DNA of 37,871 bases. Source: a bacterium (GTDB lineage Bacteria > Armatimonadota > Zipacnadia > Zipacnadales > UBA11051). Under the pieces are notes generated by a model. It was not told where the DNA came from. It saw only the letters and a program-made list of their open reading frames with translations, and did not search any database. Location: contig JAUVVY010000039.1 of NCBI GenBank assembly GCA_030604405.1, forward strand, positions 1 to 37,871. The letters are read 5' to 3'. The position numbers were made by a program, and so were the translations under genes. Below, piece by piece: positions 1-37,871 of the stretch; within the stretch, counting starts at the first letter, position 1, and every line of letters begins with the position of its first letter.

Positions 1-2
1 AT

Positions 3-2303
3 ACTGTCAGCGCTACAGGACAATACACCCAGCAGGTCAATCCTGTAGAGCACACGGTAACGATCACCGATGGCCCCAGTGGTGATGCCAACCCGTGTGC
101 TTCGGCAGCTCAGGTGCAGTGCAGCGTGACTGCCGAGGATACACACGGCCATGAACTGACCTATGCGTGGAGTGCGGAAGGTAATGTCGGCAGCTTTGAT
201 GACGCGACGAAGCAAAATCCGATCTGGACTGCGCCTGCGAATCTGACTGATGAGACTGCGGATTACACCATCAGTGTGACGGTGACGTGTGCGGAAGATG
301 ATGCTGTCAGCGCTACAGGGCAATACACCCAGCAGGTCAATCCTGTAGAGCACACGGTAACGATCACGGATGGTCCGAGTGGTGATGCCAACCCGTGTGC
401 TTCGGCAGCTCAGGTGCAGTGCAGTGTGACTGCTGAAGACAGCCGGGAAGGGCATGCTCTGGTGTATGCGTGGACGGTAGAAGACAGCGCAGGCAATAGT
501 GTGGGCAGCTTTAATGATGCGACGAAGCAAAACCCGATCTGGACTGCGCCGGAGAACCGGACGGACGCGACAGTCGAGTACACCATCGGTGTGACGGTGA
601 CGTGTGCGCAAGATGATACTGTCAGCGCTACAGGACAATACACCCAGCAGGTCAATCCTGTAGAGCACACGGTAACGATCGCGGATGGCCCCAGTGGTGA
701 TGCCAACCCGTGTGGTTGGGGTGTTCAGGTGCAGTGCAGCGTGACTGGAGAAGACAGCCGGGAAGGGCATACTTTGGCGTATGCGTGGACGGCAGAAGAC
801 GGCGCAGGCAAGAGTGCGGGCAGCTTTGATGATGCGACGAAGCAGAACCCGATCTGGACTGCGCCGCAGCTTGCTAACGGTCAGCCGACCACATACACGA
901 TCAGTGTCGCGGTAACGTGTGGTGAAGGCATGAGCGCATCGGGGTCTTACGACCAAGAGGTCATGCCTTGTTCGAGCCATACATTCGGGGCTGGTGTCCG
1001 CATGGTCTCAGTGCCGGTGCAATGTTACGAGGCGGATCCGCGCCAGTTAGGGTTCGAGGGAGACAAGTGGGCGCGCTGGCGTCCACAGAGCGGCGCGTAC
1101 GTGTACTATGGTTCGGACCCGGAACATTTCACGTGGTTTGACAGTCCAAATACCGTCCCGGGCAAAGGCTACTGGGCAGGCTTTGGTGGACCGGTGAGTG
1201 TGACGGTGTTAGGGACCTTGCCGCCGGATTCTCAGGAATACGTAATTGACATAAATCCTGGTTCGGGGACTGGCTGGGTGCAGATTGGTTGTCCGCGACT
1301 CGTAGAGATTCCCTGGCGCATCAGTGGGGCCGGCGCTCTGAAAGTGCGCAAGAATGGCCAGGAGAAGACTCTTGCTGAGGCACAGACGGCCGGCTGGTGT
1401 GGACACTTCGCCTGGGGTTACAGGGCAGGGGTCGGACGTGAGCTGGTATGTGATCCCAGCGTCTCGCCGGCGGGGACGCGCGCGGAACTTGCGCCGTGGG
1501 AAGGTTATTGGTTCCAGGCGCATGGGCCGTGCCAATTGGTGATACCGCCTGTCTCTGCCTCTTTGGCGGCGCTGACCAGGCCGCAGGCGAAACGTGATGA
1601 GGGCGATTGGAGTATGGTGATTGCTGCATTGACGCACACGGGGCTCAGGTCGCAGGCCGTCGTGGGGCAGGCAAAGCAGGCATGGCAGATCGATACTCCA
1701 CCGTCTTTTGGCAACTATGTGGCGGTGCAGGCTGTGGCAGGTGACCGTCGCCTCGGGGTTGACTTGAAAAGTGGCGACGCGACACCGGTCTGGTTGCTGG
1801 AGGCGGAGACGAATGTCGCCGGCGCAGAGATGACGCTGAGTTGGGGGGATCTGAGTGAGCTACCAAATCACTATCGGCCCGTGCTCGTTGACCTCGCCAG
1901 TGGGCAGCGTCGGTATATGCGTACGACGCGCAGCTATACATACACTGCCAGCAAAGACGGCAACGCCCGCAGGTTCAAAGTTGAGATGGTTCCGAGTGGC
2001 GAGCATGGCCAGGTGATGGTGAACGTTGCTGCAACTGCGGCACCGGGCGGTGCAGTGGATGTGCGTGTCAGCTTGTCGGCGGCTGCTGCAGTGGATATCG
2101 AGGTGTTGAACATCGCGGGCCGTCACGTGGCTACAGTTTGTCGCGACAAGCAGTGCGAGGGCGGCATAACTGTCTTGAGTTGGAATGGCCTGAGTCATCG
2201 CGGTACGAGACTGCCGGCGGGGCGCTATCTGATGCGAGTGACGGCACGCGCCCAAGACGGTCAGCAGGCAAGCGGAATTGCCGCACTGCAGATGCTCCGA
2301 TGA
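3..2303 (+). CDS. Large exported protein with Ig-like tandem repeats and FlgD-like C-terminal domain (5' end missing)
   Basis: The frame is open from base 3, so the true start lies before the window. The first part is about three copies of a 100-105 residue Ig/PKD-like beta-sandwich module, each with motifs such as KQNPIWTAP and TISVTVTC and paired cysteines. A central region with aromatic and glycine-rich segments (GKGYWAGFGG, PWEGYWFQAHG) follows. The last 100 residues or so resemble the FlgD Ig-like fold (NIAGRHVATV, then LPAGRYLMRV), a module common at the C-terminus of secreted proteins in many environmental phyla. No catalytic motif is visible. The protein is probably extracellular or cell-surface, adhesive or structural. 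A small lipoprotein follows 33 bp downstream. Function is inferred from fold types only. Confidence 0.8.
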   Translation, partial: TVSATGQYTQQVNPVEHTVTITDGPSGDANPCASAAQVQCSVTAEDTHGHELTYAWSAEGNVGSFDDATKQNPIWTAPANLTDETADYTISVTVTCAEDDAVSATGQYTQQVNPVEHTVTITDGPSGDANPCASAAQVQCSVTAEDSREGHALVYAWTVEDSAGNSVGSFNDATKQNPIWTAPENRTDATVEYTIGVTVTCAQDDTVSATGQYTQQVNPVEHTVTIADGPSGDANPCGWGVQVQCSVTGEDSREGHTLAYAWTAEDGAGKSAGSFDDATKQNPIWTAPQLANGQPTTYTISVAVTCGEGMSASGSYDQEVMPCSSHTFGAGVRMVSVPVQCYEADPRQLGFEGDKWARWRPQSGAYVYYGSDPEHFTWFDSPNTVPGKGYWAGFGGPVSVTVLGTLPPDSQEYVIDINPGSGTGWVQIGCPRLVEIPWRISGAGALKVRKNGQEKTLAEAQTAGWCGHFAWGYRAGVGRELVCDPSVSPAGTRAELAPWEGYWFQAHGPCQLVIPPVSASLAALTRPQAKRDEGDWSMVIAALTHTGLRSQAVVGQAKQAWQIDTPPSFGNYVAVQAVAGDRRLGVDLKSGDATPVWLLEAETNVAGAEMTLSWGDLSELPNHYRPVLVDLASGQRRYMRTTRSYTYTASKDGNARRFKVEMVPSGEHGQVMVNVAATAAPGGAVDVRVSLSAAAAVDIEVLNIAGRHVATVCRDKQCEGGITVLSWNGLSHRGTRLPAGRYLMRVTARAQDGQQASGIAALQMLR
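51..965 (+). repeat. Tandem coding repeat, units of about 300 and 315 bp
   Basis: Unit starts are recognisable at 51, 351 and 666 by the same segment encoding HTVTI-DGPSGDANPC. The unit length is 300 bp, then 315 bp because of a five-residue insertion. The third unit diverges towards its end. Bases 1-120 and 301-420 differ at only a handful of positions, many of them synonymous or single changes, so the copies are recent or homogenised. The array probably continues to the left of the window. Confidence 0.85.
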
Positions 2304-2336
2304 ATTCACCCGCACAATATGCGAGGGGATGAACAA

Positions 2337-2750
2337 ATGCTTCGTAGAATTCTTCTACTACTAGCGCTCACCGTATTCATGGCTGGATGTGGCGGCGGTG
2401 GCGGTGCTCCGAATCAGCCGCCGACGGTCACCACCGCGACGGTTGCGCCGGCCGAGTTGTCCTTCATCGGTGGGACCGTAACGATTACGGCTGAAGTAAC
2501 GGACGACGATACGGTGGCGACGGTATCTGCGAAAGTCGTCGGCTCGGGGGATACAGACACCGTGACCCTTGCCCTTAACGGCGAGCAATATACTGGAGAC
2601 TATGTGGCCGACGGAAATCCCGGGCCTGACGAAGAGGCATATACTGTCACAGTCACAGCCACGGATAACGACGGAGCCACGAGCGATCCCGTGAGCAGAG
2701 ATTTCACGGTTGCTGAGCCCAGTACGCCACCCCCTCCACCAGAGTTCTAG
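2337..2750 (+). CDS. Small Ig-like/cadherin-type lipoprotein
   Basis: The ATG at 2337 is chosen because a GAGGGG ribosome site lies about ten bases upstream and a lipoprotein signal follows at once. The signal is a basic start (MLRR), a leucine-rich core and the lipobox MAGC with Cys18, then a polyglycine spacer. An in-frame ATG at 2319 would put six charged residues in front of the signal and is less likely. The mature part (about 120 residues) reads as a single Ig-like or cadherin-like beta domain (ITAEVTDDD, YTVTVTATDNDGATSDPV) and ends in a proline-rich tail. It is probably a lipid-anchored envelope protein of 137 residues. No enzyme motif is seen. It follows the repeat protein on the same strand and may be co-transcribed with it. 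Confidence 0.75.
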   Translation: MLRRILLLLALTVFMAGCGGGGGAPNQPPTVTTATVAPAELSFIGGTVTITAEVTDDDTVATVSAKVVGSGDTDTVTLALNGEQYTGDYVADGNPGPDEEAYTVTVTATDNDGATSDPVSRDFTVAEPSTPPPPPEF

Positions 2751-2786
2751 CCGTAGCTACTGCAGGCGAGTGACGAGGGCAACATC

Positions 2787-2813
2787 AATGCCGCTCAGGC
2801 GATGGGCGGCATT
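2787..2813 (+). terminator. Possible terminator after the lipoprotein gene
   Basis: AATGCCGC (2787-2794) and GCGGCATT (2806-2813) form a perfect 8-bp stem with an 11-base loop, 37 bases after the lipoprotein stop codon. Only a short, interrupted T-rich stretch follows, so termination is plausible but not certain. Confidence 0.45.
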
Positions 2814-2875
2814 TCTGTCATTATCTGCCAGTAAGCACCAAGCGGCTGGCCTGCATTACTCAATCCGTGGCTCGG

Positions 2876-2972
2876 CCTGAGCTTTGTGTCGTTGACAAAG
2901 CTCAGGTGAGAATGCGACAGCATTCTCAGCTTCCCGTTCGGCAGGCTCACGGCCCTGAGCAACGTCGAAGGG
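2876..2972. repeat. Composite palindromic repeat element in a gene-free stretch
   Basis: Three structured parts lie side by side. The first is a perfect 12-bp inverted repeat (2876-2887 with 2895-2906, 7-base loop). The second is a perfect 9-bp inverted repeat (2907-2915 with 2920-2928, 4-base loop). The third is a copy of the CCCTGAGC...GTCGAAGGG element (2953-2972) that recurs near 11382 and inside a gene at 20016. The surrounding stretch 2751-3104 contains no gene I can support. Its remainder, about 2973-3090, shows nothing recognisable. Confidence 0.6.
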
Positions 2973-3104
2973 CAGCCCGAGGTCGTTGGCGAAGGGATAC
3001 TTAGCAGGAGAAACGAAGTCCGCCGGGGAACTCCACAGCGGCGTCGTGAAGGTAGCCGTGGGCGGCTGGACAAGCCCACTGACCGCGTATTGGAGGATGG
3101 TGCT

Positions 3105-6100
3105 ATGAGCGTTTCGGCCTGGGAAGACGAGATCCAACTGAAGACCTACATGCTGGGGCCACCCGACCCGAACCCCCCACTGCAAAAAACAGGTTCGCGA
3201 CGTATTTACCCCTATCCGATGCTCGACGACCTCACCCACGTGCCGCAAACGCTGGCCTATCGAGCGCTGCACCTGGAGAACGAGTATCTACACCTGATCG
3301 TACTGCCCGAGCTGGGCGGGCGTCTGTACTCGCTATATGACAAGGTGGCCCAGCGCGAGGTCTTCTATCGCAACAACGTCGTCAAATATGGCTTCGTGGC
3401 CCGACGAGCGGCGTGGATCTCAGGCGGCATCGAGTTCAACTTCCCCCACCCCGGCCATACACACGTCACCGTCTCACCGGTGATGTCGGGCATTCTGGAG
3501 GACCCGGACGCGCAGGGCGCAAGCATCGTCGTCGGTGCCACCGACCGCGTCAGCCGAATGCGCTGGAGCGTTGAGCTTGGTCTGCTCCCGGGCGAGGCCA
3601 GACTCACGCAGCGGGTGGTGCTTTATAACCCCACGGCGCTGCGCCAGCGGAGCTATTTCTGGGCCAATTCCGCCGTCCCGGCCACCGATGACCTGCATCT
3701 GGTCTTCCCGGCGACACAGGTGCGCACCTCACACGGAATCCACGGCTACCCTGTGCTGGACGGGACCGACTTGAGCTATTACCGCAATCACCAGCGGTCC
3801 AATGACATCTTCTGCATGGACCCCGACGAAGACTTCTTCGGCTGCTATTACGAGGACCAAGATGCCGGTCTGGTTCACTGGGCCGACCGCAGGATCGAGT
3901 TCGGCAAGAAGTTCTTCACCTGGGGCACGGCGGATCAGGGCATGATCTGGGTTGATCTGCTCACCGACGATGACGGCCAGTACGTCGAGTTGCAGGCCGG
4001 CCGCTTCGTTGACCAGGGCGTAGTCGAATTCATGGCGCCTTACCAGGAGGTTGAATGGACCGAGATATGGTATCCGGTGTCCGGCATCGGCGGCTTCCAG
4101 TTTGCCAATGACCTTGCCGCCATGAACTGCGAGCTCGATGGCGATCAGGCCGTTATCACCGGCCTGGCCAACGTGGACATGGGCCGGGGCGGACTCATGA
4201 TGGAACGCGAGGGCAAGCGCATCTTCAGCAAGCAAGTCACTCTTGCGCCCGACCAACCTTTCGCGGTCACGGTCCCGATCCGAGGCAAGCCTTCGCACCA
4301 CGATCTAAGTGTGGTACTGCTATTCGAGGGTGATGAGATATTGCGTTTCACGCCGGGCGTCACCCGCAACCTGTCCCGCCCGGTGGATATCAAGCCCGAG
4401 CCACTTGCCGAGGGCAGCGAAGCCACTGCCGAAGAACTTGCGACACAGGGCGTTCGGGAAGAGCTATCAGATGACTATGAGAAAGCCGCAGAAATGTACG
4501 GCAAGGCCCTGCAACAGGACGCCGGCCTCAGCTCCGCTCATCTTGGCCTGGGGCTCATCAACCTGCGAGCGGGCCTCATCGAGAAATCGGTCGAGCATCT
4601 CGAGCAGGCCGTGGCTCGGGATCGCCAAAACGACGAAGCCTGGTACTATCTGGCGCTTGCGAAGATGCAGCACGGGCAGGCCGAAGAAGCAGAGGCAATT
4701 CTGTGGTGGCTCGCCGGCAGAAGCAAATGCACAGTGGAAGCCAACACAGCCCTGGCAAAGCTGGCGCTGCGCAGAGGCGCCCTTGATGAGGCCCTTGAGA
4801 TTGCCCAACATACCCCCTCTAATCTGGATGTCTCATTCATCACAGTCCTCGTTGGTCGGCTGCTGGAATTTGATCTGGAGACGGTGCTCGAGATGGCGGC
4901 TGTCATCAATCCGCTTGCGGGCGAATTCGTCGCCGAGCGCATCTTTACGGCTCATCAGCGGGGCGATGCGGAGAGTATGGTCGAGCCGCTGGCCGAACTT
5001 GTCGGCATCCTCGGCGACGACCCGGAAGAATGGATCGAGTTGGCCCTCAGGTACAAGCAGCATGGCTTGCTCATGGAAGCCGCCATGCTGTTGTGCACCG
5101 CTGCTGCCGCCAGCGAAGTCGTGGCCGCATCGCCAATGATCCATTACCACCTTGCGGACTTGCCGACGCCCGCTGAGGTCCACGAGCAAATCCCTCTGGC
5201 AAGCGCTCCTGATCCCGAATACTGCTTCCCCTCGCGCCTCGAGGACCTCCAGGTGCTTGAGGCCGTCGTCGCGCGCAACCCTGGTGACTGGCAGGCCCGC
5301 ATGTACCTGGGCAATCTGCTGGCATTTCTGGGCAGGCGTGAGGAGGCCTTCGGAGCGTGGCATGCCGCAGCCAACATTTCCAACGAAAACGCCGTCCTGT
5401 GCCGCAATCTCGGTCTGGCCTACGGCTTGTGGCGCGACGAGTACGATGCCGCCGTCGAATGGTACGACAAGGCGATTGCACGCCGCCCGGACGATTATCA
5501 CCTCTACATCGAACGCGACGAGGTACTTGAGCATGCCGGTGCCGATGTCCAGACCCGTCTGTCGGCGCTCGAGGTGGGGCCTGAAGAAGCCGTCAACCGC
5601 TGGGATATGGCCGCCCGACGCATCACCTGCCTGCTCAAGTTGCAGCGCTGGGATGAGGCGCTGGATCTCCTGCAGGCCTACACCTTCCTCCCGTGGGAGG
5701 GTGCCCGTGGCATGCACGCGCAGTGGACACGCGCTCTGCTGGGACGCGCCGAGCAGCGCCGTAGTGGCGGCCAGATTGCTGAAGCCATCGCCGACTATGA
5801 ACTCGCCCTCACCTATCCGCGAAATCTCGGCGTGGGACGCGCAGTCTATCCCCAGGAGGCGCGAGTACACTGGCTTCTGGCTGGTGCCGCTGGCGAAATC
5901 GGTGATGAGCCAAAGCGCCAACAGCATCTGCAGGCGGCGGCGCAGGAAACACACGCGCACCTCTGCGAGGCAGACGTGTTCAAAGCTCGTGCGGTGAAGG
6001 CACTTGGCCGTGAGAAAGAAGCCGATGACCTTGCCACGCAGCTTCGCCGGTGGGCTGAAGGCATAGTCGAACGGGAGACAGAAGGCGAGGCAGCCAGCCG

Positions 6101-6137
6101 CGTGCTGCAACTGCTTGACGACGACGCTCTCGACTGA
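3105..6137 (+). CDS. DUF5107 domain protein with TPR repeats
   Basis: The start is the ATG at 3105, with GGAGGA seven bases upstream; a TTG at 3090 would overlap that site. The first 330 residues or so match DUF5107, a galactose-mutarotase-like beta-sandwich family. Visible motifs are RRIYPYPML near the start, LPELGGRLYSLYDK, GGIEFNFPHPGH and EIWYPVSGIGG. The remaining 600 residues or more are helical TPR repeats (for example SSAHLGLGLINLRAGLIEKS and AWYYLALAKMQHGQAEEAEA). There is no signal peptide, so it probably acts in the cytoplasm. DUF5107-TPR proteins are typically found near carbohydrate-utilisation genes, and here a Gfo/Idh/MocA oxidoreductase and an aldo/keto reductase follow. By fold it may bind or epimerise a sugar, with the TPR part as scaffold; the substrate is unknown. 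At 1010 residues it is complete. Confidence 0.85.
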   Translation: MSVSAWEDEIQLKTYMLGPPDPNPPLQKTGSRRIYPYPMLDDLTHVPQTLAYRALHLENEYLHLIVLPELGGRLYSLYDKVAQREVFYRNNVVKYGFVARRAAWISGGIEFNFPHPGHTHVTVSPVMSGILEDPDAQGASIVVGATDRVSRMRWSVELGLLPGEARLTQRVVLYNPTALRQRSYFWANSAVPATDDLHLVFPATQVRTSHGIHGYPVLDGTDLSYYRNHQRSNDIFCMDPDEDFFGCYYEDQDAGLVHWADRRIEFGKKFFTWGTADQGMIWVDLLTDDDGQYVELQAGRFVDQGVVEFMAPYQEVEWTEIWYPVSGIGGFQFANDLAAMNCELDGDQAVITGLANVDMGRGGLMMEREGKRIFSKQVTLAPDQPFAVTVPIRGKPSHHDLSVVLLFEGDEILRFTPGVTRNLSRPVDIKPEPLAEGSEATAEELATQGVREELSDDYEKAAEMYGKALQQDAGLSSAHLGLGLINLRAGLIEKSVEHLEQAVARDRQNDEAWYYLALAKMQHGQAEEAEAILWWLAGRSKCTVEANTALAKLALRRGALDEALEIAQHTPSNLDVSFITVLVGRLLEFDLETVLEMAAVINPLAGEFVAERIFTAHQRGDAESMVEPLAELVGILGDDPEEWIELALRYKQHGLLMEAAMLLCTAAAASEVVAASPMIHYHLADLPTPAEVHEQIPLASAPDPEYCFPSRLEDLQVLEAVVARNPGDWQARMYLGNLLAFLGRREEAFGAWHAAANISNENAVLCRNLGLAYGLWRDEYDAAVEWYDKAIARRPDDYHLYIERDEVLEHAGADVQTRLSALEVGPEEAVNRWDMAARRITCLLKLQRWDEALDLLQAYTFLPWEGARGMHAQWTRALLGRAEQRRSGGQIAEAIADYELALTYPRNLGVGRAVYPQEARVHWLLAGAAGEIGDEPKRQQHLQAAAQETHAHLCEADVFKARAVKALGREKEADDLATQLRRWAEGIVERETEGEAASRVLQLLDDDALD

Positions 6138-6206
6138 GCGCCAAGCCGCATCGCTTTACATCAACACATCGCCACAGTGGCGATTGCACTATCTGGAGGT
6201 TCGGGC

Positions 6207-7211
6207 ATGACCAAGCTGTGCGTTGGCCTCATCGGTGTCGGTAGAATGGCGGAGATCTGCCACTTGCCGATACTGGCTAAACTGCCGCAAGTGGAACTGG
6301 TCGCGTTTTGTGACAGCGACCCTGACAACCTGACGGCACGTGGCGACGAGTACGGTGTGGACAAGCGCTACAGTGACCATCACGATCTTTTCGACCAGGA
6401 GCGGCTCGATGCCGTCTGCATATTTGTGCCCCCCTTCGCGCACACCGACGCCGAGATCATCGCCGCACAAAACGGAATTCACGTCTTCGTCGAGAAGCCA
6501 CCTGCACTCAGCATGGACAAAGCCCACGAAATAGACGCTGCCATCCAGAAGGCGGGCGTCATCAGCGCGGTCGGCTTCAACCGGCGATATGCCAAGACCT
6601 CTGAGGAGGCCAGGTTGCACCTTGCGGGCAAGACGATGATCCAGGCGTTGATACACCGGCTGCACGGTAGCAGAGCAGCCGCGTACTGGTGGATGCTTGA
6701 GGAGCTTTCCGGAGGGGCCTTCATCGAGAACACGATCCACACCGTTGACCTGCTGCGCTACCTGGGTGGCGAGTACACTTCGGTATCGGCCAGAGGGATG
6801 GACCGACGGGACAAGACACAAGACCTCGATATCCCGTTGACCATTTGCGTCACCTACACTCTGGCCGGCGGCGGCGTGGCAAATATAACGACATCTACCG
6901 CCCTCGAAGCTAGCGGGCACTCGCAGTTCCTGCTGATAGCAGACGGTTCGCTTTACGAACTCAACGGCGGAAGGCTAACAATTGACGGCGAGGAGATTGC
7001 CGAGGACGAACCGGACCGCGCCGACTACAAGGGCGAGTTCTCGACCTTCTTTGAGGCGATCATCGAAGATGACCCGGAGCGCATTCGCTCGCCGTACAGC
7101 GACGGCATGAAGTCGTTGGCAGCCGCCCTCGCAGCCGTCGAATCGGCGAAGAACGGCGGCGCCGAGATAGACTTGAGCAGTCCGCCATACGCGGCTGAGG
7201 AGGCGCAATAA
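6207..7211 (+). CDS. Gfo/Idh/MocA family NAD(P)-dependent oxidoreductase
   Basis: The ATG at 6207 is preceded by GGAGG at 6195-6199; an in-frame GTG at 6177 lacks such a site. The 334-residue protein has the family plan. An N-terminal Rossmann fold carries GLIGVGRMAE and the acidic FCDSD end of the second strand. The EKP signature (HVFVEKPPAL) supplies the family lysine. The C-terminal alpha/beta domain carries GGAFIENTIHTVDLL, with the conserved histidine. Members oxidise or reduce sugars, inositols and related polyols in the cytosol; the substrate cannot be read from sequence. The gene is translationally coupled to the next one through TAATG, and both probably serve the same pathway as the upstream DUF5107 gene. 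Confidence 0.9.
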   Translation: MTKLCVGLIGVGRMAEICHLPILAKLPQVELVAFCDSDPDNLTARGDEYGVDKRYSDHHDLFDQERLDAVCIFVPPFAHTDAEIIAAQNGIHVFVEKPPALSMDKAHEIDAAIQKAGVISAVGFNRRYAKTSEEARLHLAGKTMIQALIHRLHGSRAAAYWWMLEELSGGAFIENTIHTVDLLRYLGGEYTSVSARGMDRRDKTQDLDIPLTICVTYTLAGGGVANITTSTALEASGHSQFLLIADGSLYELNGGRLTIDGEEIAEDEPDRADYKGEFSTFFEAIIEDDPERIRSPYSDGMKSLAAALAAVESAKNGGAEIDLSSPPYAAEEAQ

Positions 7212-8143
7212 TGACTAGTTGCGCACTGAGTAAACGCCGTCTGGGCCGCACCGATTTCCAGGTCACTCCGATCGGGCTTGGCGGGGCGCACCTCGGGAAG
7301 ACGCCCGAGGGCTTCAGCGACGAAGTGGCTGTGGCCACTGTCCATCGGGCACTGGAGCTCGGCGTCAATGTGATTGACACCGCCGCGATGTACGGCGAGA
7401 GTCGCCGCCGCATCGGCCTGGCGCTGGAAAGTTGGTATGAGCGCGGCGGCAGCCGCCGGGACCTCATCATCTCGACCAAGACCGGACGCAACGCCGATGG
7501 CACCAAGGGCTACTCCGCCGAGGCCACGCTCCGAACCGTCGCAGAAAGCCTGCAACTGCTGCGCACTGACTATATAGACATTCTGCTGGTGCACGATCCG
7601 GATGACCTGACACCCGTACTTGAGCCGGGCGGGGCGTTGGAGGCGCTCAAAGGCCTCAAACAGCAGGGGACCATTCGCGCAATCGGCCTCGGTGTGCGCA
7701 GCCACGAATTCCACCGCCGCTGCATTGAAACAGGCGAGTTTGATGTCTCGCTGACGTTTGCGGATTACAATCTCACTGATCAGAGCGCAGCCGAGGGTGT
7801 CTTAGCTCCGGCGGCCGAACACGATGTTGGCATCTATAACGGCACCGCCATCATGCTGGGGTTATTAGGCGGGGGCGACCCCCGAGAGGCAGCGACGAAA
7901 ATAGGCGGATTTGCCAGTGAACAAAGAGTAAAGCGCGCTTGCGAGCTATGGGATTGGGCTCAGGCGCGGGGTGTCAGCCTGCTTGCTTTGAATCTGCAGT
8001 TCTGCATGCGCCAGCAGCGCATCGCCTCGACGCTCATAGGTGCGTCCAGGCCGACACGGATCGAAAACGCCATCGCCGCGGTTTCAGAACAGATTCCCGA
8101 AGATATCTGGCAGGAGCTGCACGAGCGTTTTGGCATTTCCTGA
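7211..8143 (+). CDS. Aldo/keto reductase
   Basis: The ATG shares one base with the stop codon of the upstream oxidoreductase (TAATG). A GAGGAGG site sits inside that gene's end, so coupling is very likely. The 310-residue protein is a typical NADP-dependent TIM-barrel aldo/keto reductase. The catalytic tetrad is visible: Asp56 and Tyr61 in VIDTAAMYGES, Lys90 in ISTKTG and His128 in LLVHDPD. It lies closest to the galactose-dehydrogenase or L-fucose-dehydrogenase type, judging by the RRLGRTDFQVTPIGLGG start, but the exact substrate is inferred only loosely. It would work with the neighbouring Gfo/Idh enzyme on a sugar or lactone. It is the last gene of the operon and ends convergently with the minus-strand gene that follows. 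Confidence 0.9.
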   Translation: MTSCALSKRRLGRTDFQVTPIGLGGAHLGKTPEGFSDEVAVATVHRALELGVNVIDTAAMYGESRRRIGLALESWYERGGSRRDLIISTKTGRNADGTKGYSAEATLRTVAESLQLLRTDYIDILLVHDPDDLTPVLEPGGALEALKGLKQQGTIRAIGLGVRSHEFHRRCIETGEFDVSLTFADYNLTDQSAAEGVLAPAAEHDVGIYNGTAIMLGLLGGGDPREAATKIGGFASEQRVKRACELWDWAQARGVSLLALNLQFCMRQQRIASTLIGASRPTRIENAIAAVSEQIPEDIWQELHERFGIS

Positions 8144-8175
8144 AATGGCATCCGGCCGCGTTCGCCTCTGCCATT
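8144..8175. terminator. Possible bidirectional terminator between convergent genes
   Basis: AATGGCA (8144-8150) pairs with TGCCATT (8169-8175) around an 18-base GC-rich loop, in the 35 bases between the convergent aldo/keto reductase and DUF4855 genes. There is no clear T tract on either side, so this is a weak call. Confidence 0.35.
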
Positions 8176-8178
8176 CGC

Positions 8179-9735
8179 TCACTCGTGGGCTGCATAGACT
8201 TCGAACTCCACGACCTGGAAGTTGGCATTAAGAGAATTGTGAAGCCCGGTGAAGCGGATGTATTTCGCCTGCCGGGGCTCGAACCTGTCCACCTGCCAGC
8301 CGCCCCATTCGCCTTCGCTCTTGTCCACCGCCAATTGCCAATTCTCGTTGTCCACCGATGTCTCGATGCGGTAGCGAAAACGCTGGCTCGCGTTGTCATG
8401 CAGCATGGTTTGCGTGCGCGCGACTGTCGAGCTTTCCGGCAGTTCGATAGTGAAGCTGTTCGGCCACGTGAAATAGCCGAAGCCGTACATGCCGCCGTAG
8501 AAGTAGATGTCCCCGTCAATGACCTTTTCGGGCACAAGCTCCGGCTGGTCTTCCTGCCGCACGCAGCCGTGAATCTTCGCACCCTTCGAGGCCAGCGCCA
8601 GGTTCTCCCTGTTGTCGCGCACCAGTGATTCCATTTCCGACAAGTCAACCTTGCCCGACATCTCGTAGGTTCCCTTGACGAAGCGATACACGGCATCGTA
8701 AAGCTCTCTGCCCAAGCCCGGCGTCTCGGCGAACATCTTGACGGCCCTGCCGCCCTCGTAGTAGCCCAGCAGAGCATCGTTCATCCACCCGTACTTCACA
8801 CCCGCGTCCAGGTAGGCATAGAAGCGCTGCTGGAAGTCCTCTAAGGTCAGTGCCCGGGCGTCGAACTCGATCTCGATGCCGCACCGTCCCACTCTGGCTC
8901 TCCTTGCCGCCATCAGGAGCCGACGCAGCTCCGGCTCCTTCTGGAAGAAGTAGTTGGGCTGCAGCATCGTAGCGTCAATTCCGCGTTCCCGCCATCTGAG
9001 GACGCCGCCTGCGGTGAAATACGGTATCCAGTACAGCTTGTACGCGCGCTGGTGAATGTAGTCAGCCGTCCACTCCACCAAATCGTGGTCCGCTTCCCCA
9101 ATGCTCTCAGCCAGCCAGTAGAACCCGACCAGCTCAAGATGCTGGTAATTGTACTGCTGCCAGTGCGCCAACACCCGCTCGACATACCACGCCATCGCTC
9201 TTTGTTGGTGCTCCGGCTGGCTGAAATCCAGAACTTCCTCCTCACCTGGTAGCGGTCCGAATTGGGTGATCTGAGGCATTGCCTTGGGCATGGTGATCAC
9301 AACATTGGCCTTGCGCTCCGGATCGCCGAGAATTGCTCCCGCCTCCGCCACTGCCTGCTCCATCCCGATCAATCCGGTATCCTCACGGAACCAGCAATCG
9401 GCCAGCCACACCCAGTCCTCGACCCCCGCTTGCGGCTGATCCTCGCGGTACGCGTGCAGCCATGCGCCGCTGTCAGTGGCGTACTCGATGAACAGGAAGC
9501 TGTCGAACATCCAGTCCTGCGGCTTGCCCTCTTCATCCACGTATGCCACGTAGGGCATGAGTGCGTCTTTCGTCCATGGCACGCGGCTCTTGCCTCCGTG
9601 ATAGATCAGGCACAAGTCGTGGACGCCCCCGACCTCGGGCGTGCCGGGCTTGAGGTACGCAGACTCTTCAGGCAGTTGCGCCAGGCAAAGTGACCCCATG
9701 AGCGCTAACAATACGAATATCAGGAAAACGCGCAT
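8179..9735 (-). CDS. Secreted DUF4855 protein with C-terminal discoidin (F5/8 type C) domain
   Basis: The start is the ATG at 9735, which has GGGAG upstream on the minus strand and opens a clear signal peptide (MRVFLIFVLLALMGSLCLAQ, cleavage near LA-Q). An in-frame ATG at 9795 lies inside a palindromic repeat and is rejected. About 340 residues match DUF4855, an exported family of unknown activity with glycosidase-like character (LIYHGG, ELVGFYWLAESI, MLQPNYFF, IEIEFDARAL). The last 140 residues or so look like a carbohydrate-binding F5/8 type C domain (YRIETSVDNENWQLA, KYIRFTGLHNS, FQVVEFEVYA). The likely role is binding or processing of an extracellular glycan. It lies downstream of the SGNH-type gene on the same strand. 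The precise chemistry is unknown. Confidence 0.8.
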   Translation of the reverse strand: MRVFLIFVLLALMGSLCLAQLPEESAYLKPGTPEVGGVHDLCLIYHGGKSRVPWTKDALMPYVAYVDEEGKPQDWMFDSFLFIEYATDSGAWLHAYREDQPQAGVEDWVWLADCWFREDTGLIGMEQAVAEAGAILGDPERKANVVITMPKAMPQITQFGPLPGEEEVLDFSQPEHQQRAMAWYVERVLAHWQQYNYQHLELVGFYWLAESIGEADHDLVEWTADYIHQRAYKLYWIPYFTAGGVLRWRERGIDATMLQPNYFFQKEPELRRLLMAARRARVGRCGIEIEFDARALTLEDFQQRFYAYLDAGVKYGWMNDALLGYYEGGRAVKMFAETPGLGRELYDAVYRFVKGTYEMSGKVDLSEMESLVRDNRENLALASKGAKIHGCVRQEDQPELVPEKVIDGDIYFYGGMYGFGYFTWPNSFTIELPESSTVARTQTMLHDNASQRFRYRIETSVDNENWQLAVDKSEGEWGGWQVDRFEPRQAKYIRFTGLHNSLNANFQVVEFEVYAAHE

Positions 9736-9786
9736 AATTATTCTCTCCCATCGCATGGCTTGAGTTTCCCTAAAATTATCGCGTAG

Positions 9787-9805
9787 GTCGGGCATCCTGC
9801 CCGAC
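9787..9805. repeat. Short palindromic repeat, GTCGGGCA type
   Basis: GTCGGGCA (9787-9794) and TGCCCGAC (9798-9805) form a perfect 8-bp stem with a three-base loop. The same arms occur at 11365-11409, where the loop is expanded. A related palindrome occurs at 16181 and a decayed one at 17302. It lies in the 135-bp gap between two minus-strand genes and could also act as a terminator. Confidence 0.7.
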
Positions 9806-9870
9806 TCAGTGGAATTGAAGCGGTGAGGCGGCCGTTGTTTTTCGGCCCGTGCCTTGTCGCCCGCCGAGCA

Positions 9871-11298
9871 TCAAGGCGAGTAGCTCTGTGCTGCATCAAT
9901 CAGGAAGTCGGCGAACACGGGCCCTACTGTCTGATTGGCCAGGGCGTTGGGGTGCGAATCGCCATCGCCGTGCGACATTTCGTACTCATATCGCAGCATG
10001 TTCCGTGTCGGGCTGCCGTCATCTGCCTGCGCCAGCGCATCGAACAGGTCAAAGCATATAACGTTGGTGTGTCCAGCCAGATACTCCGCGCTCTTCAGCC
10101 AGTCGGCGAAAGCCCGCGCGTTATCGGCCTCGGTGGTATCGGTGGACAGTTGGTGCAGTGGCGGCGTGGACATCACGACGAACAGGCGCTCAGGATGCGC
10201 GTCGAAGTAGTTGCGCATCTCCCGGTACCATGTCTTGTACTGTTCGAGTGTTGCGTTGTCGCCAATCGCCGAGGCCGGAAAGCACGACTTGAAGGCAATC
10301 ACCTCGTGGTTCGCCATGATGCTGGTGCGTGCGGAGTTGTTCGTGGTCCACAGGGCATGCAGCCCATCCGGATCGGTGTTATCGTCGGGGATACTGTAGC
10401 TGGTGTTCGTCCAGACGCCTGCGGGATTTCTCAGGCCCTCGCCATTGTAGCCGTGATCCCAGAATGTGTAGCTCGTGGCGTTGTCGGCGTTGTACGCAGC
10501 GATGTGCGCGCGCATACTGCCTTGTACAATCATCCCGTTCCCGGTCGAATGATGCAGAAAGAACAGGTTGGTAAGGCCGGCGGTTGCCTCTGTGACCTGG
10601 ATGTCTGTCTGGCCGAAAACATCGCCATCGGTGGCGCGCACGCTTCCGCTGCCCACCGCTGTCGCTGTGAAGCGATACGTCGAGGTCACCGCGGCCGGGG
10701 CCATTGCCGGGGCGACGCTGCCGATGTCGCCCTCCACCGACCAGACCGCATCGAAGTCAATCGGGTCGCCGTGCTGGTCAAAGCCCGAGGCGGTTATGTC
10801 CTGGGTTGCGCCTACTTGCAGTGTAGCCGAGGCCGGCTCCATCGTGATGGTGGTCAGCACGCGCGTACCCGGTGTGACCACCGTCACACTCGCCTCGCCT
10901 ACCACAGCCCCCTGCATCGCCTGTACCTTTCCCTGGCCACTGATATTGGCGCTGAAATGTCTAATTGACGTCGTAGCAGCCGGTGCAGCGACGAAGTTCC
11001 CGATCCCGCCTTCGACCGTCCACACGGGCAATATATCAATCTCGTCGTCATACTGGTCATATCCCGTCGCCACGAAGACCTGCGTCTCGCCCACATCCAG
11101 CACGCACGAATCAGGCGTGACCGTGATAGTCGTGAGAGTGGGCGGCGCCGGCAGAGGCGCACCTCCACCTCCGCACCCTGAACCGGCAAGCACGCAAGCC
11201 AGCGCACACGCCGCCAGGAGTTTGAGGCCAGCCCTGATTGCGAGCTTCGAGTGATTGTATTCGCCTTTGCCTCGGACAACAGTCATTGGATCGCTCAT
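9871..11298 (-). CDS. Exported protein with two Big-type Ig domains and an SGNH-like hydrolase domain
   Basis: The ATG at 11298 has GGAGGA four bases upstream on the minus strand; further in-frame starts up to 11373 lack a comparable site. After a basic N-terminus, a hydrophobic stretch ends at Cys42 in LAGSGC and a polyglycine spacer follows, so a lipid anchor is likely although the lipobox is imperfect. Two tandem bacterial Ig (Big_2-like) domains follow, each with a TTITVTP or TTITMEP start and a PVWTVEGG or AVWSVEGD core. The C-terminal 230 residues or so look like an SGNH/GDSL-type hydrolase: LFFLHHSTGNG, VIAFKSCFPAS and a terminal SHPNALANQ block. Such enzymes commonly remove acyl groups from polysaccharides. 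The catalytic assignment is inference. The gene is divergent from the heparinase-like gene. Confidence 0.7.
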   Translation of the reverse strand: MSDPMTVVRGKGEYNHSKLAIRAGLKLLAACALACVLAGSGCGGGGAPLPAPPTLTTITVTPDSCVLDVGETQVFVATGYDQYDDEIDILPVWTVEGGIGNFVAAPAATTSIRHFSANISGQGKVQAMQGAVVGEASVTVVTPGTRVLTTITMEPASATLQVGATQDITASGFDQHGDPIDFDAVWSVEGDIGSVAPAMAPAAVTSTYRFTATAVGSGSVRATDGDVFGQTDIQVTEATAGLTNLFFLHHSTGNGMIVQGSMRAHIAAYNADNATSYTFWDHGYNGEGLRNPAGVWTNTSYSIPDDNTDPDGLHALWTTNNSARTSIMANHEVIAFKSCFPASAIGDNATLEQYKTWYREMRNYFDAHPERLFVVMSTPPLHQLSTDTTEADNARAFADWLKSAEYLAGHTNVICFDLFDALAQADDGSPTRNMLRYEYEMSHGDGDSHPNALANQTVGPVFADFLIDAAQSYSP

Positions 11299-11364
11299 CA
11301 GTTCCTCCACCAAAGCATTCATTCTTCTGTCGCGCGGCTTGGGCATCCCCCAAAAACCCCGTGG

Positions 11365-11409
11365 GTCGGGCATCCCGCAGGCCCTGAGCTTGTCGAAGGG
11401 CTGCCCGAC
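11365..11409. repeat. Nested palindromic repeat: CCCTGAGC element inside a GTCGGGCA element
   Basis: The outer arms GTCGGGCA (11365-11372) and TGCCCGAC (11402-11409) match the 9787-9805 palindrome. Between them lies a copy of the second family, CCCTGAGC through GTCGAAGGG (11382-11400), whose own ends GCCCT and AGGGC pair. It lies in the 296-bp divergent intergenic region 11299-11594. The rest of that region holds the AAAGGA-type ribosome site of the lyase gene and no obvious consensus promoter. Confidence 0.7.
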
Positions 11410-11594
11410 TCCGTTGCCGAACGCCTATTTGAAGTTCGACGTGGCAGCCTTTTCTTCCTGCTGAGAATCTCCTCCCACTACCCATCTTGCGCAGGTGAGA
11501 GCAGTTCCTGAGCGAAACTTACACCCAGGATGCACCAGATACGACTCACTAACTCAGAAATCGCGTTCACGCGCAGAAAGGACGTGTTCTCATC

Positions 11595-14309
11595 GTGTAT
11601 TGGGCAAAGTTGACCGTGCTAGTCCTCGTGCTGGCCGCACTGAGCACTTCGGCCACGGCGGCAGAGTTGAAGTCTGCCGAAATCAGGCACCCCGCAATGC
11701 CGGCTCCTGAAGCCTCGGCGGCCCCTCTCAAGGCCAGGATAGATCCACTGCTGGAGCGGGGGATGGAGTTTGTGCTGGACCTGGTGCCGGACCGCAACGG
11801 CGTTCGCTTTTGCGATTGTCCCAATTGCGAGGAGGGCGTGCAGGCCGGCCAGTTGGTGTGGAACGGAATCGAAGACCCTGATGGCGTTCACTGCAAGTTC
11901 TGCGGGCATGAGTACCCCTCCGAGAAGTATCCCATGGACAAAGTGCTGAAGTTCAAGAACCGGCGTGGGGAAGAGATGGAGTGGCGGTACTGGGAAGGCC
12001 CGGATGGCGGGCCACACTATTTTACCGCCCGCGCCCGCTTTAACAGAAAAAGCTATGTCGGTAGCCTCGCCCAGCAGATGGCGGACTGTTACCTTGCCAC
12101 CGGTGAAGACAAGTACGCCGACGCCGGCGCAGAGCTGTTGTACCACATATCGCAGCGATATGCCGGCTGGTGCTTTGTGAAAGACCGGACCGTTGGCCAG
12201 GACGGGCCCATGCCCGACGCCAAGCCGCCGTACCAGTACTGGGGCGGGATCTGGAGCCGCTGGTTCTACGGCGATGCCCCGCAACATGTTGCATACGCCT
12301 ACGACCGGCTCTACGAAAGCGGCGCCTTCGAGCGCCTGAGCGAGAAGCAGGGCATTGACATCAAGGCGGCCATTGAGCGCGACATGCTGTACGCCTCGAT
12401 AGAATTCCTGCGTACCTACAAGGAATACTACAGCAATATGTCGCCTGGCCTATACCGCAGCCTTATCGTCTATGGCCGCATCCTCAATGAGCCCGACTAC
12501 GTACACGATGGTATCAACCGCGCTCTGGGCCTGTTGCGAAATCAATTCTTCTTCGATGGCGTGTGGAAAGAAGGCTCCATCAGCTACCATTACATGACTA
12601 CCGGCGGGCTGGGGAGTGTATTTCGTGTAGCCAAAGGCTATTCCGACCCACCCGGCTACACCTGGCCTGAAGACGGTACACGCTTTGATGACCTCGACAT
12701 GGAGGGCGACCTGCCGTTTGTCAACAAAGCCATCAATTCCGTGCGCGCGCTGGTGTTCCCCAACCGCAGAATTGTGCCGACTCATGACGCCTGGCCCAAG
12801 AGCAGCCGCAAACCCACCGACAAGAACGTTCCCGTGCTGCTGGCCGGCATGCGTCACGCCCGACTGGCCCGCAAAGAGCTGCCCAATGCGAGCCAAGCGC
12901 ACTTGCATTTCAGCGGCGGCCACGGTCATCAGCACGCCGATAACCTCAATATCATTCTCTGGGCCAAGGGCAGAGAGCTGCTGTGCGACGTTGGCTATAC
13001 CCATTCGGCGTGGCGCGCGTGGACGACACGAACCCCGGCCCACAACACCGTCACAATCGACGAGCAGGACCAGTATACTGGCGGCGTTGGCGGCAACCTC
13101 ACACTCTATTCGCCTCTATCAGACGACCTGCAGGTTGTGGAGGCGCAGGCGCTGGTGGCCTACCCGGACCTCGCGACCGAATATCGTCGCCGGCTTGTCA
13201 TAGTCGGCGTCTCGGACGCCGATGCTTATGTCCTGGACATCTTCCGCGTCGCCGGCGGCAAGCAGCACGACTGGGTACTCCACGGAAGCGCCAACTACGA
13301 CCAGACCGCCGCTCTGAGTCTGCCGGTAGAACCGGTCGAGGCCACGCTGCTGGGACCCGACGCAGAGTTCCGACTGCCGAAGAGTGAGAGCGACCGCGGC
13401 GAGTTCCCTGAAGGCCGCAGCCCGGCCTACGCTTTCATCCGCGACTTGCAGAAAACGGAAAGCTCTGACGACTGGTCGGTCACATTTGACTTCGCCGAAG
13501 ATTCTGACGTGCACCTGCGCACGGCGGTCCTGGGCCAGCCGGACACTACCGTCTATCAGGTGATGTCGCCATCAATCCGCCGCGCCGACGAGAACGATGC
13601 CGAGCTCGACAAGTACTGGATGCCCGGCGTTGTCGTTCGCCGCACCACCACCGACGAGGCTCTGACCTCCGTATATGTGGCGGTTCACGAGCCTTACATG
13701 GAGCAGCGCTTTGTGCACTCGGTTAAATCGCTTCTGGCTCCCAGTCCGGACGATGTCCACAGCCCCCTTGCGCTGGCGATCACCCATGAGGCCGGCACCG
13801 ATTACATCCTCTCATCGCCCCTTGAAGGCGGCCAGCAGGTTTCGCTAAATGTCAATGGCAAGACCCTGGCCTGCAACGGCCGCCTGGGTTTGGTCCGCGT
13901 CCGCGATGGCGCACTGGTTGCGGCCTACCTCACCGACGGCACCTTGCTGCAGTACGGCGATTTTGTCATTGAGAGCGACCGCAAAGCCATAGCGGGCGTC
14001 ATCACCGGCGTCGAGCGTGATGATGCTGCCAACAAGTATGCCTTCGTGGTTGACCAGGAGCTGCTGCCCGAAGCTGCCCTGGCGGGATGTTTCGTCATCG
14101 TCACCCACGGCGATGGCACAACTCACGGCTACGAGATCGCCGGCTCAGAGCGCAGAGCGGACGCCAACGTGCTCCACTTGACAGACGACCCGGGCTTCGA
14201 GATAAACGAAGACGGCACTACGCAGTTTGTTTATTATCCTGGCAACACCATCGAGGGCCCGAACACCTTCCGCATCAACACTGTCATCTACTTCCAGGCC
14301 GAGGACTAA
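11595..14309 (+). CDS. Secreted heparinase II/III-like polysaccharide lyase
   Basis: The GTG at 11595 is preceded by an AAAGGA site and opens a signal peptide (MYWAKLTVLVLVLAALSTSA, cleavage near ATAAE). Next comes an unusual cysteine cluster (C73, C75, C78, C100, C103) that resembles a zinc ribbon. A long alpha-helical toroid follows (for example YYSNMSPGLYRSLIVYGRI). The heparinase II/III beta-sandwich domain starts near residue 440 with GGHGHQHADNLN (H443, H445, H447, D449) and ELLCDVGYTHSAW. The family cleaves uronic-acid-containing polysaccharides by beta-elimination; alginate, heparin-like and other uronans are all possible. At 904 residues it is long but intact. Neighbouring oxidoreductases could process the unsaturated uronate products. 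The cysteine cluster in an exported enzyme is odd and could instead form disulfides. Confidence 0.85.
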   Translation: MYWAKLTVLVLVLAALSTSATAAELKSAEIRHPAMPAPEASAAPLKARIDPLLERGMEFVLDLVPDRNGVRFCDCPNCEEGVQAGQLVWNGIEDPDGVHCKFCGHEYPSEKYPMDKVLKFKNRRGEEMEWRYWEGPDGGPHYFTARARFNRKSYVGSLAQQMADCYLATGEDKYADAGAELLYHISQRYAGWCFVKDRTVGQDGPMPDAKPPYQYWGGIWSRWFYGDAPQHVAYAYDRLYESGAFERLSEKQGIDIKAAIERDMLYASIEFLRTYKEYYSNMSPGLYRSLIVYGRILNEPDYVHDGINRALGLLRNQFFFDGVWKEGSISYHYMTTGGLGSVFRVAKGYSDPPGYTWPEDGTRFDDLDMEGDLPFVNKAINSVRALVFPNRRIVPTHDAWPKSSRKPTDKNVPVLLAGMRHARLARKELPNASQAHLHFSGGHGHQHADNLNIILWAKGRELLCDVGYTHSAWRAWTTRTPAHNTVTIDEQDQYTGGVGGNLTLYSPLSDDLQVVEAQALVAYPDLATEYRRRLVIVGVSDADAYVLDIFRVAGGKQHDWVLHGSANYDQTAALSLPVEPVEATLLGPDAEFRLPKSESDRGEFPEGRSPAYAFIRDLQKTESSDDWSVTFDFAEDSDVHLRTAVLGQPDTTVYQVMSPSIRRADENDAELDKYWMPGVVVRRTTTDEALTSVYVAVHEPYMEQRFVHSVKSLLAPSPDDVHSPLALAITHEAGTDYILSSPLEGGQQVSLNVNGKTLACNGRLGLVRVRDGALVAAYLTDGTLLQYGDFVIESDRKAIAGVITGVERDDAANKYAFVVDQELLPEAALAGCFVIVTHGDGTTHGYEIAGSERRADANVLHLTDDPGFEINEDGTTQFVYYPGNTIEGPNTFRINTVIYFQAED

Positions 14310-14500
14310 TATCGCTTGCTAGTTCCTTGACGGCACCGGCAGGCGCACGGGGAAGATACGGCTTCTGACTACTGATAACAGAGAAGGACCGGGGGAGATG
14401 GGAGGCAAGAGTGAGCGAACATGCGCTTTGTCCAGATCACGAACACACGATGGCTTCATTATGAAATCTGGGCGGCTCGCCGCTCTTGGGCACTGACTAG

Positions 14501-15964
14501 ATGAGAGAGGTCATTGTGAGTGCAGCGTTAGCACTTATGGCAGGGGGCTTGGTCTGGTATGTGCTGCGAGGTATTCGGGCCGGACCGCCCGGCTGGGCCC
14601 TAGGGGCGGCGGCGGCCGGTCTCGCTTTCGTTCCGATCGCGTTGTTGATAGCGGTGGGTGACTCCGTATGCGTCTGCTTCTGGAAGATGCCCCCGTACGA
14701 CGAGCAGGCCATTTTCACAGTTAACGCTGATGGGACAGGCCGACAGAGGTTGACAGAGACCGAGATCCAGTACGGAAAACCCACCTGGTCTCCTGATGGC
14801 AGCAGAATTGCCGTCGCCGTTTTCGGCAATGAGTACACGGGAATCTACATGATGAATCCCGACGGCACCGATTGGCGCGTAATCGTGGATAGTGTTGCCG
14901 ACGCCCACGCAGCGGGCCCCTCAGGCCATACCGGGCCGTTCCCGGAGTTCCATATACCTTCGGACTCGCATCCGACGTGGTCTCCGGACGGCACCAAGAT
15001 CGCCTTCACCAGGTACCTGCAGCCAACCAAGACTAGGCTCTACGTAGTCCGTAAAGACGGGACGCAAAAAACAAAACTCGCAGACGCACCAACACTTGCT
15101 GAAGACGTCGCGTGGAGTCCCGACGGCAGCCGACTTGCATTCACCTGCAGGCACGACGGCGACCACGACATCTGTGTCGTAAACAGCGATGGAAGCGCGC
15201 AGGTGAATCTCACGACAGGCCCCGGGTATGACAGTCACCCCGCCTGGTCTCCTGATGGTAAGCGACTTGCTTTTCATAGCTACCGGGATTACGCGTGTGG
15301 TATCCATCTCATGAACTCCGACGGTAGCGAGCCGAGACTCCTCGCGAAGAGCTGCGGAGGATATCAGCCGCCATGGTCGCCAGATGGTGAAAAGGTTGCC
15401 TTTACGGCCGTGCGCGGCTCCGCCACCCAGGTGTGCGTCATAAACGCGGATGGCACCGACGAGCATGCCCTCACAGACTACACCGAGGACGATATGATAG
15501 GTAACCTGTGCTGGTCTCGCGACGGCAGCAGGCTTGCGTTCTGGCGTTTCCCGCGTGGTACAGAATACGCGTGCGATCACGCCGACATAGTCGTTATGAA
15601 TGCAGATGGCAGCGCAGCCACGCGGGTGGCAACCATTGCTGTACGTGTTCTTGGCGAATATGAGTGGCCGAACGCGCGAACCGTGCCATCCGGCTTTGCG
15701 TGGTCTCCTGACAGCCAGAAGATTGCTTTTGCTAGCATCGACACATCGGCTGCCGTCACTGAAAGCCCTAAGACTCTCGTCACTTTATTTGTGTTCCTGT
15801 TCTTTAGCATCTGTGGCCTGGTCGCGGTCGGATCGGGTATTCTTTCCCTCCGCAAGAAGGGCGGGTGTCTTGCCGCCATTGTGTCCATCGTTTGCGGAGC
15901 CGTGGCCACCGCACTGCTTGTTGCATGGGTTGTGTCGTGTTGGTCGCTGGGGGGTGTCGGCTAG
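14501..15964 (+). CDS. Membrane-anchored WD40-like (PD40/TolB-type) beta-propeller protein
   Basis: Two N-terminal hydrophobic segments (near residues 5-22 and 30-52) and two C-terminal ones (about 430-450 and 455-480) flank a propeller. I count seven WSPDG-type repeats, including PTWSPDGSRIAV, VAWSPDGSRLAF, PAWSPDGKRLAF and FAWSPDSQKIAF. Each is paired with an MNPDGT or INADGT type loop, consistent with a complete propeller. The domain resembles the periplasmic propeller of TolB, but without TolB's N-terminal domain. The ATG at 14501 has no ribosome site. A GTG at 14516 has GAGAGG five bases upstream and could be the real start, which costs only five residues. It probably works outside the membrane as a binding or sensing scaffold. 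No partner is evident nearby. Confidence 0.75.
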   Translation: MREVIVSAALALMAGGLVWYVLRGIRAGPPGWALGAAAAGLAFVPIALLIAVGDSVCVCFWKMPPYDEQAIFTVNADGTGRQRLTETEIQYGKPTWSPDGSRIAVAVFGNEYTGIYMMNPDGTDWRVIVDSVADAHAAGPSGHTGPFPEFHIPSDSHPTWSPDGTKIAFTRYLQPTKTRLYVVRKDGTQKTKLADAPTLAEDVAWSPDGSRLAFTCRHDGDHDICVVNSDGSAQVNLTTGPGYDSHPAWSPDGKRLAFHSYRDYACGIHLMNSDGSEPRLLAKSCGGYQPPWSPDGEKVAFTAVRGSATQVCVINADGTDEHALTDYTEDDMIGNLCWSRDGSRLAFWRFPRGTEYACDHADIVVMNADGSAATRVATIAVRVLGEYEWPNARTVPSGFAWSPDSQKIAFASIDTSAAVTESPKTLVTLFVFLFFSICGLVAVGSGILSLRKKGGCLAAIVSIVCGAVATALLVAWVVSCWSLGGVG

Positions 15965-16104
15965 CCGCGCACAAGGGAGCGTGACAGCCCTTCGCGAGCA
16001 AACACAGGCCATTCCGAGGAATCGCAGCAGCCGGCAAAGACGAGCACGCCCAGCAGAACCTCTTGTGGGATATCTCGGCTTGATCTGAGAGAGTCTTAGC
16101 ATGG

Positions 16105-16180
16105 ATGGATTCTCATGCTCACATAGGCCGTCTTTACGGCAAGAATCACCCGGACAAGCAGTATCTTTCTGCCGCGCAGC
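16105..16180 (+). pseudogene. Remnant: first 25 codons of a TIM-barrel amidohydrolase, broken at a palindromic repeat
   Basis: An ATG at 16105 begins MDSHAHIG and continues through RLYGKNHPDKQYLSAAQL. That is how amidohydrolase-2 family proteins start, with the metal-binding HxH of the first barrel strand. After codon 25 the frame runs directly into the palindrome at 16181 and then into sequence with no amidohydrolase character. The rest of the gene is absent, and the next real gene begins at 16262. This is read as a decayed or truncated gene. The match is short, so chance similarity cannot be excluded. The remainder of the 297-bp interval 15965-16261 holds nothing else recognisable. Confidence 0.45.
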
Positions 16181-16198
16181 TCGGGCTTTCCAGCCCGA
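16181..16198. repeat. Short palindromic repeat, TCGGGCT type
   Basis: TCGGGCT (16181-16187) and AGCCCGA (16192-16198) form a perfect 7-bp stem with the loop TTCC. It shares the TCGGGC core with the elements at 9787 and 11365, and its closest relative is the degenerate copy at 17302. It lies exactly where the amidohydrolase-like frame stops making sense. Confidence 0.65.
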
Positions 16199-16261
16199 TG
16201 GCGTTGCCGAGAAGGCGAGTGCTTACGCATCCCATTTTCCCCAAGGAGAGTGAACTGACGA

Positions 16262-17254
16262 ATGAGCCAACGTATCGGTGCCGCGCTGCTCGGAACAGCC
16301 CACGCCCACGCAATCGGCAAGCTGGTGGTCCTGCAGCAGTCGCCTGATTTCGAGCTGGTGGGTGTTTGCGAGCCTGATGCCGAGCTTCTCAAAGCCGCCC
16401 GCGACAGTGAAGCCTTTGCTGAGGTCAGGTGGCTGGACCAGGCGGAGCTTCTCGCTGATGAGACAATAGCGATGATAGCGGTTGAAGGCCGCGTCCGCGA
16501 CAATCTTGGATTTGCACGCGAAGCCCTCGCAGCCGGCAAGCACATTCATCTTGACAAGCCCGCCGGCTCCTGCCTGAGCGAGTTCGAGTCACTCCTGGCC
16601 CTTGCCACAGACAAGCGCCTGGTCGTGCAGATGGGCTACATGTTCCGCTACAACGCCGCCTTCGAGCTGAGTCTGCAGGCGGTTCAGGAGGGCTGGCTGG
16701 GAGAGGTCTTCTACGTGCATGGGGAGATCAACTCTGACATCCCCGACGAAACCCGGCCACAGTTGGCGGAATACCCGGGCGGCATGATGTTCGAGCTTGG
16801 GTGCCATCTCATTGACATGCTCGTGGCAACGCTGGGCGCGCCGCAGACGGTGCAACCCTTCCTGCGCCACGATGGCGACCAGGACGATGGGCTGGATGAC
16901 AACTGCACCGCCATCTTCGAGTTTGACGAGGCCGTGGCGGTCATTCACACGGCGGCTATGGAAGCACACGCCTCAGAGCGCCGCTGCTGGGAGGTCTGCG
17001 GCACAGGCGGTAGCATTATCATCCAGCCGCTGGAGCCGCCTGCGATGCGCATGTGTCTCAAGTCCTCTCAAGGCGGCTTCGAGGCCGGTTGGCAGACGGT
17101 CGAGGTCCCTGATATTCCGCGCTACGTCCGCGACATGGCCGAGCTGGCCGCGTGTATTCGCGGCGAGCGGGAGCCATCGTATGGCCCGCAGCACGATCTG
17201 GCGACCCAGCAGGCCATCTTGTCCGCATGCGGCGTCAAGAGCCCGTTCATCTGA
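16262..17254 (+). CDS. Gfo/Idh/MocA family oxidoreductase (second copy, divergent)
   Basis: The ATG at 16262 follows an AAGGAGAG site at a rather long spacing. The 330-residue protein has the Gfo/Idh/MocA layout with altered signatures. The nucleotide loop reads ALLGTAHAHAIGK instead of GxGxxG, and the usual EKP is LDKP (HIHLDKPAGS). The C-terminal domain has GGMMFELGCHLIDMLV, with the conserved histidine, and QMGYMFRYNAAFEL. These changes are seen in many members annotated only as oxidoreductases in glycan-degrading bacteria. It probably acts on a sugar or polyol in the cytosol with a dinucleotide cofactor, but cofactor binding by the altered loop is less certain. The opine-dehydrogenase-like gene follows after about 200 bp on the same strand. 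Confidence 0.85.
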   Translation: MSQRIGAALLGTAHAHAIGKLVVLQQSPDFELVGVCEPDAELLKAARDSEAFAEVRWLDQAELLADETIAMIAVEGRVRDNLGFAREALAAGKHIHLDKPAGSCLSEFESLLALATDKRLVVQMGYMFRYNAAFELSLQAVQEGWLGEVFYVHGEINSDIPDETRPQLAEYPGGMMFELGCHLIDMLVATLGAPQTVQPFLRHDGDQDDGLDDNCTAIFEFDEAVAVIHTAAMEAHASERRCWEVCGTGGSIIIQPLEPPAMRMCLKSSQGGFEAGWQTVEVPDIPRYVRDMAELAACIRGEREPSYGPQHDLATQQAILSACGVKSPFI

Positions 17255-17301
17255 AACACTGCGTGCAACAAGGCCCAGGGCATCCATTCCTTCGCAGTAG
17301 C

Positions 17302-17319
17302 TCAGGCCTTCCAGCCCGA
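17302..17319. repeat. Degenerate copy of the TCGGGCT palindrome
   Basis: TCAGGCC TTCC AGCCCGA matches the 16181 element except at two positions in the left arm, leaving five of seven base pairs. It lies in the 198-bp gap between the Gfo/Idh and opine-dehydrogenase-like genes. It is the weakest member of the family. Confidence 0.4.
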
Positions 17320-17452
17320 CACCACCGCTGCCGCATGTGCTATTGCCCGCGATTCACCACACGGGCAGGAGTTTTGGTGCCGATAGCCAAGAGTGAGAAT
17401 AACGACAAGACACCAGCTCTTCCGACTTCACATCAGAAAGTGAGGGCAATAA

Positions 17453-18595
17453 ATGACGCAGAATCGCACATCAGATGCCGGGTCCAAGCCACGCTTTTGT
17501 GTGATGGGTGCGGGGCATGGCGGCATGGCCATGGCTGCCCATCTCTCCCTCAAAGGCTTCAATGTCACGCTTTACAACCGCACTGAAGAGCGCCTTGCTT
17601 TTGTCCGCGAGCGGGGCGTCATCGAGCTGCTAAGCCCCGGACTGGACAACGTCGAATCGGGCGAAGCCAGAATTGATCGGATTACCACCGATGCCGGAGA
17701 GGCCCTGCATGACGCCGACATGGTGATGATCGTGGTGCCGGCGTATGGTCACGCCTTCCTGGCGCAGAAATGTGCGCCCCACCTCCGCGATGACCACATC
17801 GTGGTGCTTAACCCGGGGCGCACCGGCGGGGCCTTGGAGTTCCGCCACCAGCTTCACGAGTGTGGCTGCACCGCCGATCTACTCCTTGCCGAGACGCAGA
17901 CCTTCATCTACGCCAGTCGCGTGACACAGCCGGGTGAGGTGCGTATCTTCGCGGTGAAGAATAACGTGCCGGTGGCGGCTCTACCTGCCTATCGCACCAT
18001 CGAGGTGGTCAAGGCCCTACGCGTGGCGTACCGGCAGTTCGTGGCCGGCGGCAGCGTGCTACAGACTAGCCTCAGCAACGTGGCCCTGATTTTCCATCCT
18101 GGCGTGCTGATGATGAACGCCGCCCGCGTGGAGGACACCCACGGCGAGTTTCAGCACTACCTGGCCGGCATCACGCCCTCGGTCGCAGAGGTCCTGGAAG
18201 CAATGGACCGCGAGCGCGTAGCGCTGGGAGAGGCTCTGGGCATACCCATTCGCAGCACGCGCCAGTGGCTCTACCTGGCCTATGATGCGGCCGGCGTAGA
18301 CCTCTATCACGCGGTCCAGGCCACCCCGGCCTACGAGGGCATTATGGCCCCACCGCATCTGACCCACCGCTACATTCTCGAAGACGTTCCCATGAGCCTG
18401 ATCCCGATGATCTCCCTCGGCCAGCAGCTTGGCGTGCCCACCCCGATCATGTCCTCTGTGGCCCATATCTGTTCCGCCATGCTGGGACAGGACTTCTGGA
18501 GCGTCGGCCGCACCGTGGAAAGCCTCGGTGTCGCCGGCCTGACCGTCAGGCAAATCCGAAGGTTGGTGATGGAAGGTGCACCGGGAGAGCCATAA
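17453..18595 (+). CDS. NAD/NADP octopine/nopaline dehydrogenase family protein
   Basis: The ATG at 17453 has GAGGG about six bases upstream. The 380-residue protein starts with a Rossmann fold (GAGHGG at residues 19-24, VTLYNRTEER). It continues with the octopine dehydrogenase C-terminal domain: ALIFHPGVLMMNAA, a catalytic-type histidine region, and RYILEDVPMSLIPM. The family reductively condenses, or in reverse oxidatively splits, amino acids with keto acids. Related members act on other amino compounds or on hydroxy acids such as ketopantoate. It overlaps the next gene by 20 bp, so the two products are probably made together. That pairing with a cobalamin-binding mutase-like protein suggests amino-acid or amine catabolism rather than opine synthesis. 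The true substrate is unknown. Confidence 0.85.
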   Translation: MTQNRTSDAGSKPRFCVMGAGHGGMAMAAHLSLKGFNVTLYNRTEERLAFVRERGVIELLSPGLDNVESGEARIDRITTDAGEALHDADMVMIVVPAYGHAFLAQKCAPHLRDDHIVVLNPGRTGGALEFRHQLHECGCTADLLLAETQTFIYASRVTQPGEVRIFAVKNNVPVAALPAYRTIEVVKALRVAYRQFVAGGSVLQTSLSNVALIFHPGVLMMNAARVEDTHGEFQHYLAGITPSVAEVLEAMDRERVALGEALGIPIRSTRQWLYLAYDAAGVDLYHAVQATPAYEGIMAPPHLTHRYILEDVPMSLIPMISLGQQLGVPTPIMSSVAHICSAMLGQDFWSVGRTVESLGVAGLTVRQIRRLVMEGAPGEP

Positions 18596-20249
18596 GCCTC
18601 TGGCGCTGGGAGCCGCTCTCGGCAACTGCGTCCACGTGGCGGGCCTGCTCAATTTCATGCGCCTGGCGGCACGGGAAGGCTATCACACAATCTCACTGGG
18701 CACAGCCGTACCGGTCGAGCGTCTGGTCAGCGAAATCGAACGCCTGCAGCCGCAGCTCGTCGCCGTCAGCTACCGCCTGACGCCGGAGGTGGGTCGAGCC
18801 CTGCTCGACGACCTCGCTCGGCAGCTTCGGCAGCAAGGCCTGACAGATCGCAAGTTCATCTTCGGAGGCACGGAGCCAGTGGCGGAGCAGGCCCGGCAGC
18901 TCGGCCTCTTCGACGAGGTCTTCGGCGGGCAAGCCACCCCCGACGACGTTGTTGCCTACTTGCATGGCGGAGTACGCGCGGCCCAGCAGCCCAATCACGC
19001 CGCCACGCTGTTGGAGCGCATCAACAACAACCACGGCCACCCCATAATCCGCCACCACTTCGGCCAGCCGACAGTCGCGGCTACCGTCGAAGGCGCGCGT
19101 CTCATTGCCGAGGCCGAGGTGCTCGACGTGCTTTCCCTGGGCCCGGATCAGAATGCGCAGGAGCATTTCTTCCGCCCCGACCAGATGCGCCCCGAACTGA
19201 CTGGCGCGGGGGGAGTGCCACTGCGCAGACCCGAGGACCTGCAGGCCATCTACCGGGCTACTCGCTGCGGCAACTATCCGCTCCTGCGCATATATGCCGG
19301 AACGCGGGACCTGATCCAGTGGGCGGAGATGTCCGTCCCTAACCTCCGCAACGCCTGGGGCGCTATTCCCCTCTTCTGGTATAACCAGCTCGACGGCCGC
19401 TCCGATCGCTCGCCGGTAGAGAGCATTGCCGAAAACCAGCAGACCATGCGCTGGTACGCCGAACACGACATCCCCGTGGAGTGCAACGAGGCCCACCACT
19501 GGAGCCTGCGCGATGCTCACGATGGCGTGGCAGTAGCTGCGGCCTTCCTGGGCGCATACAATGCCAGGGCCGTGGGGGTGACCCATTATGTCGCCCAGTA
19601 CATGTTCAACACGCCCGCCATGACCTTCCCGCTCATGGATCTGGCCAAGATGCTGGCCAAGCAGACCCTGATTGAGCGGCTGCATGACGACAACTTCGTG
19701 TCTATTACGCAGACCCGGGCCGGCCTCGGCTGCTTCCGCGCCAATCCACACGAGGCCAAGGGGCAACTGGGCGCTAACACCGTGCTGCAGTTGGCCCTCG
19801 AACCGCAGATCGTCCACGTGGTCGGCTACAGCGAGGGCGACCACGCCATTACCGCGCCGGAATTGATCGAAAGTTGCCACATCGTTGAGGGTGCCCTGGC
19901 CCAGTGCCTCGAGGGCATGCCCGACACCACGCTGGATGAGCGAGTGATCGCCCGGCGAGATGAGCTGATTGAGGAGGCCGACCTGATCCTCGCCGCCATC
20001 CAGCAGCTTGCCTGTCCTGAGCCTGCCGAAGAGGGCCAAGAGCTGGCCGATCCCTGGGCCGACCCACAGGTGCTGGCAGAAGCTGTTAAGCTAGGCATCA
20101 TGGATGCCCCACACCTCATCGGCAACCCGCACGCATACGGTCACACCTGCGCCATGCTGGTGGACGGCGCCTTCAGGGCCGTGGATCCGCAAACGGGGAC
20201 GCCCCTCACCGAGCGGGAGCGGCTCACGCGGCTCGGTCTCGAGATGTGA
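18576..20249 (+). CDS. Cobalamin-binding protein with glutamate-mutase-like barrel domain
   Basis: The most complete start is a GTG at 18576, inside the end of the preceding gene. The next ATG (18657) would remove the cobalamin-ligand strand. Residues 9-130 form a B12-binding Rossmann domain. LGNCVHVAGLLNF holds the His20 ligand position, with Cys in place of the usual Asp of DxHxxG, and IFGGTEP is the later glycine motif. The remaining 400 residues or so look like the TIM barrel of coenzyme-B12 mutases such as glutamate mutase component E: AIPLFWYNQLDGRS, VECNEAHHWSLRDAHDG and, near the end, KLGIMDAPHLIGNPHAYG. An N-terminal B12 domain fused to such a barrel is an unusual order. A repeat element encodes PEPAEEG at residues 481-487. 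Mutase activity is inference. Confidence 0.65.
   Translation: MHRESHKPLALGAALGNCVHVAGLLNFMRLAAREGYHTISLGTAVPVERLVSEIERLQPQLVAVSYRLTPEVGRALLDDLARQLRQQGLTDRKFIFGGTEPVAEQARQLGLFDEVFGGQATPDDVVAYLHGGVRAAQQPNHAATLLERINNNHGHPIIRHHFGQPTVAATVEGARLIAEAEVLDVLSLGPDQNAQEHFFRPDQMRPELTGAGGVPLRRPEDLQAIYRATRCGNYPLLRIYAGTRDLIQWAEMSVPNLRNAWGAIPLFWYNQLDGRSDRSPVESIAENQQTMRWYAEHDIPVECNEAHHWSLRDAHDGVAVAAAFLGAYNARAVGVTHYVAQYMFNTPAMTFPLMDLAKMLAKQTLIERLHDDNFVSITQTRAGLGCFRANPHEAKGQLGANTVLQLALEPQIVHVVGYSEGDHAITAPELIESCHIVEGALAQCLEGMPDTTLDERVIARRDELIEEADLILAAIQQLACPEPAEEGQELADPWADPQVLAEAVKLGIMDAPHLIGNPHAYGHTCAMLVDGAFRAVDPQTGTPLTERERLTRLGLEM
20016..20035 (+). repeat. In-frame copy of the CCTGAGC...CCGAAGAGGG repeat inside a coding region
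   Basis: The 20 bases match the CCCTGAGC..GTCGAAGGG element seen at 2953 and 11382, apart from C/T changes and a GA insertion. Here it encodes PEPAEEG within the cobalamin-binding protein. It falls in a likely linker between a helical stretch (LIEEADLILAAIQQL) and the conserved C-terminal part (LGIMDAPH). The reading frame is kept. Confidence 0.6.
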
Positions 20250-20621
20250 CCCGGGCACCTGCCGGTGGCGTACTCTGGTCCACGGGTGCGGCCTCGGGGC
20301 GCTGCGGTGTTCGGCTCCGGTGAAGCTCTTGCGGCCAGTCTTGACACAACGTGTCCGGCCAGCTAGAGTAGAAGAAGACAAGAGGGAACAGCTGGGTCAA
20401 CGGCGCCCTGCGGAGATGGCCACGGAGGGTGAATGTGGGCGGTGGCGAAATGTGATGGCAGTGGTGTGGTCGGTGATATTTGCAGGCACAATGCGCGTGC
20501 CCCGCGTGTCTGAGGCAAAGATGGCTGCTGCGAAGGGGCTGCCGGTGATTGTGGGATAGACTGATAGAGTCAAAGACCGCCGGTCCGTCGCCGCAGAACG
20601 AGGTTCGCGACAGGGATTGTC
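20250..20621. other. Intergenic stretch with no supported gene
   Basis: These 372 bases separate the carbohydrate/amino-acid region from the FRG-DUF262-methyltransferase cassette. Open frames exist on both strands (for example 20397-20750 on the minus strand), but they overlap the FRG gene or lack family motifs and ribosome sites. A small hairpin GACAC/GTGTC lies at 20343-20355. No direct repeats or integrase remnants marking an insertion boundary were recognised. Confidence 0.5.
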
Positions 20622-21395
20622 ATGCCTAAGCTTATCAAGTCTCTCCAGGATTTCACCCGTTTCATTGACGGGTTGCCTGACGAACACATCCATTGGTACC
20701 GGGGATGCGGCAAGGCGTCCTACGAGCTCGTCCCAACGTTGTACCGTCACCCCCAGAAACGGTCGATAGGCGAGCGGCTACAACTCGAAAGCGATCTGCT
20801 CTCGTGGTTCAAGGATAGAAGTGTTCTATATCAAATACGACAGTTAGCGGGCGACTGGGAATATCTGTTCTTCATGCAGCACTTTCGAGTACCAACTCGG
20901 CTGCTGGACTGGACGGAGAACCCATTCATCGCCTTGTACTTCGCGCTTACAGCTGAGCGGTCCCCGTGCGCCAAGACTGCAGCGGTGTGGGTGCTAGAGC
21001 CGGAGACGTGGAATCAGACTGCGCTTGAAACGCTCGGCTACGGTCCGCGTATTCCCTACTCCGGAGACGTGGAATTGCAGTCTCATAAGCCACGCTGCCC
21101 CGAAGAGTATCTCAGACCGAGCCCGGTCGCGATGTTCGGCATGTACAGCAGCGTTCGAATGGCTGCGCAAAGGGGCACATTCGTCATATTCGGCAAGAAA
21201 ATGGGGCCGATGGAAGAGATCTACAGCGAGGACAACTTGCCCGCGCACAGCTTGGTTAAGCTGGAGATACCGGCGAAGAGCCGCGGTTCTCTGTTGAGCT
21301 CTTTGCTCAGGGCTGGCATCACCGAGTCGGTGGTTCTTCCAGACATCGAAGGCTTGGCAATGGAAGCAATACGCCACTTTGGGTTCGAGGTGTAA
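20622..21395 (+). CDS. FRG domain protein
   Basis: The ATG at 20622 has a modest AGGGA site. The 257-residue protein matches the FRG family. HWYRGCG (residues 24-30) holds the namesake RG, and LVPTLYR (36-42) follows. QHFRVPTRLLDWTENP (86-101) leads into a helix with ALYFAL, and a later block reads AAQRGTFVIFG. FRG proteins are cytosolic, of undetermined biochemistry, and recur in phage-defence and toxin-like neighbourhoods. No membrane segment or signal peptide is present. The DUF262 gene starts seven bases after its stop, so the two are almost certainly one transcript. By eye, codon use here is less GC-biased than in the flanking metabolic genes, which suggests acquisition by transfer. The defence role is inferred. 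Confidence 0.85.
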   Translation: MPKLIKSLQDFTRFIDGLPDEHIHWYRGCGKASYELVPTLYRHPQKRSIGERLQLESDLLSWFKDRSVLYQIRQLAGDWEYLFFMQHFRVPTRLLDWTENPFIALYFALTAERSPCAKTAAVWVLEPETWNQTALETLGYGPRIPYSGDVELQSHKPRCPEEYLRPSPVAMFGMYSSVRMAAQRGTFVIFGKKMGPMEEIYSEDNLPAHSLVKLEIPAKSRGSLLSSLLRAGITESVVLPDIEGLAMEAIRHFGFEV

Positions 21396-21402
21396 GCAGG
21401 CC

Positions 21403-22467
21403 ATGTTCGACATGGAGGCTCACGATCCAAAGCCATTGGAATGGTGGTACGAGAGGCGAGATGATATCGATTTCGAGGCCGACTACCAAAGGCGGGGTGG
21501 TATCTGGGCTCCAAAGGCCAAGGCGTACCTCATCGATTCCATTCTGAACCGGTACGACATACCTAAGATATACGTGGCGGACTTCACTCGCGCCGATAGC
21601 CCGCTCAACAAGAATAAGAAAATGTACGCCATTATCGATGGAAAGCAACGGTTCGAAGCAGTATTCGACTTTTTCGATGAGAAGCTGGCACTCGACAGCA
21701 AGTTCGTGTACCAGGGGGATTCCTCGTTGGACTTGAGGAGGCTCTGCTACAGCGACCTGCGGTCACGGCACCCGTCGGTCTGCAGCGTCTTTGATAACTA
21801 CGAGCTTGCCGTCATGAGCGTCATAACTGATGAGGAAGGAAAGCTCGAAGAGCTCTACGTGCGCCTCAACAAGAACAGCAAGGCGCTCACAGGGGCAGAG
21901 GTGCGGAACGCGATGCCCGGGATAGTGCCCGTACTCGCACGAGAATTGCCGGAACACGCCTTCTTCGCGTCCAAGATCAAGTTCACAGTCCTCCGCTACC
22001 AAGACAGGGACGTTGCCGCAAAGCTGCTTCTCATTGAGTATAGTGGCAAGTTGGTGAGTACGAAGAAGAAAGACCTTGACAGGTTCGCAGAGCAGATAAC
22101 GCTGGAAGAGGGACCTGACACGGAACCCTACCAGAAGGCCGCTGCACAAGCGCGGACAGTCCTTGACACCATGGCGAAAGTGTTCGCCGACGACGATGTT
22201 CTCCTCGGAGGCCAAGGGATAGTGCCCGTGTACTACTGGTTGGTCAAGGAGTACGGGAAGCGCCACAAAGACTTGATCCGGCCATTTCTGGTGGAATTCG
22301 AGCAGGGCCGCAAAGAGAACGACCGGCGGGCGAGGGATGGCGGCAAGGACGTCGACCGACAGCTTTTGCGCTACAGCAATGTCAAGAGAAGCCATAATGA
22401 CGAAGGCGCTATGAGGGAAATGTACGACGTACTGGCCGGACGTTTCGAAGGATTCCTTCAGCGTTAG
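21403..22467 (+). CDS. DUF262 (ParB/GmrS-type nuclease-like) domain protein
   Basis: The ATG at 21403 lies seven bases after the FRG stop codon; an in-frame TTG at 21379 would overlap FRG. The N-terminal part has the DUF262 signatures YQRRGGIW (residues 28-35) and IIDGKQR (77-83). In GmrSD-like type IV restriction enzymes these belong to the nucleotide-dependent DNA-cleaving ParB-like fold. A later RLNKNSKALTGAEVRNAM block is also typical. At 354 residues it lacks the DUF1524 HNH nuclease domain of full GmrSD enzymes, so cleavage, if any, would depend on DUF262 itself or on a partner. It is flanked by FRG upstream and a methyltransferase 77 bp downstream. A restriction-like or signalling role in defence is inferred. 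Confidence 0.85.
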   Translation: MFDMEAHDPKPLEWWYERRDDIDFEADYQRRGGIWAPKAKAYLIDSILNRYDIPKIYVADFTRADSPLNKNKKMYAIIDGKQRFEAVFDFFDEKLALDSKFVYQGDSSLDLRRLCYSDLRSRHPSVCSVFDNYELAVMSVITDEEGKLEELYVRLNKNSKALTGAEVRNAMPGIVPVLARELPEHAFFASKIKFTVLRYQDRDVAAKLLLIEYSGKLVSTKKKDLDRFAEQITLEEGPDTEPYQKAAAQARTVLDTMAKVFADDDVLLGGQGIVPVYYWLVKEYGKRHKDLIRPFLVEFEQGRKENDRRARDGGKDVDRQLLRYSNVKRSHNDEGAMREMYDVLAGRFEGFLQR

Positions 22468-22544
22468 TCACGGCTCGGATGGGTTCGGGTCTGGTCAGGA
22501 AGAATGCACGAACGTAGGCAAGCACTCATGAGGCAAGGAGATCA

Positions 22545-23648
22545 ATGAGTTCTATCGGTCTGCAAACGGCGATAGGGCGCTGGGCCGGTCTCGGGCCGTA
22601 CTACGCCATGTTTCCGGTTGACTTCGCCTTCAATGTGGTGGCCGAGTTCACGCGGCCGGGAGACGCCGTGCTGGACCCATTCGCCGGCAGGGCCTCCAGC
22701 ATCTACGCTGCGGGTGCCTGTAGTAGATCCGGCCTAGGGATTGAGATCAACCCCGTCGGTTGGCTATACGGTCGTGTCAAGGTGAGTCCGGCCACCAGGG
22801 GAAGGGTACTTAAGCGCCTCGAGCAACTGGGTGAAATGGCGTTGTCTGTGGATGTTCAGCCACCAGAGGACACGGGAGAGTTTTTCACACGGTGCTACTC
22901 CCCGAGGGTCCTCAGCTTCCTGACAGTATGCAGGGACAGATTGAGGTGGCGTGAGGGCAAGGTGGACGGGACGTTGATGGCGATAATGCTGGTCTACCTT
23001 CACGGCAAGAGGTCGGCGTCGCTGTCGAATCAGATGCGCCAAGGCAAAGCCATGAGCCCCGACTATTCCGTGCGCTGGTGGCAGGAGAGGGGGTTGGAGC
23101 CGCCCGAGGTCGATCCAGTGGAGTTCCTGAGGCAGCGGATCGAGTGGCGATATGCGAAAGGGACGCCAAAGCTCTCTTCAGCGAAGGTGATCCTGGGCGA
23201 TAGTAGGACTGAAGTCCAGCGGCTGTCCCGAATGCTTGCCGACGGGAGAATTCGGGACTTCGACCTGCTTTTCACCTCTCCGCCGTATTGTGGCGTGACA
23301 AACTACCACGCCGATCAGTGGCTGCGCCTGTGGATGCTCGGAGGGCCGCCCCGTCCCGTGAGCGGCGACGGTTTCTCGCGGGGCAGATTCTGCGCGAGAG
23401 ATCAGTACCTTGAGCTGTTGACCAAGGTCTTTGGTGGCTGCGCCGAACTCCTTAACAGAGACGCGACAATCTACGTAAGGACCGACGCACGCCCTTTCAC
23501 ATTCGAAGCTACCCTGGACACTCTGCAGACAGCGTTTCCCGGGAAGTCTTTGGCCATACGGTCGAGGCCATACCTAAGGGAGACCCAGACGGCTCTCTTT
23601 GGCGATAATGCGCACAAGCCCGGCGAAATGGACATCATATTGACATGA
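22545..23648 (+). CDS. DNA methyltransferase (amino-methyltransferase, SPPY type)
   Basis: The ATG at 22545 is preceded by AAGGAGA at ideal spacing. The 367-residue protein has the two hallmark motifs of adenine-N6 or cytosine-N4 DNA methyltransferases. The AdoMet-binding motif DPFAGRAS is at residues 44-51, followed by the acidic GIEINP at 65-70. The catalytic motif TSPPY is at 244-248 (FDLLFTSPPYCG). AdoMet binding comes first, catalysis comes near residue 245, and about 170 residues between them could hold target recognition. This order resembles the alpha group, although the SPPY form is commonest in the beta group. It would modify host DNA. With the DUF262 and FRG genes upstream it could protect self DNA or mark it for a restriction-like system. 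Confidence 0.85.
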   Translation: MSSIGLQTAIGRWAGLGPYYAMFPVDFAFNVVAEFTRPGDAVLDPFAGRASSIYAAGACSRSGLGIEINPVGWLYGRVKVSPATRGRVLKRLEQLGEMALSVDVQPPEDTGEFFTRCYSPRVLSFLTVCRDRLRWREGKVDGTLMAIMLVYLHGKRSASLSNQMRQGKAMSPDYSVRWWQERGLEPPEVDPVEFLRQRIEWRYAKGTPKLSSAKVILGDSRTEVQRLSRMLADGRIRDFDLLFTSPPYCGVTNYHADQWLRLWMLGGPPRPVSGDGFSRGRFCARDQYLELLTKVFGGCAELLNRDATIYVRTDARPFTFEATLDTLQTAFPGKSLAIRSRPYLRETQTALFGDNAHKPGEMDIILT

Positions 23649-23805
23649 ATGCGCGCTGCTGAGGTAGCGGGGTCTCGTCGCCGCTGCCACCAAAGAAGAA
23701 GCCCTCGCCGCTGATCGCTTCCCAGACAAAGCCCGTTGCCTCCTGCGGAATGCTCAGGTCCGGAATTCCCCAGAATTCACGACCGCTCTGGTATTTGATG
23801 AAAGG
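23635..23805 (-). pseudogene. Possible gene remnant on the minus strand, about 50 codons
   Basis: Read on the minus strand, the gap between the methyltransferase and the pectate lyase gives a protein-like stretch with motifs REFWGIPDLSIPQEATGF and WEAISGEGFFFGGSGDE, ending at a stop at 23635. Its residue mix looks more natural than the plus-strand reading of the same bases. No start codon with a ribosome site belongs to it, and its upstream side is cut off at the pectate lyase start region. I do not recognise the family. Confidence 0.25.
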
Positions 23806-23815
23806 AGATGCATTT

Positions 23816-25177
23816 ATGCGCGTCTGCATAGTCGTGATCGTTCTGGCCGGCCTCTGCTGCTCGATATGCGCAGCCGACCAACTCGCTGAGGATGCACAGG
23901 CGGCAATGGCAAAGGCGGCCAGGTTTATGGACGAGAATGTGGCCACTCGCGGCGGCTATTTGTGGTGGTATGCCGCCGACCTGAGCCAGCGCGCGGGCGA
24001 GGGCAAAGCCACGCCTGACCAGGTCTGGGTGCAGGCCGGCACACCGATGACCGGCATGTGTTATCTGCGAGCTTACGAGACCACAGGCGATGACTTCTAC
24101 CTCAACCTTGCCAGCAAAGCCGCCCAGGCCCTGATCTGGGGCCAACTTGAGTGCGGCGGTTGGGATTACAAGATAGATTTCTCGGAAGCCGGGGAGCAGC
24201 GGTGGTACTATCGCCACCTGCTCGGCGCGGAGGGCCTTGACACCGCCAAGCTGCGCAATACCGGGGTCTTTGACGACAACAATACGCAATCCGCCGTGCG
24301 ACTGCTTATGGCGGTAGATAAAGCCGTGGGCTTTGAGGAGCCTTATCACGATGCGGCAATGTACGGCCTCGATTACATGCTAAAAGCCCAATTCGACAAC
24401 GGTGCCTGGCCCCAGCGTTTCCCCCTGGCAGCCAAGGGATATAGCCGCTATTACACCTTCAATGACAACTCCATAAACGATTGCATCGCCGTCATGTTGA
24501 TGGCATGGGATATCTACCAGGATGACAAGTACCGTGAAGGCGCTGGCCGGGGCGGGGATTTCATCATTCTGTCTCAGCAGGACCAGCCGCAGGCCGGCTG
24601 GGCGCAGCAATACGACTGGAACATGGAGCCGGCCGGGGCGCGTAAGTTCGAGCCTGCGTCGCTGTGCCCGGCCGTGACCAGTCGCAACCTCCGCACCCTG
24701 GTTGATCTTTACCTGGCGCTAGGAGACGAGCAGTATCTGGCCCCGATTCCGCCGGCCATACAGTGGCTTGAAGCCTGCAAGATAAGCGATGATGTGTGGC
24801 CGAGGTTCGTGGAGATCGGCACCGACCGGCCGCTGTACTTCACCAAAGAGTACGAGCTGGTCTATACCGATGACGATCTGCCGACTCACTACAGCTTCCA
24901 ATCCGGCTACGGTGTCCGCAGCAGCATCGCCTATTATGAGGCCGTGCGCGAGGCAGGCCGAGACGACTATCTGGCCGAGAGGAACAAGCCTCTGACAGCG
25001 GAGCAGGCCCGCCAGCGCATGGCCGCGTCTGCGCAAAGGGTACAGGACATTATTGCCGCCCTGGACGAGCAGGGCCGCTGGCTGAGGGACGACCGCATTC
25101 AGACGCGCACCTTCAGGCAGAATTTCGACGCCTTGCGCGCCTATGTAGCGCTGGCGGCCATCGCCGAGGCGGATTGA
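23816..25177 (+). CDS. Secreted pectate lyase, PL10 family
   Basis: The start is the ATG at 23816 with AAAGGAGA at ideal spacing; it opens a signal peptide (MRVCIVVIVLAGLCCSICAA). An ATG at 23750 would precede it by 22 unrelated residues. The 453-residue protein matches PL10 pectic acid lyases: QVWVQAGTPMTGMCYLRAYE, WGQLECGGWDYKI, the DDNNTQSAVRLLM block, GAWPQRFPL, and YYTFNDNSINDCI. The C-terminal part carries the family's HYSFQSGYGVR region. These alpha/alpha-toroid enzymes cleave polygalacturonate by calcium-dependent beta-elimination outside the cytoplasm. Together with the heparinase-like lyase it points to use of uronic-acid polymers. It stands alone between the FRG cassette and rpoB. 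Confidence 0.9.
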   Translation: MRVCIVVIVLAGLCCSICAADQLAEDAQAAMAKAARFMDENVATRGGYLWWYAADLSQRAGEGKATPDQVWVQAGTPMTGMCYLRAYETTGDDFYLNLASKAAQALIWGQLECGGWDYKIDFSEAGEQRWYYRHLLGAEGLDTAKLRNTGVFDDNNTQSAVRLLMAVDKAVGFEEPYHDAAMYGLDYMLKAQFDNGAWPQRFPLAAKGYSRYYTFNDNSINDCIAVMLMAWDIYQDDKYREGAGRGGDFIILSQQDQPQAGWAQQYDWNMEPAGARKFEPASLCPAVTSRNLRTLVDLYLALGDEQYLAPIPPAIQWLEACKISDDVWPRFVEIGTDRPLYFTKEYELVYTDDDLPTHYSFQSGYGVRSSIAYYEAVREAGRDDYLAERNKPLTAEQARQRMAASAQRVQDIIAALDEQGRWLRDDRIQTRTFRQNFDALRAYVALAAIAEAD

Positions 25178-25300
25178 TCGCCTGGCAGCGGCCGACATCA
25201 GCCACCTCAAGGCTTGGTCAAAACCTGGCAAAACGAGCCAATGAAACGCCGCGAGGTGGTCGAGGTCAATCACTGTGTTGACACGGCCAAAAAATAAGTA

Positions 25301-25330
25301 TTGACTTCTTGTCACGTTATTTGGTATCAT
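25301..25330 (+). promoter_or_regulatory. Predicted sigma70-type promoter for rpoBC
   Basis: TTGACT (25301-25306) and TATCAT (25325-25330) are separated by 18 bases, with an extended -10 TGG just before the -10 box. The region is AT-rich compared with its surroundings. It would give a 5' leader of roughly 200 bases before rpoB. A second TTGACA at 25278 has no matching -10 box. Confidence 0.65.
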
Positions 25331-25423
25331 AATCTGCTAGCTGTTAATATTATCTTGCCACATACATCGCTTCTATATTCTTCACCCCGTGAATTCCGCT
25401 GAAGTACTATTGCCATGAATGCC

Positions 25424-25462
25424 AAAGTGGGGACCTAGTCTTATGCCTGGTCGGCCCACTTT
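25424..25462 (+). promoter_or_regulatory. Terminator-like leader hairpin upstream of rpoB
   Basis: AAAGTGGG (25424-25431) pairs perfectly with CCCACTTT (25455-25462). GACC/GGTC pairing extends the stem inward past a two-base bulge, and a T-rich tail (TTTTCGGCTTTTG) follows. It lies in the predicted rpoB leader, so it may attenuate transcription or mark an mRNA control structure. The 363-bp gap 25178-25540 contains no gene. Confidence 0.5.
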
Positions 25463-25540
25463 TCGGCTTTTGTGAGCGAATTGCAGCGACAGTGGTGCTG
25501 TTAGAACCAAGGCGGCATAACCCAGGAGGCACTGCAGCGA

Positions 25541-28500
25541 ATGGCCACGGTTGAGTCCCGCAGCGTAGAGTACCCGAAGCTTAGACGCGAAGACATTCTG
25601 CCGCTCCCAGACCTTATCGAGATTCAGACCCGCTCTTACAACTGGTTTCTGGCGACGGGCCTCAAAGAGTTGTTCGAGAACTTCAGCGCCATCGAGGACT
25701 ACACCGGCAACGTCTCTCTGGACTTCCTGGACTACCGGATTGGTGAGCCGTCGCTGAGCATCGGAGAATGCCGCGAACGCGACGCCACCTATGAGGCCCC
25801 CATCTACGCCAAAGTGCGGCTGGTCAACAAAGAGACGGGCGAGATGAAGGAGTCCGAGGTCTATATGGGTGAGCTACCGGTGATGACTGACCGGGGCACG
25901 TTCCTGATCAATGGTGCCGAGCGCGTGGTCATCAGCCAACTGGCGCGTTCACCCAGTGTCTATTTCCGCGACAACGTAGACTCGGCGGGCCGCGTCCTGT
26001 ACGCCGCGCAGGTGATACCCAACGAGGGCGCATGGGTCGAGATCGAGACCGCCGCCAGTGGCGTTATCACCGTGCGCATCGGCCAGAGCCGCAAGTTCCC
26101 GGTAACGGCGTTGCTGCGGGGTCTGGACTGGTTCGAGGACGTAGTTGAGGACTTGCCGCCCACCGGCACTGACGCCGAGATACTGGAATGCTTCGGCAAC
26201 CGCGAGACGGTTGAGATGAAGCAGATCCTCAAAGAACTCAAGGATGTCGAGCGCGGCAGCATGCCCGGGGTACAGGACCACGACGTATTCTACGCCACAT
26301 CGCGACACAGCGACAGCGAAGGCGTCATAGTAGTCGAGGCCTATGGCAAGATCACCGCAAGCATCGCCAATGCCGTGCAAAAGGCCGGGACCGACAGTGT
26401 CAGAGTGCTGCGCGTGCCGCACCAGATCAGCGCCACGCTCGAGGATGACGATACCCATACCAATAAGGAGGGCCTGCTGGAGGTCTATCGCAAGATTCGC
26501 CCGGGCGACCCGCCCACTGTTGACAGCGCTCAGTCGCTGCTGCAGTCATACTTCTTCGATGTCAAGCGCTACGATCTGTCCACCGTCGGCCGCTACAAGA
26601 TGAATCGCAAGCTGGGCAGGGAGGTGCCGATGGAGATTCATACACTGACCCGCGACGATGTGGTGGGCATTGTTGCGTATCTCGTCGGCCTGTCGCGCGA
26701 CGAGGGCAATGTGGATGATATTGACCATTTGCAGAACAAGCGCGTGAGAGCGGTCGGGGAACTGCTGCAGAACCAGTTGCGGACCGGCTTTCTGCGCACC
26801 GAGCGGGTGGCGCGTGAGCGGATGACGAGCCTGGACCCGGACGAGATGGTGCCGCAGTCGGTCATCAGCATCAAGCCGATCACGGCCGCCATTAACAGTT
26901 TCTTCGGCAGCGGCCAGCTTTCGCAGTTCATGGACCAGATCAACCCGCTGGCGGAGCTGGCACACAAACGCCGCCTGTCTGCACTGGGGCCCGGCGGCCT
27001 GAGCAAGCAGTCGGCCAAGCTGGAGGTAAGAGACGTCCACCATTCCCACTATGGCCGCATCTGCCCGATCGAGACTCCTGAAGGCCCCAACGTAGGTTTG
27101 ATCGGCTATCTGACGCTACACGCGCAGCTCAACGAGTACGGCTTCATCGAAACTCCCTATCGGCGGGTCAAGAACGGGCGGCTGACCGATGAGATTGACT
27201 ATCTGGCCGCTGACGAGGAAGAACACCACAACATCGCCACCGCCTCCGAGCCGGTGGACGAGAACGGTTATTTCACGCGTCCGACAGTCTCGGTACGGCG
27301 CGCCGGCGACTTCCCCAGGGTCACCCCGGAGGAAGTGGATTATTGCGATGTCTCGCCCACGCAGGTGTTCTCGGTTGCCACCTCACTGGTGCCATTCCTG
27401 GAGAGCGACGAGCCGGTGCGGGCACTTGCCGGCTCCAACATGCAGCGCCAGGCCGTTCCGCTGATGGTGACCGAGCAGCCGGTGATCAAGACCGGGATTG
27501 AGGGCAGGGCCGCCGAGGACTCCGGGGCAGTGGTCCTGGCCGAAGATGACGGCGTGGTCCTTGCGGCCGACGCCCAACGCATTGTCATCGAGTACGCAAA
27601 CGGCGAGGCGAGGACTTACGAACTTGAAAACTTCCTGCGCACCAACATGGGCACCTGTGTTAGCCAGAAGCGGCTGGTGCGCCGTGGCCAGCGTGTGGTG
27701 AAGGGTCAGCCGATCTATGATGGCGCCGCCACCAAGGACAGCGAACTGGCTCTGGGCAAGAACCTGCTGGTAGCGTTTATCCCCTGGGAAGGCTACAACT
27801 ACGAAGACGCGATTCTCATATCCGAGCGCATTGTCAATGATGACATACTGACCTCAATTCACATCGAGAAGTTCGAATGTGAGGCCCGCGACACCAAGCT
27901 GGGGCCTGAAGAGATCACACGCGACATCCCCAATGTGGGCGATGATGCTCTGAGCGAACTGGACGCTGACGGCGTAATACACATCGGTGCCGAGGTCCGC
28001 CCCGAGGATATCCTGGTCGGCAAGGTAACGCCGAAGGGCCAATCTGAGCTTACGGCTGAAGAGAAACTGGTCATCGCCATCTTCGGCAAGAAGGCCGAAG
28101 AGATGCGGGACGTGTCACTGCGCATCCCCCACGGCGAGGGCGGCATCGTCATCGCTACTAAGGTATTTTCTCGCTACAAGTATAAGTGCAACCTGTGCGG
28201 GGCGGAGTTTGCCTACGGAAGGCCGATGGAGGCCGCGTTGACTTGCCGCCGGTGCGGTGGCGAGCTGAAGAAGCTGCCTGGTGATGAACTCAAGCCGGGC
28301 GTTAACCAGCTCGTGCGCGTCTATGTCGCGCAGAGACGCAAGATCATGGTGGGTGATAAGCTCACCGGCCGCCACGGCAACAAAGGCGTAATTGCCAAGA
28401 TACTGCCGGTCGAGGACATGCCCTACCTGGCCGATGGCACATCAATAGATATCTGTCTCAATCCGCTCTCGGTACCGTCACGTATGAATATCGGCCAGCT

Positions 28501-29347
28501 CCTGGAAACGCACCTGGGGTGGACAGCCGAGAAGCTTGGCAAGGTGTTCGTTACGCCGATCTTTGAGAGCTTCACTCTGCAAGAGATTAGAGAGGGCATG
28601 GAAGAGGTCGCCCAGAAGCTGAGACATGACGCGCTGCGGTCGTACGCCGAATCGGAGATGAATACCTTCGGCCCGGTTCTCGACTTGCGCGACACTCCCG
28701 CTAGCTTTGACGAGCTGGTTGAGAACATCAACAGCCAGCTCGCCGCGCATGACAAGCAGAAGTTGGCGGACCTCGCCGAATGGCTGGGTGTGCCCGAGAG
28801 GCAATGGGAAAAGGCTTCGAGCAAGCAGGCGGCAGGGCTTATAGTTGAGCGGGCAGTGGAAAATGCCTCGGCCGTGGCGGAGTTCGACCCCGAGACCGGC
28901 AAGATGGTACTCTACGATGGCCGTACCGGGGAACCGTTCAATCAGTCGGTGATGGTCGGCTACATGTATATACTCAAACTGCTGCACCTGGTTGAGGACA
29001 AGATACACGCTCGCTCGACAGGCCCGTACTCTCTGATTACCCAGCAGCCGCTGGGCGGCAAGGCGCAGATGGGCGGCCAGCGCTTCGGGGAAATGGAGGT
29101 CTGGGCTCTGGAGGCGTATGGCGCGGCGCACACGCTGCAAGAGATGCTGACGGTGAAATCGGATGACGTGAGCGGCCGCGTGGCGACCTACGAGGCCATA
29201 GTCAAGAATGAAAACATGGAGGAGCCAGGGATTCCTGAATCATTCAAGATTTTGGTCAGAGAGATGCAGAGTCTGGCTCTGGACGTGAAGGTAACCGACT
29301 CTAGCGGCCGCGAGATTGATCTGCGCGCTGATGACGACTTCCGATAA
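25541..29347 (+). CDS. rpoB: DNA-directed RNA polymerase subunit beta
   Basis: This is the catalytic-core beta subunit of RNA polymerase, 1268 residues. The ATG at 25541 follows AGGAGG. Conserved blocks are plain: [16 protein letters not shown], the rifampicin region [15 protein letters not shown] (residues 456-470), [33 protein letters not shown], and the C-terminal [19 protein letters not shown]. At the main rifampicin-contact positions it keeps the sensitive-type residues (D465, H475, S480), with Ile467 where E. coli has Asn518. Between KVFSRYKYK and [12 protein letters not shown] lies an inserted zinc-ribbon-like motif with C883, C886, C902 and C905. It is not preceded by rplKAJL as in many bacteria, but has its own promoter. 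rpoC follows after about 100 bp. Confidence 0.98.
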
Positions 29348-29445
29348 GTACGCTCTCTGGTCGTAGGCCCCGGTAGATTCGAAAGCTGTGGGGACAATAC
29401 CGCGGTGCCTGAACCTGTTCCTATGAAAAGCTGGAGGCGAAGCAA

Positions 29446-34170
<4,725 letters not shown>

Positions 34171-34189
34171 GCGCGGGCACGGACCGCGC
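34171..34189. other. Hairpin immediately after rpoC
   Basis: GCGCGG (34171-34176) and CCGCGC (34184-34189) form a GC-rich stem starting right after the rpoC stop codon. It is followed by six A residues rather than T residues, so it lacks the tract of an intrinsic terminator for rpoC. It may instead protect the 3' end of the message. Confidence 0.4.
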
Positions 34190-34229
34190 AAAAAAGCTCA
34201 GATTCTGCCACAAAATGGCCTGCCATCTA

Positions 34230-34258
34230 TTGACAGGGGTTAGCAAGGTTACTATAAT
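34230..34258 (+). promoter_or_regulatory. Consensus sigma70-type promoter for the str operon
   Basis: TTGACA (34230-34235) and TATAAT (34253-34258) are separated by exactly 17 bases, a perfect match to the primary sigma factor consensus. It lies 320 bases upstream of the rpsL start codon and should drive rpsL-rpsG-fusA-tuf strongly. Confidence 0.85.
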
Positions 34259-34437
34259 ACAATCCTACCCCTACCCAACAAGCACTGGTGCAGAAGCCAC
34301 TCTTTAGGATATACCGTTGCACTAGTGAACTGTCGGGTGCATATCCAGGGTGCGGGACGGGGTTGGAGGCCCTGACGTCTGTATCGGTGACTGGCAGGCG
34401 TTGGAAGTGATGTCAATAAGGGGGCGACAGCAGCAGA

Positions 34438-34546
34438 CGGCATCGTAGAATGCCGACAGAATGCTTCGCAATTCAATGACCCAGTCTGGTGAAACCCCTC
34501 GTTGCTGTGAGGGGTTTCGTGTCTCTGCCCGTGGGCGAAGCCCACG
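34438..34546 (+). promoter_or_regulatory. Structured leader with three hairpins upstream of rpsL
   Basis: Three inverted repeats lie between the str promoter and rpsL. CGGCAT/ATGCCG spans 34438-34455. A perfect 10-bp stem GAAACCCCTC/GAGGGGTTTC spans 34491-34518 with an 8-base loop. CGTGGGC/GCCCACG spans 34530-34546 with a GAA loop. None is followed by a long T tract. They may form a translational or attenuation control region. The rest of the 34171-34577 gap holds the promoter and no gene. Confidence 0.5.
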
Positions 34547-34577
34547 AACTGAAATCTTTGTAAAGGGAGTGGCCTGC

Positions 34578-34991
34578 TTGCCAACAATCAGTCAGCTAGT
34601 GCGCAAAGGGCGTAAGAAGAAGGCTAAGAAACCCAGGACACCGGCTCTGAAGGTTGCATGGAACGCCTTGAAACGTAAGGCGAAAGGTGTCGAAGGGGCC
34701 CCGCAGCGGCGCGGCGTCTGCACCAGAGTCTGGGCTCAGACACCGAAAAAGCCTAACTCGGCCTTGCGTAAGGTCGCCCGCGTCCGGCTCTTTAACCGGG
34801 AAGAGGTCACCGCATATATTCCCGGTGAGGGGCAGAACCTGGTCGAGTATTCCGTAGTCTTGATTCGTGGCGGGCGCGTGAAAGACCTCAACTCGGTCAA
34901 GTACCACGTGATCCGCGGCACGCTCGACGCTGCGGGCGTTGATGGTCGCAGACAGGGCCGTTCCAAGTATGGCACCAAGAAGCCCGGTTAG
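34578..34991 (+). CDS. rpsL: 30S ribosomal protein S12
   Basis: The start is the TTG at 34578, giving [15 protein letters not shown] and preceded by AAAGGGAG; a far-upstream ATG at 34461 would add 39 unrelated residues. The 137-residue protein contains [21 protein letters not shown] (streptomycin/decoding loop, Lys57-Lys58) and the C-terminal [12 protein letters not shown]. It has an extra segment of roughly 17 residues (about 25-41) before PQRRGVC compared with E. coli S12, as in several other phyla. The second decoding loop reads [13 protein letters not shown]: Asn105-Ser106 replace the near-universal Pro-Gly. The preceding EGHNLQEHS is EGQNLVEYS. The protein sits at the decoding centre of the small subunit. 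It is the first gene of the str operon. Confidence 0.97.
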
Positions 34992-35051
34992 TTCCGACGG
35001 CCCGCACCGACCGACGCCATCCTGCGGCGAGCTATTCTGAGGAGCAGATGA

Positions 35052-35522
35052 ATGCCGAGAAAAGGCGAAGTGCCCAAACGGGTAATACCGGGAGACCCGG
35101 TATTCAACAGCACAATCGTTCAGCGCCTGATCAACAAGATAATTATGGGCGGCAAGAAGAGCCTGGCGGAGCGCATCGTCTATGGCGCTCTTCTGGAGAT
35201 TCACGAAATGGCAGGCAGCAACCCGCTTGAGGTACTCAGTGAGGCGATCCGTAACGTTCGGCCGGTTGTCGAGGTAAGACCGCGGAGGGTTGGCGGCGCC
35301 ACCTATCAGGTGCCGGTCGAGGTCAACGGCCGGCGCCAGTTGACACTGGCGATTCGCTGGCTAGTTGCCGCCGCTCGCGATCGCAGCGAACGGCGCTCGA
35401 CAGAGCGCCTGGCCAACGAACTGCTCGACGCCTCCAAAGGCGAGGGCGCTGCCGTCAGGCGCCGCGTTGAAACATATCGTATGGCGGAGGCCAATAAAGC
35501 TTATTCGCACTACCGGTGGTAG
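35052..35522 (+). CDS. rpsG: 30S ribosomal protein S7
   Basis: The ATG at 35052 has a GAGGAG site seven bases upstream. At 156 residues it is a full-length S7, with [59 protein letters not shown] and the C-terminal KAYSHYRW. It binds the 3' domain of 16S rRNA, nucleates head assembly and contacts the E site. In E. coli it also represses its own operon by binding the rpsL-rpsG spacer; that spacer is only 60 bases here, and no comparable structure was identified. It lies between rpsL and fusA in the standard order. Confidence 0.98.
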
Positions 35523-35638
35523 GCGCGCAGACCGCCTGCGGCTTGCTATGACAAGTCGGACACGGGCAGAGGGCGCCATATCAGCCGTGTTGGTAGCGGC
35601 AGTTACATCAAACGTTTCGAGGAGCACCTGATTCAGTC

Positions 35639-37711
35639 GTGGCACAGACCAAATCGCTGCAAAAAACCAGAAATATTGGCATAGCGGCCCACATTGACGC
35701 CGGTAAGACGACAACTACCGAGCGGATACTGTATTATACGGGCCGCGTCCACCGCATGGGCGAAGTGGACGACGGCGATGCCACTATGGACTACATGCCT
35801 CAGGAGATGGAACGGGGCATCACGATCATGTCTGCAGCCACGACCTGTGAGTGGCAAGACCATACGATCAACATACTGGACACACCCGGCCATGTTGATT
35901 TTACAGTCGAAGTCGAGCGCTCGCTGCGCGTTTTGGACGGTATGGTTGCGATCCTGTGCGCTGTCGGCGGGGTACAGCCGCAGTCGGAGACGGTCTGGCG
36001 CCAGGCTAGTAAGTATAATATTCCGCGCATAGTCTTTGTCAATAAGATGGACCGCACCGGTGCCGACTTCCATGACGTGCTGCACCAGATGCGGCAGCGG
36101 TTAGGCGCAAATGCTCTGGCGATACAGATCCCGATCGGGGCGGAAGAGGAGTTCGAAGGCGTCATTGACCTGATCGAGATGAAGGCGATCTACTGGGAAG
36201 ACGACCTCGGCGCCGAGGCCGTGAAGCGCGAAGTGCCCGAGCCGATGGGCGACCGCGCTGAATTGTTCCGCGAATGGCTGATCGTTGCTATGGCCGACAC
36301 CCACCCGCATCTGGAGGAGAAGTACTTTGCAGGTGAGCAGCCGACACCAGATGAAATACGTGCGGCGATCCGCGAGGACACCTTGGAAAACGCATTAGTG
36401 CCCGTGCTGTGCGGCAGCGCACTGAGGAACAAGGGCGTACAGCCCTTGCTGGACGCGGTCGTGCACTATTTGCCCTCCCCGCTCGAGGTGCCGCCCGTTA
36501 TGGGTTTCCAGCCCAAAACGGAAGAACCAGTGCTGTGCCGTCCGTCACCTGATGAGCCGCTGGCCGCGTTGGTCTTCAAAGTCGTAACTGACCCCTTTGT
36601 CGGCCAGCTTTCTTATGTACGGATATATTCGGGCCAACTCAAGAAGGGCCAGACGGTCTATAACGCCCAGAATAGGGTAAAGTCACGAATTGCGCACATC
36701 CTCAGAATGCATGCTGATAGCCGCGAGAACATTGAACTCGCAAGCGTCGGCGATATCGTGGCAGTAGTCGGCCTCAGCAAAGCCACCACCGGCGATACGC
36801 TCAGTCAGGTGGACCACCCCGTAGTTCTCGAAAGCATAGAGTTTCCCGAGCCGGTTATCTCCATGGCCATCGAGCCCAAGACCACGGCCGACGAGGGCCG
36901 GCTGGTCGAAAGCCTACAGCGGCTGATGGGCGAGGACCCCACCTTCTCAGTGCGCACCGACCGCGACACCGGCCAGCAGATAATCTCGGGCATGGGCGAG
37001 CTGCACCTCGACATCATCAGGGACCGCCTGCTGCGCGAGTTTAAGGTCGAGGCCAATGTCGGTAACCCCCACGTTGCTTACAAGGAAACGATCACGCGAC
37101 AGGCAACCGCCAGAGGCAGATTTGTGCGCCAGACCGGCGGCCATGGCCAGTATGGCGATGTGACGTTGCTGCTGGAGCCGCTTGCCCGAGGGACAGGCTA
37201 TGAGTTTGAAGACAGAACCAAGGGTGGCGTCGTGCCGAGGGAGTTCATACCCTCGGTTAAAGCCGGTGTCAAAGAGGCCATGGAAGCGGGCGCGGTGGCA
37301 GCCTATCCGGTAGTTGACATACGCGTCTGCTTGACCGACGGCTCCTACCATGATGTTGACTCTTCAGAGGTGGCGTTCAAGCTCGCCGCAAGCACGGCTT
37401 TTCGCGAGGCCTACCAGGACGGCGAGCCGATCTTGCTGGAGCCGGTGATGTCCGTCGAAGTCCTCACGCCGGATGCCTACATGGGCGATGTGGTAAACGA
37501 TCTGAATGCTCGCCAGGCCGAGATCAGCAGCATGAAAGCCTCGTCAGGCGATACCCAGACCATAGCCGCCCTGGTGCCGCTGGCCACGCTGTTCGGCTAT
37601 TCGACGCAGTTGCGCTCCCTGAGCCAAGGGCGCGCGACATACAGCATGGAGCCGCACTCGTACAGGCCCCTGTCGCAGGAACGGCAGGAAGCGATAATAG
37701 GCGCAGAATAG
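35639..37711 (+). CDS. fusA: Translation elongation factor G
   Basis: The GTG at 35639 is the only sensible start, although the nearest GAGGAG site lies about 14 bases upstream, an unusually long spacing. At 690 residues it has the usual EF-G length. The GTPase motifs are complete: AHIDAGKT (G1, residues 17-24), RGITI (G2), DTPGHVDF (G3), NKMDR (G4) and GSAL (G5). Later domains show [20 protein letters not shown] and the C-terminal [10 protein letters not shown] and [15 protein letters not shown] blocks. It catalyses GTP-dependent translocation, and with ribosome recycling factor it splits ribosomes. The str-operon context favours the housekeeping EF-G over paralogues. Confidence 0.98.
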
Positions 37712-37759
37712 ACTATGTGAACGTGTGATTTCCATCCGACACTTGGAGGTAAAGACAAG

Positions 37760-37871
37760 ATGTCAAAAGAGAAATTTGTACGGGACAAGCCGCATATTAA
37801 CGTGGGGACGATAGGCCACGTTGACCACGGCAAGACGACGCTGACATCTGCGATCACGCAATGTCTATGCA
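37760..37871 (+). CDS. tuf: Translation elongation factor Tu (3' end beyond window)
   Basis: The ATG at 37760 follows GGAGGT at good spacing, 48 bp after fusA. The visible 37 codons begin [20 protein letters not shown] and run through the P-loop GHVDHGKTT, the EF-Tu N-terminus. The gene continues past the window end. It delivers aminoacyl-tRNA to the ribosome and completes the rpsL-rpsG-fusA-tuf order. Confidence 0.97.

Follow-up and report, generated by a model that had tools for sequence, protein, structure and literature searches.

Two forms of a hairpin in the window

The stretch of DNA analyzed here (the window; 37,871 nt) belongs to G000, a 4.37 Mb assembly of 96 contigs, and carries two copies of a short outer hairpin, termed A herein, one of which holds an inner element, termed B, in its loop. 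A relative of A with GTCGGGCT..AGCCCGAC arms is termed A'. The features of the two copies are as follows.

9783..9786, + strand: GTAG tetranucleotide, 5' foot of the empty A hairpin (window sequence)
9787..9805, + strand: empty A hairpin GTCGGGCA-TCC-TGCCCGAC (shuffle test; 65 exact genome copies)
11332..11349, + strand: left half-hairpin of A type, degenerate (GCGCGGCTTGGGCATCCC), located 5' of the composite (by eye)
11361..11364, + strand: GTGG tetranucleotide, 5' foot of the filled A hairpin (window sequence)
11365..11372, + strand: A left arm (window sequence, shuffle test)
11376..11401, + strand: inserted B unit of 26 nt, with leader CGCAGG, core and trailing C (comparison with the empty form; a 26-bp unit present or absent between orthologues elsewhere)
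11382..11400, + strand: B core CCCTGAGCTTGTCGAAGGG, an imperfect palindrome (98 genome copies)
11402..11409, + strand: A right arm (window sequence, shuffle test)

A preliminary description of this DNA had noted a palindrome with a three-base loop at 9787-9805 and the same arms around a second element at 11365-11409, and both statements are exact. The sequence at 9783-9805 reads GTAG-GTCGGGCA-TCC-TGCCCGAC and that at 11361-11409 reads GTGG-GTCGGGCA-TCC-[CGCAGGCCCTGAGCTTGTCGAAGGGC]-TGCCCGAC, with 26 nt between TCC and TGCCCGAC; the two hairpins differ solely by this bracketed stretch and one foot letter. Compared with the empty form, the insert (CGCAGGCCCTGAGCTTGTCGAAGGGC) extends beyond the 19-nt core and also takes in a leader of 6 nt, in which GCAG resembles GTAG. 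It can equally be placed at 11375-11400, an ambiguity of 1 nt.

The A arms (GTCGGGCA/TGCCCGAC, loop of 1-30 nt) were found at two places in the window; 100 shuffles yielded none. A single exact copy of CCCTGAGCNNGTCGAAGGG is present in the window, at 11382-11400 (chance expectation, 0.15), together with three more matches that each have three mismatches. Both A copies are located outside likely coding regions, a position scored for these two copies. Degenerate left halves like that at 11332-11349 are present at other copies, and arrays of half-arms occur elsewhere in the genome.

Genome-wide copies of the empty and filled forms

Across the whole genome the A arm pair was detected at 76 places, with 1 for a reversed-pattern control. 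Empty A accounted for 65 exact copies and 6 with one mismatch (control, 0), and empty A' for 58 copies. The filled 45-nt form had 17 copies with at most three mismatches, all of one length and layout (control, 0), and the B core CCCTGAGCNNGYCGAAGGG had 98 copies (control, 0). A and B are thus both short hairpins in many copies, as REPs are.

Collecting both loop versions had been proposed in the preliminary description, with the caveat that a long form existing simply as a separate, always-intact repeat would speak against movement. The shared layout of the 17 filled copies agrees with that caveat, but B also occurs in other hairpin families. The 45-nt form is a recurrent type, yet not merely that, and B is not confined to A because the same insert is found in an unrelated hairpin, C, and inside B itself.

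Hosts, nesting depth, and orientation of B

B occupies fixed points in its host loops, which are those of A, A', C, and B itself, and empty versions of A, A', and C coexist in the same genome with filled ones. Nothing lies beyond TCC in 72 of the 132 A/A' arm pairs in the G000 stretches, and 19 of the 132 carry 26 nt there, 17 of which are B. Stacked B units extend A/A' loops to 54-55 and 80-81 nt beyond TCC in these stretches; further B-bearing loops measure 27, 34, 62, 91, and >100 nt, so that the step sizes are not perfectly regular. Not all A loops of 26-28 nt hold B: left half-arm arrays account for 2 of the 19 with 26 nt and for 12 of the 14 with 27-28 nt. Left half-arms with A+T-rich spacers were observed in those 12 loops and in 5 of 8 loops of 53-55 nt.

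Hairpin C (GCGCGGGCTTG^TACCGCGC) takes B with the leader GCGYAGG into its loop. Its 19 arm pairs comprised 12 that were empty, three with 26 extra nt, two with 54, and one with 68; the nineteenth joins two neighboring copies and was set aside. Within B itself, 28 of the 98 copies were assigned by rule to the site CCCTG^AGC, with the leader CCGYGTGCG, and 9 of 98 to GAGCTTG^YCG, with the leader CTGAAAG. These nested units are 28 or 26 nt long and reach up to three deep, three layers being present at loci L057 and L099.

By host rule, 77 of the 98 G000 copies of B were placed in A/A', C, B, or D, four were ambiguous, and 17 were unclassified. The classification was meant to reveal a free-standing source copy of B; several of the 17 unclassified copies look nested by eye. 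Under a looser rule, 23 of 70 distinct B contexts in G001, a congener of G000, were unclassified. A flanking stem of at least 6 bp was observed around 31 of 98 B copies; at random places the rate was 4.5%, and none of the 65 A copies had one. This is supporting evidence only, as the test fails to distinguish the B-in-B cases.

If double-stranded DNA were inserted into a near-palindrome, both orientations would be expected. B followed the GTGG/GTAG strand of its host in 32 of 32 A/A' loops holding CCCTGAGC in G000, a count that copies with extra outer half-arms enter more than once. The C loops of G000 gave six forward and no reverse copies, and the A/A' loops of G001 gave six to one; the single reverse case is a 39-nt inverted B pair.

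Empty and filled loops at orthologous loci

The two hairpins of the window had been read as an empty and a filled site and hence as direct evidence of movement. As such this does not stand, since they are paralogues at different loci and the pair alone is not an empty/filled site; the idea behind it is partly supported, as orthologous loops lacking the insert were found in G001. The gene downstream of the window composite (ORF from 11595) has relatives in G001, G002, G003, and G004. At this locus, the G001 and G004 contigs start inside the neighboring gene, and the G002 counterpart (L159) has no CCCTGAGC and a single GTCGGGCA that is inside the gene.

Exact copies of B numbered 98 in G000, 71 in G001, and 0 in the same-genus G002, G003, and G004, and their presence in the first two would represent a recent burst or arrival. 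Matched loci of G000 and G001 are 85-94% identical; G001 is a fragmented assembly (~600 contigs, 87% completeness, 8% contamination). When 126 G000 sequences (125 stretches and the window) were compared with 120 loci of G001, 102 pairs had HSPs of at least 180 bp, many of them repeat-driven, and the 42 with enough matched sequence were aligned. These revealed 22 clean indels of 10-250 nt, a number that covers all kinds, coding repeats included. The loci had been picked for A or B in G000, and the bias toward filled sites in that genome is therefore one of ascertainment.

Exactly 26 bp are present in an A' loop of G000 at L155 (contig C96; L325 in G001), and the loop is empty in G001. The probe matched on both sides (97% over 78 nt), and one arm base near the insert also differs. 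L121/L357 has B in G000 and a B-less loop in G001, where the left arm holds another hairpin. A 28-bp B layer inside B is confined to G000 at L119/L354 (identity, 92-93%); this insert is a different B variant from its host B, so it is no plain local duplication. Also confined to G000 is a 39-bp inverted B pair at L036/L290 (98% over 120 nt, 90% over 609). L072 and L104 resemble nested events and were downgraded for one poor flank, a short flank match, and a synteny break.

Junction ambiguity was 1 nt in all five probed nested events (L155, L119, L036, L072, and L104). MITEs or DDE transposons produce a target duplication of several bases, and no such duplication was seen in these five. At the half-layer indels L139, L047, and L087 the ambiguity was 14, 6, and 9 nt, respectively. 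Neither A' nor B was recognized by eye in the intergenic stretches of the outgroups G002 and G003 at the L155 locus, which fits either polarity of the change. A further locus, L141/L335, has a CTCGGCCTG^CAG.. host with B in G000 and a different palindrome with a further hairpin in G001; the loop contents appear swapped.

A RAYT gene and the tags of the hairpins

A REP-associated transposase elsewhere in the genome, the other check proposed at the outset, was found. A profile search of G000 gave one Y1_Tnp match (C2:14144-14413); the RAYT gene lies at L016:1411-1896. The protein scored 110 bits against NF047646 (NCBIfam REP_Tyr_transpos; cutoff, 80) and 32 bits against the IS200 model (cutoff, 55), and it aligned with the Escherichia coli TnpA-REP structure (PDB 4er8; E = 7e-7) across the H-x-H and Y regions. 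It has the features of RAYT/TnpA-REP, a Y1 HUH transposase of the REP-associated type, and its nearest named relative found was from a Candidatus Zipacnadia MAG (66%). Zipacnadia belong to the Armatimonadota, and the host is therefore likely to be Armatimonadota-like. GTGG-tagged A'-like hairpins with one extra loop T lie upstream of the gene and tandem GTAG-tagged C hairpins lie downstream. The RAYT gene is thus placed between its REPs, as in a REPtron. B was absent among these flanking hairpins, which we count against RAYT involvement.

The tags were examined next to the hairpins. Empty A/A' hairpins had the 5' foot GTGG in 63 of 72 and GTAG in 6 of 72 cases in the G000 stretches, and GTAG in 39 of 67 and GTGG in 25 of 67 in 60 G001 stretches. 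Tagging of this kind, a mark of REPs, is clear for A/A' and mixed for B: the 17 B units in 26-nt A/A' loops carried GTAG in 7 cases, GCAG in 9, and AAAG in 1, and the B-in-B leaders (CCGTGTGCG and CTGAAAG) are not GTAG.

According to the accessible text of PMC8266576, TnpA-REP cleaves REP DNA at C/T beside the hairpin, one enzyme also at C/A; a GTGG-tagged REP is cleaved at CC, and a GCAG tag is barely cleaved in the Stenotrophomonas maltophilia system. The A junction can be written as C/T or C/C and the A' junction as C/A or C/C. Those of C and B misfit the published C/T or C/A cleavage, which, like the GCAG on 9 of the 17 B units and the B-in-B leaders other than GTAG, speaks against RAYT involvement. 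A further such point is that the presence of B and that of Y1_Tnp do not track each other across 61 genomes: Y1_Tnp, with RAYT and IS200 types taken together, was present in 12 of 14 genomes with B and in 34 of 47 without it. The G030 assembly, 84% complete, contains 13 copies of B, and no Y1_Tnp was detected in it. A single B copy was present among 116 loci, comprising 112 RAYT-neighbor or relative loci from other genomes and four outgroup loci. Taken from the sequences, a link between RAYT and the movement of B is plausible.

Proposed mechanism

We propose, with a probability of roughly 0.5, that REPs have entered the loops of other REPs as single units, probably through strand transfer by RAYT. 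The chances are about even, likewise, that the 45-nt repeat represents B, a 26-nt unit with a GTAG/GCAG-type leader, in the apical loop of the REP-like, GTGG/GTAG-tagged A. B would move by single-strand cleavage and strand transfer: RAYT, a Y1 HUH enzyme, would release B as a folded strand and transfer it to the single-stranded tip of a second folded hairpin. Every B would in turn supply a new insertable loop, so that growth would proceed inward in layers of 26-28 nt, and secondary slippage between repeated arms may add or remove half-layers of 14-15 nt.

A more specific version, which we hold tentatively and at somewhat less than even odds, is a self-nesting mobile hairpin, with single REP units rather than doublets placed strand-specifically into REP loops and their own copies, driven by RAYT at hairpin tips. 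If it is true, every insertion recreates its own target and leads to onion-like inward growth.

Alternative explanations

Copying between repeats, which would need no transposase for most copies, is an unlikely account: A[B] would have arisen on one or a few occasions, after which recombination or template switching between repeats that share arms and flanks would have turned empty A copies into filled ones, or filled into empty. It agrees with the 45-nt layout fixed in 17 copies, with the common flanks of filled and empty copies (...TCCCGTGG[..]TCCGTTGCCG), with mixed arms (GGGCA with AGCCC) that look recombinant, and with the arm base changed near the insert of L155 between G000 and G001. 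If the long form had spread ready-made, filled copies would be expected to share flanks. When 20+20 nt around each of the 17 filled copies were compared, the listed nearest neighbor was an empty copy for 12 of them, the window copy included, which argues against copying; the filled-to-filled score with ties, 5.5 of 17 versus 3.07 in shuffles (p = 0.10, a weak test), is weakly in its favor. The two filled copies at L076 are near-identical duplicates and those at L074 and L089 are mutual nearest neighbors; both cases look like shared descent and suit copying. On this weak test, repeated filling, by insertion or conversion, suits the flanks better than one travelling unit. Copying alone also leaves the 26-nt insert in the unrelated C and the 28-nt self-nesting unexplained.

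That the layers were built in replication, by slippage or hairpin-primed template switching and not by transposition, seems to us rather improbable. Long palindromes provoke slippage, and the indels of 14-15 nt between direct repeats that distinguish G000 from G001 at L047, L139, and L087 look like its products. The nested inserts, with their 1-nt ambiguity, do not, and they carry leaders or B variants missing from the empty site, so that a donor elsewhere is needed.

Precise loss, in which excision emptied ancestrally filled loops in G001, is less probable still. The outgroups do not decide, and enzymes of the IS200/IS605 type do excise precisely. The excess of filled sites in G000 follows from how the loci were chosen, however, A is mostly empty (65 exact copies versus 17 filled), and exact deletion is unlikely where direct repeats are missing; excision by RAYT would, moreover, still make the element mobile. 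An assembly artefact in G001, suggested by its fragmentation and contamination, is scarcely credible when several loci differ by exactly one element length, their flanks intact over as many as 609 aligned nt, and when empty copies abound in both genomes.

Relation to known systems

The nested repeats described here share several traits with REPtrons, REPs with RAYT of the GTAG super-family (PMC3733652 and PMC8266576, accessible portions), namely, GTAG/GTGG 5' tags, many copies, and a flanked RAYT gene. Relative to what those portions describe, the difference is that here one REP family fills the loops of another and of itself, in stacked layers, and loops at orthologous loci can be either empty or filled. 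REPs within palindromes have been noted in Anabaena variabilis, T. roseum, and H. neapolitanus, the target palindrome of T. roseum itself being in hundreds of copies (PMC3733652, section 7). This passing remark concerns, as here, REPs inside target palindromes; section 7 reports neither empty sites at orthologous loci nor self-nesting nor a test of orientation, and the hosts described here are themselves tagged REPs.

The 39-nt inverted B pair resembles the REP doublet of REPINs (PMC3116915). The available excerpts of that paper report REPINs in or next to REPINs, argue that the doublet is the mobile unit, and describe a search for singlet excision that found none; the moving unit, single REP or doublet, is disputed there. 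What differs in our data is that singlet-sized units of 26-28 nt are present or absent: the inverted pair varies at L036, and singlets of 26 and 28 nt vary at L155 and L119. In Volvox organelle DNA short palindromes are often inside other palindromes, as here (PMC2670323), and a further likeness is to the GC clusters of yeast mitochondria, which are mobile, merging, and shuffling (PMC4478555). Both concern organelles and other sequences, and fixed 26/28-nt layering or GTAG tags are not described in the accessible parts of either source.

A literature search with the repeat sequence as a string returned unrelated subjects only, among the matches listed. Publications on nested or inserted REPs or palindromes, including PMC12306157 and PMC6006769, described no nested empty/filled system in their accessible text (few subscription journals were covered). 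Nested REP-like repeats are already known; what is new is stepwise, strand-biased, singlet-sized nesting with empty sites.

The spread of REPs is called poorly understood in the accessible part of PMC8266576, which also reports that TnpA-REP cleaves and joins REP DNA in vitro. The singlet-size empty and filled sites of G000 and G001, with their sharp junctions, orientation bias, and loop target, offer a rare before-and-after view, and target choice, strand specificity, and the unit of movement become directly testable. The nesting also suggests a stepwise origin of complex intergenic palindromes of ~100 nt.

Other repeats

Other families were seen by eye to nest as well, with CGGGTACCCACT..AGTGGGTGAGG inside CCCCTCTCCC..GGGAGAGGGG and GGAGGGGCCGAAT..GGCCC hairpins whose loops differ in content (loci L041, L057, L063, and L146). 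At L063/L322 a 51-bp hairpin of the GGAGGGGCCGAAT..GGCCC type is present in G001 and absent from G000. Loci L153, L058, and L126 have tandem left half-arms (GTGG-TCGGGCATCC) with an A+T-rich spacer, ~28 nt each, ending in a complete A-type hairpin; these half-elements are truncated at the loop. A composite of the same layout as A[B] occurs at L175 in G034, a genome of another family.

The window itself carries two further sets of repeats. Direct repeats spaced by 300-315 nt with 88-94% identity occupy positions 1-865 and probably encode a repeated protein domain. At positions 14784-15729 a 31-nt repeat is found six times; it encodes a W-S-x-D-G-type motif, and the copies probably represent the blades of a beta-propeller.

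Follow-up and report, generated by a model that had tools for sequence, protein, structure and literature searches.

The window analysed here, i.e., the whole 37,871-nucleotide stretch of an Armatimonadota contig, carries an opine-dehydrogenase-family gene followed by a gene for a predicted B12-dependent, glutamate-mutase-like protein (Table 1). The original prediction, made from the sequence of the window, had described a 20-bp overlap of the two coding regions, a second protein resembling a cobalamin-dependent mutase with its B12 domain at the N terminus, and a Cys at position 18 where the DxHxxG motif has Asp. The reading frames on the forward strand share exactly this common stretch, the Pfam match places the B12 domain at the N-terminal end of the 557-aa protein, and the mutase-like character is borne out by fold and profile comparisons. 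Cys18 is likewise present, within the degenerate motif G16-N17-C18-V19-H20-V21-A22-G23, but it proved to be the rule of the family and no peculiarity of the window gene.

Table 1. Features of the dehydrogenase-B12 protein pair in the window.
Feature	Position	Strand	Remarks
Opine-dehydrogenase-family gene (CENDH/octopine DH type)	17453..18595	+	380 aa, ATG start; PF02317, 1bg6 match
B12-dependent glutamate-mutase-like protein (predicted)	18576..20249	+	557 aa, GTG start; PF02310, Foldseek, HHalign
Frame overlap of the dehydrogenase and B12 genes	18576..18595	+	20 bp
N-terminal B12-binding domain (residues 10-120) with SYRLTP and GGT motifs	18603..18935	+	PF02310
C18-V19-H20, Cys for the Asp of DxHxxG; His20 kept, presumed cobalt ligand	18627..18635	+	
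TIM-barrel-like domain (about residues 152-450), predicted homologue of glutamate mutase epsilon	19029..19925	+	AF2 model, Foldseek, HHalign
Glu420, invariant, aligned with glutamate mutase Glu330	19833..19835	+	

The window holds further genes around the pair. A 904-aa protein with a C-terminal heparinase II/III-like domain (PF07940; 11595-14306) adjoins a PD40 propeller protein, and the two look like a polysaccharide degradation set. The Gfo/Idh/MocA gene (16262-17254) was rejected as a possible third partner: neither L005, a 93%-identical relative, nor L002 has any trace of it upstream of its own pair. None of the third-gene types found in relatives follows the window pair, where a cluster of FRG, DUF262 and methyltransferase genes comes next. 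The consecutive genes of this cluster (20622-23648) encode an FRG-domain protein (PADLOC PDC-S15, 1.6e-45), a DUF262/GmrSD_N-like protein (PADLOC NsnA, 1.4e-21) and an N4/N6 DNA methyltransferase; the row looks like a small defence cassette, with the pair on one side and a pectate-lyase-like gene on the other, after which the window holds an rpoB-rpoC-S12-EF-G block. A search with Rfam of the window and four further loci revealed neither a B12 riboswitch nor any other RNA family near the pair.

The dehydrogenase was compared with Pfam families and solved structures. The 380-aa ORF matched PF02317 (Octopine_DH, 1.4e-45) together with several Rossmann families, and among solved structures it is closest to Arthrobacter N-(1-D-carboxyethyl)-L-norvaline dehydrogenase (CENDH, 1bg6; 4.9e-80), with homology over the full length; octopine dehydrogenase (3c7a) is a weaker match (4e-13). 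Residues H202, R292 and D297 of CENDH align to H215, R306 and D311 of the window dehydrogenase, of which the first two are invariant and the third is kept in more than 90% of the sequences (19 relatives). The first gene is predicted to encode a complete opine-type NAD(P) dehydrogenase.

In the B12 protein, Pfam recognised the B12-binding family PF02310 (residues 10-120, 4e-11) and no second family. The window motif CVHVAG keeps the His and Gly of DxHxxG and has Cys for Asp, so that the canonical motif is not present. Across the family, position 18 is Cys in 95/96 sequences and Asp in one (L086), and His20 is found in 97/97. In divergent homologues encoded beside a homologous dehydrogenase the motif reads DAHTLG (L026/L209) or DAHMLG (L210). 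On the simplest reading of these sequences, His20 would still ligand the cobalt, as in B12-binding domains of the His-on type, and Cys would take the place of the relay Asp. The window genome encodes a CobA/BtuR adenosyltransferase (227 bits) and, by contrast, contains no PduO adenosyltransferase; with CobA/BtuR present, the host should be able to make adenosylcobalamin.

The catalytic half of the protein was assigned by modelling and profile comparison. Foldseek comparison of a confident AlphaFold2 model (pLDDT 88, pTM 0.80) with solved structures ranked glutamate mutase epsilon first (1cb7_B; E 1.5e-15, TM 0.66 by target length); the E-values of methylmalonyl-CoA mutase and of the ornithine and lysine aminomutases are poorer by some seven orders of magnitude. 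Consistent with this, HHalign of a 98-member family profile against a 31-member MutE profile gave an E-value of 1.3e-5 over 418 collinear columns. The Pfam model PF06368 scores several family members at 19-27 bits, one of them, at a known family locus, above the 26.6 cut-off; the window protein itself has no PF06368 match in Pfam, and further matches of similar length, which are candidate members, score 18-31 bits. Glu330 of glutamate mutase corresponds to Glu420, invariant in 98/98 sequences, and Tyr177 to Tyr269; Lys326 and Glu171 are replaced in the B12 family, and the three claw arginines (Arg66/100/149) map ambiguously. In the 1cb7/1i9c literature, Arg66/100/149, Glu171, Lys326 and Glu330 are the residues of glutamate mutase that contact substrate and cofactor. 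Since Lys326 and Glu171 are not kept and the arginine claw is not firmly mapped, the substrate must differ from that of glutamate mutase. By profile and model, the barrel appears to be remotely homologous to the glutamate mutase epsilon chain; in its mode of action the protein most likely resembles enzymes of the glutamate-mutase type, yet it is not glutamate mutase. Judged only from the fold, the cofactor would be adenosyl- rather than methylcobalamin. No MutE was found in the window genome or in 40 relatives, so that the B12 family is no accessory of a classical mutase there; true MutE occurs alongside the family in two Halanaerobiales genomes and one Acidobacteriota genome.

Conservation of the pair, to which the original prediction had looked as its check, was assessed across 84,980 genomes, one for each species; the scan gave 407 related stretches, the best 80 of which were kept. 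In these best 80 of 407 loci the two genes are never far apart: in 79 the dehydrogenase gene immediately precedes the mutase gene in the same orientation, and in the remaining one (L104) it is directly downstream and convergent. Among 61 relatives of the window genome, 31 have a B12-protein match, some of them to the B12 domain only; wherever the full protein is present on a sufficient length of contig, a dehydrogenase adjoins it. Frame overlaps of 4-26 bp are usual in close relatives, the order of the pair and its overlap or near-overlap are kept across many genomes, and the adjacency recurs in independently drawn genomes. Protein distances of dehydrogenase and mutase are correlated (Spearman 0.56 over 69 loci; as high in 0/500 permutations), as expected of co-inheritance, with species phylogeny alone also contributing. 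The 80 loci span more than ten phyla; carriers include Armatimonadota/Zipacnadia/WS1, Aminicenantes, Bacteroidota, Ignavibacteria, Acidobacteriota, Gemmatimonadota, Chloroflexi, Planctomycetota, Firmicutes, Halanaerobiales, Desantisbacteria, Stahlbacteria, Hebobacteria and one archaeal MAG, with single taxon labels being soft because most carriers are metagenome-assembled. Halothermothrix orenii and Candidatus Formimonas warabiya are carriers that can be cultured. Plasmids gave no match to the B12 protein. The pair is a near-obligate module of co-inherited neighbours, far beyond chance.

Clustering of the neighbourhoods gave one strong signal, an AsnB-like gene that lies directly downstream in 23/80 loci and nearby in 28, and that was met again in three independently reached genomes (L215, L216, L217). 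Nearly all AsnB-like genes of these operons belong to a subfamily with LESFDxxLVRSS in place of the ETYDVTTIRAS of AsnB. The glutaminase nucleophile Cys2 is lost in 24 members that form one supported clade (96/95) and whose glutaminase domain is also shortened in most cases, and basal operon members retain MCGI; this distribution suggests a single loss of the Cys within the subfamily. Among 296 Bacteroidota genomes, a draw centred on one of the three carriers, the subfamily was found in exactly the three genomes with a full-length mutase and adjacent to it in 3/3 (609-747 bits, vs at most 271 elsewhere); a fourth genome (G615) has only a divergent 638-aa mutase homologue. The 61 relatives of the window genome yielded four strong AsnB-like matches, 4/4 in mutase carriers and 3/4 on contigs other than that of the mutase. 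The AsnB of Halanaerobiales (L091, L110, L211) was rejected as a member of the module, as it is an ordinary AsnB on a separate long branch and has no LESFD signature.

Other lineages differ in what follows the pair. In L210 (1792-4649 of G023 contig 568) the dehydrogenase and a DAHMLG-type mutase are followed by a D-Ala-D-Ala-ligase-like ATP-grasp gene; this operon is a second, paralogous copy, the same genome also carrying the main pair. Aminicenantes often have TldD/TldE (PmbA) directly downstream of the mutase (L038, L042-L044, L051, L059, L062, L071), and at several Aminicenantes loci nadB/nadC lie divergently upstream of the pair. In some relatives within the window's order, an HPS-RraA aldolase fusion and a PanE-like reductase are found downstream. 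A MarC/NAAT-family membrane protein comes after the AsnB-like gene in L049, L063, L081, L099 and L217, with a DUF389 membrane protein nearby in some; these proteins are possible product exporters. A Halanaerobia locus (L212, 5290-14427) encodes a 450-aa dehydrogenase, a 730-aa mutase with insertions, a metallophosphoesterase, a methyltransferase, a deaminase and an AsnB-like protein lacking the MCGI start, and looks like a diversified biosynthetic cluster.

To judge from sequence, the pair together probably makes an unusual amino-acid compound. We know of no characterised pathway that joins B12 radical chemistry to opine chemistry. The scheme that we favour, with confidence a little above even, couples an adenosylcobalamin-dependent, glutamate-mutase-like rearrangement to an opine-type reductive amination, often with amidation of a carboxylate, and leads to a non-proteinogenic amino-acid derivative. 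Homolysis of adenosylcobalamin on the B12 protein would set off a radical 1,2-rearrangement in an amino (di)acid. The dehydrogenase would form (or, less likely, break) a secondary-amine C-N bond of the mutase substrate or product, joining a 2-oxo acid to an amino acid (or ammonia) in an NAD(P)H-dependent reductive condensation. Either order of the mutase and dehydrogenase steps fits this scheme. In the three-gene lineages, ATP would then activate the carboxylate of the product and the AsnB-like enzyme would form the amide, from glutamine-derived ammonia at first and from free ammonia or another amine later in the evolution of the enzyme; in the divergent operon L210, the ATP-grasp ligase would perform the amidation instead. 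The window's own genome contains no AsnB-like partner, so that the amidation step would not be universal.

A more far-reaching version, which we put forward tentatively and with some doubt, would make the B12 protein a new class of adenosylcobalamin mutase that rearranges the opine itself, i.e., an N-carboxyalkyl amino acid, before amidation in many lineages, with a Cys-tuned His-on cobalamin and a place in a widespread, unrecognised anaerobic pathway that would yield a small molecule.

The direction of the pathway could also be the reverse. A catabolic module would rearrange opines or N-carboxyalkyl amino acids (e.g. glycation-type adducts) and then split them oxidatively to an amino acid and a 2-oxo acid. 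CENDH-type enzymes are reversible, and both the TldD/TldE peptidases of Aminicenantes and the HPS-RraA fusion with the PanE-like reductase in relatives of the window's order are compatible with breakdown. However, the commonest third gene, tied to the mutase, encodes an ATP-using amidating or ligating enzyme, and the clustered neighbourhoods show no opine uptake system recurring beside the pair. We consider breakdown unlikely, and it is because of the ATP-using third gene of other lineages that biosynthesis is the preferred direction.

Less probable again is that the B12 protein serves as a corrinoid methyl-transfer protein and not as an adenosylcobalamin mutase. Its B12 domain does score best with the corrinoid proteins of methyltransferases and with MetH, and its SYRLTP motif is similar to the SGLITP of MetH. 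The catalytic half, however, resembles glutamate mutase epsilon and has no known methyltransferase fold, and no methyltransferase partner is a frequent neighbour in the clustered neighbourhoods.

The third gene allows one further alternative, in which the mutase would turn an N-(1-carboxyethyl) group into N-(2-carboxyethyl) and the AsnB-like enzyme would close a lactam on the resulting N-carboxyalkyl amino acid. Beta-lactam synthetase and CarA, whose substrates are N-carboxyalkyl amino acids, have lost the glutaminase Cys, a mark that most of the AsnB-like enzymes share, and both score with the AsnB-like family. The sequence nevertheless scores 255 bits with AsnB (1ct9) and far less, 97 and 90, with beta-lactam synthetase and CarA. 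As the basal operon members, with MCGI, keep the glutaminase, ammonia rather than cyclisation was probably the original chemistry, and we regard lactam closure as very improbable. Least credible of all is a chance neighbourhood or a degenerate, non-catalytic B12 domain, which the Cys in the cobalamin motif and the loss of Lys326 might suggest, but against which stand the adjacency over more than ten phyla, the invariant His20, the natural Asp variant and the DAHTLG and DAHMLG versions beside a homologous dehydrogenase.

The favoured route, rearrangement coupled to reductive amination, concerns a family that had been described before. The original prediction had suggested that the B12-dependent route may be undescribed, and on this point it was not supported. 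The part of their work in which Zhang, Rodionov, Gelfand and Gladyshev (2009; PMC2667541) treat this family predicts it from 11 bacteria in four groups as having an N-terminal B12 domain and being 'always adjacent' to octopine/nopaline dehydrogenase (PF02317), several organisms having a D-Ala:D-Ala ligase and an asparagine synthase in the neighbourhood; a TIM barrel is predicted there in general terms, and no enzyme class is given. The genome paper of Halothermothrix orenii noted the operon Hore_09740/Hore_09750 and saw in the B12 protein a distant resemblance to methionine synthase (PMC2626281). In the H. orenii pair, which we take to be L207, the dehydrogenase precedes the mutase at about 1.06 Mb, in the same order as in the window, and the mutase is 52% identical to that of the window. 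No later functional work on the family or the pair was found in the open-access literature, subscription papers lying outside the search. The earlier reading of the window is thus partly supported: it was right in direction, the family had already been predicted, and the locus poses a good testable problem rather than a new discovery. To this earlier knowledge the present analysis adds the homology with glutamate mutase, the finding that the Cys is fixed, a wider distribution, and how the third gene evolved and co-occurs with the mutase. A B12 family predicted in 2009, apparently with no function assigned to it since, is present in hundreds of bacterial genomes, mostly from uncultured organisms, and its fold class, near-universal dehydrogenase partner and co-inherited amidating enzyme reduce the question to a route of two or three steps that can be tested.

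Compared with known systems, the window protein agrees with the family of Zhang et al. (2009) in having an N-terminal B12 domain on about 550 aa and a gene that adjoins an octopine/nopaline dehydrogenase, and it differs from the members with an asparagine synthase or ligase nearby in having no third gene. The third gene of many relatives is a homologue of AsnB, set apart by its LESFDxxLVRSS loop and shortened glutaminase domain, and most of these enzymes resemble beta-lactam synthetase and CarA in the lost glutaminase Cys. With glutamate (methylaspartate) mutase, i.e., MutE and MutS, the B12 protein has in common the epsilon barrel, remote homology over the 418 columns, a Glu at the position of Glu330 and a B12 domain of the same fold; unlike that enzyme, it is a single chain with the B12 domain at its N terminus, has Cys for Asp, belongs to a family without Lys326 and Glu171, and has a dehydrogenase partner. 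That partner shares with CENDH and octopine dehydrogenase full-length homology, a Rossmann domain and the aligned catalytic His, Arg and Asp, and differs from both in that its gene is coupled to a gene for a B12 mutase.
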